This document shows positions 1-64,000 of a DNA stretch of 64,000 nt, one piece after another. The translations under genes were made by a program, and so were the position numbers. Under the pieces are notes generated by a model. It made no database searches. It was not told where the DNA came from and was given only the letters and a program-made list of their open reading frames with translations. This stretch comes from Euzebya rosea (GTDB lineage Bacteria > Actinomycetota > Nitriliruptoria > Euzebyales > Euzebyaceae). Each line of letters starts with the position of its first letter. Position 1 is the first letter of the stretch. The stretch is from positions 186,001 to 250,000 of the forward strand of contig NZ_PGDQ01000005.1 of NCBI RefSeq assembly GCF_003073135.1. The letters are read 5' to 3'.

Positions 1-3000
1 CTCCGTGGAGGCGCTCGACTTCCGCAAGGCCTTTCTCGACGGCGTGGTGGCGCCCGGGGGCGTCACCACGGTCGAGTTCACCATCGACAACCGCACGGGG
101 TCGCAGCTTGCCGATGGCACGTTCACCGACGACCTCGACGCCATGCGGACGGGTACGACCATCGCCGGTGGGCTCCCGACGGATCCCTGCGGCCTCGGGT
201 CGACCCTGTCCTTCGCCGGGGGAGTGCTCGAGCTCGCCGACGCCTCCCTGGCCGCGGGAGCCTCGTGCACCTTCGAGGTTGCCGTCCAGCTGCCCGGCGG
301 CGAGCTCGTCGGGCAGGTGCTGACCAACACCACTTCGGACTTCACCGCGATGGGGACCTCGGACCCGGGAGGTGGCGGCGACGGCCGCCCCGGCGAAGAC
401 GGCCCCGTCGTCATTCCCGCGGCCTCCGACGACATCGTCGTCCGCTACCTGCCCATCGCGTCCAAGGAGTTCGTGGACGACCCGGTCGGCCCGGGCGACC
501 AGGTCACGCTCGAGTTCACGCTGGAGAACCCGGACTCGACCACGGCGATGACCGACGTGTCGTTCACCGACCTGCTCACTGACATCTTCGCGTTCCCGGT
601 GACGGTCGACCTGCCGACGGACCCCTGCGGGCCGAGTTCGGAGATCACGCTCGTGTTCCCGGCGACGGAGACACAGGCGCTGGCCTTCAGCGACGACTCG
701 TTGGAACCCTCGCAGGTCTGCACCTTCCAGGTGGTCATCACTGTCGGTGACTCCATCGCCGGGGGGCTCTACACCAATACCGTGTCGGACCTCACTGCCA
801 CCGTCGCAGGGGCGCTCGTGAACACCCGAGCGTTCTCCGACGACCTGCTCGTCGTCGGCGCGCCATCGGTACGGCTCGCCGTGACCAACAACCCCGTCCC
901 GGCCGGCGGGACAGCGACCGTCGAGTTGGAGATCATCGCCGACGACAGCAGCGGCACCGCCAACGACATCGCATTCGACATCCAGCTGCCCGGTGACGTC
1001 ACGGTCGGCGCCGGCGGCCTGCCCGCCGACATCTGCGGCGGCGCCAACGGCACGTTGACGTTCCTGGCGCCGGACATCGTCCTCGATGGGGTCAGCCTGG
1101 ACCCCGGCGAGTCGTGTGTCATCACGCTCGACCTGACGGTGGACGCTGGTGCCAACCCGAGCCTCTACACCGTCCAGACGACAGTGCCCACCGCAACCGT
1201 CGACGGCGTGGCAGTCGAGGGCGTCCCTGCTGCGGACGACATCGACGTCCCGGGCATTGTCCTGACGAAGGACTTCACCGACGACCCGGCACTGCCGGGT
1301 GGTGAGACGACGCTGGAGTTCACCCTCGAGAACGTCACATCGGGTACCGACTACGACGAGATCCTCTTCACCGACAGCGTCTCTGCCGCGGTCAGCGGCG
1401 CCACCATCACCAGCGCCGACCAAGCCGCCTGTGGCGGCACCGCCCAGACCATCGGCGGGAACTTCCTCTTCTTCTCCGGCGGCGCCGTCCCTGCAGGCGG
1501 AACGTGCAGCTTCTCCGTGTCCATGGCGGTTCCTGCTGGGACCGCTGACGGCGACTACCGCAACACGACCTCGTCGGTCAGTTATCAGAACCCGGCCAAC
1601 GATGCCCTCGTCGGCATGCCGGCCACCGACGTCCTGATCGTCGACAAGACTCTGATCGACGCCACCAAGGCCTTCCTCGACTTCCCCGTCCGGGCCGGCG
1701 ACCTCGTCGACCTCGAGTTCACACTCACCAACACCAGTGACACACTGACCATCGATGAAGTCGGCTTCACCGACGACCTGACTGCAGTCCTTCCCGGCCT
1801 GGAGGCCATCGGGCTGCCGGCCGCCGACGTGTGCGGGGCCGGCTCCCAGGCCACTGGTACCGACGTCATCACCGTGACCGGCGGCACCCTTGCCCCCGGT
1901 GCCGGCTGCACGTTCTCCGTGACCCTCCAGGTGCCGGCCAGCGCCGCTGCCGGTGGCACCTTCCCCAACCAGACCAGCATCGTCACCGGAGAAACCGTTG
2001 GTGACGATCTTGCCGTCGTGGGTGACCCGGCGATGGATGACCTGTTGGTCTCCAGCGAGGTCGCCTTCGACAAGGCCTTCTCCGGGCCGGTTGTCCCGGG
2101 CGGCACCGTGACGCTGCAGTTCTCGATCGCCAACGACAACCCGTCGGCCGTGGCCGCGTTGCGGTTCACCGACGACCTCGAGGCCGTCCTCCCCGGTCTC
2201 GCCCCCACCGGGGCACTGCCGACCGCGCCCTGCGGTCCCGGATCGTCCGTGGCCTTCGCCGGGGGGCTTCTCACCCTCGATGACGGATCGGTCCCAGACG
2301 GGGAGCTCTGCACGTTCGGCGTCACCTTGCTGGTGCCGGCGACCGCGGCACCGGGCACCTACAGCAACGTCACGTCCGACCTCCAGAGCGGCGGCATCCC
2401 GGTCGCCATGCCGGCCGAGGCCGACCTCGCCGTCGAGCCGCCGCCGCTGTTCACCAAGGCCTTCGCGCCCAACCCGATCGGGCAGGGCGACGCCACAACG
2501 GCGACCTACACGATCGACAACACCGTCAGCCTGCTCGACGCCACGGGGCTTGACTTCACCGACACCCTGCCCGCAGGACTGAGTGTGGCCGACCCTGCCA
2601 ATGCCTCGACCACCTGCACTGGGGGGACCTTCACCGCGGTTGCCGGGTCGACGACCATCGCCTACACCGGCGGCACCGTCAACGCGGGTGACATGTGCAC
2701 CATCATGGTCGACATCTCCGGTGACGTCGGCGGCGTGTACGTCGACGAGACCGGCGAGCTGACCTCATCGTCCGGCAACAGCGGCACGGCCACCGACACC
2801 CTCGTCGTGCGCATCCCGCCGACCCTGAACAAGGACTTCCTGGCCGACACAATCACGCTCGGCGGCACCACCACGCTCATCCTGACGCTGGACAACACCG
2901 CCAACGGTGCGGCCGTGGAGATCCTCGACCTGACCGACACGCTCCCAGCGGGCATGACGATTGCCAGCCCGGCCAGCGCCATCTCGACCTGCATCGGCGG

Positions 3001-4615
3001 CACCCTGTCGGCGCCGGACGGCGGCTCGACGATCACCTTCGGCGGCGGGGACGTGCCCGGCACGGGGACCTGCCAGGTCGAGGTGGACGTGACCACCGAC
3101 GCCGTCGGCACGCTGACCAACACCACCGACCCGCTCGTGACCGCCAACGGCGTGGAAGCGGGCGCCTCCGCAGACCTGACCACCCAGTCCGCACCCGTGA
3201 CCCCGCCCGCCACCGTGGCCGACCTGTCCATCGAGGCCTCGGCCCGACCGATCGTGGTCGTGCCCGGAAGCTCGAGCGCAGTCACCTTCACCATCACCAA
3301 CGAGGGCCCCAACACTTCCACGGGGGTCGTGGAGTACACGATCCCCGACGGCGTGACGGTCAACGACGTGATCGGGTGCACCGAACCACCGGTCGAGCAG
3401 GTCTGCGCGCTGCCGACACTCCGTGCGGGCCGGTCCGTCGAGGTCACCCTGCTCACCACCCACGCGGAGGAGGGCACTGACACCTTCTCCGCGACGGTGG
3501 TCGGCAACAACGACCCGATCGGCGACAACGACACCGCCAGCATCGACGTCTTCGTCCGCCAAGCAGAGGGTCTTTCGGCCGACCTGATCCAGGCGGCCAT
3601 CGAGATGTCCCGCGAGCGGTTCGGGTCCGCCGGTGGCTTCGCGCAGGACACCGACGCGGCGCACACGGCCAGTCACGTCGTTCTGGCTCGGGTCGACGTC
3701 TTCGCCGACGCCCTCGCCGGCAGCGTCCTGACCGGCGACGCCCCGCTGCTGTTCACGCAGGGGGCGATCCTGGACAACGATGTCGCACAGGAGATCCGGC
3801 GAGTCCTGCCGGCCGGGGGCACCGTCTACCTCCTCGGTGGCGAGGCGGCACTGTCCGCCACGGTCCACGACGCGGTCGAGGCGTACGGCTTCCAGGTCGT
3901 CCGCTTGGCCGGTCCGTCCCGCGTCGAAACCGCGCTGGCGGTGGCGGACGAGGCGCGCAGCCTGTACGGCGGCACCGACGTCGGCATCGCTCGGGCGTTC
4001 GGCACCGAGGACAACGAGACCGCGGCCTGGGCTGACTCGGTCACCGGTGGTGGCTGGGCTGCCGACACCGGGACACCGATCGTCCTGACCCCGACGGCGA
4101 GCCTGCATCCCGCGGTCGCCGAGTGGGTCGAGGCCAACGCCCCGACGGAACGGGTCGTGTTGGGCGGCACGGCGGCGATCTCCGACGCGGTTGCCACGGC
4201 GGTGAACGCCACGGAGCGCGTGCCAGGTGACGAGCGGGCTGGTACCGCCGTCGCGATCGCCCGTCAGCTGCGCGGTGTCGAACCCGAGGGCAGCCGGGCC
4301 TACCTCCTGATCAACGGCTTCGCCGACGACGGCTGGGGCTACGGAATGATCGCCGCGGGCCTCAGCGCGGACAGCGGCGCTCCGGTTCTGGTCACCCAGA
4401 TCGACACCGCACCGCCGGCCACAGAGACCGAGCTGGATTCCTGCGCCCAGGAGCCCGTCAGCCTCCGGCGGGTCGCCCCGCCCGCGCAGCTCAGCGACGC
4501 GCTGCTCAGCCTGCTGGACAACCTCGACACCGAGGACTGCCCCGGCCAGACCGGTGGCGGCGATGGTGACGGGGGAGGCGGCGGTGCTCAGCCCTCGGAC
4601 CAGGACATTCCCTGA
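1..4615 (+). CDS. Large repeat-rich surface protein with C-terminal CWB2 domain (5' partial)
   Basis: The gene is open at the left edge. The first in-frame GTG is at 5, but it falls inside the first repeat, so the true start lies upstream. Counting from that GTG (1536 residues), about nine units of 125-145 residues follow one another. They begin near residues 9, 153, 293, 421, 555, 689, 817, 942 and 1077, most with a K-[AED]-F motif followed by a beta-rich 'PGG-TTLEFTLEN'-like strand; the last resembles DUF11. From about residue 1190 there are cell-wall-binding-repeat-2 (CWB2) units, with 'FADALAGSVL' and 'VYLLGGEAALS' motifs, and the tail is Gly/Asp-rich. CWB2 domains anchor proteins non-covalently to the wall in Gram-positive bacteria. 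A stalk-like surface protein or adhesin is likely; its ligand cannot be seen. A hairpin follows the stop codon. Confidence 0.85.
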   Translation, partial: SVEALDFRKAFLDGVVAPGGVTTVEFTIDNRTGSQLADGTFTDDLDAMRTGTTIAGGLPTDPCGLGSTLSFAGGVLELADASLAAGASCTFEVAVQLPGGELVGQVLTNTTSDFTAMGTSDPGGGGDGRPGEDGPVVIPAASDDIVVRYLPIASKEFVDDPVGPGDQVTLEFTLENPDSTTAMTDVSFTDLLTDIFAFPVTVDLPTDPCGPSSEITLVFPATETQALAFSDDSLEPSQVCTFQVVITVGDSIAGGLYTNTVSDLTATVAGALVNTRAFSDDLLVVGAPSVRLAVTNNPVPAGGTATVELEIIADDSSGTANDIAFDIQLPGDVTVGAGGLPADICGGANGTLTFLAPDIVLDGVSLDPGESCVITLDLTVDAGANPSLYTVQTTVPTATVDGVAVEGVPAADDIDVPGIVLTKDFTDDPALPGGETTLEFTLENVTSGTDYDEILFTDSVSAAVSGATITSADQAACGGTAQTIGGNFLFFSGGAVPAGGTCSFSVSMAVPAGTADGDYRNTTSSVSYQNPANDALVGMPATDVLIVDKTLIDATKAFLDFPVRAGDLVDLEFTLTNTSDTLTIDEVGFTDDLTAVLPGLEAIGLPAADVCGAGSQATGTDVITVTGGTLAPGAGCTFSVTLQVPASAAAGGTFPNQTSIVTGETVGDDLAVVGDPAMDDLLVSSEVAFDKAFSGPVVPGGTVTLQFSIANDNPSAVAALRFTDDLEAVLPGLAPTGALPTAPCGPGSSVAFAGGLLTLDDGSVPDGELCTFGVTLLVPATAAPGTYSNVTSDLQSGGIPVAMPAEADLAVEPPPLFTKAFAPNPIGQGDATTATYTIDNTVSLLDATGLDFTDTLPAGLSVADPANASTTCTGGTFTAVAGSTTIAYTGGTVNAGDMCTIMVDISGDVGGVYVDETGELTSSSGNSGTATDTLVVRIPPTLNKDFLADTITLGGTTTLILTLDNTANGAAVEILDLTDTLPAGMTIASPASAISTCIGGTLSAPDGGSTITFGGGDVPGTGTCQVEVDVTTDAVGTLTNTTDPLVTANGVEAGASADLTTQSAPVTPPATVADLSIEASARPIVVVPGSSSAVTFTITNEGPNTSTGVVEYTIPDGVTVNDVIGCTEPPVEQVCALPTLRAGRSVEVTLLTTHAEEGTDTFSATVVGNNDPIGDNDTASIDVFVRQAEGLSADLIQAAIEMSRERFGSAGGFAQDTDAAHTASHVVLARVDVFADALAGSVLTGDAPLLFTQGAILDNDVAQEIRRVLPAGGTVYLLGGEAALSATVHDAVEAYGFQVVRLAGPSRVETALAVADEARSLYGGTDVGIARAFGTEDNETAAWADSVTGGGWAADTGTPIVLTPTASLHPAVAEWVEANAPTERVVLGGTAAISDAVATAVNATERVPGDERAGTAVAIARQLRGVEPEGSRAYLLINGFADDGWGYGMIAAGLSADSGAPVLVTQIDTAPPATETELDSCAQEPVSLRRVAPPAQLSDALLSLLDNLDTEDCPGQTGGGDGDGGGGGAQPSDQDIP

Positions 4616-4650
4616 GCGTCCTGCCCTTCGTCCGAGCACGCTGTGACTCG

Positions 4651-4678
4651 CGACCGCCCGCCGTGTGGAGGGCGGTCG
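4651..4678 (+). terminator. Perfect hairpin between surface-protein stop and aminotransferase start
   Basis: Arms of 9 bp (CGACCGCCC at 4651-4659 and GGGCGGTCG at 4670-4678) pair perfectly around a 10-nt loop. It lies 35 nt after the upstream stop codon, so it may be the terminator of the surface-protein gene. It has no U tract. The 3' arm begins inside the Shine-Dalgarno GGAGGG (4667-4672) of the next gene and ends 1 nt before its ATG, so it could also mask translation initiation. Confidence 0.55.
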
Positions 4679-4679
4679 C

Positions 4680-5741
4680 ATGATTCACCTCTCCAGCCCC
4701 ATCATCGGAGCCGAGGAGATCGAAGCCGTCACGCGCGTGCTGGCCTCCGGGATGCTCGCCCAGGGGCCGGAGGTCGCCGCCTTCGAAGAGGAGTTCTCCG
4801 CCCACGTGGACGGCCGCTCCTGCGTGGCGGTCAACGCGGGCACCACCGGCCTGCACCTGGCGATGCTGGCGTTGGGGATCGGACCGGGCGACGAGGTGAT
4901 CGTGCCGTCCTTCACCTTCGCTGCGACGGCCAACGTGGTGCGGCTGTGCGGTGCGGAGCCGGTGTTCGTCGACATCGATCCGGTCTCGTTCTGCATGGAC
5001 CCGGCCGCGGCCTCAGCGGCAGTGACCGCGCGCACGGCAGCCGTTGTGCCGGTGCACCTGTACGGGCACCCCGCCGACATGACGGCGATCGAGGCGCTGG
5101 CGGCACGTCACGGCCTCGCTGTCGTCGAGGATGCGGCGCAGGCCCACTTGGCTGCGTGGCACGACGTCCCGGTGGGTGCCCTGGGTGATGCCGCGATGTT
5201 CAGCTTCTATCCGACCAAGAACATGACCACGGGGGAGGGGGGAATGATCGTCGTCAAGGACGCGGCAGTGGCCAGGAAGCTGCGGTTGCTGCGCAACCAG
5301 GGGATGGAGGCGCGGTATGCCAACGAGATCGTGGGGTTCAACGCCCGGCTCACCGACATCGGCGGCGCCCTGGGCCGCGTCCAGCTCCGCAAGGTCGGAG
5401 GCTGGACAGCGACACGTCAGGCCAACGCGCGTGCCTTGGATGCCCGGCTGAGGGGAGTGACGCCCCCCACTGTGGTCAGCGGGGCCTCGCACGTTTATCA
5501 CCAGTACACCGTGCGGGCAGCGGACCGTGACCGCTTGCTGGCACACCTGCGCAAGGCCGGAGTCGCTGCGGGCGTCTACTACCCGACGCCGGTGCACCGA
5601 CTCCCGTCGTTCGGGCTGCGGTTGGACCTCCCGGAGACCGAACGTGCGGCCGAGGAAGTCCTGAGCCTGCCCGTTCGGCCGGACCTGACCGAGTCCGAGA
5701 TCGAGACGATCATCGCCGCGGTCAACGACTGGGCCGTCTGA
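4680..5741 (+). CDS. DegT/DnrJ/EryC1/StrS-family PLP aminotransferase
   Basis: The 353-residue protein matches the sugar aminotransferase family that transfers an amino group to keto nucleotide sugars. An early 'NAGTTGLHLAMLALG' segment forms the cofactor site, and 'SFYPTKNMTTGEGG' carries the PLP Schiff-base lysine (K180). Length is typical. The ATG at 4680 is preferred over the in-frame GTG at 4665 because GGAGGG (4667-4672) sits 7 nt before it. Next come a UDP-sugar dehydrogenase and an epimerase on the same strand, so it probably helps make an amino or uronic sugar for a surface glycan. The exact substrate cannot be told from sequence. Confidence 0.9.
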   Translation: MIHLSSPIIGAEEIEAVTRVLASGMLAQGPEVAAFEEEFSAHVDGRSCVAVNAGTTGLHLAMLALGIGPGDEVIVPSFTFAATANVVRLCGAEPVFVDIDPVSFCMDPAAASAAVTARTAAVVPVHLYGHPADMTAIEALAARHGLAVVEDAAQAHLAAWHDVPVGALGDAAMFSFYPTKNMTTGEGGMIVVKDAAVARKLRLLRNQGMEARYANEIVGFNARLTDIGGALGRVQLRKVGGWTATRQANARALDARLRGVTPPTVVSGASHVYHQYTVRAADRDRLLAHLRKAGVAAGVYYPTPVHRLPSFGLRLDLPETERAAEEVLSLPVRPDLTESEIETIIAAVNDWAV

Positions 5742-5775
5742 CCAGTCCCGGAGCGGGAACCGGCATCGACGCCGG

Positions 5776-5781
5776 TAGCCT
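5776..5781 (+). promoter_or_regulatory. Leaderless-type -10 element TAGCCT
   Basis: TAGCCT matches the actinobacterial TANNNT -10 consensus and ends 7 nt before the ATG at 5789, with no Shine-Dalgarno between. This geometry puts the transcript start at or next to the start codon. Two small hairpins (5747-5759 and 5759-5776) immediately precede it and may end the upstream transcript. Confidence 0.6.
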
Positions 5782-5788
5782 TGCCGGG

Positions 5789-7075
5789 ATGACCGCACAG
5801 CAGCAGACCGAGGGCCCCCGTCGGGTCGCCGTCTTCGGACAGGGCTACGTCGGGCTGTCCGTCGCCTGTGCCGCCGCGACCGCCGGCTACGACGTGGTCG
5901 GCATCGACACCGACGGCGACCGGATCGCTGCCCTCCAGGACGGCACGCTGGCCGTCGCCGGTGTTCGGTCCGACGAGTTCGACACCGCCATCGCGACCCG
6001 GCGACTGGCGTTCACGACCGACGGGGCCCGCTGCGACGACGCCGACATCGTCCTGATCTGCGTCCCCACCCCGATCCTCGAACGGCTGCCCGACCTGTCG
6101 ATGGTCGCCGCCGCCGGGCGGACGGTCGCTGAGCACATGAAGCCCGGCGCGCTGGTGGTGCTGGAGTCCACCACCTACGCCGGGACCACCGAGGACCTGC
6201 TCGCCCCCATCCTCGAAGCCGGCCACCGCGTGGCGGGGCAGGACTTCCTCCTCGCCTTCGCCCCCGAACGCATCGACCCGGGCAACACCACCTTCGCCTT
6301 CCACCAGATCCCCCGTGTCGTCGGGGGCATCGACAAGGCCTCCACTGACGCCGCCGTCGCCTTCTACGCCGACCTCGTCGACCACGTCCACCCCGTGTCG
6401 TCCACGAAGGCCGCCGAGCAGGCCAAGCTGCTGGAGAACACCTTCCGCATGGTGAACATCGCGATGGTCAACGAGTTCGCGATGCTCTGCGCCGACCAGG
6501 GCATCAGCCCGTGGGAGGTCATCGAGGCCGCCGACACCAAACCCTTCGGGTTCATGCCGTTCTACCCCGGCCCGGGCGTGGGTGGGCACTGCATCCCCAT
6601 CGACCCGATCTACCTCACGTGGCAGTCACGGCGCGACGCCGGACGGCCGATCCGACTGGTCGAGCTGGCGCAGGACATCAACGCCGAGATGCCGGGCTGG
6701 GTCACCGACCGCATCGCCGAGGCCCTCAACGACCACGCCAAGCCCGTCCGCGGCTCGACCGTCCTCGCCATCGGCGTCACCTACAAGCCCGACGTCGGCG
6801 ACCTCCGTGAGTCCGCTGCCCTCCAGGTCCTCCACGGACTGGCCCGCCGCGGTGCCGACATCAGCTACCACGACCCCCACGTCCCCTCGCTCACCGTCGG
6901 CGCGGACCACCTGACGTCGGTCGATCTGACGACCGAGGTCGTCGCCGCCGCCGACCTCGTCGCGATCCTCACCCCGCACCGCGCCGTTGACCTGGACCAC
7001 GTCGTCGCGCACGCCGGGCTGGTCTTCGACGCCCGCAACGCCACCGGGGGCGGCCCGAACGTCGTGGTGCTGTAG
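5789..7075 (+). CDS. Nucleotide-sugar dehydrogenase (UDP-glucose/GDP-mannose dehydrogenase family)
   Basis: The 428-residue enzyme belongs to the family that oxidises UDP-sugars twice, with NAD, to uronic acids. The N-terminal Rossmann motif is 'VFGQGYVGLSVACA'. The catalytic cysteine lies in 'GPGVGGHCIPIDP' (C268), and the central 'AKLLENTFRMVNIAMVNE' helix is typical of the WecC/TviB/WbpA-like branch acting on UDP-HexNAc. That branch is suggested rather than proven. The ATG at 5789 is set by the leaderless -10 at 5776. The epimerase gene starts 3 nt after the stop, so the two are probably co-transcribed. Confidence 0.9.
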   Translation: MTAQQQTEGPRRVAVFGQGYVGLSVACAAATAGYDVVGIDTDGDRIAALQDGTLAVAGVRSDEFDTAIATRRLAFTTDGARCDDADIVLICVPTPILERLPDLSMVAAAGRTVAEHMKPGALVVLESTTYAGTTEDLLAPILEAGHRVAGQDFLLAFAPERIDPGNTTFAFHQIPRVVGGIDKASTDAAVAFYADLVDHVHPVSSTKAAEQAKLLENTFRMVNIAMVNEFAMLCADQGISPWEVIEAADTKPFGFMPFYPGPGVGGHCIPIDPIYLTWQSRRDAGRPIRLVELAQDINAEMPGWVTDRIAEALNDHAKPVRGSTVLAIGVTYKPDVGDLRESAALQVLHGLARRGADISYHDPHVPSLTVGADHLTSVDLTTEVVAAADLVAILTPHRAVDLDHVVAHAGLVFDARNATGGGPNVVVL

Positions 7076-7078
7076 CCC

Positions 7079-8002
7079 GTGCGGGTCCTCGTCACGGGAG
7101 GCGCGGGCTTCATCGGCGCCAACCTCGTCCGCACCCTCCTCGCCCGCGGCCACGAGTGCGCCGTCCTCGACAGCTTCGCGACGGGCAACCCGGCGTGGCT
7201 GGCCGACCTGCCCGTCGCCGTCCACCAGGGCGACGTGCGGCAGGCCGAGCTGGTCGACCGGCTGTCTGCCGGCGCCGACGCGATCGTGCACCTCGGCGCC
7301 GTCACCGGCTTGCCACCCTCCCTCCGCGACCCGGTGACCGCCCACCAGGTCAACGTCGGCGGCACCCTCAACGTCCTGCAGGCCGCACGCGCCCACGGAG
7401 GGCAGGTCCTGTTCGCCGGGTCGGCCGCCGTCTACGGCCCCACCCCGCCGCTGCCCACCGACGAGGACTGCCCGCCCAACCCGATCAGCCCCTACGCGGC
7501 CACGAAGCTGGCCGCCGAGCAGTACGCCCTGGCATGGTCGGCGTCCTACGGCGTCGACGTGCTGCCGCTGCGCTTCTTCAACGTCTACGGCCCCCTCCAG
7601 ACCTCCACGCAGGCCTACGCCGCGGTGGTCCCGGCGTTCGTCGAGGCCGCCCTCGCCGGTCGCCCGCTGCCCGTCCACGGCGACGGGGGCCAGACCCGCG
7701 ACTTCGTGCACGTCGACACCGTCACCGACGTCCTGGCCACCGCCATCGAGGGCCGGCTGACCAGCCGCGTGCCGGTCAACCTGGCGCTCGGCGAGGCCCA
7801 CTCGTTGCTCGACGTCGCCGACACCCTTGCCGATGTCCTCGGCCGGCCGCTGGAGCGGGTGCACCTGCCGCCGCGCGACGGTGACGTCCGGCACTCCCGG
7901 GCGGACCAGGCCCGCCTGCGCGCGCTCGTGGGGGCCGTCCACCCCGTTGGCTTGCGGGACGGCCTGGCCTCCACCGTGGAGTGGGCCAGCGCCCAGCGGT
8001 GA
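7079..8002 (+). CDS. NAD-dependent epimerase/dehydratase (extended SDR)
   Basis: The 307-residue protein is an extended short-chain dehydrogenase of the UDP-sugar 4-epimerase type. 'VTGGAGFIGANLV' binds NAD, 'FAGSAAVYGP' carries the active-site Ser/Thr region, and Y139-xxx-K143 is the catalytic pair ('YAATK'). 'RFFNVYGP' and 'RDFVHVDTV' are further family signatures. It starts with GTG 3 nt after the dehydrogenase stop. The trio of aminotransferase, dehydrogenase and epimerase points to an activated-sugar pathway for cell-surface polysaccharide. The gene ends 25 nt from the convergent aldo/keto reductase. Confidence 0.9.
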   Translation: MRVLVTGGAGFIGANLVRTLLARGHECAVLDSFATGNPAWLADLPVAVHQGDVRQAELVDRLSAGADAIVHLGAVTGLPPSLRDPVTAHQVNVGGTLNVLQAARAHGGQVLFAGSAAVYGPTPPLPTDEDCPPNPISPYAATKLAAEQYALAWSASYGVDVLPLRFFNVYGPLQTSTQAYAAVVPAFVEAALAGRPLPVHGDGGQTRDFVHVDTVTDVLATAIEGRLTSRVPVNLALGEAHSLLDVADTLADVLGRPLERVHLPPRDGDVRHSRADQARLRALVGAVHPVGLRDGLASTVEWASAQR

Positions 8003-8027
8003 CGCTGACCCTGCCTCCTGCCGTGGG

Positions 8028-9059
8028 TCAGCGCTCCTCGGCGTAGCGCGGGACGTGGAAGTCGCTGACGCGGTCCAGCGCGTCGAGGTCCTCGGCGGGC
8101 AGGCCCTTGTCCAACCCGGTCAGGGTGCCCTTCAGCTGCGACGGTCGGTTGGCCCCGACGATGGGGGCGGTCACGAACGACTTGGACTGCTGCCACGCGA
8201 TCGCTGCCGTGGCGGGGGAGATGTCGTTGCGCTCGGCGACGGCCACCAGCGTCTCGATGATGTCCCAGGTGCCGTCGGTGACCTTCTCCTCGGCGTTCTC
8301 CTCGGCCCGCACGCTGTCGGGCAGCTCCTGCCCGCGGCGGTACTTGCCGGTCAGCAGGCCGCCAGCCAAGGGGCTGTAGGGAACGACGCCGATGCCGTAC
8401 CGCTCGCACATCGGCGCCAGCTCCCGCTCGACGTCGCCGCGGTTGGGGGACAGCAGGTTGTACTCGGGCTGCAGGCTGACGTAGCGCTCGAACCCGTTCG
8501 TGTCGGCGGCCCACAACGACTCCACGATCCGCCAGGCCGAGTAGTTGGAGCAGCCGATGTAGCGGACCTTGCCCTGGCGGACCAGGTCGGTGAACGCGCC
8601 GAGGGTCTCCTCGATCGGGACCAGCGGGTCGATCCAGTGGGCCTGGTACAGGTCGATGTGGTCGACCTGCAGCCGCCGAAGGCTGTCCTCGCACGCCTGC
8701 TGGATCCACTGCCGTGACAGCCCCTCGCGCTGGTGCACCGTCGAGCGGCCCTCGGAGAAGTTGACGCCCATGGCGCCGCGGACCTTGGTGGCCACGACGA
8801 TCTGGTCACGGTTGCCGCGCGCCGTGATCCAGCGGCCGATGATCTCCTCCGACACCCCGCCGGCCTGCTCGGGACCGCCCATGCGGCCGGCCCAGGCGCT
8901 GTAGATGTCGGCGGTGTCGATGAACGTCCCTCCCATCTCGACGAAGGCGTCCATCACCTCCACCGATCCGGCCTCGTCGACCGACCAGCCGAACTGCATC
9001 GTCCCCAGCCCGACGTCGGACACGAAAAGGCCCGACCGGCCCAGCTGCACTTGCTCCAT
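8028..9059 (-). CDS. Aldo/keto reductase
   Basis: The 343-residue protein has the AKR catalytic tetrad: Asp in '[11 protein letters not shown]', Tyr in the same segment, Lys in 'IVVATKVRG' and His in 'LYQAHWIDP'. These enzymes reduce carbonyls with NADPH on a TIM barrel. It resembles the YajO/Tas-like subgroup by length and by '[11 protein letters not shown]'. The ATG at 9059 has a purine-rich GGGAGAA just upstream. A -10 TAGCGT lies at 9123-9118 on this strand, followed at once by a perfect hairpin. The gene is divergent from the CWB2 gene at 9257. The physiological substrate is unknown. Confidence 0.88.
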
Positions 9060-9098
9060 CGTTGTTCTCCCTGCGTTGGATCACGGTGGGACCGACAC

Positions 9099-9123
9099 GT
9101 CGGCCTCGTGGAGGCCGACGCTA
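9099..9123 (-). promoter_or_regulatory. -10 element overlapping a perfect 9-bp palindrome
   Basis: On the minus strand TAGCGT (9123-9118) is a TANNNT -10 for the aldo/keto reductase. A perfect inverted repeat follows, with arms GTCGGCCTC (9099-9107) and GAGGCCGAC (9111-9119) around GTG. It overlaps the -10 by two bases and covers the expected transcript start, as an operator or 5'-end stem-loop would. Confidence 0.45.
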
Positions 9124-9215
9124 CCCCGCACCGTCGAGCGGGCAACCGACGTCCGAGGGACCACACCCCCTCGAGTGCACCCCCGAGGACAGGCGGCGTC
9201 GACCGCCCCGTCAAC

Positions 9216-9250
9216 TAGCATTCGCTGCCGAGTCCCGTCCTTCCTGGAGG
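9216..9250 (+). promoter_or_regulatory. -10 TAGCAT and Shine-Dalgarno of the second CWB2 gene
   Basis: TAGCAT (9216-9221) fits TANNNT and would start a transcript near 9228. GGAGG at 9246-9250 then lies 6 nt before the GTG start at 9257. This selects the GTG start and gives a complete signal peptide. Confidence 0.55.
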
Positions 9251-9256
9251 AATCCT

Positions 9257-11836
9257 GTGCGTCGCCTTCCCGTAGTCCTGGTCCTGGCCCTGCTGGCCAC
9301 GTTGGCCGCCGTGCCCCCTGCCAGCGCAGTGGGTGACGTGTCGGACACCATCAACATCCAGCTACCCGCCGGTGCCAACGACGCCCCGAGGCTGGCGTTG
9401 CGGCTGTCCCGCGCGACCTTCCCCGACGACGGGGCGGACCGTGTGCTGATCGCCACCGACGCCCAGTTCGCCGACGCGTTGACGTCCGGCACCCTCCAGG
9501 GCGACGACACGCCGTTGCTGCTGACCCCCTCCGACGACGTCCGCGCCGACGTGGTCACCGAGATCAACCGCCTGGGTGCGACCGAGGTCGTCCTGCTCGG
9601 CGGCGTCAACGCGCTGGACGAGACGGTGGAGGACGAGCTGTCCGACGCCGGACTGGACGTCGAGCGGGTCTCGGGCCCCACCCGCATCGAGACCGCCATC
9701 GAGGTCGCCAAGCTGGCGCCCGAGTCGACCACCGCCATCGTCTCCCGGGCGTTTCCCAGCGGGGCGGACGCCTCGCAGGCCTTCGCCGACTCGCTGTCCG
9801 CCGGTGCATGGGCTGCCGCAACCGGCTGGCCGTCGCTGCTGACCAGCACCGACGAGCTGCCCGAGACGATCCGCCAGGCCCTCGCGGACTCCGACATCGA
9901 GCGCGTCATGCTGCTCGGCGGTACCGCCGCGGTCAGCCCGACGGTCGAGGACGAGCTGGAGTCCCTCGGCGTCGACGTCGTCCGCGTCGCCGGTGCCACC
10001 CGCTTCGACACCGCCGTCGAGGTCGCCGAGCAGCGCGGGTTCGACAGCGCCGCCGACGCCGACCGCATCATCCTGGTCGAGGGCCAGGCCCCCGACGCGT
10101 GGGCCGCCGGGTTCGCCGCTGCCGCGCACAGCGCCACCTACGACGCGCCGGTCCTGCTGGCCAACGGCCCCACCCTGCCGCCGGCCACCGAGGCGTTCCT
10201 GCGGGCCAACACCTTCGCCGTCGACGTCGACGAGATCACCGAGCCGGTGCTGGTCTGCGCCGCCGACCCCGCAGCCTGCGACCTGGCTCGCGAGGCGCTG
10301 GGCCTGCCCACCGAGGCAACCCTGGAGCTGGACGAACCCGAGGACGGCGTCCCCTCCCGCAGCACCCTCGTCGGGTTCCTCGAGCTGTTCGGGGCCGACG
10401 CCGACGTCGTCGTGTTCGGCCCCTGCGTCACCGACGGCCTCGTGATCGTCGGCGACGACGGCAGCTTCGGGCTGGACGTGCAGGCCAGCGAGGGCGTCTG
10501 CCCGCTGGAGTTCGAGATCCGCTTCGGCAACGGGACGCTGCAGAGGATCAGCCGGACGATCCTCGTCGGCCCGGCCGAGCCGCTGACCGGCCCGGTCGTG
10601 GACACCGAGACCGGTGGCGACGCCTACACCATCGTCCCGGAGGACGCCGACGCCCCCGTGGTCGTCACCTACTCCGCCGCCGATGACTTCTTCGTCGACG
10701 GACAACCCGCCACCATCGGCGCGTTCGAGGCCGCCGTCACGGTCGCCGACGTCGCCACGTTCCGCGCCGACAACGCCAGCGGCACCATCCACGAGCTGGT
10801 CAACGTCGACCCGAGCAGCATCACCGACGGCATCGTCGGCAACATCGACCAGTCCGCCGGCACGATGGCGATCGTGGAGCCCGTCACCGGTGTGGCGCTG
10901 CGTCCCGGCATCGTCCTGCCGGCGGAGCCCACGCTCGTCGTCGACGGCGGCGACGTCGACCGGGAGACCTTCGACGCCAACATCAACGAGGGCGACGAGA
11001 TCGCCCTGACCGCCACCGGGGCCAGCCTGACCAACCGGACCGTCATCGGCAGCGTCAGCCGGCTGGACATCGACGCCGTGTCGGGCATCATCCGCGTGGC
11101 CATCGGCGGGCTCGGCGACGACCACGCCAACGCCGAGGACGACCTGTACCGCCTGCTGGAGAGCGACGAGCAGACCCGCTACACCGTCGACGGCACCACC
11201 GCGGACTTCGACACCGCCGTCGCGGCCCTGTCCCCGGGTGACACGGCCAGCTACCGGCGCGCGAACGGCATCGCCCGCCTGACCGTGACCAACCGCGCGG
11301 TCGCGCCCGTCGAGGGGCTGGTCACCGAGACCTACGACCCCGACGGTTCGCCCGTGGCCCCCGAACCCAGCGACGGTGGCGAGCTGACCGTCCTGACCGC
11401 CACCGGCCGTGTCGACCTGAGCTACTCCTCGGGCGCGGTGTTCCGCCTGGACGGCGCCATCGCCACCGAGGCGGAGTTCGAGGCGGCACGCACCCCCGGT
11501 GACGCCGTCGTCTACCAGGCGCCCGACGCCGCGACGGACACCCCCGAGTCGTTGTCGCTGGAGACCGGTGACCTCATCGGCGACCTGGCCGACATCACCG
11601 AGGGCGACAACACCTTCGACGTGGTGACCCTCGCCGGTGTGGTCTACGACGACCTCGACTACAGCGCCGCGATCTTCGGTGGCGAGTCGGTCTTCGAGGC
11701 CGACGGCTCCGACATCACGATGCGCGAGTTCGAGGACCTGCTCGGCCTGATCGACGACGGCGAGGAGACGGCCACCGTCATCGTCCGCCCGTTCGCCGGC
11801 GACACCCTCCACCGCCTGACCTTCATCGACGCGTAG
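9257..11836 (+). CDS. Secreted cell-wall-binding-repeat-2 (CWB2) protein
   Basis: The 859-residue protein starts at a GTG with GGAGG 6 nt upstream. Residues 1-28 are a Sec signal peptide (basic 'MRRLP', hydrophobic core, 'ASA' cleavage). Residues about 35-345 hold three CWB2 units, each with the 'FADAL', 'VVLLGG' and 'R-x3-RIETA' patterns. The remaining half contains loosely repeated beta-rich units with an 'F-x-VDG-x-F-[ED]' signature, known to me only as a pattern in such surface proteins. It is probably held on the wall by the CWB2 part and presents the C-terminal repeats outward. The 3' flank carries a doublet of palindromic repeats. Confidence 0.87.
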   Translation: MRRLPVVLVLALLATLAAVPPASAVGDVSDTINIQLPAGANDAPRLALRLSRATFPDDGADRVLIATDAQFADALTSGTLQGDDTPLLLTPSDDVRADVVTEINRLGATEVVLLGGVNALDETVEDELSDAGLDVERVSGPTRIETAIEVAKLAPESTTAIVSRAFPSGADASQAFADSLSAGAWAAATGWPSLLTSTDELPETIRQALADSDIERVMLLGGTAAVSPTVEDELESLGVDVVRVAGATRFDTAVEVAEQRGFDSAADADRIILVEGQAPDAWAAGFAAAAHSATYDAPVLLANGPTLPPATEAFLRANTFAVDVDEITEPVLVCAADPAACDLAREALGLPTEATLELDEPEDGVPSRSTLVGFLELFGADADVVVFGPCVTDGLVIVGDDGSFGLDVQASEGVCPLEFEIRFGNGTLQRISRTILVGPAEPLTGPVVDTETGGDAYTIVPEDADAPVVVTYSAADDFFVDGQPATIGAFEAAVTVADVATFRADNASGTIHELVNVDPSSITDGIVGNIDQSAGTMAIVEPVTGVALRPGIVLPAEPTLVVDGGDVDRETFDANINEGDEIALTATGASLTNRTVIGSVSRLDIDAVSGIIRVAIGGLGDDHANAEDDLYRLLESDEQTRYTVDGTTADFDTAVAALSPGDTASYRRANGIARLTVTNRAVAPVEGLVTETYDPDGSPVAPEPSDGGELTVLTATGRVDLSYSSGAVFRLDGAIATEAEFEAARTPGDAVVYQAPDAATDTPESLSLETGDLIGDLADITEGDNTFDVVTLAGVVYDDLDYSAAIFGGESVFEADGSDITMREFEDLLGLIDDGEETATVIVRPFAGDTLHRLTFIDA

Positions 11837-11886
11837 CTGCCCATCCGGGTGCTGGCCGACTCGGTTGGGCCGGCCAGCTCCCGGAG

Positions 11887-11929
11887 GTGTGTCGCCGAAC
11901 CGGCCACCCGTCGCCGTTGGCCGACACAC
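11887..11929 (+). repeat. Palindromic repeat family A, copy A1
   Basis: This 43-nt element has arms GTGTGTCG (11887-11894) and CGACACAC (11922-11929) around a semi-conserved core starting CCGAACCGGCCAC. It is the first member of a doublet with A2. The same element occurs at 51197, 51270, 52380 and 52452, always in pairs and in this orientation. Confidence 0.85.
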
Positions 11930-11959
11930 GTGACGATCGGCCCGACTCGGCTCCGGGCC

Positions 11960-12002
11960 GTGTGTCGTCGAAGCGGCCACCAGTCGCGATTGGGCGACAC
12001 AC
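11960..12002 (+). repeat. Palindromic repeat family A, copy A2
   Basis: 43 nt with the same GTGTGTCG/CGACACAC arms as A1, starting 73 nt after it. The doublet fills most of the 251-nt gap between the CWB2 gene and the M15 peptidase gene. Unlike the other two doublets it has no DUF559-type gene beside it. Confidence 0.85.
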
Positions 12003-12087
12003 CCGCGGGGTGCGCCCGACCCACCCGAGCCGAGGCTGACGGGGGTGCTCAGCTCGCGGGTTCTCCGGCCGATGGGGAACCTGCGAC

Positions 12088-12912
12088 ATGCGAAGCGACC
12101 TCGGCCTGCACACGATCGGTCAGCGCCTTGCCGGCCTGGCTGACGTCGGCGTGTCCCCACGCACCCGCGCGGCACAGGCCGCGCCCTCGGCCACCGCGTT
12201 CGCTGACGCCCTCCAGGCCGAGCTCGACGCCGTCGCACCCGGCCGGGTCGGGACCACACCACTCGGGTTCGACCAGCTGGCCACCGCCGCGACGGCCGTC
12301 CCCGCGCCGTCCTGGCTGGACACCGTCGGGCAACGACCCGTCGCGCTCGGCCAGGGCGTCCGGCTGACCGGCACCGAGTCGGTGATCGTGCCCAGCGCCG
12401 GCGCCGCCACCGTCGAGGAGCTGCTCGGCATCGGCACGTCGGCCGCACCGGCGGTCGACCACGCCGACCACGCCGGCCACGCCGATCACGTCCACGAACC
12501 GGTCCAGCTGGACCGCAGCGGCCCACCCGCCGAGCTGCAGGCCTACGGCAACGGACGGATCCCGCCCGACGCGCTGGCCCCCGTCGGGGTGGGCGACCAC
12601 CGCCTGTGGGCCCCCGCCGCCCACGGCTTCCAGGACCTCGTCGCCGCCGCGGAGGCAGAGGGCATCACCATCGGCGTCAACTCCAGCTATCGCTCCTACG
12701 AGGGCCAGGTGGAGATGGTCGAACGCTACGGCCTGTACAGCCGGGGCGGCCGCGCCGCACAGCCGGGCACGTCCAACCACGGCTGGGGGGTCGCCATGGA
12801 CCTGCAGCTCGACGACCGGGCCCTGTCGTGGATGCGCGACAACGCCGAACGGTTCGGGTTCGTCGAGGACGTCCCACGCGAACCCTGGCACTGGACCTAC
12901 TACGGGTCCTGA
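12088..12912 (+). CDS. M15-family D,D-carboxypeptidase/dipeptidase (VanY-like)
   Basis: The C-terminal third of this 274-residue protein is a peptidase M15B domain, which trims D-Ala-containing peptidoglycan peptides. 'GVNSSYRSYEGQ', the zinc motif 'SNHGWGVAMD' (H231, D238) and 'EPWHWTYYG' (near 269) are all present. The N-terminal ~130 residues are Ala-rich and unassigned. A short His/Asp-rich stretch ('HADHAGHADHVHE', about 131-143) could bind metal. No signal peptide is visible from the ATG at 12088, so either export is by another route or the start is misplaced. The gene lies just after a family A repeat doublet. Confidence 0.82.
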   Translation: MRSDLGLHTIGQRLAGLADVGVSPRTRAAQAAPSATAFADALQAELDAVAPGRVGTTPLGFDQLATAATAVPAPSWLDTVGQRPVALGQGVRLTGTESVIVPSAGAATVEELLGIGTSAAPAVDHADHAGHADHVHEPVQLDRSGPPAELQAYGNGRIPPDALAPVGVGDHRLWAPAAHGFQDLVAAAEAEGITIGVNSSYRSYEGQVEMVERYGLYSRGGRAAQPGTSNHGWGVAMDLQLDDRALSWMRDNAERFGFVEDVPREPWHWTYYGS

Positions 12913-12916
12913 CGGC

Positions 12917-13318
12917 TCACGGGCCCTGATCGGCCACGACCGCTGACCACGCGTCCAGGATCGGCTGCAGGTCAAGCTTGTCCACAACGGTGGCGCCGAT
13001 GGCGGTTGCCTCGGCCATGACCGAGTCGTCGACGTGTGCGGTCATCAGGAACAACGTCGGCGGCCGGTCGGCCTCGGCGGCACGCCGCAGGATGTCGATG
13101 CCGGAGGTGCCGCCGTCCAGCCGCCGGTCGGCCACGACCATCGTGAAGGCCATCTCGCCGTCGAGCATCCCCAGCGCCTGCTCGGTGGAGGCCGCCTGCT
13201 CGACGTTCCCGCCCAGCTCGATCAGCTGCAGCACCGCGAGCATGCGCATGGCGTCGTCGTCGTCGACGACCAAGCAGGCAGGGTCACCGACGACCACACG
13301 AGCGGGGGAGGTGTCCAC
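12917..13318 (-). CDS. Single-domain response-regulator receiver protein
   Basis: The 133-residue protein is a lone CheY-like receiver. It has the acidic pocket 'LVVDDDDAM', a phospho-acceptor Asp in 'MVVADRRLDGGTSG', the conserved Thr in 'LFLMTAH' and the Lys in 'VVDKLD'. There is no output domain. The GTG at 13318 is chosen because GGAAGGG lies 5 nt upstream and it begins just before the first strand. The 3' end is 4 nt from the convergent peptidase gene. It diverges from the O-antigen-ligase-like gene through a shared, back-to-back promoter. No histidine kinase is present in the window. Confidence 0.8.
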   Translation of the reverse strand: MDTSPARVVVGDPACLVVDDDDAMRMLAVLQLIELGGNVEQAASTEQALGMLDGEMAFTMVVADRRLDGGTSGIDILRRAAEADRPPTLFLMTAHVDDSVMAEATAIGATVVDKLDLQPILDAWSAVVADQGP

Positions 13319-13356
13319 GCAGCCCTTCCGGGGGGTCCGACGGTCTGGCGGGCAGA

Positions 13357-13368
13357 ACTCTATAGGGT
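13357..13368. promoter_or_regulatory. Back-to-back divergent -10 elements
   Basis: Bases 13363-13368 read TAGGGT on the plus strand and end 8 nt before the ATG at 13377 (leaderless geometry). The adjoining bases 13357-13362 read TAGAGT on the minus strand, serving the receiver gene at 13318. The two hexamers abut at the palindromic centre CTATAG, so polymerase could probably occupy only one direction at a time. Confidence 0.6.
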
Positions 13369-13376
13369 GGTCGCCG

Positions 13377-15164
13377 ATGACTGGCCGCTGGTCGACGCAG
13401 CTACGGCTGGCGGCACCGGCGCTGCCGGTCGCCGTGGCCGTCCTGGCGTTCTGGCGTGCGTCGGTCGACGTGTTCAACACCGCCAAGGCCACGGCCGTGG
13501 TCGTTGGCGTCCTCCTCCTGCTCATCGGCAGCTGCCTGGGCGCGGTCGCCACCGGCCGGGCGAGACTGCCCACGGGCCGCTGGGTGGCCGCCGGCGGGGC
13601 CGTCGTCGCCGCGCTGTCGGTGGCGGTGCTGACGGGTGGGGACGTCGTCCGGCAGCTGGTCGGCGCGCCCGGACGCCACGGTGGCTGGGTGCTGTACGTC
13701 GCCTGTGTGGTCCTCGCGATCCTCGCCGCACGACCCGACCGGGCCACCCGTCGGGGGATCGTGCTGGTGCTGGTCGCCACCGCCGTGCCGGTCGCGACCT
13801 ACGCGCTGCTGCAGGCGGTCGACGTCGACCCGTTGCCGTGGACGACCGTCGAGGGCGGCGCACCGGTGTTCTCCACGTTCGGCAACGTCGACTTCGCCTC
13901 GGCATGGCTGGGGATGGTGGGCGTCCTCGCCGCGGGCATGGCCCTGTCGCCGTTGCGGTCCACGGGGATCCGCCGGCTGGGTGCGGTGGCCGCAGTCCTG
14001 TGCGTCGGTGCGGCGGTCGCCACGGGCAGCCTGCAGGGACCGGTCGTGCTGCTGGCGGGTGGCGCCGTGCTCGGCCTGCGGGCGTGGCAGCCCGCCCGGC
14101 GCACCGGCCTGCTCGTGACCGGCGTGACGTCGGTCGTGGTGGTCGGGCTGCTGCTCGGCCCGGCGTCGGGCGTGCTGGACGGGGCGCTGCGCAGCGTGGA
14201 GACCCGTCTGCCCAAGTGGCAGGCGGCGCTGGACATCGTCGCCGACGCACCGCTGACCGGACGTGGGCTGGACACCTACGGCGACTGGTTCTTCGCCGCC
14301 CGGGCACCGGAGGTGGCCGAGGAGTCCGGCCTGCGTCGCAGCGTCGACAACGCCCACAACCTGCCGCTCCACCTGCTGACCGGCGGCGGGATCGTGCTGG
14401 TGCTCGCGTGGCTGGTCTTCGTCGTGGCGCTGCCCGCCGTCGGCGTCGTCCGACGGCGGGATGCGGTGTGGGCCGATCCCGAGGACCTCGCCGTCGTGCT
14501 GGCCTGGGCGGGCTACCTGCTGCAGGCGATGGTGTCGATCGACGTGCCGCCGCTGGCCGCCACCGGGTTCCTGCTGACCGGGCTGGTCGCCGGCGTCGGG
14601 GGGCTGGCAGGGCAGCGCGAGGTCCGGGTCGTCGGGGCCCGGCCGGTCGGTGCGGTGGGCCTGGCGGCCGTGCTGCTGGTCGTGGCGTTGGTGCCGGTCC
14701 TGCGGCCGTGGCGTGCGGACCTGGTCGGGTGGGATGCCGCGGTCGCGCGGGCAGCCGTGGAGATCCCGCTGGCCGAGGCGGCGGTGACCCGTGCCTCGAC
14801 CATCGCCCCCTGGGACGGGCGGTACCACGCCGCCCAGGGCGGCTGGCTGACGGGGTTGGGGTTGCTGGACGAGGCGTTGGCCCACCAGCAGGAGGCGCTG
14901 GCCCGGTCACCCCGGGACCTCGGCCATGCCCTCAACGTCGCCCGCCTGCTGGAGGCGCTGGGCCGTCGGGACGACGCCGCCGAGGCCTACGAGCTGGTGC
15001 TCGAGATCGACCCGCACACCCCCGCGGTTCGCGACGAGGTCGACGCGTTCCACGAGGACGGCCCCTCCTCCTCATCCGCGGGGGTGGCCAGTCCGTCCCC
15101 ACCGGAGGGCGCCGGCGCGGTCACCGGTGACGGCTCGAGCATCGGCCCGCCGCCGGATCGCTGA
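13377..15164 (+). CDS. O-antigen-ligase-like polytopic membrane protein with TPR tail
   Basis: The 595-residue protein has about ten to twelve hydrophobic segments through residue ~445. Between them is a large extracytoplasmic loop with 'LPKWQAALDIVADAPLTGRGLDTYG' and 'VDNAHNLPLHLL', the signature region of the Wzy_C/O-antigen ligase family. Residues ~455-555 form tetratricopeptide-like helices ('AAEAYELVLEIDPHTP'), and the tail is Ser/Pro-rich. The family joins or polymerises glycans on the outer face of the membrane. In a Gram-positive this may mean glycan transfer to surface polymers or proteins, which is inference. The ATG at 13377 is fixed by the leaderless -10. Confidence 0.78.
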   Translation: MTGRWSTQLRLAAPALPVAVAVLAFWRASVDVFNTAKATAVVVGVLLLLIGSCLGAVATGRARLPTGRWVAAGGAVVAALSVAVLTGGDVVRQLVGAPGRHGGWVLYVACVVLAILAARPDRATRRGIVLVLVATAVPVATYALLQAVDVDPLPWTTVEGGAPVFSTFGNVDFASAWLGMVGVLAAGMALSPLRSTGIRRLGAVAAVLCVGAAVATGSLQGPVVLLAGGAVLGLRAWQPARRTGLLVTGVTSVVVVGLLLGPASGVLDGALRSVETRLPKWQAALDIVADAPLTGRGLDTYGDWFFAARAPEVAEESGLRRSVDNAHNLPLHLLTGGGIVLVLAWLVFVVALPAVGVVRRRDAVWADPEDLAVVLAWAGYLLQAMVSIDVPPLAATGFLLTGLVAGVGGLAGQREVRVVGARPVGAVGLAAVLLVVALVPVLRPWRADLVGWDAAVARAAVEIPLAEAAVTRASTIAPWDGRYHAAQGGWLTGLGLLDEALAHQQEALARSPRDLGHALNVARLLEALGRRDDAAEAYELVLEIDPHTPAVRDEVDAFHEDGPSSSSAGVASPSPPEGAGAVTGDGSSIGPPPDR

Positions 15165-15186
15165 CCGGCCGCGGTCGGAGGTCAGC
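15160..15186. terminator. Bidirectional hairpin between convergent genes
   Basis: Arms GCTGACC (15160-15166) and GGTCAGC (15180-15186) contain the stop codons of both convergent genes. The loop itself holds a smaller GACCG/CGGTC stem. This looks like a shared terminator for the ligase-like gene and the MFS gene. Confidence 0.55.
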
Positions 15187-16870
15187 GCTCGCGCGTGCCG
15201 GAACGCACGTCGGTGTCGTGGTGCTCCAGCGGCGTCGACCCGTCGTGGGCGTGCAGCTGCTCGTGCACGGTGATCAGCTGCTCGGCGATCGGTGGCGCGT
15301 GGCTGGCCAGGATGTCCAGGCCCGCCAGGTGGCGGGTCACCGGGCCGTCGGCCCGGTCGAAGGCACGGGAGCGGCGGATGACCTCGGCGGCCTCGGTGTC
15401 GATGCGGGCGTGCTGGGCGAGGTGTTCGTCCCAGTCGGCGACGACCATGAACTCGGTGATGCGGAACGGGCGGTCGGCGTCGCGGTACAACGACCAGCGG
15501 TGTGCGCCCGTCCGCAGCCGGGTTCGTCGCAGCTCGCGCATCACGTCCATGAACGCATCGACCTCGTCGGGGTCCACCTCCCAGGTCGTGGCGACCAGCA
15601 CGGGTGTGCCGGCCACCTGCGAGGCGTGGCGGGGCATCTGCCAGTTGTCGGCGATGACGGGCTCGTCGATCTCGCCCAGCACGGGAAGGTCCAGGCGTGC
15701 TGCGAACAGCCCCAGCACCACCGTGCCGACCGACAGGATGGCCACGGCCATCCCGGCGCCCGTGACCTCGGCGATCGCACCGGAGAGCACGGCCCCGAAG
15801 GGCTGCAGGCCGATCGCCAGCAGGTACAGGCTGACCACGCGCCCACGGACCCAGCGCGGGGCGAGGGTCTGGATCGACGCGTTGAGGGTGATCAGCGTCC
15901 ACACCCACATCACGCCGCTGACGGCCATGGCGAGCCCCGCGATCCACGGGCTCGACGCCAGGCCGAAGGCGATGCCGCCCAGCCCGAACGCCGCGATCGC
16001 CCCCGGTAGCATGTGGCGTCCCAGCCGCACCCGCGCCGCCTCCCGCCCGGCCACGCCGGCCAGCGCGCCCACGCCGAGCGCCCCGTAGAGCAGGCCGAAC
16101 CCGGTCGCGCCCACCGCCAGGTCATCGGACGCCACGACGGGCAGCAGGGTCTGCACGCTGCTGGCGGTCAGCATGAAGACCCCGGCGATGACGATCAGCC
16201 GGCGGATCGGCCGCGTGAACCGCACGTACCGCATGCCCAGCGCAGCGGAGCGGAACAGGTGGCGCTGGGCGTCCTCGGCGGGTTGGCGCGGGAAGCTCAG
16301 CAGCACACCGACCACGAGCACGAACGTGGCGGCGTTGATCCCGAACGACGCGGCGGTCAGGCCGGCGCTGACCAGCAGGCCACCGATCGAGGGGCCGACG
16401 GCGCGGGCCACGTTGAACGCCGCGGAGTTCAGGGTGATCGCCTGTGCCCGCATGTTGGCGGGCACCAGGTCGGGCACCAGCGTCTGCTGGGCCGGAAGGG
16501 TGATCGCCGATCCCGTCCCCAGCAGGAACGTCCAGGCCAGCAGCCACTCGGCGGTGATCGTGCCCGACGTGACCATGATCGCCATCGCGGCCGTCGAGAC
16601 CGCCCCGACCAGGTTGCCGGCGATCATCAGGTTGCGGCGGTCCAGCGCGTCGGCCAGCGCACCCGCCGGGATCGTCAGCAGCAGCCGAGGCAACGACAGG
16701 GCCGCGGTGACCAGGCTGACCATCAGCGGCGACCCGGTCAGCTCGTTCATCAGCCACGGACCGGCGGTCAGCTGGAGGAACGTCCCGACGTTGCTGACGA
16801 CGGCGGCACCCCACACCTTCCGGTAGCCGGATACGGCCAACGGCGCGTAGGTGCCCACGGAATCGCTCAC
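15182..16870 (-). CDS. MFS transporter fused to a C-terminal monooxygenase-like domain
   Basis: Residues ~10-410 of this 562-residue protein form an MFS_3/EntS-like exporter with about 12 membrane segments. The cytoplasmic loop signature 'GALADALDRRNLMIAGN' follows the second helix pair. Residues ~425-540 are soluble and resemble the antibiotic-biosynthesis-monooxygenase/DUF-like dimeric alpha-beta barrel ('LVATTWEVDPDEVDAFMDVM', 'RWSLYRDADRPFRITEFMV'). Such fusions occur in annotated MFS_3 proteins, but the role of the tail is not known. GTG at 16870 is preceded by TAGTGT plus 7 nt, a leaderless start. The exported compound is unknown. Confidence 0.82.
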   Translation of the reverse strand: MSDSVGTYAPLAVSGYRKVWGAAVVSNVGTFLQLTAGPWLMNELTGSPLMVSLVTAALSLPRLLLTIPAGALADALDRRNLMIAGNLVGAVSTAAMAIMVTSGTITAEWLLAWTFLLGTGSAITLPAQQTLVPDLVPANMRAQAITLNSAAFNVARAVGPSIGGLLVSAGLTAASFGINAATFVLVVGVLLSFPRQPAEDAQRHLFRSAALGMRYVRFTRPIRRLIVIAGVFMLTASSVQTLLPVVASDDLAVGATGFGLLYGALGVGALAGVAGREAARVRLGRHMLPGAIAAFGLGGIAFGLASSPWIAGLAMAVSGVMWVWTLITLNASIQTLAPRWVRGRVVSLYLLAIGLQPFGAVLSGAIAEVTGAGMAVAILSVGTVVLGLFAARLDLPVLGEIDEPVIADNWQMPRHASQVAGTPVLVATTWEVDPDEVDAFMDVMRELRRTRLRTGAHRWSLYRDADRPFRITEFMVVADWDEHLAQHARIDTEAAEVIRRSRAFDRADGPVTRHLAGLDILASHAPPIAEQLITVHEQLHAHDGSTPLEHHDTDVRSGTRER

Positions 16871-16877
16871 CGGGCGG

Positions 16878-16883
16878 ACACTA
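16878..16883 (-). promoter_or_regulatory. Leaderless-type -10 element TAGTGT (minus strand)
   Basis: Reading the minus strand from 16883 to 16878 gives TAGTGT, followed by 7 nt and then the GTG start of the MFS gene at 16870. Confidence 0.6.
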
Positions 16884-16974
16884 CCCGTCGCCGCCCTCCC
16901 CACACCCTGTGTGCTCGGCCGGTGGTCGGGACATCGGACGGGGGTGCTACCGCGGCGATCCGGATCCCACCATT

Positions 16975-16980
16975 TAGACT
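16975..16980 (+). promoter_or_regulatory. -10 element TAGACT before the cupredoxin-like gene
   Basis: TAGACT ends 10 nt before the ATG at 16991. No Shine-Dalgarno is visible in the gap, so the transcript probably has a leader of 0-4 nt. Confidence 0.55.
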
Positions 16981-16990
16981 CCCCTCGGTC

Positions 16991-17419
16991 ATGTCCACCC
17001 GTTTCCTCCTTGCCCTGTCCGCAGTCGCCCTCCTCCTGGCCGTGTTCGCCGCACCGGCGTTGGCCCAGGAGATCACGGTGACCGCCGATGGTGTGTCCCC
17101 CGACCCGCTGACCATCGAGGTCGGCGACACGGTCGCGTTCACCAACACCTCCGAGGAGGAGGTCCGGTTCTTCGACGACGGGGAGCGGTGGGACTCCGGT
17201 CCGCTGGCCCCCGGCGACGTGTTCTCCATCACGTTCCTCGAGGCCGGCCGGATCACGTACGCCACCGACGACGGCAGCCGTTCCGGCGTGATCATCGTCG
17301 GCGAGACCGCCCCGGCCGACGTGCCGCTGGCGGCCACGGGTGCGCCCGTGGGGCTGCTGCTGTCGGGGGCGCTGGGTGCGCTCGCGGCGGGCGCGGTCCT
17401 GCTGCGCCGCACGGCCTAG
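16991..17419 (+). CDS. Small secreted cupredoxin-fold-like protein with LAATG sorting signal
   Basis: The 142-residue protein has an N-terminal signal peptide ending near 'APALAQE'. A ~80-residue beta domain follows ('VSPDPLTIEVGDTVAFTNT', 'GDVFSITFLEAGRITYAT'), resembling plastocyanin/cupredoxin proteins. The usual Cys and His copper ligands are not seen, so copper binding is doubtful. The C-terminus is 'LAATG', a hydrophobic span, then 'LLRRTA': the layout of a sortase substrate, with the LAxTG motif known for class E sortases of actinobacteria. No sortase is encoded in the window. Cell-wall attachment is inferred. Confidence 0.75.
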   Translation: MSTRFLLALSAVALLLAVFAAPALAQEITVTADGVSPDPLTIEVGDTVAFTNTSEEEVRFFDDGERWDSGPLAPGDVFSITFLEAGRITYATDDGSRSGVIIVGETAPADVPLAATGAPVGLLLSGALGALAAGAVLLRRTA

Positions 17420-17495
17420 CACCGCTGCGGTCCTCACCGCCCGTTGCCGACGGCCGGGCCGACCTGCCGATCCGGCTGATCGGCATCGCAGGGCT

Positions 17496-17501
17496 TAAGC
17501 T
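17496..17501 (+). promoter_or_regulatory. Leaderless-type -10 element TAAGCT before menB
   Basis: TAAGCT fits TANNNT and ends 8 nt before the ATG at 17510, with no Shine-Dalgarno between. Confidence 0.6.
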
Positions 17502-17509
17502 CCCGCGTC

Positions 17510-18409
17510 ATGGTTTCCGAGATCTTCGACGCAGCGGCCTGGACACCGGTGAAGGGGTTCGACTTCACCGACATCACCTACCACCGGGCCAACGACGTCG
17601 GCGCGGTGCGGATCGCCTTCGACCGGCCCGAGGTGCGCAACGCCTTCCGGCCCAACACCGTCGACGAGCTGTACCGGGCGCTGGACCACGCCCGCATGTC
17701 CTCCGACGTGGGCTGTGTGCTGCTGACCGGCAACGGTCCCTCGGAGAAGGACGGTGGCTGGGCGTTCTGCTCCGGCGGTGACCAGCGCATCCGGGGGCGG
17801 GACGGCTACCGCTACGCCGAGGGTGACACCTCCGACACCATCGACCCGGCCCGTGCCGGTCGGCTGCACATCCTGGAAGTGCAGCGGCTGATCCGGACCA
17901 TGCCGAAGGTCGTCATCTGCGTCGTCAACGGCTGGGCCGCCGGCGGGGGCCATTCGCTGCACGTCGTCTGCGACCTGACGATCGCCAGCCGCGAGCACGG
18001 CAAGTTCAAGCAGACCGACGCCGACGTGGCCAGCTTCGACGCGGGCTACGGCTCGGCGTACCTGGCCAGGATGGTGGGCCAGAAGTTCGCCCGTGAGATC
18101 TTCCACCTCGGTCGGACCTACTCCGCCGAGCAGATGCACCGCATGGGTGCGGTCAACGAGGTCGTCGACCACGCCGACCTCGAGGCGACGGCGCTGGACT
18201 GGGCGCGGACCATCACCGCCAAGTCGCCGACCGCCCAGCGGATGCTGAAGTTCGCGTTCAACCTGACCGACGACGGCCTGATGGGCCAGCAGGTCTTCGC
18301 CGGCGAGACGACCCGGCTGGCGTACGGCACCGACGAGGGCGCGGAGGGACGCGACGCGTTCCTGGAGAAGCGCGACCCCGACTGGTCGGCGTACCCCTAC
18401 TACTACTGA
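17510..18409 (+). CDS. menB: 1,4-dihydroxy-2-naphthoyl-CoA synthase
   Basis: The 299-residue crotonase-fold enzyme cyclises o-succinylbenzoyl-CoA in menaquinone synthesis. Signatures separating MenB from other crotonases are present: 'FCSGGDQRIRG', the oxyanion-hole segment 'NGWAAGGGHSLHVVCDL', and 'FKQTDADVASFDAGYGSAYLARMVGQK'. The C-terminus 'DWSAYPYYY' is also typical of MenB. Length is normal. The gene has its own leaderless promoter and no other men gene is adjacent. Its stop overlaps the ATG of a lipoprotein gene (TGATG), so the two are translationally coupled. Confidence 0.93.
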   Translation: MVSEIFDAAAWTPVKGFDFTDITYHRANDVGAVRIAFDRPEVRNAFRPNTVDELYRALDHARMSSDVGCVLLTGNGPSEKDGGWAFCSGGDQRIRGRDGYRYAEGDTSDTIDPARAGRLHILEVQRLIRTMPKVVICVVNGWAAGGGHSLHVVCDLTIASREHGKFKQTDADVASFDAGYGSAYLARMVGQKFAREIFHLGRTYSAEQMHRMGAVNEVVDHADLEATALDWARTITAKSPTAQRMLKFAFNLTDDGLMGQQVFAGETTRLAYGTDEGAEGRDAFLEKRDPDWSAYPYYY

Positions 18410-19089
18410 TGCGCCGATCCACCACGGTCGCCGCAGCCCTGGTCGTCCTCGGGCTGGCCGCGTGCACCTCCGCCCCCGAGCGTGCGCTCGCACCCGCGAC
18501 GGCCGACGGCTACGACACCGACGAGACCGGGTTCTTCGCTGCGGTCCAGACCTCGCCATCGGTGGACACCGACTGTGGTGAGGACGTGGAGTGGGACGAG
18601 CCGCCCGTCGTCGACCAGGTCATCGCCGTCGGCTTCGTGCAGACGGTCTGGATGGTGGGGGAGCGCGGCGGCAACGAGCTGGTCTGGGTCTGTGACTACC
18701 TGCCGGAGGGGGAGGAGGGGGCGCCGGTGACCGCCGAACCCCTGGCCAGCACCGGCACCGACCAGCCGGTCGGCAACGACTACGTCGAGCGGGTCGGCAG
18801 CGTGCTGGGCCGGGTCGACGTCGGCATCCCCGAGGGGGCCGTGACCGCCGAGTACGCCGTCGGCGACTACGTGGTGACCTATCCGCTCGACGGCGACGTC
18901 CGGTTCCTGCGCCTCCACGCCCGGGAGGACAGCGCCACGGAGGACGCGCCGTTCACGATGGGCACCGTGACGTTCCTCGACGCCGACGGCACCGACATCA
19001 CCCCCGAGTCCGTCGAGATCCCCGACATCATCCACGGCGTCCCCCGCGACCGCGACAACGGCGCCGAGGTCCCCGCCGACGACGGCTAG
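18409..19089 (+). CDS. Putative lipoprotein, function unknown
   Basis: The 226-residue protein begins with a lipoprotein signal peptide ('VVLGLAAC', lipobox LAAC, lipidated Cys at residue 19). The mature part is acidic, with two Cys ('DTDCGEDV', 'VWVCDYLP'). I recognise no domain. Its ATG overlaps the menB stop by one base, suggesting co-expression with menaquinone synthesis, though no functional link can be shown. The 3' end overlaps the convergent NUDIX gene by 4 nt. Confidence 0.72.
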   Translation: MRRSTTVAAALVVLGLAACTSAPERALAPATADGYDTDETGFFAAVQTSPSVDTDCGEDVEWDEPPVVDQVIAVGFVQTVWMVGERGGNELVWVCDYLPEGEEGAPVTAEPLASTGTDQPVGNDYVERVGSVLGRVDVGIPEGAVTAEYAVGDYVVTYPLDGDVRFLRLHAREDSATEDAPFTMGTVTFLDADGTDITPESVEIPDIIHGVPRDRDNGAEVPADDG

Positions 19090-19643
19090 TCCAGGCCCGT
19101 CACCGAGAAGAAGTGGGTCAGGATTCGGTGGGTCAGTCCCCAGATCATGTACTGGCCGACGGTGATGGAGCGGAACGGCACGACCCCGCCGTAGCGATGC
19201 CACGTCCGTGACGCCGGGTCGGCCAGGTCGGCCACCGGCAGCCACACGGCCTCGGCGACCTCGGCCGGTTCGGGGGTCAGCCGCGGTGTGCCGTCGACGG
19301 CGAAGACGGCGGTGGCGATCCGGCTGGTGAAGCGGTTGGACTCCAGGTCGTCCAGCCGGTTCAGCGGTGACCCGAGCCGGACGCCGACCTCCTCGGCGGT
19401 CTCCCGGGCTGCCGCCGCCTCCACGGAGGGGTCGGTCGGGTCGACCTTGCCGCCGGGCAGCGCCATGTCGCCCGACCACGGGTCACCGGCGCGGGCCAGG
19501 CGACGGATCATCAGCACCGACGGCCCGGCAGGCCCCTCACCCAGCACCAGCGCCGTGGCCGCCCACGCCTGCGGCGCGGCCTTCGGCTGGTGCAGCAGGA
19601 TGCGTTCGGACAGCGTCGCGACGTCCGGCACCGGCCGGCTCAC
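19086..19643 (-). CDS. NUDIX hydrolase, CoA-pyrophosphatase-like
   Basis: The 185-residue protein contains a NUDIX box of the CoA/ADP-ribose type ('LPGGKVDPTDPS' followed by 'AAARETAEEVGV') that binds the catalytic metal. It is preceded by 'MIRRLARAGDPWSGDMA', the region seen in the CoA-pyrophosphatase-like subgroup. Such enzymes cleave the diphosphate of CoA or related dinucleotides; the true substrate is open. The gene starts 4 nt inside the end of the upstream PucR-type regulator (GTGA overlap), so the two form one operon. Confidence 0.85.
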   Translation of the reverse strand: MSRPVPDVATLSERILLHQPKAAPQAWAATALVLGEGPAGPSVLMIRRLARAGDPWSGDMALPGGKVDPTDPSVEAAAARETAEEVGVRLGSPLNRLDDLESNRFTSRIATAVFAVDGTPRLTPEPAEVAEAVWLPVADLADPASRTWHRYGGVVPFRSITVGQYMIWGLTHRILTHFFSVTGLD

Positions 19644-20821
19644 GGGGCCAGCCGCCGGGCCAGCAGCGCCGCACCGAGCAGCTGCATGCCGAAGGCCGAC
19701 ACGACGTCGTGGCCCAGCAGCTCGGAGATGCGCCGAAGCCGGTAGTCCACGGTGTTGGGATGCACCGACAGGTCACGGGCGGTCATCCGCCGGTCGAAGT
19801 CGGCGTCGAACCACGCCTCCAGCGTGTCCAGCAGGTCGTCGCGTTCGGCGATCGGCGCCAGCAGGCGGTTCAGCCTGGCCATCGCCGCCGGGTCGCTCGT
19901 GATCGTGAACTCGAGGATGACGTCGTCGATGCTGTAGGTCCCCGGCAGCCGGCCGAGCATGGTGACCAGCCGACGCACCTCCCGGGCCTCGTCCCACGCC
20001 GCCGGCAGGGCGGGCAGCCGGACCATGTCGGAGTGGGCGATCCACACCTCCGCCCGGGCGGCGCCCTCCACCACGTCCCGCAGCTGCGCCACGTCGGCCA
20101 CCGGCAGGGCAGCCGCGCCGCCGTTGGCGTCCAGCAGCGTGAGCACCGGCCCGCCGAGCAGGTCCTCGAGGGCCTGGACGACCCGGCGGACCTTGCGCCG
20201 ACCCGCCACGGTGGCCGAGACCCCCACGTCGCGTTCGTCGGGGGAGAGGTCGAACCGGAACGCCACCGCCCGGTAGCGGTCGGCAGGCCGGACCCCCGCC
20301 CGCTCGACCAGGCCGGAGGAGGGTTCCTCACCGGTCAGCAACGCCTCGGTCAGCGCCCGGCGGGCGTCGCGTTCCTCACCGACGATCGCCTGCTGTTCCT
20401 CCACCCATGCGGAGGTGACCGCCGCCGTGACGGCCCGGAGGTAGTCCAGCACCGTGCCGACGTGGCCGGACAGCTCGTCGGCCTCCTCCGGCAGGGCCTC
20501 CTCGCGAAGCGCCCCCCAGCCGATCCGCGCCCCCGTCATGTAGGCGTCGAGCACCGCCTCCAGCGGCACCCGCTCCTCGGCACGTCGGGCAGCGCTGGCC
20601 CGGATGGCCGACAGCTCCTCGTCGGCAGGTGGTCGGGCCTCGCGCAGGCAGGTGAACAGCGACCGCAGGTTGGTGACGCAGATCCCGTGGATCTCGCCCT
20701 GCAGCTGCTCGGGCGGCAGCGTGCGATAGACGGCGATGCTGGACACGAACTCCGCGACCATGGCGCGGGCGAGTCCGTCCACTCGCCGCTCGACTCGGTC
20801 GGGAAGGGACAGCTGCGGCAC
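19640..20821 (-). CDS. PucR/CdaR-type transcriptional regulator
   Basis: The 393-residue protein ends in a PucR C-terminal helix-turn-helix ('RMTARDLSVHPNTVDYRLRRISELLG'). The middle is a GGDEF-like CdaR domain. The N-terminal ~150 residues resemble an RsbRD-N-like helical sensor ('VPLEAVLDAYMTGARIGW'). Family members control purine or sugar-acid catabolism or stress genes; the target here is unknown. GTG at 20821 is set by a TAGGCT -10 (20835-20830) 8 nt upstream. It is followed by the overlapping NUDIX gene. Confidence 0.85.
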   Translation of the reverse strand: MPQLSLPDRVERRVDGLARAMVAEFVSSIAVYRTLPPEQLQGEIHGICVTNLRSLFTCLREARPPADEELSAIRASAARRAEERVPLEAVLDAYMTGARIGWGALREEALPEEADELSGHVGTVLDYLRAVTAAVTSAWVEEQQAIVGEERDARRALTEALLTGEEPSSGLVERAGVRPADRYRAVAFRFDLSPDERDVGVSATVAGRRKVRRVVQALEDLLGGPVLTLLDANGGAAALPVADVAQLRDVVEGAARAEVWIAHSDMVRLPALPAAWDEAREVRRLVTMLGRLPGTYSIDDVILEFTITSDPAAMARLNRLLAPIAERDDLLDTLEAWFDADFDRRMTARDLSVHPNTVDYRLRRISELLGHDVVSAFGMQLLGAALLARRLAP

Positions 20822-20829
20822 TGGCCGGC

Positions 20830-20835
20830 AGCCTA
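20830..20835 (-). promoter_or_regulatory. Leaderless-type -10 element TAGGCT (minus strand)
   Basis: On the minus strand TAGGCT (20835-20830) is followed by 8 nt and the GTG start of the PucR-type gene. Confidence 0.6.
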
Positions 20836-20893
20836 CCCCCCGCGCTGCACGGTGACGGGTGGGTGGCCCGCTGGGGGCCCGTCGCGGTGGGTC

Positions 20894-22420
20894 TCAGCAG
20901 CTGCAGGCAGCCCTGACCTGCTCGCGGACCTGCTGGTGCGCGGCGCTGCCGACCACGTCGATCGATGGGGTTGCGATGGTCGTCGCGTCCAGCACCCCGA
21001 GGACCTGCTTGGCCTCGAGGACCCGGCGGACCGACACGTCCAGCCGACCCTCGGGGATGGTCCCGTCGGCAACGGCTGCCAGGACGGCCCGCTGCGCGAC
21101 GGGCAGGTCGGTCGGCATCAGCACCACGTCGATGCCGGCGGCGATCGCCTGCACCGCCAGGCTGCCCGGGTCACCGAACCCGCTGAGCGCGCCCATGTTC
21201 ATGGCGTCGGTGACGACGAGCCCGTCGAAGCCGACGTCGCCGCGCAGCAGGTTCATCACCGCCGAGGAGATCGTGGCCGGCAACCCCTCCGCATCGACGG
21301 CCGGGACCGCCAGGTGGCCGACCATCACCGAGGTGCGGGTCGGGTCCTGGGCGGCCAGCAGGAACGGCGGCAGGTCGACGGTCCGGAGGGTCTCGATGTC
21401 GTGGTCGATGGTGGGCAGGGAGGAGTGGCTGTCGACGGCGGTGTCGCCGTGGCCGGGGAAGTGCTTGAGGGTCGGCAGCACGCCGGCGGCAGCCAGTCCC
21501 TCCGCGGTCGCGGCCACGAACTGGCTGGTCCGCGACGTCTCGACCGCGAACGCCCGGTCGCCGATCACCGGGTTGTCGGGGTTGACGTTGACGTCGGCGA
21601 CGGGGGCGTAGACCCAGTTGACGCCCAGCGCCCGGGCCTCGGTGCCGGTGACCATGCCGACCTGCCGGGCCAGCTCCAGGTCGCCGGTGTTGCCGATCGC
21701 GCGGGCGGACGGGAAGACCGTCGCCGGAGCGCGCAGCCGGACGACGTTGCCGCCCTCCTGGTCCGCCCCGATCAGCAGGCCGATCCCCGTGTCGTCGGCC
21801 GCCGCCTGCTGCAGCCCGGCGGAGAACACCGCGACCTGCAGGACGTCGTCGACGTTGGAGGTCCCCTCACCCAGGTCGTGGTCGAAGTAGGCCACCCCGC
21901 CCAGGTGGTAGGCCGCGACGACCTCCGCGGGGGTCTCCACCCCGAACAGCTGCTGGTTGGCGGTGCGGGCGGCCGGCGAGGGGTCGGTGGCGTCGTTGCC
22001 GATGACGGTCACGGTGAACAGCTGGCCGACCTTCTGCTCCACGGTCATGGCGGCCACGATCGCGTCGATCCCGGCACGGGGGTCCAGCGGCCCGCTGTCG
22101 GCACCCGTCACGGGGGCGGGGCCAGCGGCGGCGGCGTTCGGGTCGATCGCGCCCGCACCGGTGGGGTCCTGGGGATCGACCGTGCTGGGCGTGTCGGCGT
22201 CGTCCGTTGCCTGGCTGCTCGGCTGGGGGTCCTCGGACTCCCACGCCTCGGTGCCGACCGCCACCAGCCCGTCGTCGGACGCCCCGCCGGATCCATCGGC
22301 GGATCCGTCCACGACGGAGTCGGACCCCGGGGAGGAGCAGGCAGCGAGGACCATCGCCAGCAGCAACCCTGCGGCGAGGAGGGCGAGCGGGCGAGGACGG
22401 TGACGCGGGAGCATCGGCAT
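20894..22420 (-). CDS. Glycoside hydrolase family 3 lipoprotein, beta-N-acetylhexosaminidase (NagZ-like)
   Basis: The 508-residue protein has a lipoprotein signal ('LLLAMVLAAC', lipobox LAAC), then a Ser/Asp/Pro-rich linker to about residue 110, then a GH3 domain. 'KHFPGHGDTAVDSHSSLP' is the NagZ His/Asp general acid-base signature and 'LVVTDAMNMGAL' carries the nucleophile Asp. Such exported NagZ enzymes remove GlcNAc from muropeptides or glycans outside the membrane. The ATG at 22420 has GATACT 7 nt upstream, a near-consensus leaderless -10. It diverges from alaS. Confidence 0.88.
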   Translation of the reverse strand: MPMLPRHRPRPLALLAAGLLLAMVLAACSSPGSDSVVDGSADGSGGASDDGLVAVGTEAWESEDPQPSSQATDDADTPSTVDPQDPTGAGAIDPNAAAAGPAPVTGADSGPLDPRAGIDAIVAAMTVEQKVGQLFTVTVIGNDATDPSPAARTANQQLFGVETPAEVVAAYHLGGVAYFDHDLGEGTSNVDDVLQVAVFSAGLQQAAADDTGIGLLIGADQEGGNVVRLRAPATVFPSARAIGNTGDLELARQVGMVTGTEARALGVNWVYAPVADVNVNPDNPVIGDRAFAVETSRTSQFVAATAEGLAAAGVLPTLKHFPGHGDTAVDSHSSLPTIDHDIETLRTVDLPPFLLAAQDPTRTSVMVGHLAVPAVDAEGLPATISSAVMNLLRGDVGFDGLVVTDAMNMGALSGFGDPGSLAVQAIAAGIDVVLMPTDLPVAQRAVLAAVADGTIPEGRLDVSVRRVLEAKQVLGVLDATTIATPSIDVVGSAAHQQVREQVRAACSC

Positions 22421-22525
22421 GCGGGCCAGTATCGTGGGCCGCCGCGCCGGACGCCGGAGGCGACATCGCCTCGGAAGGGGTGTCCGGGCGCTGCACGTCC
22501 CAACCGACCTCGTCAGGTTCTCCCG

Positions 22526-25210
22526 ATGCGTTCCCAACAGATCCGCACCAACTTCACCGAGTTCTTCAAGGCGCGCGACCATCGCGTCCGGCCCAGCGCA
22601 TCGCTGATCCCGCAGGACCCGACGCTGCTGCTGACGGTCGCCGGGATGGTGCCGTTCAAGCCCTACTTCCTGGGCGAGGCCACACCGGAGCACAAGCGGG
22701 TCACGTCGGTGCAGAAGGTCGCGCGGACCAACGACATCGAGAACGTCGGGCGCACGACCCGCCACCTCACCTTCTTCGAGATGCTGGGCAACTTCAGCTT
22801 CGGCGACTACTTCAAGCGCGAGGCGATCGCCTGGGCGTGGGAGCTGTCGACCACGCCGGCGGACAAGGGCGGGCTCGGCTTCGACCCCGACCGCATCTGG
22901 GCCACCGTCTACGAGGACGACGACGAGGCCTTCGGCTTCTGGCGTGACGAGACCGGCATCCCCGAGCGGCGCATCCAGCGGCGCGACGCCAAGGACAACT
23001 TCTGGTCCACCGGCGGCTCCGGTCCATGCGGCCCCTGCACCGAGATCTTCTACGACCGCGGCCCCGAGCACGGTCCCGACGGCGGTCCGATCGTCGACGA
23101 GTCCCGGTTCCTGGAGTTCTGGAACCTGGTCCTCATGCAGTTCGAGACCGACGGCAGCGGCAACCCCGAGCTGAAGGGCTCCGACGCGATCGTCGGGCCG
23201 CTGCCCGCACCGTCGATCGACACCGGTGCCGGCCTCGAACGTGTCGCCATGCTGCTGCAGGACGTCCCGACGGTCTTCGACACCGACGAGTTCAAGCCGA
23301 TGGTCGACCTGGCCGTCGACCTGACCGGGGTCGACTACACCGGGCAGTTCGGCGAGGGGTCGCCGGAGTCCGACACGTGGATCCGGGTGATCGCCGAGCA
23401 CGCCCGCGCCACCGCCTTCCTGATCTCCGACGGGGTGCTGCCGTCCAACGAGGGCCGCGGCTACGTGCTGCGCCGGCTGGTGCGCCGCGCGGTCAACTCC
23501 GCCCGCAAGCTGGGCACCGAGGCGTCGATCATGACGCCGATGATGGAGCAGGTCATCGAGACCATGTCGCCGTCGTGGCCGGACCTGAAGACCCAGGCGC
23601 AGCTGATCACCAAGATCGCCCAGGCCGAGGAGGACACGTTCAGCAAGACGCTGAGCACCGGCCTCGTGAAGCTGGGCGACGCCATGGAGGCCACCAAGGA
23701 GCGGGGCAGCACCACCCTGGACGCCGAGACGGCCTTCACGCTGCACGACACCTACGGCTTCCCGGTCGACCTGACCATCGAGATCGCCGAGGAGCAGGGC
23801 CTGACCCTGGACCGCGACGCCTTCGCCGAGCACATGGAGGCCCAGCGCCACCGTGCCCGCGCCGCCACCAAGTCCGGCCGCGAGGCCGCCACGACCGACG
23901 TGTACAAGCGTGCCGCCGGGGCCGTGGAGGGCGTGGACTTCACCGGTTACGACCACGTCGAGGGTGACTCGTGGATCGCGGCCCTGATCGCCGACGGCGA
24001 CCTGGTGCAGCGGGCCGAGGAGGGCGACGAGGTCGAGGTCGTCCTCAAGCGCACCCCCTTCTACGCCGAGGGTGGCGGGCAGCTGGGTGACCACGGCGTG
24101 ATCGCCTCCGACCTCGGACGCATCGAGGTGCTCGACACCGTCTCGCCGACCGAGGGCCTGATCGTGCACCGCGGTCGTGTCGTCGCCGGCGAGGTCGCCG
24201 TCGACAACGACGTGCACGCCGCCATCGACCGTGCCCGACGCGCCTCGATCGCCCGGGGGCACACCGCAACCCACATCCTCCACGCCACCATCAAGGAGAT
24301 GGTCGGCGACCACGCCGCGCAGGCCGGGTCGGCCATCGACCAGGGCCACTTCCGCTTCGACTTCCCCCACTTCGAGGCCATCTCCCGCGGGCAGCTGACC
24401 GAGCTGGAGGAGCTGGTCAACCAGCGCATCGCCGCCGACCCGACCGTCATGGTCCGCGAGATGAGCCAGGAGGAGGCCCGCAAGCGCGGTGCCACCGCCC
24501 TGTTCGGTGAGAAGTACGGCGACAGCGTGCGTGTGGTCACCATCGACGACTACTCCATGGAGCTGTGCGGCGGCACCCACGTCGGCCACACCTCCGAGGT
24601 CGGCCTGTTCACCGTCATCAACGAGGGGTCGATCGCCAACAACGTGCGACGCATCGAGGCGCTGACCGGGCCGGATGCGTTCACCCACCTGTCAAAGGAA
24701 CGGCTGATCGCCGACCAGGTCGCCCGCATGCTGAAGGTGCCCTCCGCCGAGGTGCCCGGACGGGTCGAGGACCTGCTCGGCCGGGTCCGTGACGCCGAGA
24801 AGGCGCTGGCCAAGGCACGCGCCGACGCGGTGCTGGGCCAGGCCGACGCGCTGCTGGAGCGGGCCGAGGTCGTCGGTGACCACCGCATCGTCACGGGTGT
24901 GGTGCAGGGCGCCGATCACGACGCCCTGCGTCAGCTGGCCCTGGACCTCCGCAACCGGATCCGCCACGGCGTGGTGATCCTCGGGACGGCGAAGGAGGAC
25001 GGCAAGGCGCAGCTGCTGGCCGCCGTCTCCTCCGACCTCGTCGAGGCCGGCCACAACGCCGCGGACATCCTGCGGCCCGGCGCCAAGGTCGTCGGCGGTG
25101 GCGCCGGCGGCAAGGGCGACGTCGCCCAGGCCGGCGGCAAGGACGGCACCAAGATCGTCGCGGCCGTCAGCACGTCCGCCGACGAGGCACGGGACCGCCT
25201 GCGGGGCTGA
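22526..25210 (+). CDS. alaS: Alanine--tRNA ligase
   Basis: The 894-residue class II synthetase charges tRNA-Ala. Catalytic motifs are in the N-terminal part ('RTNDIENVGRTTRHLTFFEMLGN' region, 'STGGSGPCGPCTEIFYD'). The editing-domain zinc ligands are 'HTATHILH' and 'CGGTHV', and the C-Ala domain follows to 'DEARDRLRG'. Length is normal. ATG at 22526 gives the standard 'MRSQQIRTNFTEFF' N-terminus. No strong Shine-Dalgarno or -10 is seen. alaS upstream of ruvX-mltG-aroE is the usual actinobacterial order, here interrupted by two extra genes. Confidence 0.97.
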   Translation: MRSQQIRTNFTEFFKARDHRVRPSASLIPQDPTLLLTVAGMVPFKPYFLGEATPEHKRVTSVQKVARTNDIENVGRTTRHLTFFEMLGNFSFGDYFKREAIAWAWELSTTPADKGGLGFDPDRIWATVYEDDDEAFGFWRDETGIPERRIQRRDAKDNFWSTGGSGPCGPCTEIFYDRGPEHGPDGGPIVDESRFLEFWNLVLMQFETDGSGNPELKGSDAIVGPLPAPSIDTGAGLERVAMLLQDVPTVFDTDEFKPMVDLAVDLTGVDYTGQFGEGSPESDTWIRVIAEHARATAFLISDGVLPSNEGRGYVLRRLVRRAVNSARKLGTEASIMTPMMEQVIETMSPSWPDLKTQAQLITKIAQAEEDTFSKTLSTGLVKLGDAMEATKERGSTTLDAETAFTLHDTYGFPVDLTIEIAEEQGLTLDRDAFAEHMEAQRHRARAATKSGREAATTDVYKRAAGAVEGVDFTGYDHVEGDSWIAALIADGDLVQRAEEGDEVEVVLKRTPFYAEGGGQLGDHGVIASDLGRIEVLDTVSPTEGLIVHRGRVVAGEVAVDNDVHAAIDRARRASIARGHTATHILHATIKEMVGDHAAQAGSAIDQGHFRFDFPHFEAISRGQLTELEELVNQRIAADPTVMVREMSQEEARKRGATALFGEKYGDSVRVVTIDDYSMELCGGTHVGHTSEVGLFTVINEGSIANNVRRIEALTGPDAFTHLSKERLIADQVARMLKVPSAEVPGRVEDLLGRVRDAEKALAKARADAVLGQADALLERAEVVGDHRIVTGVVQGADHDALRQLALDLRNRIRHGVVILGTAKEDGKAQLLAAVSSDLVEAGHNAADILRPGAKVVGGGAGGKGDVAQAGGKDGTKIVAAVSTSADEARDRLRG

Positions 25211-26132
25211 CCGACACGGGTGTCCCCGGCGGGCGTGTCGCCGGGGTCGCCTCGGGTGCCAGCCGGCGGACGGCGTTGGCCCCGAGGGCGGTCATGTCGC
25301 GTTCCAGCTCCGTCAGGTCGACCGTCGCGGGCACGGCCACCGTCAGGGTGGTCATCTCGTGGCGCTGCTCGGACCGCACACCCCGGTAGGACGCCAGGAT
25401 GGTCCGCCCGGTCGTCGAGGAGTCCCGGACCTCGGCGATCGAGTCGAGGTGCCGGACGACCTCGTCGCGGAGCTGCGCCCGGACCTCGACGTGGACCAGG
25501 GCCGGGGGACCGGCGGCGGGGTCGTCCTGCGGTGGTGCCGGGCGACGGACGGCGTCGGCGTCGACCACGTCGGGCTGCCAGTGGGCGAGCGCGCCGAGCA
25601 GCTCGCCTTCCAGCCGGGCCGAGACCTGGACGAGGAAGGTGTGGACGGCCTTCTCGGCGGCGGCCACCTGCCCTCGGTAGGACGCCTGCCGCGGCGAGCG
25701 GTGCGCCCACTCCTCCAGGATCGTGCCGTGGGCCGCGACGATGGGTCGGGCGAGCGCGGCCACCGGGGCGGTGACGGTGATCCCGAGCCGTCGCCGGCCG
25801 CCAGCACCCGGGCCGACGAGGTCGTCGATCGTTGCCTGCGCCCGGCGGATCGCCAGCGCCCGCTGGGCGTCGGAGCCCTCGAACGTCCCCTGCGTGCGGA
25901 CGGGGTAGGAGCGGATGGCGTAGCCGGACCGCTGTGTGGGGTCGGGCCGGTCCCAGTCGATGGCCGAGGCCGGCGGGGCGAGGTGGCGCAGCGGTAGCCA
26001 CCCCTGGCGCCGAAGCGCGTCGAGCAGCTCGTGCGGCGGCGAGGCCCCGTCGTAGTCGACCAGGACCCGCGCGACCACGCCGGCGGTGATCCTGGCGGAC
26101 ACCGTCTGGTGGCGGGAGGTGTCGGTAACCAT
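25167..26132 (-). CDS. Hypothetical protein, function unknown
   Basis: The 321-residue protein is soluble and Arg/Ala-rich, with no signal peptide or membrane segment, and I recognise no domain. Segments such as 'VDLTELERDMTALGANAVRRLAPEA' suggest alpha-beta structure. It is accepted because this frame alone fills 25.2-26.1 kb with sensible composition. ATG at 26132 (after GGGCGGGG) is preferred over GTG at 26150. Its last 44 nt overlap the 3' end of alaS on the opposite strand, which is unusual, and the final residues ('VPRRRTC') may be read-through tail. Upstream lies a family B repeat doublet. Confidence 0.6.
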   Translation of the reverse strand: MVTDTSRHQTVSARITAGVVARVLVDYDGASPPHELLDALRRQGWLPLRHLAPPASAIDWDRPDPTQRSGYAIRSYPVRTQGTFEGSDAQRALAIRRAQATIDDLVGPGAGGRRRLGITVTAPVAALARPIVAAHGTILEEWAHRSPRQASYRGQVAAAEKAVHTFLVQVSARLEGELLGALAHWQPDVVDADAVRRPAPPQDDPAAGPPALVHVEVRAQLRDEVVRHLDSIAEVRDSSTTGRTILASYRGVRSEQRHEMTTLTVAVPATVDLTELERDMTALGANAVRRLAPEATPATRPPGTPVSVSPAGGPVPRRRTC

Positions 26133-26318
26133 GTCCCCGCCCTCGACCACCCCACGCTTCGGGTTGACGGTGTTGTCGTGTACGCGGCGTTACGTCTTCG
26201 TGTCGCGTCCTGGAGACATGGCCGACCAACCGGGCACACGTGCGCCGCCCGGCCGTTCGTGCCTCGGGCCGGCGATCTCGGCCCAGCGATCCCGGCCCGG
26301 CCAACCTGGCTTCTCCCA

Positions 26319-26364
26319 ACGATTGTGGCCGTGGGTGCACCCGTGCCCCGATCTCCACAATCGT
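26319..26364 (+). repeat. Palindromic repeat family B, copy B1
   Basis: This 46-nt element has perfect 10-bp arms ACGATTGTGG (26319-26328) and CCACAATCGT (26355-26364), with a GGGTGCACCC palindrome in the middle. It pairs with B2. The 449-nt gap 26133-26581 otherwise holds no gene. Confidence 0.85.
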
Positions 26365-26400
26365 GGCCGGAAGCCGCCTTCGGAGGATTGACGTCCCTCG

Positions 26401-26446
26401 ACGATTGTGGCGACGGGTGCACCCGTGCTCCGTTCCGCACAATCGT
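26401..26446 (+). repeat. Palindromic repeat family B, copy B2
   Basis: Same 46-nt design as B1, starting exactly 82 nt after it, with arms ACGATTGTG/CACAATCGT and central GGGTGCACCC. The 3' flank GGTCGGAAGCCAATCG is shared in form with B3. It ends 135 nt before the DUF559-type gene. Confidence 0.85.
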
Positions 26447-26581
26447 GGTCGGAAGCCAATCGGGGCGTCCGCGACGGCCGGCCCCGGCGGGCAGCCCCTG
26501 CCGGCGACGTCTCGACGGCCGGCTGGACTCGCCTGTGGACAACCCTGATCACGGATTCTTGGTTCAGCGCATGATGCCTGG

Positions 26582-27472
26582 ATGGAACATCTACACGGGG
26601 CGGTTTCACTCGAGCAGTTCAAGGAGGCTGGTCTTTCGCGGTGGACGGTGAACCGTCGCGTTCGGTCCGGCGACCTGCGACGTGTCGCGGGGACGGTCCA
26701 CGCGCTTCCGGGCGCCCCCGACGGACTTCGGCTCACCCTCGCCGGTGGGGTACTGGCCGTGGGGTCTCCGGTGTGCGTCACCGGTGCCAGCGCCGCGCAC
26801 CTACGGGGCTTCCATCCTCGGGAGCCGAAGGTCGGTCACTTGGCCACCCCGGCGACTCGTGCGCGCTTCGTCCTGCCGGGCTTGGATGTCCGTCGGGAGG
26901 TCCACTTCAACGCGATCCCGCTGCAGGTCGTGGATGGGCTGGTCTGCGCGGGCGTCAACTGGACGTTGATGGACGCGGCCAGGGACCTGGGGGAGGAGGA
27001 GCTCGCTCGCGCCATCGCGAGGGCGGACGCCCTTCGCAACACCTCCCTCAACAGCCTTGCGTCGGCTGCCGCGTCGCGAGGACGGTGGCATGGCTCTGCC
27101 CGCTTCCGGAAGGTCCTGGCGGAGCTCAACGGTGAGCTGACGCATTCCGGGGACGAACGGCGAGCCCGGCGGTACCTCCGTGACGTGGGACTCGACCCCC
27201 ACCCTCGTCCCTACGACGTCGTCGTCAACGGGAGGACTATCGCCCAAGCCGACATCGCGTTCCTTGCCGAACGTCTCGACGTCGAGATCGACGGGCCCTC
27301 TCACTTCTTCCAAGGAGCCCAGACGAAGGATCGTCGCCGCGACCGCCGGATGCAGGCCGCCGGTTGGATCGTCCTGCGCTTCACCGTCTACGAGGTGCGG
27401 AACGACCCCGAACGCGTGGTCGCGGAGATCCTCGACGCCCTCGCCACCCGTCGCCGCCAGCTCTCGAGCTGA
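26582..27472 (+). CDS. DUF559-type putative nuclease with AbiEi-like N-terminal domain (locus 1)
   Basis: The 296-residue protein starts with a winged-helix, AbiEi-antitoxin-like segment ('LEQFKEAGLSRWTVNRRVRSG', about 10-30). The C-terminal ~110 residues have a Vsr/DUF559-like PD-(D/E)xK pattern: Asp in 'IAQADIAF', Glu in 'LDVEIDGPSHF', a K-D-x3-D-R segment and 'GWIVLRFTVYEV'. Nuclease activity is inferred from this fold signature only. It shares architecture with the gene at 51354-52274. Family B palindrome doublets lie on both sides (26319-26446 and 27559-27686). Alternatives are an orphan antitoxin-like regulator or a repair endonuclease. Confidence 0.72.
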   Translation: MEHLHGAVSLEQFKEAGLSRWTVNRRVRSGDLRRVAGTVHALPGAPDGLRLTLAGGVLAVGSPVCVTGASAAHLRGFHPREPKVGHLATPATRARFVLPGLDVRREVHFNAIPLQVVDGLVCAGVNWTLMDAARDLGEEELARAIARADALRNTSLNSLASAAASRGRWHGSARFRKVLAELNGELTHSGDERRARRYLRDVGLDPHPRPYDVVVNGRTIAQADIAFLAERLDVEIDGPSHFFQGAQTKDRRRDRRMQAAGWIVLRFTVYEVRNDPERVVAEILDALATRRRQLSS

Positions 27473-27558
27473 CGAGACCGAACGCCAGGTACGCGTTCCC
27501 TCGAACGTGGACCGGTCGCGTTCGCTCACCCGCGACCGGCTGAACCTGGCATTTCGCG

Positions 27559-27604
27559 ACAATTGGCGCGAACGGTGCACGGGCGCACCCGTTCCTACAA
27601 TCGT
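27559..27604 (+). repeat. Palindromic repeat family B, copy B3 (degenerate)
   Basis: The 3' half (TACAATCGT and the following GGTCCGACGCCAATCG) matches B2 closely. The 5' arm is diverged (ACAATTGGCG). The inner part is itself palindromic (AACGGTGC ... GCACCCGTT). It begins 87 nt after the stop codon of the DUF559-type gene. Confidence 0.7.
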
Positions 27605-27640
27605 GGTCCGACGCCAATCGCCTGAGACCGGCATTCGACG

Positions 27641-27686
27641 ACGATTGTGGTCAGGGGTGCGGGGGTGCTCCGTTCGCTACGATCGT
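27641..27686 (+). repeat. Palindromic repeat family B, copy B4
   Basis: 46 nt with 5' arm ACGATTGTGG and 3' arm ACGATCGT, starting exactly 82 nt after B3, the same pitch as B1-B2. It completes the doublet downstream of the locus-1 gene and lies upstream of ruvX. Confidence 0.8.
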
Positions 27687-27784
27687 CGGCCAATGCCAAT
27701 CACAGTGCCGACCCCACGCAGCTGCGACCAGCCCCATTGCGGACGGTGCGCGGACGGCGGTGCCCGTCCACACCCGTGTGGCCT

Positions 27785-27790
27785 TACCTT
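27785..27790 (+). promoter_or_regulatory. Candidate -10 TACCTT before ruvX
   Basis: TACCTT fits TANNNT and would start a transcript about 40 nt before the ATG at 27838. It is the only such element between the family B doublet and ruvX. Confidence 0.35.
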
Positions 27791-27837
27791 CGGCCGCCGG
27801 ACCACGGTGGGGCACGCTCCCCGAGTGGGCAGCTGAC

Positions 27838-28254
27838 ATGGCAGCACGTCCGGGACGGGTGCTCGGGGTCGACCCCGGGACCAAACGGGTCGGGCTGGCC
27901 GTGTCGGATCCCGACCGGCTGCTCGCCACTCCCCACGACACCGTCCCCGGCGGCAAGGGGGCGGCTCGGCGGGTGAAGGACGCCCACGAGACACTCGGGT
28001 GCGTGGCGGTGGTCGTGGGTTTGCCACGATCGCTCGCCGGACGTGACACTGACTCCACGCGGATGGCCCGAACCCTGGCGGACGAGCTGACAGCCCTCGG
28101 GCTCGAGGTCCACCTGCACGACGAACGGCTGACCAGCGTGCAGGCCGACCGGGCCCTGCGATCCTCCGGTCACAACGCACGCACCGGCAAGGCCGTGAAG
28201 GACCAAGTGGCCGCAAGCCTCCTGCTGCAGGCCTGGCTCGACGCCAACCGCTGA
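27838..28254 (+). CDS. ruvX: RuvX/YqgF-family putative pre-16S rRNA nuclease / Holliday-junction resolvase fold
   Basis: The 138-residue protein has the YqgF RNase H-like pattern: 'VLGVDPGTKRVGLAVSD' with the first acidic residue, 'VVGLPRSLAGRDTDST', 'HLHDERLTSVQADRAL' and 'KDQVAASLLLQAWLD'. The family completes 16S rRNA 5' maturation in E. coli. ATG at 27838 gives the usual family N-terminus but has no clear Shine-Dalgarno; an in-frame GTG at 27760 is possible but would add an atypical 26 residues. mltG follows after 56 nt. Confidence 0.9.
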   Translation: MAARPGRVLGVDPGTKRVGLAVSDPDRLLATPHDTVPGGKGAARRVKDAHETLGCVAVVVGLPRSLAGRDTDSTRMARTLADELTALGLEVHLHDERLTSVQADRALRSSGHNARTGKAVKDQVAASLLLQAWLDANR

Positions 28255-28310
28255 CCGGGCAAGACCACCTCGACAGACGGCCCACGACCTCGCGAGATGT
28301 CCCACACCCC

Positions 28311-29351
28311 ATGACGACCTCCTCCAAGATCTTTCTCGTCTTCCTGCTCCTGCTCGTCGGTGGCGGCTACTACCTGTTCAACGAGTGGAACAGCGGCGGG
28401 GCATCCGACGCCGTGCTCGCCGAGGGACCGGTCACCGTCACCGTCGCCGAGGGCAGCGGTGCACGTGACGTCGCCCAGCTCCTGGAGGACAACGGGATCA
28501 TCCGGTCCTCCAGCGCCTTCACGGCCGCGGCGACGCTCGACGGCCGCGCCGGCCAGATCAAGCCGGGCACCTACGAGCTGGACCCGTCGCTGTCGACCGA
28601 GGAGATCCTCGACATCCTCGTCGCCGGCCCACCCGGCCCCGACACCTTCCGGGTGACCATCCCCGAGGGGCTCACCGTCGACCAGACGCTGGAGACCATC
28701 GCGTCGGCCGAGGGCAGCCCCCACACCGCCGAGTCGCTGCGCGAGGCCCTCGCGCTCGTCGCCCTGCCGGCCTGGGTGCCCCAGCGCGACCTCCCCGAGG
28801 GCGCCGAGGCGTTCGAGGGGCTGCTGTTCCCCGAGACCTACGAGTTCACCGTCGAGCAGCCGGCCGCGGACCTGCTGACCCGCCTGGTCCAGCAGACCGA
28901 CGCCGTCATGAGCGAGGTCGGGTTCGCCGAACGCAACTCGTTGTCGACCTACGAGACGTTGGTCCTCGGCTCGCTCGTCGAACGCGAGGCCCGGCTGGAG
29001 GAGGAGCGGCCCATCATCTCCTCGGTCATCCACAACCGGCTGGAGCGGCCGATGCTGCTGCAGATCGACGCAACCGTCGTCTACGGCATCGAGGTCGCCA
29101 CCGGGGAACGCCCCGACCGGCTGCTGACCGCCGACTACCAGTTCGAGACGCCGTGGTCGACCTACCTCCACGAGGGGCTGCCGCCGACGCCGATCTCCGG
29201 TGTGGGCCGCTCGTCCCTGGAGGCCGCCGCCAACCCGGCCGACACGGGCTTCTTCTTCTACGTCGTGGAGGACCCGGCGACCGGCGCCCATCGCTTCACC
29301 GAGACCGCCGCCCAGCACGAACAGGCCATCGCCGAGATCCGTGGCGGCTGA
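28311..29351 (+). CDS. mltG: Endolytic murein transglycosylase MltG
   Basis: The 346-residue YceG-like protein has one N-terminal membrane anchor (residues 6-23). A LysM-like region follows ('VTVTVAEGSGARDVAQLLEDNGI'), then the catalytic domain with the Glu in 'GSLVEREARLEEE' and the signature 'LQIDATVVYGI'. MltG cuts nascent glycan strands at the membrane and releases new chain ends. Length is typical. The stop overlaps the GTG start of aroE by 11 nt, so the two are coupled. Confidence 0.93.
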   Translation: MTTSSKIFLVFLLLLVGGGYYLFNEWNSGGASDAVLAEGPVTVTVAEGSGARDVAQLLEDNGIIRSSSAFTAAATLDGRAGQIKPGTYELDPSLSTEEILDILVAGPPGPDTFRVTIPEGLTVDQTLETIASAEGSPHTAESLREALALVALPAWVPQRDLPEGAEAFEGLLFPETYEFTVEQPAADLLTRLVQQTDAVMSEVGFAERNSLSTYETLVLGSLVEREARLEEERPIISSVIHNRLERPMLLQIDATVVYGIEVATGERPDRLLTADYQFETPWSTYLHEGLPPTPISGVGRSSLEAAANPADTGFFFYVVEDPATGAHRFTETAAQHEQAIAEIRGG

Positions 29352-30168
29352 CCCCAGCGGCCCACGCCCGCCCGCGACGACGGCCGCCACCCGGCTGCTC
29401 GTCGTCCTCGGGCATCCGGTCGGCCACTCGTTGTCGCCGACCCTGCACTCCGCGGCGATCGCGGCGGCCGGTCACGACGCGGTCTACCTGGCCGTCGACG
29501 TGCCCCCCGAGCAGATCACCGCGGCGATCGCCGGGCTGCGCACCCTCGGTTTCCTCGGCGCCAACGTCACCATCCCCCACAAGCACGCAGCCCTGGACGC
29601 GGCCGACGAGGCGACGGAGGAAGCCCGCTTCATCGGCGCGGCCAACACGTTGTTCTGGGAGGGGGAGCGGCTGGTGGCCGACAACACCGACGCCGCAGGG
29701 CTCCGTGGGGTCCTGGCCGACGACTGCGGGCTTCGGCCCGGCGACCCGGTGACCATCGTCGGCTCGGGCGGCGCCGCGCGTGCCGCCGCGGTGGCCTGCG
29801 GCCGCCTGGGCGCGGCCACGTCCGTGCACGCCCGCCGACCGGACGCCGCCGAGGCGATCGCCGACCTGGCCGTCCGCGCCGGAGGCGTGGTCCCGTCGAA
29901 CACCGACCCCCGCGTCGTCATCAACGCCACACCGCTCGGCCGGCACGGCGAGCCACTGCCCAACCCGTTCATGGGGCTCGGCCCCGGGCGGGTAGCGCTG
30001 GACCTCAACTACGGCACCCCCTCGCCCTTCCTCACCTCCGCAAGGGAGGCCGGCGGACGAGCCGTGGACGGGGTCGGCATGCTCGTCGGCCAGGCGGAAG
30101 CGGCGTTCGCCCGCTGGTTCGGCGCCCGACCGCCGGCCGGGGTGATGGCCGCCGCGCTGCCCCGCTGA
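29341..30168 (+). CDS. aroE: Shikimate dehydrogenase (NADP+)
   Basis: The 275-residue enzyme reduces 3-dehydroshikimate to shikimate. 'GHPVGHSLSPTLHSAAI' binds shikimate, 'GANVTIPHKHAAL' has the catalytic Lys, 'VADNTDAAGLRG' has its Asp partner, and 'IVGSGGAARAAAVA' is the NADP loop. GTG at 29341 lies inside mltG and gives a short Ala/Pro-rich leader before the conserved start. It belongs with aroC-aroK-aroB, from which it is separated by the 16-kb pilus locus. Confidence 0.93.
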   Translation: MAADPSGPRPPATTAATRLLVVLGHPVGHSLSPTLHSAAIAAAGHDAVYLAVDVPPEQITAAIAGLRTLGFLGANVTIPHKHAALDAADEATEEARFIGAANTLFWEGERLVADNTDAAGLRGVLADDCGLRPGDPVTIVGSGGAARAAAVACGRLGAATSVHARRPDAAEAIADLAVRAGGVVPSNTDPRVVINATPLGRHGEPLPNPFMGLGPGRVALDLNYGTPSPFLTSAREAGGRAVDGVGMLVGQAEAAFARWFGARPPAGVMAAALPR

Positions 30169-30262
30169 CCCGGGTCGATCGTCGACCGGTCGCACGGATC
30201 CGGCAACCGGGGTGGCCGACGGTCGGTCCCTGTCGAGGTGACCCTCAAGAACAGGGGAGGAC

Positions 30263-30385
30263 ATGCCGATGCAAGACGACACAGGCCTCGCGCCGGCCGT
30301 TCCGGCCCTGGCCGCGACCGACCGACCCGGGGAAATCGCCATGACCGACTGCCGAAGGGGGACCACGTGCTCGCAGGCTCGCTGA
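30263..30385 (+). CDS. Possible 40-residue leader ORF before the DUF4388 gene
   Basis: An ORF of 40 codons starts at ATG 30263. GGGGAGG (30254-30260), one of the best Shine-Dalgarno sequences in the window, lies just before it. It ends at 30385, 19 nt inside the DUF4388 gene, whose own start is GTG 30367 in another frame. The peptide ('MPMQDDTGLAPAV...') has no recognised domain. It may couple translation into the downstream gene. The alternative is that the Shine-Dalgarno serves an upstream start of the main ORF, but the in-frame GTG at 30238 lies before it. Confidence 0.4.
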   Translation: MPMQDDTGLAPAVPALAATDRPGEIAMTDCRRGTTCSQAR

Positions 30386-31593
30386 ACGAGTTCGGCCTCG
30401 CCGACGTCTTCACCCTCCTGTCCTCCACCCGCAAGACCGGTGTCCTGAACCTGGAGACCAGCGCGGTCAAGGGACGGGTCTGGATCGCGCAGGGCGGGCT
30501 GTGCAACGCCGTCGCCGACGTCACCCGGTCACCGCTGGCCGCCCGCCTGCTGCACGGCGGTGAGGCATCCGAGGCGCAGGTCCGCGAGATCGTGGCCGCC
30601 CAGGCCGACGGGGACTCCCAGCGGCTGCAGGACGCCCTGGACGTGCTCGGCCTCGGCGCCGACCGGGTCCGCAGCATCCTCGTCGACCAGATCACCGACG
30701 CCGTGTTCGACCTCAGCCGATGGTCCGACGGCACGTTCGCCTTCGACAACCAGGATGTCGGCGACGTCATCGCCGTCACCTCGGCCGCCGATGTGCTCGG
30801 CACCGTCCAGCAGCGCCTGGCCGAGTGGGAGGGCTTCAGCGCCAACGTCCCCGCCGACGATGCGGTGCTCGACGTGGTCAGCCGTCCCTCCGGTGGCGTC
30901 GAGGGCATCTCCGTCCAGGCCGCCCACTGGGAGGTCCTGACCCTCGTCGACGGCCTTCGGCCCGTCCAGGAGATCATCGAGCTGACCGGGCAGGGCACCT
31001 TCACCGTGTCGCGCATGATCGCCGACCTGATCGGCGTCGGGCTCGTCAGGGTCCTCGACCAGCCGACCGGCGAGACCGCCTCCCAGCACCGTCGCCGCAT
31101 CCTCGTCACCGCCGAGGAGCAGCTGCTCGGCGCGACCCCGCGTTCCTTGTCCAGCCGGCCGGTCCCGCCGACGCCGCCCCCGGGCGCCCCGTCGGCCAAC
31201 GGATCGACGCCCGTGCACGCGGAGGCCCCCGAGCCGGTCGAGGCGACGGACGACGACCGTCCGAGCCCCGCGGACCTGCTCGAGGTGGCCCCGCCCGGCG
31301 CGGTCGAGGTCGCCTTCGCCCCCGAGTCCGACGACACCGAGACCAGCACGCCCGATGGCATCGACGTCGACGACCTGCTCGGCCAGCCAGCCGAGGAGCC
31401 CAAGGCGGCGCCCGCCCCCTCCTCCTCCGCGTCAGCAGCCGAGGACCGGCGTGCCCGCGAGCTCGCGGCCCTGGGCATCGGCCCGGCGCCCACGTCGGAG
31501 AAGCCGTCGGACGACTCGCGGCCGCTGGCCCGTGACAACAACGTCAACGCCGATCTGCTTGCCCGGCTGATCGACGGGGTCAAGGGTGCCTGA
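30367..31593 (+). CDS. DUF4388 (PATAN-like) domain protein
   Basis: The 408-residue protein opens with a DUF4388 domain ('LAGSLNEFGLADVFTLLSSTRKTGVLNL', 'GRVWIAQGGLCNAVAD'). A second helical region around residues 70-230 ends in 'GTFTVSRMIADLIGVGLVRVLD', a winged-helix-like module. The C-terminal ~150 residues are Pro/Ala/acidic and disordered. DUF4388 proteins often accompany small MglA-like GTPases and gliding or pilus systems; a scaffold or GTPase-partner role is inferred. GTG 30367 has AGGGGGA about 5 nt upstream. The GTPase gene overlaps its end by 8 nt. Confidence 0.82.
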   Translation: MLAGSLNEFGLADVFTLLSSTRKTGVLNLETSAVKGRVWIAQGGLCNAVADVTRSPLAARLLHGGEASEAQVREIVAAQADGDSQRLQDALDVLGLGADRVRSILVDQITDAVFDLSRWSDGTFAFDNQDVGDVIAVTSAADVLGTVQQRLAEWEGFSANVPADDAVLDVVSRPSGGVEGISVQAAHWEVLTLVDGLRPVQEIIELTGQGTFTVSRMIADLIGVGLVRVLDQPTGETASQHRRRILVTAEEQLLGATPRSLSSRPVPPTPPPGAPSANGSTPVHAEAPEPVEATDDDRPSPADLLEVAPPGAVEVAFAPESDDTETSTPDGIDVDDLLGQPAEEPKAAPAPSSSASAAEDRRARELAALGIGPAPTSEKPSDDSRPLARDNNVNADLLARLIDGVKGA

Positions 31594-32176
31594 CAGCGCT
31601 GACCAGGAGGCCCCGGTCAGCTCGGTCAAGGTGGTGGTGACCGGCGCCTACGGGGCCGGCAAGACCACGCTCGTCCGCAGCCTGTCGGAGATCAACGTCC
31701 TCACCCAGGAACGGTCGGTCACCAGCGCCGGCGGCGACGCCGACACCATCGCCATGGACTTCGGCCGCCTGACGGTCGGCGACGGGCTGTCCATGCACCT
31801 GTTCGGCACACCGACGCGCGACCGGTTCGACTTCATGTGGGACGTCGTCAAGGACGGCATGGTCGGCTTCATCGTGCTGGTCGACGACTCGCGGGCGGAC
31901 TCGCTGCCCGAGGCGGTCGGCGTGCTCAACTGGTTCCGCGAACGGGCCAACGTGCCCTACGTCGTGGCCGTCAACAAGGTCTCGGCCGCCAACGCCGAAC
32001 GGTCGATCCGGCGGACACGGCACGTCCTGCGGATCCCCGACCACGTCCGTGTCTGCGCCGTCGACGTTCGCCAACGCGCCTCCTCCAAGCAGCTTCTCCT
32101 CCAGCTGCTTCACGCCGCGACCGAAGATGCCGATGGAGTCCATGACGGAGACATCGAACAGGTTCGCGCTGGGTAA
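31586..32176 (+). CDS. MglA/CvnD-like small GTP-binding protein
   Basis: The 196-residue protein is a Ras-like P-loop GTPase. G1 is 'GAYGAGKTT', the switch-II/G3 region is 'HLFGTPTRDRF', and G4 is 'VAVNKVS'. In CvnD relatives G3 usually reads 'GTPGQDRF'; here Gly-Gln is replaced by Thr-Arg, so intrinsic GTP hydrolysis may be altered. Relatives such as MglA set cell polarity and place type IV pilus ATPases. The start (GTG 31586) overlaps the DUF4388 gene, and pilB follows after 59 nt, which supports a pilus role. Confidence 0.85.
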   Translation: MPDSADQEAPVSSVKVVVTGAYGAGKTTLVRSLSEINVLTQERSVTSAGGDADTIAMDFGRLTVGDGLSMHLFGTPTRDRFDFMWDVVKDGMVGFIVLVDDSRADSLPEAVGVLNWFRERANVPYVVAVNKVSAANAERSIRRTRHVLRIPDHVRVCAVDVRQRASSKQLLLQLLHAATEDADGVHDGDIEQVRAG

Positions 32177-32179
32177 GGT
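32174..32179 (+). promoter_or_regulatory. Candidate -10 TAAGGT before pilB
   Basis: TAAGGT overlaps the stop codon of the GTPase gene and would give a leader of about 50 nt containing a small hairpin (GCGGGTAGACCCGC at 32209-32222) before the pilB TTG start. Confidence 0.35.
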
Positions 32180-32235
32180 GGGCCGCCCCGTCGCCGAGCC
32201 GTACCACCGCGGGTAGACCCGCAAGAAAGACGCCG

Positions 32236-33924
32236 TTGCACGCCACACGCCAGCTCTCGGATGTCCTCTTGGAGGAGGGACTGATCTCCTCCGAGGACCT
32301 CACTCGCGCACGCGAGGAGCAGGAGCGGTCCGGTCGATCCCTCGGCCGCGTGCTGATCGAGATGGGCCTGTTCACCGAGGCCGGCCTGGTGGCGGCGCTC
32401 GCCAAGCACCTGGGCCTGGAGTTCGTCGAGCTCGCCGAGCAGGACGTCGACCACGTGGCGGCCACGATGCTGCCCGACCACATGGCCCGGCGGTACTGCG
32501 TCTTCCCGTTCGGGTTCGACGAGGAGGGCAAGCTCAAGGTCGCCATGAGCGACCCGTCCAACGTGATCGCCCTGGACGACATCCGGACGGTCTGCGACAA
32601 GGACGTGCAGCCGGTCGTCGCCACCCGCGGCGACATCATGGCGGCGCTGGACAAGTACGGGTCGCTGGGCGGGGACTCCGTCGACGACCTCGCCGGCGAC
32701 CTGATGATGAGCGAGGAGGACGACCTCGACGCCGTCGAGGCGGCCGACGCCATCGACGATGCGCCGATCGTCAAGTTCGTCAACGCGCTGATCAGCCAGG
32801 CGGTGGGGGACCGCGCCTCCGACATCCACATCGAGCCGCAGGAGACCGAGGTCCGCGTGCGCTACCGCATCGACGGTGTGCTGCACGAGATCACGACCCA
32901 GTCCAAGCGGATCCACGCCGGCGTGGTGTCCCGGCTGAAGATCATGGCCGACCTCGACATCGCCGAGCGGCGAGTCCCGCAGGACGGCCGCATCTCAGTG
33001 AAGGCGGCCGGCAAGAAGATCGACCTGCGTGTCTCGACCCTTCCGACGGTGTACGGGGAGAAAGTCGTGATGCGCATCCTGGACAAGTCCTCGATCCTGC
33101 TGGACCTCTCCGACCTCGGGTTCACCGAGCACAACTACAAGATGTACGCGGAGTCCTTCACCAAGCCGTACGGGCTGATCCTGGTGACCGGGCCGACGGG
33201 GTCGGGCAAGTCGACGTCGCTGTACGCCACGCTGAACAAGATCTCCAAGCCCGAGATCAACATCGTGACCGTCGAGGACCCGGTGGAGTACCGGCTGCCG
33301 GGGATCAGCCAGGTGCAGACCAACAAGAAGGCCGGCCTGACGTTCGGTGCGGCGCTGCGGTCGATCCTGCGTCAGGACCCCGACGTCGTGCTGGTCGGTG
33401 AGATGCGTGACCAGGAGACCGCCCAGATCGGCCTCGAGGCCGCGCTGACCGGCCACCTCGTGCTGTCGACCCTGCACACCAACGACGCCCCGTCGGCCGT
33501 GACCCGCCTGACCGAGATGGGCGTCGACCCGTTCATCGTCGCGTCGGCGGCCGACTGTGTGCTGGCCCAGCGCCTGGCCCGGCGGCTGTGCAGCAAGTGC
33601 AAGGAGGAGTACCGGCCGACGGTCGAGGAGCTCCACACCGCTGGTTTGCCGGTGACGGAGGAGGACCTCGACCGGTTCCCGTCGTTGCACCGGGCCGTCG
33701 GCTGCACCCACTGCGGCAACACCGGCTACCGAGGCCGCCTGGCTGTCCACGAGATCATGCGCATCAACGAGGACATCGAGCGCCTGATCGTCACTAAGGC
33801 CTCCACCGACGAGATCGCCGAGGCCGCCCGCGCCAACGGCATGCGCACCCTCCGCGAGGACGGCCTCTCCAAGGTCCTCAAGGGCCACACGACGCTGGAA
33901 GAAATCGGCCGCGTCATTGTCTGA
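32236..33924 (+). CDS. pilB: Type IV pilus assembly ATPase PilB (GspE family)
   Basis: The 562-residue hexameric ATPase drives pilus extension. Residues ~1-140 are a T2SSE_N/MshEN domain ('LSDVLLEEGLISSEDL', 'SLGRVLIEMGL'), a fold known to bind cyclic di-GMP in MshE. The motor follows with Walker A 'GPTGSGKSTSLYATL', the Asp box, Walker B 'DPDVVLVGEMRDQETA' and the His box. The zinc tetracysteine is 'CSKCKEEY ... CTHCGNTGY'. The start is probably TTG at 32236, with weak upstream signals. The final codons and stop lie in the first copy of a 72-bp tandem repeat. Confidence 0.95.
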   Translation: MHATRQLSDVLLEEGLISSEDLTRAREEQERSGRSLGRVLIEMGLFTEAGLVAALAKHLGLEFVELAEQDVDHVAATMLPDHMARRYCVFPFGFDEEGKLKVAMSDPSNVIALDDIRTVCDKDVQPVVATRGDIMAALDKYGSLGGDSVDDLAGDLMMSEEDDLDAVEAADAIDDAPIVKFVNALISQAVGDRASDIHIEPQETEVRVRYRIDGVLHEITTQSKRIHAGVVSRLKIMADLDIAERRVPQDGRISVKAAGKKIDLRVSTLPTVYGEKVVMRILDKSSILLDLSDLGFTEHNYKMYAESFTKPYGLILVTGPTGSGKSTSLYATLNKISKPEINIVTVEDPVEYRLPGISQVQTNKKAGLTFGAALRSILRQDPDVVLVGEMRDQETAQIGLEAALTGHLVLSTLHTNDAPSAVTRLTEMGVDPFIVASAADCVLAQRLARRLCSKCKEEYRPTVEELHTAGLPVTEEDLDRFPSLHRAVGCTHCGNTGYRGRLAVHEIMRINEDIERLIVTKASTDEIAEAARANGMRTLREDGLSKVLKGHTTLEEIGRVIV

Positions 33925-34089
33925 GCGGGATCGAGAATCCCACTGGCTCGGAGATCCCGCGAGTTCGGGCGAAGCCCGTCAATGAACATTGTCTGAGCGG
34001 GATCGAGAATCCGACTGGCTCGGAGATCCCGCGAGTTCGGGCGAAGCCCGTCGATGAACATTGTCTGAGCGGGATCGAGAATCCCACTG
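33916..34089 (+). repeat. 72-bp tandem repeat, two full copies plus a 30-nt partial
   Basis: Units start at 33916, 33988 and 34060; the third stops after 30 nt. Copies 1 and 2 differ at only two positions. Copy 1 includes the last two codons and stop of pilB, so that end was duplicated. Each full unit carries GCGGGATC/GATCCCGC inverted arms and a CGGGC-GAA-GCCCG hairpin, and so could be a reiterated terminator. Two 22-bp units (34089-34110 and 34111-34132), beginning GCCGGATGGAATCG, follow directly. Confidence 0.9.
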
Positions 34090-34372
34090 CCGGATGGAAT
34101 CGACTCCGCGGCCGGATGGAATCGCCTCCGGGTCGGCGCTACCCACGGTGGTAGTCGCAGGTCAGCGAGCCCGTCGGGGACGGAATCGCCTCGGCCCGAC
34201 GACAGGATGGGTGGTCGCGGAGGTGAATCCATCCGTGGGGAGGGGGTTGGTGGCAGGGTACGCCGCCCGGCGTGCGGCGGACCTCGTGGTCCTGTTTGTT
34301 CAAGTCGGCTGCTCCTCGGGCCGATGAGATGGGGAGAGGACCGGGAGCAACGCGCCGGTCCATGAACCACGG

Positions 34373-34394
34373 GGGCGGACACCCGCCCAGGGAG
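34373..34394 (+). promoter_or_regulatory. Hairpin abutting the pilT Shine-Dalgarno
   Basis: GGGCGG-ACAC-CCGCCC (34373-34388) directly precedes AGGGAG (34389-34394), which is 5 nt before the ATG at 34400. The rest of the gap 34133-34372 shows no recognised element. Confidence 0.35.
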
Positions 34395-34399
34395 CAACC

Positions 34400-36244
34400 A
34401 TGAGTCAAGGTCTCGGACAGGTACTGGTGCAGCAGGGTCTGCTGACACCAGAGTCCCTCGCTGCCGCGGAGCAGGTGCAGGCCGAGCACGGAATCTCGCT
34501 GGGCAAGACCCTCGTGCAGATGCAGATGGTCTCGGAGTCCCAGATCGTCGAGGCCGTCGCCACGACGATCGGCATGCCCTTCGTCGACGCGAGCCCCGGC
34601 TTCGTCGACCCGATGGCCGCCGGCCTGATGCCGCGCGACGTCGCACGGGAAATGCTGGCCCTGCCCGTGCAGTTCGGTGAGGGCAACTCCGTTCTCGTCG
34701 CGCTGGCCGACCCCGCCAACACCACCGCCCTCGCACGCGTGACCGCCATCACCGGCCTGGAGGCCCACCCTGCCCTGGCCGTCCGCGACACCCTGCTCGG
34801 CGCGATCGAGCACCTCGCCGACGCCTCCGACGGTGCCGTGGGAGTCGCTGCCGCGCCGATCGCCGCGCCCGGTGGGTTGTTCCGCGAGGGTCCGGCCAAC
34901 GGTTCGCCGTCCAACGGCGCCCCGACCAACGGCCGGCACGCCATGGGGCTGTCACCTGCCACGGATGCATCCAACGGCCACGCCGCCGACGGGCTGAACG
35001 GTGGCGGCTCGCACGGTGGCGGCTCGAACGGGGGCGGCTCGCACGGGGGCGGCGCCAACGGGCACGCCCACGGCAACGGCAGCGCCGACGGCACCTACGC
35101 CGGCCTCCGTCCAGCTGACCTGCTGGAGGCGAGCGCTCCTGCCGACGACGGGCCGCGGCTGGCCTACGAGGAGGATCTGGCCCTCGACCTCGACGCCGCC
35201 CTCACCGAGCTGATCTCGCGCGGAGGCTCCGACCTGCACCTCACCGCTGGCATCCCGCCTGCTGTTCGTGTGCACGGCGAGCTCGAGCACCTTCCCGGAT
35301 ACCCCGTCTGCGAGCCGGAGATGCTGCGCAACGCGCTCTACTCCATCATGACGCAGAAGCAGCGCGAGGCGTTCGAGAACGAGCTCGAGCTGGACATGTC
35401 CTACACCCTCCCGGGCCAGGGACGCTTCCGCGTCAACGTCTTCCAGCAGCGCGAGTCAATCGGCTCGGTCATGCGAATGATCCCGTTCGAGATCAAGCCG
35501 CTGGAGGACCTCGGTGTCCCCGCGCAGGTCGCGAACTTCGCGTTCATGCCTCGTGGCCTGGTGCTGGTCACCGGGCCGACGGGCTCGGGCAAGTCAACGA
35601 CGCTCGCCAGCATCATCGACATCATCAACCGCGAGCGGGCGTCGCACATCATGACCGTGGAGGACCCCATCGAGTTCCTCCACAACCACAAGCGCTCGGT
35701 GGTCAACCAGCGCGAGCTGGGCACCGACACGCACAGCTTCGCCCAGGCGCTCAAGCACGTGCTGCGCCAGGACCCCGACGTCATCCTCGTCGGTGAGATG
35801 CGTGACCTGGAGACCATCCAGCTGGCCATCACCGCCGCAGAGACCGGGCACCTCGTGTTCGGCACGCTGCACACCCAGGACGCGCCGCAGACCGTCGACC
35901 GCGTGATCGACGTGTTCCCGCCGCACCAGCAGGAGCAGGTCCGCGTGATGCTGGCCACCGCGCTGAACGGTGTGGTCACCCAGCAGCTGCTGAAGCGCTC
36001 CGACGGGCAGGGCCGTGCGGTCGCGACGGAGATCATGGTCGCCACCTCTGCGATCAGGAACCTGATCCGCGAGGGCAAGACCCACCAGATGTACTCCTCG
36101 ATCCAGGCCGGCAAGCAGCACGGCATGGTCGCCATGGACCAGTCCCTGGCCGACCTGGTCAACAAGGGGATCATCACCTACAACCACGCGCTCGAACGCT
36201 GCGCGAGCGTGCCGGACTTCAACCGCCTGTGCGGAAGGGCCTAG
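34400..36244 (+). CDS. pilT: PilT-type retraction ATPase with N-terminal MshEN domain
   Basis: The 614-residue protein is far longer than usual PilT (~350). Residues 1-140 are an MshEN-like domain ('LGQVLVQQGLLTPESL', 'SLGKTLVQMQMV'). A Gly/Asn/His-rich linker with GGGS-type repeats spans about 150-235. The PilT core then has 'GGSDLHLTAGIPP', Walker A 'GPTGSGKSTTLASI', Walker B 'DPDVILVGEMRDLETI' and the PilT signature 'AIRNLIREGKTHQM'. PilT pulls pili back. The fused domain suggests direct second-messenger input, though the first Arg of the usual RLG motif is Gly here. pilC follows 3 nt after the stop. Confidence 0.93.
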   Translation: MSQGLGQVLVQQGLLTPESLAAAEQVQAEHGISLGKTLVQMQMVSESQIVEAVATTIGMPFVDASPGFVDPMAAGLMPRDVAREMLALPVQFGEGNSVLVALADPANTTALARVTAITGLEAHPALAVRDTLLGAIEHLADASDGAVGVAAAPIAAPGGLFREGPANGSPSNGAPTNGRHAMGLSPATDASNGHAADGLNGGGSHGGGSNGGGSHGGGANGHAHGNGSADGTYAGLRPADLLEASAPADDGPRLAYEEDLALDLDAALTELISRGGSDLHLTAGIPPAVRVHGELEHLPGYPVCEPEMLRNALYSIMTQKQREAFENELELDMSYTLPGQGRFRVNVFQQRESIGSVMRMIPFEIKPLEDLGVPAQVANFAFMPRGLVLVTGPTGSGKSTTLASIIDIINRERASHIMTVEDPIEFLHNHKRSVVNQRELGTDTHSFAQALKHVLRQDPDVILVGEMRDLETIQLAITAAETGHLVFGTLHTQDAPQTVDRVIDVFPPHQQEQVRVMLATALNGVVTQQLLKRSDGQGRAVATEIMVATSAIRNLIREGKTHQMYSSIQAGKQHGMVAMDQSLADLVNKGIITYNHALERCASVPDFNRLCGRA

Positions 36245-36247
36245 ACC

Positions 36248-37471
36248 ATGGCTGACACGCTGACGTTCGACTACACCGTTCGCGACAGGAACGGCAAGAC
36301 CAAGTCGGGGCAGATGACCGCCCCGACCCAGAAGGCGGTCTCCGACAAGCTTCGCGAGCTCGGCTACGCGCCGGTCTCGATCAGCGAGCACAAGGAATCG
36401 CTGGGCAAGAAGGAGATCAAGATCCCCGGTCTGGGGGAGAAGGTCGGCCTTGCCGATCTGTCGATCTTCGCCCGGCAGTTCGCGACCATGATCAACTCGG
36501 GCCTCTCGTTGATCCGGGCCCTGAACATCCTGGCGGCGCAGACCGAGAACGCCAAGCTCGCCGAGATCATCGGCAGGATCCGCTCCGACGTCGAGCAGGG
36601 TCGTCCCCTCTCCGCGGCCATGGCCGAGCACGACGTGTTCCCCAAGCTCTTCATCGCGATGGTCCGCGCCGGTGAGACCGCGGGTTTGCTCGACTCGGTG
36701 CTCATGCGGGTCGCCGAGACACTCGAGTCCGACCTCGCGCTGCGCCGCAAGATCAAGTCGGCGATGACCTACCCGGTCGTCGTGCTGATCATGGCCTTCG
36801 TCCTGACCGCGGCGATGCTGGTCTTCATCGTGCCGACGTTCGCCGGCATGTTCGAACAGCTCGGCGGCGAGCTTCCGCTGCCCACCCAGGTCCTCATGCT
36901 CGGGTCCGACATCCTGACCCAGTACTGGTACATCGTGGCCTTCCTGCCGTACCTCAGCTGGCAGGCCTTCAAGAAGGCCCGCAAGGTCCCGAAGATCCGC
37001 TTCGCCCTCGACAAGTTCAAGCTGAAGGCTCCGGTCTTCGGCCCGCTCTTCCACAAGGTGGCGCTCAGCCGCTTCACGCGGAACCTGGGTTCCTTGCTCA
37101 AGGCAGGCGTGCCGATCCTCCAGGCGCTGGAGATCTCCTCCGACACCGTCGACAACGGGGTGATGGCCAACGCCATCCACGACGTCGTCGGGGCGGTCAA
37201 GGAGGGCGAATCCATGCATACGCCGCTGTCCAACCACGAGATCTTCCCGCCGATGACCGTCCAGATGATCGCCGTCGGGGAGGAGACGGGTGCCATCGAC
37301 GAGATGCTGGAGAAGATCAGCCAGTTCTACGACCAGGAGGTCGAGGCCACGACCGAGAGCCTGACCGCCCTGCTGGAGCCGCTGATGATCGCCGTACTCG
37401 GTGCCGTGGTCGGCGGGATGGTCATCGCGCTGTACATGCCCATGTTCAAGATCTTCGAACTGATCCAGTAG
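36248..37471 (+). CDS. pilC: Type IV pilus inner-membrane platform protein PilC
   Basis: The 407-residue GspF-family protein has two repeated cytoplasmic helical domains ('FARQFATMINSGLSLIRALNIL' and 'FTRNLGSLLKAGVPILQALEI') and three membrane segments (about 175-195, 220-240 and 375-400). It is the rotor on which PilB and PilT act. ATG 36248 is 3 nt after pilT, so translation is probably coupled. Length and motifs are standard. Confidence 0.95.
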   Translation: MADTLTFDYTVRDRNGKTKSGQMTAPTQKAVSDKLRELGYAPVSISEHKESLGKKEIKIPGLGEKVGLADLSIFARQFATMINSGLSLIRALNILAAQTENAKLAEIIGRIRSDVEQGRPLSAAMAEHDVFPKLFIAMVRAGETAGLLDSVLMRVAETLESDLALRRKIKSAMTYPVVVLIMAFVLTAAMLVFIVPTFAGMFEQLGGELPLPTQVLMLGSDILTQYWYIVAFLPYLSWQAFKKARKVPKIRFALDKFKLKAPVFGPLFHKVALSRFTRNLGSLLKAGVPILQALEISSDTVDNGVMANAIHDVVGAVKEGESMHTPLSNHEIFPPMTVQMIAVGEETGAIDEMLEKISQFYDQEVEATTESLTALLEPLMIAVLGAVVGGMVIALYMPMFKIFELIQ

Positions 37472-37479
37472 GTGCTGAC

Positions 37480-38748
37480 GTGACTCCTCGACTCGTGTCC
37501 CGCCTTCGTGCGGTCCTCACCGAGCGACACGCCGATGACGGCGTGTCGCTGGTCGAGGTGATCGTCGCCATCTCGATCCTGGCAGTCGTCCTCACCGGCA
37601 CCGCCAGCGCGCTGATCTCCTCCAGCGCCGCCACGCGCGACAGCCGCGACCGCAGCGTCGGGACCAACATCGCCGTGGAGCAGCTGAGCGCGCTCCAGGC
37701 CGTTCCCTTCACGAGCCTTGTCATCGGTCGGACCACGAGCACGGTCGTCGTGGACGGCATCACCTACTCCGTCACCATCGACCTCGACTACGTGGACGTC
37801 GAGAGCGGTGCCGGTACCTCGTGCAGCGCCTCCAGCACGCCGGGGGCCGACCTCGACTACGTCGTGGCCGACATCTCCGTGTCGTGGCCTCGCGCGACCG
37901 GCGGCCCAGCCACCACCTCCTCCATCATCACGCCGGGCGTCGGTGACCTCGACCCGGACAAGGGACAGATCGCCGTGACGGTCCTGGACCGCGACGCCGC
38001 AGGCGCTGCCTTCCGCAACGTTCGCTACGCGGCCCAGTCGCCGGCATCCGGGTTCGGGTCGCAGCGCACCACATCACGGGGTTGTGCCTACTTCGTCAAC
38101 GTTGCCCCGGGCCAGTACGACGTGTCCCTCGACGACAGCGGCTACGTCGACTTCGAGGGCAACCAGCTGTCGCAGCAGACCACGTCGGTGGCCGCCTCGA
38201 CGACCGCTCCCCTGGAGTTCATCTACGACGAGGCCGCTTCGATACGGGTGACGCCAGTTCCCGCGGTGGGTGCACCGGCCTCGCCGCTGGTTGCACCCGG
38301 GCAGGGCTACACCGTCACCAACACCTACCTCGGCACGGACCAGCGCAAGGAGTTCCCCGGGACCGGGCATCCACGGGTCGTGGACGGATTGTTCCCGTTC
38401 GACGCCGGCTACGGGTTGTACGCCGGCCTCTGTCCGGCGGCCGCCCCCGTGGCCAACGGCGCCCCCGACACTCCGGTGGCGGCTGTGGATCCCGGCGACA
38501 GGACCGACAGCAACCTGGCGATGCACGTGGCGCGTATCACCGGTCCCCCCGGCGGCACCGTACGAGCGTTCATGGACGACACCGCCGCCTCGTGCACCGA
38601 GACGCTCGAGTTCGGCACGATGCCCGCCAACGGACAGCTGTACGTCCTGATGCCGTACGGCCCCTGGCGCGTCTCCGTCGGGACCGCCCAGGCGACGGTG
38701 ACGTTCACGCACGGCATGCTGGCGACCGTCACGGAGGTGGCGTTGTGA
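37480..38748 (+). CDS. Large minor pilin (PilV/GspI-like prepilin)
   Basis: The 422-residue protein has a class III prepilin signal. A short basic leader ends in Gly at 'DDG', then 'VSLVEVIVAISILAVVLTG' has Glu at mature position 5. The C-terminal ~250 residues include a carboxypeptidase-regulatory-like beta domain ('IAVTVLDRDAAGAAFRNVRY', 'GCAYFVNVAPGQYDV'), so it may be a tip adhesin. GTG 37480 lies 8 nt after pilC. The stop overlaps the next prepilin start (GTGA). No prepilin peptidase is seen nearby. Confidence 0.82.
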   Translation: MTPRLVSRLRAVLTERHADDGVSLVEVIVAISILAVVLTGTASALISSSAATRDSRDRSVGTNIAVEQLSALQAVPFTSLVIGRTTSTVVVDGITYSVTIDLDYVDVESGAGTSCSASSTPGADLDYVVADISVSWPRATGGPATTSSIITPGVGDLDPDKGQIAVTVLDRDAAGAAFRNVRYAAQSPASGFGSQRTTSRGCAYFVNVAPGQYDVSLDDSGYVDFEGNQLSQQTTSVAASTTAPLEFIYDEAASIRVTPVPAVGAPASPLVAPGQGYTVTNTYLGTDQRKEFPGTGHPRVVDGLFPFDAGYGLYAGLCPAAAPVANGAPDTPVAAVDPGDRTDSNLAMHVARITGPPGGTVRAFMDDTAASCTETLEFGTMPANGQLYVLMPYGPWRVSVGTAQATVTFTHGMLATVTEVAL

Positions 38749-39401
38749 CGGCGCTCCGGCACGCCCTCGAACGGCGCGAGGACGATCACGGGTTCAGCCT
38801 CGTCGAGCTGCTCGTCGGCATCAGCATCCTCGCCATCGTGGGCACGATCGTCACGTCGACGATGATCATCACGATGCAGACGGGGCAGTCGGTCGAGAAC
38901 ACCGCGGCGTCGACGAGCTCCGTCCGTACCGCGGAGGCGCGGGTGCTGAGCATGCTGCGTTCCGCCGTCCCGCCATCGTCGTCCAGCACGGCGAATCCGC
39001 CGGCCATCATCGCCGGGGCCGACTACGGGATTCGGTTCTACAGCCAGCACGGACGGCACCCCAGCAGCCCAGCGCTCCAAGTACTGATCTATGTGGACCC
39101 TGATGGCCGCTTGATCGAGCGTGTCACCACGCCGAGCGGCAGCGGACCCGACTGGACCTACAGCAGCACCAACAGCACCGAACGAATCATCGCGACGGGG
39201 CTCACCGACCGCAGCATCTTCAGCTACTACGACCAAGTCGCGCCGTCCAGCACACCGATGACCCTCAGCGGGCAGCTCACGGCGGCGCAGCGAGAGACCG
39301 TCGTGTCGGTGCGCGTCGAGATGAGCCTCGACGCCGACGACAACCCGCGTACCGGCCCGGTCACGATCAGCAGCCGTATCGAGCTGCGCAACCTCACCTA
39401 A
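38745..39401 (+). CDS. Minor pilin (PilW/GspJ-like prepilin)
   Basis: The 218-residue protein carries a canonical prepilin leader: 'REDDHG' then 'FSLVELLVGISILAIVGT', with Phe at +1 and Glu at +5. The remainder is a beta-rich pilin head with no recognised subfamily. GTG 38745 is chosen because GGAGG lies 7 nt upstream (38733-38737) and it overlaps the preceding stop by 4 nt. Together with its neighbours it probably forms the tip or priming complex of the pilus. Confidence 0.83.
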   Translation: MTALRHALERREDDHGFSLVELLVGISILAIVGTIVTSTMIITMQTGQSVENTAASTSSVRTAEARVLSMLRSAVPPSSSSTANPPAIIAGADYGIRFYSQHGRHPSSPALQVLIYVDPDGRLIERVTTPSGSGPDWTYSSTNSTERIIATGLTDRSIFSYYDQVAPSSTPMTLSGQLTAAQRETVVSVRVEMSLDADDNPRTGPVTISSRIELRNLT

Positions 39402-39407
39402 GGAGCC

Positions 39408-40997
39408 ATGATGCGATCGTTGCTCAGGGCGCTACGACCCTCGCGCCTGCATGGCGAGGAGGGCTACGCGCTGCTGCTCACCGTGGGCATGGCGTCGATC
39501 CTCGCCATCCTGGTCACCACCGTGACCGCCGTGACCATCAGGGAGACCCGGCAGTCAACCGATGACCGTGACCGACAAGCGGCACTGGCGGCAGCCGACG
39601 CCGGGGTCGACGACTACCTCTACCGGCTCAACCGCAATCAGGACTACTGGCAGTGGCCCGATGCCGGTACGCCCCCTGACGGAAACCTCGCCTTCAGCCA
39701 GTTCGTCGACGTCCCGGGCACGGGCAACGCGGAGTTCACCTACGCCGTCGACGTCAGTGCCCTCCCCACGACGGGCAACATCTACCTGACGTCAACCGGC
39801 CGTGTGAACGGCGAGACGCGGACCGTCAACACCCAGCTTCGTCGCCAGAACTTCCTCAACTACCTGTACTTCACCGAGTACGAGACCCTGAGCCCCCTCG
39901 TCTATCCCTACAACGGACTCACGCAGGCGGAGGCCGAGGTCGTCTGCCGTCGGCACGTCTACGACAGCCCGGCGCGTGACTCCCGCTGCATCCAGATCAA
40001 CTGGGCCACCGGTGACGTCGTCAACGGGCCGTTCCACACCAACGACCGCTTCGTCGTGTACGGACGTCCGGAGTTCCGCGGGCCGGCCACCGGATCCTCA
40101 CCCGGAAACCTCTACAGCGTCAACAGCTTCGACGGCGCCGTCTTCCAGCCCGGGTATCCACGCCGCGCCGACCGACTGACCATGCCGCCCAGCAACCAGT
40201 CGATCCGTCGGGAGGCAGACCACACCATCGGTGGTGATGGCTGCCTGTACACCGGCCCGACGGAAATCGAGTTCGTCGGCACCCAGATGTGGGTCACGAG
40301 CCCACAGACACGGAGCTCGGGCGCCGGGTGTGGGTCGTGGCCCGGCGGGCGGCAACGAGTCAACCTGCCTTCCAACGGGGTCGTCTACGTCCAGAACGTC
40401 CCGGCGTCCCAGGCCGTCTCGGGCTGTGGTGGAGGCAACGGCCTCGGGTACCCCTACAACAGCGCACGTCAGGACCACATCGCCTACGACTGCCGGGCCG
40501 GCGATGCCTTCGTGGAGGGCGAGGTCAACGGACGCGTCACCGTGGCGTCGGAGAACAACCTCGCCATCATCTGGCACATCACCCGCGCCGACAGGTCTGC
40601 CACGTCCGACGACATCATCGGCCTCGTCGCCCAGAACCTGGTGCAGATCTACCACCCGGTGTCCAGCACCGGCTCGCAGCGGACAGCTGGCCCGAATCAC
40701 CCGACGCAGTACTTCTACAACCCGCAGATCGATGCAGCCATCCTCAGCGTGACCGGATCGTTCCTGGTTCCCAACTGGAACCAGGGGATCCCGCTCGGTG
40801 ACATCAGCGTCAACGGCGCGATCGCGCAGGTGTTCCGAGGTCCCGTCGGACTCGTGGACGGCAGCAGGGGCTACTTCAAGGACTACGTGTACGACCAGCG
40901 GTTCACGTACCAGTCGCCGCCGCACTTCATCGACCCTGTCGAGGGACAGTGGGAGGTCTCGGTCTACAGCGAGTGTCCCGGTGGGACCTGCGCCTGA
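39408..40997 (+). CDS. PilX-like pilus-associated protein with atypical N-terminus
   Basis: The 529-residue protein begins with a basic leader and 'EEGYALLLTVGMASILAILVTTV', similar to PilX N-termini. Position 5 after the Gly is Leu rather than Glu, so it is a non-canonical pilin or processed differently. The soluble part (~490 residues) is rich in Asn, Tyr and Gly with four or more Cys, suggesting disulfides ('AVSGCGGGNGLG', 'SECPGGTCA'). The tandem ATGs at 39408 and 39411 follow AAGGAG closely. It may be a tip adhesin. A strong terminator follows. Confidence 0.72.
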   Translation: MMRSLLRALRPSRLHGEEGYALLLTVGMASILAILVTTVTAVTIRETRQSTDDRDRQAALAAADAGVDDYLYRLNRNQDYWQWPDAGTPPDGNLAFSQFVDVPGTGNAEFTYAVDVSALPTTGNIYLTSTGRVNGETRTVNTQLRRQNFLNYLYFTEYETLSPLVYPYNGLTQAEAEVVCRRHVYDSPARDSRCIQINWATGDVVNGPFHTNDRFVVYGRPEFRGPATGSSPGNLYSVNSFDGAVFQPGYPRRADRLTMPPSNQSIRREADHTIGGDGCLYTGPTEIEFVGTQMWVTSPQTRSSGAGCGSWPGGRQRVNLPSNGVVYVQNVPASQAVSGCGGGNGLGYPYNSARQDHIAYDCRAGDAFVEGEVNGRVTVASENNLAIIWHITRADRSATSDDIIGLVAQNLVQIYHPVSSTGSQRTAGPNHPTQYFYNPQIDAAILSVTGSFLVPNWNQGIPLGDISVNGAIAQVFRGPVGLVDGSRGYFKDYVYDQRFTYQSPPHFIDPVEGQWEVSVYSECPGGTCA

Positions 40998-41026
40998 CCG
41001 TGATCCCCGCGAGTGCGCCCAGCACC

Positions 41027-41051
41027 GACCGCCCGTCCCAGACGGGCGGTC
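41027..41051 (+). terminator. Strong hairpin terminator after the PilX-like gene
   Basis: Arms GACCGCCCGTC (41027-41037) and GACGGGCGGTC (41041-41051) form a perfect 11-bp stem with loop CCA, 29 nt after the stop codon. There is no U tract, as is common at high GC. Confidence 0.75.
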
Positions 41052-41171
41052 GTGGACGTTGTGACCGGCCGAGAGGGGTCGTCCCCGTGCACGGGCGAAA
41101 TTCTCGGGTATTCGGCTCAAGTGGGCCTCGGCGCTGACCGATACAGAAGTTGCAAGCGCAAACCGCGGGTA

Positions 41172-41264
41172 CGAGAAAAGGCAAACCGGCTGCAAGGCCG
41201 GGACGCAAAGCCACGGATCCCACCAAATCATCGCAATCACGTACGGGACCGCCGGGCTGCCTCG
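41172..41264 (+). ncRNA. Cyclic di-GMP-I (GEMM-I) riboswitch upstream of pilA
   Basis: The conserved GEMM-I order is present. GGCAAACC (41180-41187) starts the aptamer. A 6-bp stem CCGGCU/GGCCGG is capped by a GNRA tetraloop GCAA (41192-41195). GGACGCAAAGCC (41201-41212) follows, then a second helix closed by GGAUCC and GGGACC, and CGGGCUGCC (41254-41262) pairs back with GGCA. CGAG/CUCG extends P1. The receptor-type GACGCAAAGCC and the tetraloop are the decisive marks. Between aptamer and pilA (41265-41348) lie CCAGG/CCTGG, GGGCAC/GTGCCC and CGTGGG/CCCACG stems, then AAAGGAAA. The switching mechanism (termination or RBS control) is not resolved. Confidence 0.9.
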
Positions 41265-41348
41265 TGACCAGGACACCTGGGCACAAGGGAACCAAGAGTG
41301 AAATGTGCCCGTGGGAGCATCCCCCACGAAACCAAAGGAAACGCACCA

Positions 41349-41765
41349 ATGTTCGACCGCTTCCGCAAGGACGACGAAGACGGCTTCACCCTCATCGAGC
41401 TGCTCGTCGTCGTGATCATCATCGGCATCCTGGCCGCGATCGCCATCCCGACCTTCCTCAACCAGCGTGAGAGCGCGTGGCGCGCCTCGGTCGAATCCGA
41501 CCTGCGCAACCTCGCCACCAACATGGAGACCTGCTACGCCAACAACGCGGCGTACCCGAGCATCGCTGTTCAGGCAGCGTCCCCGACCGGCGTTTCCACC
41601 CCTGACGGCGTCTGCGCGGGTGTCGACCTCCAGCTGAGCGACAACACCAGCCTCGCGGCGGTCGTCGGTGGCGGTCAGACCTACCAGCTGACCGGTTCCC
41701 ACGCCAACATCGCCGAGTCGGTCACCTACGACTCCGCAACGGGCGGGCTCGGGGCCTGGAGCTAG
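41349..41765 (+). CDS. pilA: Major type IV pilin
   Basis: The 138-residue prepilin has a 12-residue charged leader ending in Gly, then 'FTLIELLVVVIIIGILAAIAIPTFL', the classical type IVa N-terminus with Glu5. The head contains two Cys ('METCYANN', 'DGVCAGVD'), likely a disulfide. ATG 41349 is preceded by AAAGGAAA; an in-frame GTG at 41298 lies in the riboswitch expression platform and is rejected. Its own c-di-GMP riboswitch and terminator mark it as an independently controlled unit and the main filament subunit. Confidence 0.93.
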   Translation: MFDRFRKDDEDGFTLIELLVVVIIIGILAAIAIPTFLNQRESAWRASVESDLRNLATNMETCYANNAAYPSIAVQAASPTGVSTPDGVCAGVDLQLSDNTSLAAVVGGGQTYQLTGSHANIAESVTYDSATGGLGAWS

Positions 41766-41788
41766 GCCACTCCGATCCGGAACACGTG

Positions 41789-41817
41789 CCGGCCCCTCGC
41801 CACAGGCGGGGGGCCGG
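41789..41817 (+). terminator. Very strong hairpin terminator after pilA
   Basis: A 13-bp stem with one G-U pair and loop ACA begins 24 nt after the pilA stop. The flanking bases AACACG and CGTGT can lengthen it. Confidence 0.8.
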
Positions 41818-41863
41818 TCGTGTGTTCCGAGGCGTTCCGCCCGAACTCCGGTGGACTGTTGCC

Positions 41864-41869
41864 TACAGT
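41864..41869 (+). promoter_or_regulatory. -10 element TACAGT before the second pilin
   Basis: TACAGT fits TANNNT. A start near 41876 leaves room for GGAGG (41898-41902), 4 nt before the ATG at 41907. Confidence 0.5.
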
Positions 41870-41906
41870 CGTGAGCCGGCCTGCCGTAGAGGTGCATGGA
41901 GGTTCG

Positions 41907-42299
41907 ATGGACACCAGAAAAGCGTTCCGACACGACGATGCCGGCTTCACCCTGATCGAGCTCCTCGTGGTGGTGATCATCCTGGGGGTTCTCGTTGCCG
42001 TTGCCGTACCGCAGTTCCTGGCGCAGCGAGAACGTGCCGTCGAGGCCCAGGCACAGGCCGACCTGCGAACGGCTGCCAACGAGATGGAGCTGGCCTACAG
42101 GAACCGAGGCGACTACCCCACGGCAGCCGACATCGCGTTCACCACTGCTGTCGGAGTCTCCGTGGTCGTCGCGGAGCCCGTGGCCTCAGGAGGGCAGGTC
42201 TTCTGCCTCACGGCCGCTCACGCCGACCTCAACGGCGGCGCAGTGCTCCTCAGCTGGGATTCAGACGGCGGGGGACAGAAGGACGGCAACGTCTGCTGA
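41907..42299 (+). CDS. Second type IV pilin / pseudopilin
   Basis: The 130-residue prepilin has the leader 'MDTRKAFRHDDAG' followed by 'FTLIELLVVVIILGVLVAVAVPQFL', closely like PilA in the first 30 mature residues but different in the head. Two Cys remain, one being the very last residue ('DGNVC'). GGAGG at 41898 fixes the ATG at 41907 rather than the earlier in-frame GTG at 41820. It has its own promoter and terminator and lacks the riboswitch, so it may be made when pilA is not. Confidence 0.88.
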   Translation: MDTRKAFRHDDAGFTLIELLVVVIILGVLVAVAVPQFLAQRERAVEAQAQADLRTAANEMELAYRNRGDYPTAADIAFTTAVGVSVVVAEPVASGGQVFCLTAAHADLNGGAVLLSWDSDGGGQKDGNVC

Positions 42300-42311
42300 C
42301 GCCCCAACAGC

Positions 42312-42342
42312 ACGCCCATCCAGTCCGTCGCTGGGTGGGCGT
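42312..42342 (+). terminator. Hairpin terminator after the second pilin
   Basis: Arms ACGCCCATCCAG (42312-42323) and CTGGGTGGGCGT (42331-42342) form a 12-bp stem with one G-U pair and a 7-nt loop, 12 nt after the stop codon. Confidence 0.75.
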
Positions 42343-42438
42343 TCGGCGTTCTGGCGTGAGCTGCGCCTCGTTTGCGTCGAACGCCGCAGTCCGTGCTACT
42401 GGAGTTGCTCGTGTTGCTGGTGTTAACTGGAGTTGCTC

Positions 42439-42588
42439 TTGACGAGCACTGTGGGTGCTGTGCACCATGGGTGCTCGTGTCAACGGCTTGGCAGAGCTGA
42501 GACACGGGCCAACGGCAGGCAGACGGACGGCAGATCCCGAACCCCGCCGACAACTGAACAAAGGAAGGGGAGGTCCCAGCGGGACCTC
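42439..42588 (+). promoter_or_regulatory. Structured leader region before the HTH gene
   Basis: The 301-nt gap 42300-42600 holds an imperfect long inverted repeat: TTGACGAGCAC (42439-42449) and GTGCTCGTGTCAA (42471-42483), enclosing GGTGC-TGT-GCACC. It also holds a perfect 8-bp hairpin GAGGTCCC-AGC-GGGACCTC (42570-42588) that abuts the Shine-Dalgarno GGAGGAG (42589-42595). ACTGGAGTTGCTC occurs twice just before the first element. The layout suggests control of the HTH-pilMNO operon by structure or by a bound protein, but no known riboswitch matches. Confidence 0.4.
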
Positions 42589-42600
42589 GGAGGAGTACCC

Positions 42601-42822
42601 ATGGCACCGATTGACAAGGACCGTCTCTGGACGGTCGCTGAGGTAGCTGACCACATGCGCGTGAGCAACATGACCGTCTACCGGCTCATCAAGGCCGGTG
42701 ACCTACCGGCGATTCGCGTCGGCAAGAACTACCGCATCCGCGGGCGCGAGCTCTCGGACTACATCGACGCATCGTTCGAGGCGGTGGCGCGCGAGGCGCG
42801 CACCGCGGACGAAACCAAGTAG
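42601..42822 (+). CDS. Small excisionase/MerR-type helix-turn-helix protein
   Basis: The 73-residue protein is a single HTH_17 domain ('LWTVAEVADHMRVSNMTVYRLIKAGDLPAIRVGKNYRIRGRELSDYI'), the winged-helix type shared by excisionases and BldC-like regulators. It is probably a DNA-binding regulator rather than a phage protein, since no integrase or att site is near. ATG 42601 has GGAGGAG 5 nt upstream. It leads the pilM-N-O operon (21 nt to pilM) and may regulate it or the structured leader region in front. Confidence 0.85.
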   Translation: MAPIDKDRLWTVAEVADHMRVSNMTVYRLIKAGDLPAIRVGKNYRIRGRELSDYIDASFEAVAREARTADETK

Positions 42823-42843
42823 CGGACGAGGCCCAACTTCCCC

Positions 42844-43899
42844 ATGGCTTCCGCAATCGGACTCGACATCGGCTCCAGCGCAGTACGCGCTGTGCAGCTG
42901 ACTGGCGGCAAGGGTGGACACACCCTCGACCGCCTCGGGCAGGTCATGCTGCCCCCAGGCGCGGTGCGCGACGGTGAGATCGTCGACCCCGACGCTGTTG
43001 TCGAGGCGCTCCAGATCCTCATGAGTCGCTACAAGTTCAAGGGCAAGAAGGTCGCCCTCGGCGTGGCGAACCAGCAGGTCGTCGTCCGCCAGGTCGACCT
43101 GCCGTCCCTCCCTGAGCAGCAGCTGCGCGAGTCGCTGCCGTTCCAGGTGCAGGACTACATCCCGATCCCTGTCGACGAGGCGCTGCTCGACTTCGAGATC
43201 CTCGAGGAGTACGCCAACCCCGACGGAACCGCGATGTCGCGGCTGCTGCTGGTGGCCGCTGCTCGCGAGATGGTCGACGGGCTGCTGGCGGTCATGAAGC
43301 AGGCCAAGCTCGAGCCGGTCCTCCTTGACCTCGACGCGTTCGCGCTGCTGCGTGCGCTTGCCGACGAACCGGAACCGGTCGACGAGGGGCAGCCACGTAC
43401 CGTGACGACGGGTGAGCTGATCGTCAACGTGGGCTCCACCGTCACCAACATCGTGGTGCACTCCGGCGGCATTCCACGCTTCGTCCGCATCCTGCTCATG
43501 GGTGGCAACTCGGTCACCGAGTCCCTCCAGAACTCCTTCGGCGTGTCCTGGGAGCAGGCAGAGGCCATGAAGTCCGCCGGCCACGCGCCCGGATCGCCCG
43601 AGGGATCGATGATCTCCGAGCGTGCCCAGCGGTTCATCGACGAGGTCCGAGGCTCGCTCGACTACTACCGCGCACAGGGCGACTCCGTCCAGGTCGAGCG
43701 AGTGATCATCAGCGGAGGCGGCGCCCAGCTGCCCAACCTCGCCGAGCGCCTGTCCGAGGCCGTCCGCCTTCCCGTCGACCGCGGTCACCCCATGCAGAGC
43801 CTGCAGATCGGCAAGGTCGGCCTCGAGCCGGCACAGCTGGCAGAAGCCGAGCCCTTCCTTGCCGTTGCTGTCGGCCTGGCGATGGGAGCGCTCGAATGA
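42844..43899 (+). CDS. pilM: Type IV pilus assembly protein PilM
   Basis: The 351-residue actin-like ATPase forms the cytoplasmic ring of the alignment complex. 'IGLDIGSSAVRAVQL' is the phosphate-1 loop, 'VNVGSTVTNIVVHSGG' the second, and 'VERVIISGGGAQLPNL' the adenosine motif. Length is standard. The ATG of pilN overlaps its stop (ATGA). PilM binds the PilN cytoplasmic tail, and the gene order M-N-O matches that assembly. Confidence 0.95.
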   Translation: MASAIGLDIGSSAVRAVQLTGGKGGHTLDRLGQVMLPPGAVRDGEIVDPDAVVEALQILMSRYKFKGKKVALGVANQQVVVRQVDLPSLPEQQLRESLPFQVQDYIPIPVDEALLDFEILEEYANPDGTAMSRLLLVAAAREMVDGLLAVMKQAKLEPVLLDLDAFALLRALADEPEPVDEGQPRTVTTGELIVNVGSTVTNIVVHSGGIPRFVRILLMGGNSVTESLQNSFGVSWEQAEAMKSAGHAPGSPEGSMISERAQRFIDEVRGSLDYYRAQGDSVQVERVIISGGGAQLPNLAERLSEAVRLPVDRGHPMQSLQIGKVGLEPAQLAEAEPFLAVAVGLAMGALE

Positions 43900-44546
43900 G
43901 CGTGCGTGTCAACCTCCTCCCACGGGAGTTCGAGGAACGAAGCCGCCAGCGCCGCATGGTCGGTGTCGGCGTGCTCGTCGTGGCCGCATGGGTTGCCTTG
44001 CTGGCGTTCGTCCTGCTCGGCCAGCTCGCTGCCGTCAACGACGCCAAGGACGAGCGCGACACCGCGCAGGCCGAGGTCAACCGCCTCCAGGCCGAGGTCC
44101 AGTCGCTCGCCGCGTTCCAGGACCTCGCAGACCGGCTCAACGCCACGAACGCCATCCTCACCACAGCCATGGACGAGGAGGTGTCCTGGGCACAGGTGCT
44201 CAACAACCTTGCGCTGTCCGTTCCGACCACGGCATCCCTCAGAACCTTCGACGGTGCGCTCAACGACCCGGGCACGGTCTCCAACGAGGTCTTCGCCGAG
44301 AACGACACCGCGGACGTCGGGTTCCTCAACGTGACGGGGTACTCGACTGAACGGTTCGCCCCCGGTGTCGAGTCCGTGCTCCTGCGCTTCGGTCAGGTCG
44401 ACTCGTTCTTCCAGCAGTACTTGTCCAACGCAGTCCAGGAAGAGATCGGTGACGTCGGCGTGACGACCTTCGACGCCGAGGTCCGCCTCGACGAGGACAA
44501 CCGCACCGGCCGGTACGCCGAGGGCCTTCCGGGGGTCACCCGATGA
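43896..44546 (+). CDS. pilN: Type IV pilus assembly protein PilN
   Basis: The 216-residue bitopic protein begins with the PilM-binding motif 'VRVNLLPREFEE'. One membrane helix (about 22-44) and a coiled coil ('AEVNRLQAEVQSLAAFQDL') follow, then a small alpha-beta periplasmic-type domain. It overlaps pilM and pilO by 4 nt at each end, giving tight coupling. In this probably monoderm-like host it would link the platform to the cell wall. Confidence 0.9.
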   Translation: MSVRVNLLPREFEERSRQRRMVGVGVLVVAAWVALLAFVLLGQLAAVNDAKDERDTAQAEVNRLQAEVQSLAAFQDLADRLNATNAILTTAMDEEVSWAQVLNNLALSVPTTASLRTFDGALNDPGTVSNEVFAENDTADVGFLNVTGYSTERFAPGVESVLLRFGQVDSFFQQYLSNAVQEEIGDVGVTTFDAEVRLDEDNRTGRYAEGLPGVTR

Positions 44547-45253
44547 CCCGCGTCTGGCTGTCCGTCCTCGCCGCAGCTGTCGTCCTGACGGTCGCGTGGT
44601 GGTTCCTGTTCTACGGGCCCGCCCGCACGCAGCAGCAGGCACTCCAGGCCGAAACCGCCACGCTGGTCACCCAGCAGGGCCAGCTGCGCACCCAGATCGC
44701 CCAGCTCCGTGACATCCGTGAGCAGGAAGTGCAGATCCAGGCGGACCTGGCCCGGCTCGAGCAGTACATCCCGGTCAACCCATCGCAGGCGTCACTTGTC
44801 CGTCAGGTCCAGCTGGCTGCTGACGCGTCGGGCCTGACCGTCGAGTCGTTGACGTTCGCAGATCCGGTGGTGGTCGAGGGCGCCCCGCCCCCCGCGCAAC
44901 CGGGCTTGGTCCTCGGCCGCATCGAAACCGAGATCGTGTTGGAGGGGGGCTACTTCCAAGCGGCAGATTTCCTTCGCCGCCTCGAGGTCGAAGTGGCCCG
45001 CGCCATGCTGGTCCAGCAGATCGGCCTGGAGGAGAGCGAGGACGGGTTCCCCAGGCTGAGCTCGACCATCCGCGGCTCCATCTTCGCCCTGATCGTCGCA
45101 CCCGTGGATCCCAACGCCCCCGTGATCGACCCGAACGCCCCCGTCGAAGGGACCACCGAGGCCCCCGAGGGCGACGACGCTCCTGCTGAGAGTGACGAGA
45201 TCAGCATGGTCGACGGCGACCAGGTGGCCGTGGCCATGGGAGGGACCCGATGA
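44543..45253 (+). CDS. pilO: Type IV pilus assembly protein PilO
   Basis: The 236-residue protein has one N-terminal membrane helix (about 4-24), a coiled coil ('TLVTQQGQLRTQIAQLRDI') and a ferredoxin-like domain with the PilO-type 'VEGGYFQAADFLRRLE'-like segment. The C-terminal ~45 residues are acidic and Pro-rich, an extension not seen in typical PilO. It pairs with PilN. Start and stop overlap the neighbouring genes by 4 nt. Confidence 0.9.
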   Translation: MTRVWLSVLAAAVVLTVAWWFLFYGPARTQQQALQAETATLVTQQGQLRTQIAQLRDIREQEVQIQADLARLEQYIPVNPSQASLVRQVQLAADASGLTVESLTFADPVVVEGAPPPAQPGLVLGRIETEIVLEGGYFQAADFLRRLEVEVARAMLVQQIGLEESEDGFPRLSSTIRGSIFALIVAPVDPNAPVIDPNAPVEGTTEAPEGDDAPAESDEISMVDGDQVAVAMGGTR

Positions 45254-46038
45254 GCACGACCGACGGCCAGCAGCAGGTCAGCCGGCCCCTGCAGATCCTC
45301 CTCGCAGTCGTCGTCGGCCTCGCGGCCATCTACGCACTGTGGACGTTCGTCCTCTCCCCGCTCCTCGCCGGTGACGACGAGGTCGGCTCCGTCGACCCCG
45401 CCGACCCGCCCGTGGTCGTACCCGAGGACGGCACCCCCGTCCCCGGCACCGAGAGCCCCGACGACCCCGTGCTCAGCGACGACGAGATCGAGACGCTCTT
45501 CGGCGAGCCGGTGCCGGAGACCTTCGGCATCTTCACCGCTCGCGACCCCTTCCAGCAGCTGGTGGTCGAGGTCGAGAGCGGGCAGGCCTCAGTGGTCGAA
45601 GCTGACGATCCCGACGTGATCGTCGACGTGGACGTCGATGCCGACTCCGACACCACGACCGACGTCACCGTCGGGACCAGCAGCAGCACCACCAGCGGCT
45701 CCTCGTCCTCCGGCGGCGGCACGACCACGGCCCCGACAACTCCGCCCGTCGACGACGATGCGCCGGCCGACGGCACCGCCCCCCAGGGCAGCGCCGGCGA
45801 GGAGATCTACGAGCCGGTCGGCCCCGCCGCCGGCAGCACCGAGATCACCCTCGACGCCGTCTCCCTCACCGGGGACAGCCTGGACGTCACCATCGACGAG
45901 ACCCTCCACGAGGCCATCGCCGAGGGTGAGGTCTTCGCCGAACGCTTCCAGCTGCTCGACATCGACGGACAGTGCGCGATCATGTTGTTCGGCGACTCCC
46001 GGTTCACGCTCTGCGCCGGCGAGACCATCGTCAAGTAG
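45250..46038 (+). CDS. PilP-like membrane protein of the pilMNO operon
   Basis: The 262-residue protein has one N-terminal membrane helix (about 12-36), a long low-complexity acidic/Thr/Ser segment (~110-190), and a small C-terminal beta domain ('GDSLDVTIDETLHEAIAEGEVFAERFQLLDIDGQCAIMLFGD'). 'FTARDPFQQLV' resembles the RDPF motif of PilP-type proteins. Homology to PilP is suggested by position and this motif only. There is no outer-membrane secretin gene for it to contact. It overlaps pilO by 4 nt. Confidence 0.65.
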   Translation: MSTTDGQQQVSRPLQILLAVVVGLAAIYALWTFVLSPLLAGDDEVGSVDPADPPVVVPEDGTPVPGTESPDDPVLSDDEIETLFGEPVPETFGIFTARDPFQQLVVEVESGQASVVEADDPDVIVDVDVDADSDTTTDVTVGTSSSTTSGSSSSGGGTTTAPTTPPVDDDAPADGTAPQGSAGEEIYEPVGPAAGSTEITLDAVSLTGDSLDVTIDETLHEAIAEGEVFAERFQLLDIDGQCAIMLFGDSRFTLCAGETIVK

Positions 46039-46057
46039 GCCGGGCACCGCACCCGGC

Positions 46058-46063
46058 TAGGAT
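46058..46063 (+). promoter_or_regulatory. Leaderless-type -10 element TAGGAT before aroC
   Basis: TAGGAT fits TANNNT and ends 9 nt before the GTG at 46073, with no Shine-Dalgarno between. It separates the aro-efp-nusB operon from the pilus genes. Confidence 0.6.
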
Positions 46064-46072
46064 GCTCGCACT

Positions 46073-47362
46073 GTGACCCTGCGCTACCTGACCGCAGGGG
46101 AGTCCCACGGACCCGCCCTCGTCGGCATCCTTGACGGCCTCCCCGCCGGAGTACCCACCGACCTCGACGGCATCCGCCACGAGCTCGCCCGCCGCCGCCT
46201 CGGCTACGGGCGCTCCCCACGGATGAACTTCGAGCTCGACCGCATCGAGATCCTCGGCGGCGTCCGCCACGGGCTGACCCTCGGGTCACCCGTCGCCCTC
46301 GTCATCCACAACACCGAATGGGAGAAGTGGACCGAGGCGATGGGCATCGAGGCGCCCGAGGACCCCGACGCCCTGCAGGCCACCGGTCGCGGCGCCGCCC
46401 TCACCCGGCCCCGCCCGGGCCACGCCGACCTCGTCGGCATGCAGAAGTACGACTTCGACGACGCCCGCAACGTCCTCGAACGTGCCAGCGCCCGCGAGAC
46501 CGCCACCCGCGTCGGGCTCGGCTGGTTCGCAAAGCGGCTCCTCCGCCACGTCGGCGTCCAGGTCCTCTCCCACGTCACCCGCATCGCCGAGGTCGCGGTC
46601 ACCGACGAACACCCCCTCCCCGGCCCGCACGACCTCGACCGCATCGACGAGGATCCCATGCGCTGCCTCGACCCCGAGGTCAGCCAGGCCATGCAGGACC
46701 GCGTCGACCGGGCCAAGGCCGAACGCGACACCCTCGGCGGCGTCGTCGAGGTCGTCGTCCACGGCCTCCCGCCGGGCCTCGGCTCGCACGTCCACTGGGA
46801 CCGCAAGCTCGACACCCGCCTGGCCGCCGCACTGATGAGCATCCAGGCGTTCAAGGGCGTCGGCGTCGGCGACGGGTTCGGCTCGGCCGCCGTCCCCGGC
46901 TCGGTCGCCCACGACGAGATCCTCCCCGGCGAGGACGGACGGTTCGTCCGCAAGACCCACCGGGCCGGCGGGCTCGAGGGGGGCATGACCACCGGAGAGG
47001 TCCTCCGTGTCACCGCCGCGATGAAGCCCCTCTCCTCACTCATGCGTCCCCTCTCCACCGTCGACACCGCCACCCGTGGCCCGGCCGAGGCCATCACCCA
47101 GCGCTCCGACGTCTGTGCCGTTCCTCGTGCTGGCGTCGTCGCGGAGGCCGTCGTCGCGATGGAGCTCGCCTCGGCGCTGCTGGAGAAGACCGGCGGCGAC
47201 TCCCTCGGCGAGGTCACCCGCAACCTGCAGGGCTACCTTGCCGGCGTCGACCGTCCCCGCGGGCCCGTCGCGGACGGCTACCAGGGCGACCCCGTCGACG
47301 AACGCGGCTATCGCACCCCCGAGGGCACCGACGCCGGCAGCCTGCGGGACGACGCGCCGTGA
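46073..47362 (+). CDS. aroC: Chorismate synthase
   Basis: The 429-residue FMN-dependent enzyme forms chorismate from EPSP. 'YLTAGESHGPALVGILDG' is the N-terminal signature, 'RRLGYGRSPRMNFE' and 'RPRPGHADLVGMQKY' line the active site, and 'KGVGVGDGFGSA' and 'SDVCAVPRAGVVAEAV' are further conserved blocks. It is slightly longer than average. The start is GTG, and aroK overlaps its end (GTGA). It heads aroC-aroK-aroB-M24 peptidase-efp-nusB. Confidence 0.97.
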   Translation: MTLRYLTAGESHGPALVGILDGLPAGVPTDLDGIRHELARRRLGYGRSPRMNFELDRIEILGGVRHGLTLGSPVALVIHNTEWEKWTEAMGIEAPEDPDALQATGRGAALTRPRPGHADLVGMQKYDFDDARNVLERASARETATRVGLGWFAKRLLRHVGVQVLSHVTRIAEVAVTDEHPLPGPHDLDRIDEDPMRCLDPEVSQAMQDRVDRAKAERDTLGGVVEVVVHGLPPGLGSHVHWDRKLDTRLAAALMSIQAFKGVGVGDGFGSAAVPGSVAHDEILPGEDGRFVRKTHRAGGLEGGMTTGEVLRVTAAMKPLSSLMRPLSTVDTATRGPAEAITQRSDVCAVPRAGVVAEAVVAMELASALLEKTGGDSLGEVTRNLQGYLAGVDRPRGPVADGYQGDPVDERGYRTPEGTDAGSLRDDAP

Positions 47363-47946
47363 CCGTCGACGCCACCGACCAGCAGGGCCGCAACATCGTC
47401 CTGTCCGGGATGATGGGGTCGGGCAAGTCCACCATCGGCCGCATCGTCGCCGGGCTGCTCGACCGCCCCTTCGTCGACACCGACAAGCAGGTCGAGGAGA
47501 CCGCCGGCTGCAGCGTCGCGACCATCTTCGCCGAGCAGGGCGAAGCGGCCTTCCGCGACATGGAACGCGAGGCCGTCCGTCAGGTCGCCGCCACGCAGGG
47601 CCAGGTCGTGTCCCTCGGCGGTGGCGTCGTCATGGACCCCGACAACGTCGCCCGCCTGCGCGCCACCGGCGACATCGTCTGGATCGACGTGCCTGTCGAG
47701 GTGCTCGTCGGTCGCCTCGCCTCCTCCGCCAAGCCCAACAAGCGCCCCCTGCTGGAAGGCGACCAGGACCCCGACGCCCTGCACAGCCGCCTGAGCGCGC
47801 TGCGTGCCGAGCGGTACGACGCCTACGCCAGCAGCGCCGTCTACGTGCTGGACACCATGGGACGCTCCTCGGAGGTCGTGGCCCAGGAGGTCCTGGCATG
47901 GGCGATGCAGCAGCCCGGCGTGCTCAGCCCCGAGGAACGACCCTGA
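47359..47946 (+). CDS. aroK: Shikimate kinase
   Basis: The 195-residue P-loop kinase phosphorylates shikimate at O3. Walker A is 'SGMMGSGKSTIG', 'FVDTDKQVEETAG' binds shikimate and magnesium, 'FRDMEREAVRQVA' has the conserved Arg-Glu, and 'VVSLGGGVVMD' is the Gly triad. GTG 47359 overlaps the aroC stop. aroB starts 2 nt after the aroK stop. Confidence 0.95.
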   Translation: MTVDATDQQGRNIVLSGMMGSGKSTIGRIVAGLLDRPFVDTDKQVEETAGCSVATIFAEQGEAAFRDMEREAVRQVAATQGQVVSLGGGVVMDPDNVARLRATGDIVWIDVPVEVLVGRLASSAKPNKRPLLEGDQDPDALHSRLSALRAERYDAYASSAVYVLDTMGRSSEVVAQEVLAWAMQQPGVLSPEERP

Positions 47947-47948
47947 CC

Positions 47949-49034
47949 ATGACCCACGACACCATCCACGTCGACCTGGGCCCGCGCAGCTACGACATCC
48001 ACGTCGGGGCCGGACTCCTGGCCGACCTGCACGACCTGGTCCCGTGGCCCGCCCACGCCCGCAACGCCGTCGTCGTCACCAACGGGGTCGTCTGGGACCA
48101 CTACGGCGAGGCCGTGTCCGCGGCGATCGAGGCGGCCGGGCTCAACCTGGTCACCATCCGCGTGCCCGACGGCGAGCAGGCCAAGTCCACCGACACCCTC
48201 GCGGCGCTCTGGTCGCGGTTCGCCGGCATCCCGCTGCTGCGCGACGACGTGGTGATCGCCCTCGGCGGGGGAGTGGTGGGCGACCTTGCCGGATTCGCGG
48301 CCGCCACCTGGAACCGCGGCGTGGCGCTGGTGCAGGTCCCCACGACGCTCCTGGCCCAGGTCGACTCCGCCATCGGCGGCAAGACCGGCATCAACCTGGC
48401 CCAGGGCAAGAACCTCATCGGGGCCTTCCACCAGCCGCTGGTCGTCATCAGCGACGTCGGCACCCTCTCCACGCTGCCCGACCGCGAACGACGGGCCGGC
48501 CTCGGCGAGGTCGCCAAGTACGGCTTCATCGCCGACCCCGTGGTCCTGGAGCTGCTTGAGGAACGGCCCGGGTCGGCCACGGCCGGCGAACCCGACGTGC
48601 TGCGCGAGATCGTCCGCCGCGGCTCGACGGTCAAGGCCGAGATCGTGTCGGAGGACGAGCTGGAGTCGGGCCGTCGGGCCCTCCTCAACTACGGCCACAC
48701 CGTCGGCCACGCCATCGAGGCCCTGACCGGCTACGGCACCTACCGCCACGGCGAGGCCGTCGGGCTCGGCATGGTCTTCGCCGCCCGCTTGGGCGAGCGG
48801 CTGGACATCGCCGAGAAGGGGCTGGCGGACCGCACCGTCGCGGTCCTCGAGGGACTCGGCCTGCCCACCCGCGGCCTGCGGCTGGACCCGGGCGCCGTCT
48901 GGGACGTCATGGCCCGCGACAAGAAGGCCCGCGATGGCGTGCGGTTCATCATCAGCCGCCGGCCCGGCGAGGCCGAGGTCATCGACGAACCCCGCCGCGG
49001 CATCGTCGACGACGTCCTGCGTTCCATGGCATGA
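47949..49034 (+). CDS. aroB: 3-dehydroquinate synthase
   Basis: The 361-residue NAD- and metal-dependent enzyme cyclises DAHP. 'ALGGGVVGDLAGFAAATWNRG' is the NAD-binding core, 'VPTTLLAQVDSAIGGKTGIN' the phosphate and substrate region, and 'LNYGHTVGHAIEALTGYG' and 'RHGEAVGLGM' bear the zinc-binding histidines. Length is standard. The peptidase gene overlaps its end by 4 nt. A type II dehydroquinase (aroQ), often next in this cluster, is absent here. Confidence 0.96.
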   Translation: MTHDTIHVDLGPRSYDIHVGAGLLADLHDLVPWPAHARNAVVVTNGVVWDHYGEAVSAAIEAAGLNLVTIRVPDGEQAKSTDTLAALWSRFAGIPLLRDDVVIALGGGVVGDLAGFAAATWNRGVALVQVPTTLLAQVDSAIGGKTGINLAQGKNLIGAFHQPLVVISDVGTLSTLPDRERRAGLGEVAKYGFIADPVVLELLEERPGSATAGEPDVLREIVRRGSTVKAEIVSEDELESGRRALLNYGHTVGHAIEALTGYGTYRHGEAVGLGMVFAARLGERLDIAEKGLADRTVAVLEGLGLPTRGLRLDPGAVWDVMARDKKARDGVRFIISRRPGEAEVIDEPRRGIVDDVLRSMA

Positions 49035-50110
49035 GCACCGTCCCCGCCGAGGCGATCGACGTCCGCGTGGGCCGGCTGCAAGCGGCCATGGCCGAGGCCG
49101 GCATCGACACGCTGCTGGTCACCGAGCTGCCGAGCGTCCGCTGGCTGACCGGCTTCAGCGGCTCCGCCGGCCGGGCGCTGGTCAGGGCCTCCGGCCCGGC
49201 CGTGCTGGTCACCGACGACCGCTACACCCTGCGCGCGAAGGTGGAGGCGCCTGCCGCGGAGATCGTCATCGACCGCACCTGGGGGTGGCTGGGCGACGCC
49301 GACATCGACGGACCCCTGGCCGTCCAGGCCGAGGTGCTGCCGTGGGCGGTCGTGCGCGAGCTGGCCGACCTGCTCGAGCACGTCGAGCTGGTCCCCACCG
49401 AGGGGCTGCTCGCCGGTGTCCGGGCGGTCAAGGACGCCCACGAGATCGCCGCGCTCCGTCGGGCGTGCGCCATCACCGTCGAGGCGTTCGAGGCGGCGCT
49501 CGGGTGGATCGCACCCGGCCTGACCGAACGCGAGATCGCCCGTCGGCTGCTGGACGACATGACCCGGCGGGGGGCCGAGGCGTCGGCGTTCGACCCCATC
49601 GTGGCCGCCGGACCCAACGGGGCGGTGCCCCACCACTCACCCTCGGATCGTCCCGTCGGCCGTGGCGAGCTGCTCACCATGGACTTCGGTGCCCGCGTCG
49701 ACGGCTACCACGCCGACATGACCCGCACCGTCGCGGTGGGCGCGGTGGCATCGGACCTGGGCGACCTGTACGACCTGGTCCGCCGCGCGCAGCAGGCGGG
49801 GGTCGAGGCGGTGCGGGACGGCATCGGCGCCAAGGAGCTGGACGCGGTGTGCCGCGAGGTCATCACCGACGCGGGCCACGGCGCGGACTTCCGCCACGGG
49901 ACCGGCCACGGGGTTGGCCTGATGATCCACGAGGAGCCGTTCCTGGGCATTCAGGCAACCGGTACACTGCGTGACCGGATGGCCATCACGGTCGAGCCGG
50001 GCGTCTACGTCCCGGGGCTCGGCGGGGTCCGCATCGAAGACGTCGTGCTGGTAGGGCACACCGACGGCGAGCGCTTGACCACGGCCTCCCACGACCTCAT
50101 CGTCCTCTAA
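49031..50110 (+). CDS. M24 family Xaa-Pro aminopeptidase-like peptidase
   Basis: The 359-residue protein has a creatinase N-domain ('RVGRLQAAMAEAGIDTLLVTE', 'RWLTGFSGSAG') and a pita-bread catalytic domain. The dinuclear metal ligands are visible: two Asp in 'LTMDFGARVDGYHADMTRTV', His in 'GTGHGVGLMIHEEP', and Glu in 'ITVEPGVYVPG' and 'GVRIEDVV'. It is of the PepP/PepQ type and cleaves peptides next to proline. Its place between aroB and efp is the standard actinobacterial one. Confidence 0.93.
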   Translation: MSTVPAEAIDVRVGRLQAAMAEAGIDTLLVTELPSVRWLTGFSGSAGRALVRASGPAVLVTDDRYTLRAKVEAPAAEIVIDRTWGWLGDADIDGPLAVQAEVLPWAVVRELADLLEHVELVPTEGLLAGVRAVKDAHEIAALRRACAITVEAFEAALGWIAPGLTEREIARRLLDDMTRRGAEASAFDPIVAAGPNGAVPHHSPSDRPVGRGELLTMDFGARVDGYHADMTRTVAVGAVASDLGDLYDLVRRAQQAGVEAVRDGIGAKELDAVCREVITDAGHGADFRHGTGHGVGLMIHEEPFLGIQATGTLRDRMAITVEPGVYVPGLGGVRIEDVVLVGHTDGERLTTASHDLIVL

Positions 50111-50129
50111 ACGTCTCCAGGAGACCCCC

Positions 50130-50687
50130 ATGGTTTCGACCAACAGCCTCAAGAACGGCATGACCGTCAAGATCGACGACAAGCTGTGGAAGATCGACTA
50201 CTTCCAGCACGTCAAGCCCGGCAAGGGCCCGGCGTTCGTCCGTACCAAGCTCAAGAGCGTTCCCGACGGCAAAGTCGTCGACAAGACCTTCCGCGCCGGT
50301 GAGGAGCTCGAGCAGGCCATCGTCACCCGCACCGAGCTGCAGTACCTGTACCAGGACGGCGAGCAGTACGTCTTCATGGACACCGACAGCTACGAGCAGA
50401 CCTTCGTGCCGCAGGAGGTCGTCGCCGACGCGATGAAGTGGACCAAGGAGTCCGACGTCATCGAGCTGACGTTCTACGAGGGCGAGGTCATCGACTTCAC
50501 CCTCCCGGCCAACGTGATCCTCGAGATCACCGAGACCGAGCCCGGCGTCGCCGGCAACACCGTCAGCGGCGCCAGCAAGCCGGCCACCCTCGAGACCGGT
50601 GCCGAGGTGCAGGTGCCCCTGTTCGTCAACATCGGCGAGAAGATCAAGGTCGACACCCGCTCCGGCGACTACATCTCCCGCGCATGA
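50130..50687 (+). CDS. efp: Translation elongation factor P
   Basis: The 185-residue three-domain protein rescues ribosomes stalled at polyproline. The KOW-like first domain has the tip 'HVKPGKGPAFVRTKLK', with Lys at the position that carries the modification in E. coli. The final OB domain ends in 'VDTRSGDYISRA'. A Shine-Dalgarno CAGGAGA precedes ATG 50130. No EpmA/EarP gene is nearby. nusB overlaps the stop (ATGA). Confidence 0.97.
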   Translation: MVSTNSLKNGMTVKIDDKLWKIDYFQHVKPGKGPAFVRTKLKSVPDGKVVDKTFRAGEELEQAIVTRTELQYLYQDGEQYVFMDTDSYEQTFVPQEVVADAMKWTKESDVIELTFYEGEVIDFTLPANVILEITETEPGVAGNTVSGASKPATLETGAEVQVPLFVNIGEKIKVDTRSGDYISRA

Positions 50688-51118
50688 CCGCCGCCGAGGA
50701 CTCCGTACGGGGGTCCGGGCGGTCGATGTCACGGACCGAGGCCCGGACGAAGGCGCTCGAGGTCCTGTTCGCTGCGGACCTGCGCGGTGTCCCGGCAGCC
50801 ACCCTGCTGGACGACCCCGAGGGCGGCTGGGTCGATGCGTTCACCCGCACGCTGGTCACGACCGTCGCCGACAACCGGTACGACATCGACCAGCTCATCG
50901 GCGAACGGGCCGAGGGCTGGACGCTGGACCGCATGCCCGGTGTGGACCGCAACGTCCTGCGCCTGGGCCTCGCCGAGCTGCTCTACATCGACGAGGTCCC
51001 CCCCGCCGTCGCCATCGACGAAGCCGTCGAGCTGGCCAAGTCGCTGTCGACCGACTCCTCCCCCCGCTTCGTCAACGGCATCCTCGCCGCCGTCGCCCGC
51101 GACCGCGACCTCCTCTAG
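50684..51118 (+). CDS. nusB: Transcription antitermination factor NusB
   Basis: The 144-residue all-helical protein binds boxA RNA with NusE in rRNA antitermination. Signatures are 'RTEARTKALEVLFAADLRG', 'LDRMPGVDRNVLRLGLAELLY' and 'AVAIDEAVELAKSLSTDSSPRFVNGILAAV'. ATG 50684 overlaps the efp stop; a second Met after ~18 residues is possible. It ends the aroC operon. A family A palindrome doublet follows in the convergent gap. Confidence 0.95.
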   Translation: MTAAEDSVRGSGRSMSRTEARTKALEVLFAADLRGVPAATLLDDPEGGWVDAFTRTLVTTVADNRYDIDQLIGERAEGWTLDRMPGVDRNVLRLGLAELLYIDEVPPAVAIDEAVELAKSLSTDSSPRFVNGILAAVARDRDLL

Positions 51119-51196
51119 CCCGTCGTCCTGCACGGCCGGGTCCGGGGACGTCGCGGTTGGGCGCATCCGTCGGGGCTGCGGCTCGTCACGGCCCAG

Positions 51197-51239
51197 GTGT
51201 GTCGTCGAACCGGCCACATGTCGTGGCTGGCCGACACAC
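51197..51239 (+). repeat. Palindromic repeat family A, copy A3
   Basis: 43 nt with arms GTGTGTCG (51197-51204) and CGACACAC (51232-51239). The inner CCGGCCAC/GTGGCTGG also pairs, giving a two-tier hairpin. It lies between nusB and the convergent DUF559-type gene. Confidence 0.88.
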
Positions 51240-51269
51240 CCCAGGGGCCACGCCGGGACCGGTGCCTAC

Positions 51270-51312
51270 CTGTGTCGCCGAACCGGCCACATGTCGTGGT
51301 TGGGCGACACAC
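51270..51312 (+). repeat. Palindromic repeat family A, copy A4
   Basis: 43 nt starting 73 nt after A3, same orientation. The outermost base of the 5' arm is C instead of G; otherwise the arms pair. Inner CCGGCCAC/GTGGTTGG pairs with two G-U. It ends 42 nt before the 3' end of the locus-2 nuclease gene. Confidence 0.87.
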
Positions 51313-51353
51313 CCAAGGGGTCGAGGGCATGGGCGGACCAGCGGTCACGACGG

Positions 51354-52274
51354 TCAGGCGCGTGGGCGAACGACCGCTCGGACCTGTACTTCGACGTCGC
51401 CAGGTCGATCGTGGACGTCGGCGTAGGTGAAGCGGAGGAGGGTGTAGCGGCCGAGCACGACGGCGTTGCCCTTGACGTTGTCGCGCTGGCGCGCCCGACC
51501 GTCGGCGTGGAACCGGAGGCCGTCCAGCTCGACGATCACCCGGTGGTGCTCCGACACGGCATCCATCTCGCCAGCTGACGGGGCGTGCAGCGGCACGACG
51601 TTCGGCTCGACGTCGTGCAGGCCGGCGCGACGGAGGAGGGGAAGGGCCGTCCGCTCGAGGTCGGACCGGAACCGCTGCGGCCCCCTCGCCGACGCGACCC
51701 GGAGGATCGTCCGCACCCCCCGTCGACCACGCTGCAGCGCCTCGCTCCGAAGGACCAGGGTGTCTCGGTCCGCCAGGCCGGAGTACAGCACCTCGTCGAC
51801 CAGCCGCAGCAGCGTTCCCGTCGTCGATCCGCTCGCGAGGTCGATGACGGCACGTTCGACGGTCGTGGTCGGGATGCCCTGGACCGTCACCAGGTCCAGG
51901 TCCTCCAGCTGGCGCGTCCGGTGCACGATCACGTTCGTCTCGAGCTCGGGCCGGGATGGGCCCGCGACTACCACCTCGGGTCGCCGCGGGTTGCCGGGCA
52001 ACCAGCGCAGGCCGTGCAGCAGCAGCGCGCTGTGACGGGCGGCGAACGCAGGACGTTCAGCCAGCCTGATGGCGGCTGCCACCTGCTCCTGGACCGTCCG
52101 GGCGGAGGAGGGGGAGGTGAGCAGCCCCCGACGCGGCCGGCGGAGCTCGCGTCGGTCCACCAGCCGACGGAGCTGCTCGGGGGAGAAACCTGCCCGCTGC
52201 GCCTCCTCGACCGTGAGGGCCTGATGATTGTGGAGCAGGAGGTGGTGGAGCCGTTCGCGTTGCGCGGGTGTCAT
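51354..52274 (-). CDS. DUF559-type putative nuclease with AbiEi-like N-terminal domain (locus 2)
   Basis: The 306-residue protein has the same layout as the gene at 26582. An N-terminal AbiEi-like winged helix ('TVEEAQRAGFSPEQLRRLVDRRELRR', about 21-46) is followed by a middle domain with 'TTTVERAVIDLAS'. The C-terminal Vsr/DUF559-like core has Asp in 'GEMDAVSEHH', Glu in 'VIVELDGLRFH', an Arg/Lys/Asp helix and 'YTLLRFTYADV'. Overall identity to locus 1 looks low, so the two are distant paralogues. Family A palindrome doublets lie on both sides (51197-51312 and 52380-52494). ATG 52274 is chosen because it begins just before the conserved domain. Confidence 0.72.
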   Translation of the reverse strand: MTPAQRERLHHLLLHNHQALTVEEAQRAGFSPEQLRRLVDRRELRRPRRGLLTSPSSARTVQEQVAAAIRLAERPAFAARHSALLLHGLRWLPGNPRRPEVVVAGPSRPELETNVIVHRTRQLEDLDLVTVQGIPTTTVERAVIDLASGSTTGTLLRLVDEVLYSGLADRDTLVLRSEALQRGRRGVRTILRVASARGPQRFRSDLERTALPLLRRAGLHDVEPNVVPLHAPSAGEMDAVSEHHRVIVELDGLRFHADGRARQRDNVKGNAVVLGRYTLLRFTYADVHDRPGDVEVQVRAVVRPRA

Positions 52275-52379
52275 CGCCCGATCGTCGTCGGGGTCTGGCG
52301 CGTCAGGCGGAGAACCTCCACGCCCTGTGGACAACCCGGCCCGGCGGCCCTGCCGCCCGTCGCCGAGCCACGGCCCCAG

Positions 52380-52422
52380 GTGTGTCGTCGAACCGGCCAC
52401 CTCTCGGCGTTGGGCGACACAC
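52380..52422 (+). repeat. Palindromic repeat family A, copy A5
   Basis: 43 nt with arms GTGTGTCG (52380-52387) and CGACACAC (52415-52422). It begins 106 nt upstream of the start codon of the minus-strand locus-2 gene. Confidence 0.88.
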
Positions 52423-52451
52423 CACGGGGCGCGCCGGCCCGGCCCCCAGCG

Positions 52452-52494
52452 GTGTGTCGTCGAACCGGCCGCATGTCGTCGTTGGGCGACACAC
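52452..52494 (+). repeat. Palindromic repeat family A, copy A6
   Basis: 43 nt starting 72 nt after A5, same orientation and arms. It closes the doublet between the locus-2 gene and the amidohydrolase gene, which ends at 52531. Confidence 0.88.
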
Positions 52495-52530
52495 CACGGG
52501 TAGCGACGGCACCACCCGGGGCCGAAGGGG

Positions 52531-53532
52531 TCAGCGGCGGCCGAGGCGTTGGACGGTCTGCTCGACGTCCATCCCGTGGAGGCGGAGCAGGTTCTCCCCG
52601 AGGATCTTGCGCTTGGCCTGGTCGGTGAGCTGCGGGTAGCCGTAGCCCTCGACCATGTCCTGCGGGATCTCGAAGTCCATGAACGCCTCGAGCGCCCACT
52701 GGGGGTGGAAGATCGGCGCCTCGCTGCCGTAGACGATCTTGTCCTCCCCACACCAGAACAGCAGCTTGCCGATGATCTCGGCGAACATGCGCGGTGACCG
52801 CACCACGAAGTCGATGGTGGCAGCCAACGACGCGTAGAGGTTGGGGTGGCGGATCAGCTGCCAGCAGGTCTCGTCGAGGAACGGCAAGCCGACGTGGTAG
52901 ATGATGAAGTTGAGGTCCGGGAAGGCGGCCGCCGCTCCGTCCATGTCCCACGTCTGCGTGTGCTCGATCGGCTGCGGGCCGAGCGGCACGCCCTTGTGCA
53001 CCCCGATGACGTCGACCCCGAGCTCCTGGGCCTTCTCGAAGATGGGAAAGGCGATCTTGGGGTCGTCCATGCGCCACGGGATCGGCTGACCGTAGTCGTA
53101 GCGAGTGTTGTAGAACTTGAAGCCCCTGGCGCCGTGCTCTCGGACCTGCAGCTCCATCTCGTCGAGCGCCCGACGGCCCTCCATCGGGTTGACGGTGCCC
53201 CAGAAGACGATCCGGTCAGGGTCGCGGCTGGCCAGCTCGGCGCACTCCTGCCACGGCGACAGCCCGTCCTTGAACAGGTCGGTCAGCGGCAGCGGCATGG
53301 AGATCAGCATGTCGGTGTCGGACTGGTCGAAGACCATCTCCTGGATCTCGGAGATGTCCCACTGCTTGAGCCACTCCTCGGCGGGCAGGACGGTCTGGCC
53401 GTCGGGCGTCAGGGTGGCGTGGAAGGCGTAGAGGTGGTTGACGAACATCTCCCCGCCGCGGCCGAGCGCGTTCTTGAGGTCGGCGTTGAACGGGTGGGCG
53501 ACGCCGTCGAAGACGAACGCATCACGGATCAT
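52531..53532 (-). CDS. Amidohydrolase-2 family protein
   Basis: The 333-residue protein is a TIM-barrel metal-dependent hydrolase of the amidohydrolase 2/ACMSD-like type. Visible blocks are 'DGVAHPFN' (the first His), 'GFKFYNTRYDYG', 'VIGVHKGVPLG', 'FIIYHVGLPFLDE' with a metal-site His, and 'KIVYGSEAPIFHPQW'. Family members hydrolyse C-N bonds or decarboxylate; the reaction here is open. It sits 20 nt downstream of a DUF59 gene. The same pairing is known to me from soluble di-iron (propane-type) monooxygenase clusters in actinobacteria, but no monooxygenase gene is present here. Confidence 0.82.
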   Translation of the reverse strand: MIRDAFVFDGVAHPFNADLKNALGRGGEMFVNHLYAFHATLTPDGQTVLPAEEWLKQWDISEIQEMVFDQSDTDMLISMPLPLTDLFKDGLSPWQECAELASRDPDRIVFWGTVNPMEGRRALDEMELQVREHGARGFKFYNTRYDYGQPIPWRMDDPKIAFPIFEKAQELGVDVIGVHKGVPLGPQPIEHTQTWDMDGAAAAFPDLNFIIYHVGLPFLDETCWQLIRHPNLYASLAATIDFVVRSPRMFAEIIGKLLFWCGEDKIVYGSEAPIFHPQWALEAFMDFEIPQDMVEGYGYPQLTDQAKRKILGENLLRLHGMDVEQTVQRLGRR

Positions 53533-53552
53533 GGGGTCCTCCTGGGCTCGGG

Positions 53553-53969
53553 TCAGCCGACGTGGGCGATCGGCAGGGGATTCGCGGCGAGGTAGCGGTC
53601 GCGGTCGCCGACCTCACCCGGCTCGGGCAGCAGGCGGAGCCGTTGCCGGGCCGACGGGCTCATGCGGTCGGGCGACCAGGTGCGGTCGACCCGGATCCGG
53701 ACCTCGGCGGTGCGGACACCGGGTACGGTCTCCGCCGCCGCCGTCACCTCCGCGGTCAGGTCGACCTGGAACGGACACCAGCCGCTGGTCAGCAGGATGT
53801 CGATCGCGGCGTGCCCGTCGGGGTCGACGTGCACCTCCGAGACCAACCCCATGTCGACCACGGAGATCCCGCGGTCACGGCAGCAGGGGTCGATGACGCC
53901 GGAGAGCGCCGCGGTGACCGCGGACCCGACGGAACCGGGCGTTGGGGGCGAACTGGTCGGCTCGTGCAT
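53553..53969 (-). CDS. DUF59/MIP18-family metal-sulfur cluster assembly protein
   Basis: The 138-residue protein has a DUF59 core: 'GVIDPCCRDRGISVVDMGLVSEVHVDPDG', 'ILLTSGWCPFQVDL' with the conserved Cys, and 'VRTAEVRIRVDRTWSPDRMSPSARQRL', the PaaD/SufT-like C-terminus. Such proteins help load iron or Fe-S centres into target enzymes. The ATG is at 53969. It is the first gene of a two-gene operon with the amidohydrolase and diverges from the IclR regulator across an operator-like site. Confidence 0.85.
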   Translation of the reverse strand: MHEPTSSPPTPGSVGSAVTAALSGVIDPCCRDRGISVVDMGLVSEVHVDPDGHAAIDILLTSGWCPFQVDLTAEVTAAAETVPGVRTAEVRIRVDRTWSPDRMSPSARQRLRLLPEPGEVGDRDRYLAANPLPIAHVG

Positions 53970-54016
53970 GCACCGGACTCAACCGGCCGGTCACCCCTGT
54001 CCACAAGGCCGCCGAT

Positions 54017-54029
54017 TTCATATGGTGAA
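54017..54029. promoter_or_regulatory. Operator-like inverted repeat TTCA-N5-TGAA in divergent region
   Basis: TTCATATGGTGAA is a short inverted repeat located 47 nt upstream of the DUF59 start and 71 nt upstream of the IclR start. TATGGT (54021-54026) inside it also fits the -10 consensus for the regulator gene, so binding would block its own promoter. IclR-family operators are often short palindromes of this sort. Confidence 0.5.
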
Positions 54030-54100
54030 CACGTCGAACGCTCATCGGTGGACGAGCCGTGTGCACGATGACCGCTCGCACGACGGTGGAGGGCACATCG

Positions 54101-54901
54101 ATGGACATCCCGTCCGATCTCATCCAGAGCGTTTCCCGTGCGCTGCGCATACTCGAGGTCGTCGGGGGCCATCCAGAGGGGCTCGCGCCGAAGGTCATCG
54201 CCCGGAGGACCGGCCTCAAGCTCGCCACGACCTACCACCTGCTGCGCACGCTGGCCTACGAGGACTATCTGGTCAGGGACGCGGCTGGCGACTACTCACT
54301 CGGTCTCGGCATCGCCGACCGGTTCGCCGACCTGCGCAGCGCACTCCTCGGTCCCGCCGACGTCAGCAAGGTGCTGCAGTCACTTGCCGGGGGCACGGGC
54401 CACTCGGTGTACCTCGCCCGGTTCGTCGACGGCCGCATCGCCATCACCGCGGTCTCCGAAGCACCCGGGTCCCCGCACCTGGAGGACCTCATCCCCGGGT
54501 TCGACGAGGGCGCCCACGCGACGGCGCTCGGCAAGGCGCTGCTGTCCCGGCTGGACCCGGGGGCACGCCGGGCGTACCTCCTGGCCCAGGGGCTGCCGGC
54601 GTTCACGCCCGGCACGGTGACCGACCTCGACCAGCTGGACCACGAGCTCGTGTCGTGCCGCGACGGCGTGTTCGTCGAGGAGGGACAGTTCGACGGCCAG
54701 GTGTCGTGCGCGGCCCGCCTCGTCCGTGCCGTTCGGCCGCCCGCGGACGGCCAGCCACCCACCGGGGACCGGACCGTGCACACCACCGAGACGGAGGAGT
54801 GGTGGGCGATCGGCCTGTCCGCCTCGACCGAGGTCTTCGCCCAGCGGCGTGACGTACTGGTCCAGGCGCTCGGCGTCGCCGCGCACGACCTCGCGGCCTG
54901 A
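54101..54901 (+). CDS. IclR-family transcriptional regulator
   Basis: The 266-residue protein has an N-terminal winged helix ('SVSRALRILEVVGGHPEGLAPKVIARRTGLKLATTYHLLRTL', about 8-50) and a C-terminal IclR effector-binding domain ('ALGKALLSRLDPGARRAYL' and onward). ATG 54101 is favoured over GTG 54059 and ATG 54068 because GGAGGG (54088-54093) lies 7 nt upstream. It diverges from the DUF59-amidohydrolase operon and probably regulates it together with itself. The ligand is unknown. Confidence 0.88.
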   Translation: MDIPSDLIQSVSRALRILEVVGGHPEGLAPKVIARRTGLKLATTYHLLRTLAYEDYLVRDAAGDYSLGLGIADRFADLRSALLGPADVSKVLQSLAGGTGHSVYLARFVDGRIAITAVSEAPGSPHLEDLIPGFDEGAHATALGKALLSRLDPGARRAYLLAQGLPAFTPGTVTDLDQLDHELVSCRDGVFVEEGQFDGQVSCAARLVRAVRPPADGQPPTGDRTVHTTETEEWWAIGLSASTEVFAQRRDVLVQALGVAAHDLAA

Positions 54902-55002
54902 CGTTCGGGCGAGCCCGACCGGACCACAACGGCACCGACGGTTTTGTTGCGTGCCTGTCCATATGGCGGCGGGTCGACTCGGGGGAGGGGGTGGGTGGCT
55001 GC

Positions 55003-55008
55003 TAGTCT
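55003..55008 (+). promoter_or_regulatory. -10 element TAGTCT of the pyr operon
   Basis: TAGTCT fits TANNNT. A start near 55015 gives a leader of about 53 nt that contains the PyrR-type hairpin. The rest of the gap after the IclR gene (54902-55002) shows nothing else. Confidence 0.55.
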
Positions 55009-55030
55009 CACCCGAACGCCACTCGCACCT

Positions 55031-56559
<1,529 letters not shown>

Positions 56560-56563
<4 letters not shown>

Positions 56564-57881
56564 CCAGCAAGCGCACCTACACGTTCGCCAACTGCCAGAT
56601 CGTCGACCCGGTCCGCGGCACGACCCAGACCGGCAACGTCGTCGTCGAGGGCGAGACCATCCGCTCCGTCGGCGAGGAGTCCGCCGGCCTGCGCATCGAG
56701 TGCGAGGGGCTGGTCTGCACCTCCGGCCTGGTCGACCTGTCCTCCCACCTGCGCCAGCCGGGCCGCGAGGACTCCGAGATCATCGCCACCGGCACCGCCG
56801 CCGCTGCGGCCGGGGGCTACACCGCCGTCAGCGCCATGCCGACCACCGAACCGGCCATGGACCACGCCGGCATCGTCGAGCAGGTCCTGCGCCTGGCCCG
56901 CGAGACCGGCCGCTGCGATGTCTTCCCCGTCGGCGCGATCACGAAGGGCCGTGCCGGCCACGAGCTGGCCGAGATGGGCGCCATGCACGAGGCAGGCGTG
57001 CGGACCTTCTCCGACGCCCACCACGCCGTCGTGTCCAGCCAGGTCATGCGCCGCGCCCTCATCTACGCGCGCACCTGGGACGCGATCGTCGCCAACCACC
57101 CGGAGGACACCTCCCTCACCGAGGGTGCGCAGATGCACGAGGGGGCGATGTCCTCGCGGCTGGGGCTCAAGGGCTCACCGCGGGAGGCGGAGGAGATCAT
57201 CGTCGCCCGTGACCTGATCCTCGCCGAGCGGGCCGGCGCCCGGCTGCACGTGCCGCACCTGTCGACCCGCCGGGCCGTCGAGCTGGTCCGCGACGCCAAG
57301 GCCCGTGGGGTCCGCGTCACCTGCGACGTCACCCCCCACCACCTCGTCCTCGACGACTCCAACCTGGTCGACTACGACACCCGGTTCAAGGTCGTCCCGC
57401 CGCTGCGCACCCCCGACGACATCGCCGCGCTCCGCGAGGGCCTGCAGGACGGCACGATCGACGCGATCACCTCCGACCATGCCCCCCACCCGCCCGACGA
57501 CAAGGACCACGAGTGGTCCTACGCGCCGGCCGGCACCGTGGGCCTGGAGACCACCCTCTCGGTCGTCCTGGCCGAGCTGGTCGACCCCGACGCCTGCCCC
57601 GACACGCGCGGCAACGGCACGCTCAGCATGGCCGAGGCCCTCGCCCTGCTGTCCTCCGGCCCGGCCCGCGCCCGCGACATCGAGGGACACGGCCGGCCCA
57701 TCGCCGCTGGCGAACCCGCCAACCTGCTGCTGTTCGACCCCGGCGTCATCTGGCAGGTCGTCGGCGACGAGCTGCGCACCCGCAGCCGCAACACCGCCTT
57801 CGAGGGACACGAGGTCCGCGGCCGCGCGGTCCACACCGTCCTCCGAGGCAAGTTCACCCTGAACGATGGAAAGGTCGTCTG

Positions 57882-57882
<1 letters not shown>
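56560..57882 (+). CDS. pyrC: Dihydroorotase-family protein with altered HxH metal motif
   Basis: The 440-residue class I dihydroorotase homologue is in the expected operon position. Most ligands are present: carboxylated Lys in '[19 protein letters not shown]', His in '[10 protein letters not shown]', His in '[15 protein letters not shown]' and Asp in '[13 protein letters not shown]'. The first metal motif, normally D-x-H-x-H-L-R-x-P-G, reads '[10 protein letters not shown]' (S61-S62-H63), so the first His is Ser. The enzyme may use one metal, be impaired, or serve as a structural partner of PyrB. GTG 56560 overlaps pyrB, with GGAGGTGA upstream. Confidence 0.9.
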
Positions 57883-62362
<4,480 letters not shown>

Positions 62363-62367
62363 GGTGC

Positions 62368-62397
62368 GGGTCGGTCGGGTGGACGTCGGACCGACCC
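62368..62397 (+). terminator. Hairpin after carB
   Basis: Arms GGGTCGGTC (62368-62376) and GACCGACCC (62389-62397) form a perfect 9-bp stem, 6 nt after the carB stop. With the -10 that follows, it divides the operon into pyrR-carB and pyrK-pyrD units. Confidence 0.65.
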
Positions 62398-62418
62398 GGT
62401 CGGCGCGACCGACGCCGG

Positions 62419-62424
62419 TACCAT
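62419..62424 (+). promoter_or_regulatory. Internal -10 element TACCAT before pyrK
   Basis: TACCAT fits TANNNT and ends 13 nt before the ATG at 62438, giving a very short leader without a Shine-Dalgarno. Confidence 0.5.
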
Positions 62425-62437
62425 CACCAGCCAACCG

Positions 62438-63346
62438 ATGAGCACCTTCGTATCCAGCAAGGGCAACGGCCCGCCGTTCCAGGGCCGATCCAGCGGCCCC
62501 ATCAGGGCCCGCTGCGAGGTCCTGCAGTACCGCAAGATCGGCAAGTACCACTCGATCACGTTCGTCTCCCCCGAGATGGCCGATCGGGCAGAGCCCGGCA
62601 TGTTCGTGACCATCGGGGTGGAGGGGCACTCCACGGTGCTCCGCCGGCCGTTCGCGATCTACCAGGTCAGCCGCCACGGTCCCTGGGCCGGCACCGTCGA
62701 GATCGTCTTCGACGTCGTCGGCGAGGGCACCCGCTGGCTGGCCTCGCGCGTCAAGCACGACACCGTCGACCTGGTCGGCCCCCTCGGCACCCCGTTCCCG
62801 CTGCCCAAGCAGAACGTCGGCTGCCTGCTCGTCGGCCAGGGATACGGGGCCGCCCCGCTCCTGTACCTCGCCGGGGTCCTGCAGCAGCGGGGCTTCCGCG
62901 CCGACATGATCATCGGGGCCAAGGACGCCGACGGCATCTTCAACGCCATCGAGGCCAAGCGCCTGTCCGCCACCACCATCCTCGTGACCGAGGACGGGTC
63001 GCTGGGGGAGGAGGGCAACATCCTCGACGTGATGGACCGCCACCTGGACCTCGGCCGGACCGGGCTGATCTACGCCTCCGGGCCGATGCCGCTGCTGCGG
63101 GACGTGTCGGAGCTGGCCGCCAGCCGCGGCGTGCCCATCCGGGTTGCCGTCGAGGAGGCCATGGCCTGCGGCACCGGCGTCTGCTGGACCTGCGTGATGC
63201 CCGTCGAGCGAAAGGGTGCGGTCTACAACCTGCGGTCGTGCATCGAGGGACCGGTCTTCAACGGCGCCAAGGTCCAGTGGGACGCCATCGGTGCGCTGCC
63301 TGTCCACGACATCCCCGAGCCGCTGCCCGAGGAGGACGAGGCGTGA
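62438..63346 (+). CDS. pyrK: Dihydroorotate dehydrogenase electron-transfer subunit
   Basis: The 302-residue flavoprotein resembles PyrK, which passes electrons from PyrD to NAD. 'LRRPFAIYQVS' binds FAD, 'LVGQGYGAAPLLYLAGVLQQRG' is the NAD-binding start, and the 2Fe-2S motif is 'CGTGVCWTC' plus a later Cys in 'NLRSCIEGP'. The ~25-residue N-terminal extension is polar. The next gene overlaps its stop (GTGA), as expected for a PyrDK pair. Confidence 0.92.
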   Translation: MSTFVSSKGNGPPFQGRSSGPIRARCEVLQYRKIGKYHSITFVSPEMADRAEPGMFVTIGVEGHSTVLRRPFAIYQVSRHGPWAGTVEIVFDVVGEGTRWLASRVKHDTVDLVGPLGTPFPLPKQNVGCLLVGQGYGAAPLLYLAGVLQQRGFRADMIIGAKDADGIFNAIEAKRLSATTILVTEDGSLGEEGNILDVMDRHLDLGRTGLIYASGPMPLLRDVSELAASRGVPIRVAVEEAMACGTGVCWTCVMPVERKGAVYNLRSCIEGPVFNGAKVQWDAIGALPVHDIPEPLPEEDEA

Positions 63347-64000
63347 GCACCGTCCCGTCGTCCCGCAAGCCCCGCTCGGTCACCGTCACCCCCGCCGAGG
63401 TGGACCTCCGCGTCCAGCTCGACGACATGATCCTGCGCAACCCGATCCTGGCGGCCAGCGGCACGTTCGCGTCCGGGCAGGAGATCAACCGGTTCTTCGA
63501 CGTGAACCGCCTGGGTGCGGTGGTCATCAAGTCCATCACGATGGAACCCCGTCCGGGCCTGCCGACACCGCGCATGGCCGAGACCGCCAGCGGCATGCTC
63601 AACGCCATCGGCCTGCAGAACGCCGGGGTGGAGCGGTGGCTGTCGCTGGACTACCCGTGGCTGGTCCACCACGGCGTGCCGATCATCGCCTCCATCGCGG
63701 GGCGGACCGTCCACGAGTACCGGCAGGTCGCCGAGAAGCTGCGTGGCCTTGAGGGGATCGTGGCCATCGAGGCCAACATCTCCTCGCCCAACGCCGAAGC
63801 GGGCGGCGGACTGTTCGCCTCCCACCCCTCCACCGCCGCCGAGGTCGTCTCGACGATCATGCGCGTGGCCACCGTGCCGGTCTTCGCCAAGCTGACCCCC
63901 GACGTCACCGACATCGTGACCATCGCCCACGCCGCCGCCGAGGCCGGCGCCTCCGGCGTGTCGGTCATCAACACGGTGCTCGGCATGGCCATCGACGTCG
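63343..64000 (+). CDS. pyrD: Dihydroorotate dehydrogenase, class 1-like (3' partial)
   Basis: The first 219 codons are present before the window ends. GTG 63343 overlaps pyrK. 'NPILAASGTFASGQE' and 'KSITMEPRPGLPTPRMAETASGMLNAIGLQN' are class 1 FMN-site blocks. In the active-site loop, class 1A/1B enzymes read N-x-S-C-P-N with Cys as the base. Here it reads 'NISSPN' (residues 145-150), so Ser148 takes the place of Cys, as in class 2 and in the class 1S type described from Sulfolobus. The adjacent pyrK argues for a PyrK-coupled enzyme all the same. Confidence 0.93.
   Translation, partial: MSTVPSSRKPRSVTVTPAEVDLRVQLDDMILRNPILAASGTFASGQEINRFFDVNRLGAVVIKSITMEPRPGLPTPRMAETASGMLNAIGLQNAGVERWLSLDYPWLVHHGVPIIASIAGRTVHEYRQVAEKLRGLEGIVAIEANISSPNAEAGGGLFASHPSTAAEVVSTIMRVATVPVFAKLTPDVTDIVTIAHAAAEAGASGVSVINTVLGMAIDV

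Follow-up and report, generated by a model that had tools for sequence, protein, structure and literature searches.

Why does a predicted nuclease gene of Euzebya rosea lie between two pairs of palindromes, and do gene and palindromes form one system? The gene, at what we call locus 2, is on the reverse strand at 51354–52274 (-) of the 64,000-nt stretch of DNA analysed here (the window), and encodes a 306-residue protein, P0001, that open reading frame and domain searches identify as an AbiEi-DUF559 fusion. Two copies of a palindrome (family A) are found on each side of it by an arm search and folding. The left doublet consists of 51198–51238 (+) and 51271–51311 (+), 73 nt apart, and the right doublet of 52381–52421 (+) and 52453–52493 (+), 72 nt apart, in agreement with an earlier note on this DNA that had described doublets on both sides.

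All four palindromes are imperfect and share one orientation. Three of them have the full arms GTGTGTCG/CGACACAC; the second (51271–51311) has an arm one base shorter, because its left side reads CTGTGTCG. In single-stranded form, each is more stably folded than almost all of its shuffles (z -2.4 to -3.5). The family A palindrome has seven outer base pairs, and in 55 copies all except the outermost are almost never broken and the GGC of the loop is invariant. Since the outer stem is nearly invariant, there is little stem covariation to count. An Rfam search of 51000–52700 gave no match. Elsewhere, the window contains two head-to-tail copies of 72 nt each (33915–34058) that are 97% identical and have hairpin-like halves; these too have no match in Rfam.

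P0001 is likely a DNA-cutting protein, with an AbiEi-like DNA-binding part fused to a DUF559 nuclease. Pfam identifies only AbiEi_4 at residues 13–51 (E 1.9e-6) and DUF559 at 237–300 (E 1.1e-4), both over the curated cut-offs, and no HUH Y1 tyrosine nuclease (IS200/IS605-like). Residues 4–189 match AbiEi in PADLOC (E 4.7e-24). The protein can be divided into a winged helix and AbiEi body (4–189) and a Vsr-like predicted nuclease (about 200–303). Among 23 aligned homologues, D238, H256 and D265 never vary, and at least 90% of the sequences have S204, E207, E249 and G252; we take these to be the residues expected of a Vsr-like PD-(D/E)XK site. A PDB profile search gives 3hrl, an endonuclease-like protein, as the best match of known structure (E 1.2e-4). 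An AlphaFold model (four sequences) is confident for the winged helix and mostly of low confidence for the nuclease part.

The genes neighbouring that for P0001 are efp, nusB and an amidohydrolase gene. No AbiEii (DUF1814) toxin gene is adjacent, and a type IV toxin-antitoxin reading was ruled out on this ground. The 5.5-Mb genome under study (G000) has one close copy of the gene, which is thus single copy for its family. A tblastn search of plasmid records with P0001 gave no match, and a search for related loci in named genomes found two distant loci and nothing closer.

Hairpins are common between genes, and they could flank this one by chance or as terminators. We find this barely credible. 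Arm pairs of 7 nt at doublet distance occur six times in the window (the four locus 2 palindromes and a doublet at 11888/11961) against 0.01 expected, and none of 100 shuffles reached six. For a wider comparison, we scored the best local alignment of the left 500 nt with the right 500 nt of each gene, taking as controls 30 PIN-domain loci from the same genomes, in which the central 460 nt took the place of a gene. The score is above 33, the top score among the controls, in 28 of 35 homologues from related genomes and in 0 of the 30 controls; the other seven homologues have no detectable shared bracket. In the wider phylum, probably Actinomycetota, shared palindromes are present at about 13 of the 22 loci with adequate flanks, and a profile search detects proteins of this kind in 68 of 149 genomes, with up to 15 per genome. 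The earlier note had argued that the arrangement is not a coincidence, and had pointed to homologues without palindromes as the observation that would speak against it. Palindromes do recur beside homologues throughout the phylum, and we reject coincidence on the basis of the shuffles, the PIN-domain controls and the co-occurrence of repeat and gene described below.

Family A is dispersed through the genome. A search for perfect 7-nt arms finds 27 copies and a looser 41-nt consensus finds 38, of which 36 (counted by hand) are in doublets 72–74 nt apart; a reversed control pattern of the consensus has zero matches. The dispersed doublets have a direct orientation and the same 72–74 nt spacing. 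One that lacks a DUF559 gene is in the window at 11888–12001 (+), with copies at 11888–11928 and 11961–12001 that are 73 nt apart (arm search; the orthologous site in the sister genome G003 is L193). Family A is present in two of 61 related genomes, G000 (38 copies) and G003 (18 copies), and these are exactly the genomes with a close P0001 homologue (66% identity in G003, the next best being 43% in G002). This restriction of the copies to genomes with the gene also argues against chance.

Other DUF559 genes of this genome have palindromes of their own. Locus 1 (26582–27472 (+), identified by homology and domain searches) is a second AbiEi-DUF559 gene, 23% identical to P0001. As the earlier note had it, the two share a domain layout, with the AbiEi_4 match of locus 1 falling just under the cut-off. 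A palindrome search finds a doublet of a different family (family B) on its left (26307–26457 (+)) and on its right (27547–27697 (+)), each with copies 82 nt apart. Of 21 genomes searched, family B is present in G000 (10) and G003 (2) and in none of the other 19. A third DUF559 gene (G000:C4:207684-208541; L062 1185-2072; left versus right flank score 165) has family C doublets on both sides, 72 nt apart and inverted left to right. The repeats of loci 1 and 2 do differ in sequence and in spacing (72–73 nt for A, 82 nt for B), and for all three DUF559 genes examined here the suggestion of a separate repeat type per gene is borne out by position.

The two members of a doublet resemble each other more than they resemble the rest of the family, with agreement at 38.9 of 41 positions within doublets versus 35.5 of 41 between doublets (permutation p below 5e-5). 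The spacers of different doublets differ about as much as shuffled sequences do (0.49 vs 0.44). As the spacers are not common to different doublets, any copying would need to swap palindromes without their spacers, unless spacers change very fast. Over 23 loci with unrelated families, doublet spacings cluster near 51, 61, 72 and 82 nt, and a Rayleigh scan peaks at a period of 10.5–10.75 (R 0.59, p about 4e-4); both results are exploratory, as some short offsets may be inside one palindrome and the loci share ancestry. At face value the spacing is helix-phased, with both palindromes on one side of the helix, which suggests that doublets are bound as double-stranded DNA.

The gene is in one place in G000 and G003, behind nusB. 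Between these genomes efp is 96% and nusB 98% identical, whereas the DUF559 protein is only 66% identical. In G003 the four palindromes that flank the gene are of a different subtype, A' (CGTGTCGG...CCCGACACG). G003 has 33 copies of A', many in 73-nt doublets. G000 has 12, with no A' doublets under the search threshold; a partner check of ten of these copies found two with a weak partner-like stretch at 69–72 nt.

Fourteen G000 doublets were mapped onto G003. Thirteen are alignable, and all 13 sites have palindromes or their remnants at the same place in G003, with flanks that are 84–94% identical bar one at 69% (L010). At five diagnostic positions, every G000 copy at the aligned sites is A-type, whereas in G003 one or both copies are A' at most sites and the rest are mostly intermediate. 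We conclude, from a comparison of this one species pair, that the dispersed palindromes kept their places while their sequence changed in concert with the resident gene. Arrays also can grow by one unit, since a palindrome triplet in 73-nt steps (G003:C1:766573-766759, L196) is found where G000 holds a doublet. In another genome, G001, the place of one G000 doublet (L204 331–374) is occupied by a lone, perfect hairpin that belongs to a third subtype (GTGTGTCGGGAGACC...GGTCTCCCGACACA).

The orthologous sites also bear on an ordinary transposon, in which the palindromes would be ends and the gene-free doublets non-autonomous, MITE-like copies that still jump. This reading could explain the dispersed intergenic copies, a gene with repeated ends, and the absence of the gene from the nusB site of G002. 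It is improbable, as the genome has only one gene of this family, whose location is shared by G000 and G003, all 13 alignable doublet sites hold palindromes or remnants in G003, and neither a transposase domain nor a target-site duplication was seen. None of those 13 sites is cleanly empty, and recent transposition between the two genomes was rejected. At two doublet sites palindromes are missing from G002, but its intergenic DNA fails to align there.

Position, dispersal, co-occurrence, homogenisation and joint change in the sister genome tie the gene to its repeats as partners. The co-divergence of proteins and flanking palindromes that the earlier note proposed to look for is clear for G000 and G003. 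It is visible among the nearest relatives of P0001, in which the palindrome tip GTGTCG/CGACAC is concentrated (p 7e-4 when G000 and its G003 homologue are left out), but across all homologues the correlation of protein and whole-flank similarity is weak (Mantel r 0.10, p 0.04). Several protein pairs at 54–66% identity have unrelated palindromes, so turnover is fast.

For the working of this partnership we infer binding by the AbiEi part, cutting by the nuclease part and copying by repair. The AbiEi-like module would recognise its own palindrome next to its gene and at some 20 dispersed places, contacting two sites at once from one side of the DNA double helix. The Vsr-like nuclease fused to it would cut or nick at or near the recognised sites, and repair would copy one palindrome over another. 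Such copying could keep the members of a doublet and the genome-wide family alike, tracking the specificity of the resident protein, and over longer times may also seed new sites, as is thought for RAYTs with REPs. We give an even chance to the proposal that the gene and its doublets are one system in which the AbiEi part recognises its own palindrome, the nuclease cuts and repair copies the repeats. Counting against it are the weak co-divergence over the protein tree, the spacers that doublets do not share, the seven homologues with no detectable bracket, and, as regards mobility, the lack of a cleanly empty site between G000 and G003.

Its main rival is an operator model. Here an AbiEi-like regulator would bind the doublets to govern its own expression and that of a small regulon, the palindromes would track the protein through binding-site selection, and the nuclease domain would be inactive or otherwise used. 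AbiEi precedents autoregulate via paired inverted repeats (PMC7319586), the doublets look helix-phased, and the sites occupy matching positions in G000 and G003. The gene context of 15 dispersed sites speaks both ways: three adjoin divergent genes, as operators might, but four are between convergent and eight between tandem genes (orientation from GC frame only). Doublets are also on both sides of the gene, downstream included. Whole 41-nt palindromes, loops too, are homogenised within doublets, which is beyond the need of binding selection, and the active-site residues are conserved. We therefore consider the operator model unlikely, though it keeps a real share of our belief.

It is very improbable that the system serves immunity or restriction, with foreign DNA as the target of the nuclease and the genomic palindromes acting as marks or decoys to tune or block the enzyme. 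AbiEi does belong to phage-defence systems, and Vsr-like and PD-(D/E)XK nucleases occur in restriction systems. However, the genes adjacent to that for P0001 include neither a methyltransferase nor a DUF1814 toxin partner, and the homogenisation within doublets would be left without explanation.

The link between DUF559 genes and repeats may be widespread beyond the AbiEi fusions. A search with a family consensus as the query, in which the matched loci are real records, found stand-alone DUF559 genes in Proteobacteria, Deinococcus and cyanobacteria (L136-L156, plasmid and chromid records). Of these, 16 of 19 have a CTCCC-n-GGGAG hairpin within 350 nt, compared with 0–8% of 1-kb windows in three 50-kb stretches from the same records. 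The hairpins are the orphan CCCTCTCCC "triplex" (TM/PIT) repeats, described as conserved and abundant intrastrand triplex repeats with no mobility gene nearby (PMC4666352). The E. coli MG1655 DUF559 gene is ycjD (1351407-1351760 in NC_000913.3; L213 = 1349900-1353200), and TM repeat number 9 (PMC4666352; 1351204-1351239) is 168 nt from it. That stand-alone genes, ycjD included, adjoin these repeats is what suggests a wider link. A near match to the ycjD region is present in 3365 of 5426 E. coli genomes, so ycjD may be variably present. No direct link of CGTC REPs to DUF559 genes emerged; at those loci the hairpins are of the TM type.

Dispersed palindromes are among the commonest bacterial repeats, and several families have no known maintaining enzyme. 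The authors who described TM/PIT repeats found no mobility gene nearby, and none is known for CGTC REPs. If a nuclease family accompanies its own palindromes, it becomes a candidate partner for repeats of this kind, and DUF559 proteins gain a candidate function. With somewhat less than even confidence, we propose that bacteria have a second world of palindromic repeats, independent of RAYTs, whose general partners are DUF559 (Vsr-like) nucleases, and in which each nuclease would recognise its own doublet and rewrite all copies in place to its specificity. Stand-alone DUF559 proteins such as E. coli YcjD would do likewise for the orphan TM/PIT repeats of many phyla. Because many sites change in place with the gene, copying or conversion is testable in E. 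coli K-12 (ycjD).

How does locus 2 compare with known systems? TM/PIT repeats (PMC4666352) and CGTC REPs (PMC3733652) are, like family A, dispersed palindromes, for which the authors report no dedicated mobility gene. The TM/PIT repeats differ in sequence, and their partner would be a stand-alone DUF559 protein without AbiEi. The Vsr/DUF559 nucleases (E. coli YcjD; Caulobacter VsrA, PMC12907096) resemble the C-terminal domain of P0001, with conserved acidic and histidine residues. P0001 differs in its fusion to AbiEi, and no link to a cytosine methyltransferase was seen. In the open-access literature we found no earlier report of such a partnership or of cognate repeats for DUF559/Vsr proteins.

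The AbiE type IV toxin-antitoxin system (AbiEi, Rv2827c; PMC7319586) provides a likeness for the rest of the protein, an N-terminal winged helix with an AbiEi body. AbiEi and Rv2827c bind 23-bp inverted repeats in tandem, with no cross-binding (PMC7319586), a precedent for the recognition proposed here. In contrast to AbiE, P0001 has a fused nuclease domain, no AbiEii (DUF1814) gene, and palindromes both at its two sides and genome-wide.

The RAYT/TnpA-REP and REPIN systems (REPtron; PMC3116915, PMC8266576, PMC3733652) are like locus 2 in that palindromes flank the gene, matching palindromes are found in dispersed intergenic doublets, and the repeat type fits the gene. The RAYT enzyme, however, is an HUH Y1 transposase and P0001 an AbiEi-Vsr-like fusion, and REPIN doublets are inverted, whereas those of family A are direct. 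In the flanks that were read, no GTAG or CGTC tag was conspicuous beside the stem. Family A-type spacing also looks helix-phased, and its sites stay put while their sequence is rewritten. The system at locus 2 is not a RAYT, since it differs in both enzyme and doublet orientation. The analogy with RAYTs drawn in the earlier note thus stands at the level of function and genome anatomy and fails for the enzyme, which is unrelated to the RAYT HUH nuclease. Taken together, these comparisons point to a system that matches no known family, an undescribed RAYT/REP-like partnership built from unrelated parts, which would offer an independent, convergent counterpart to RAYT/REP.
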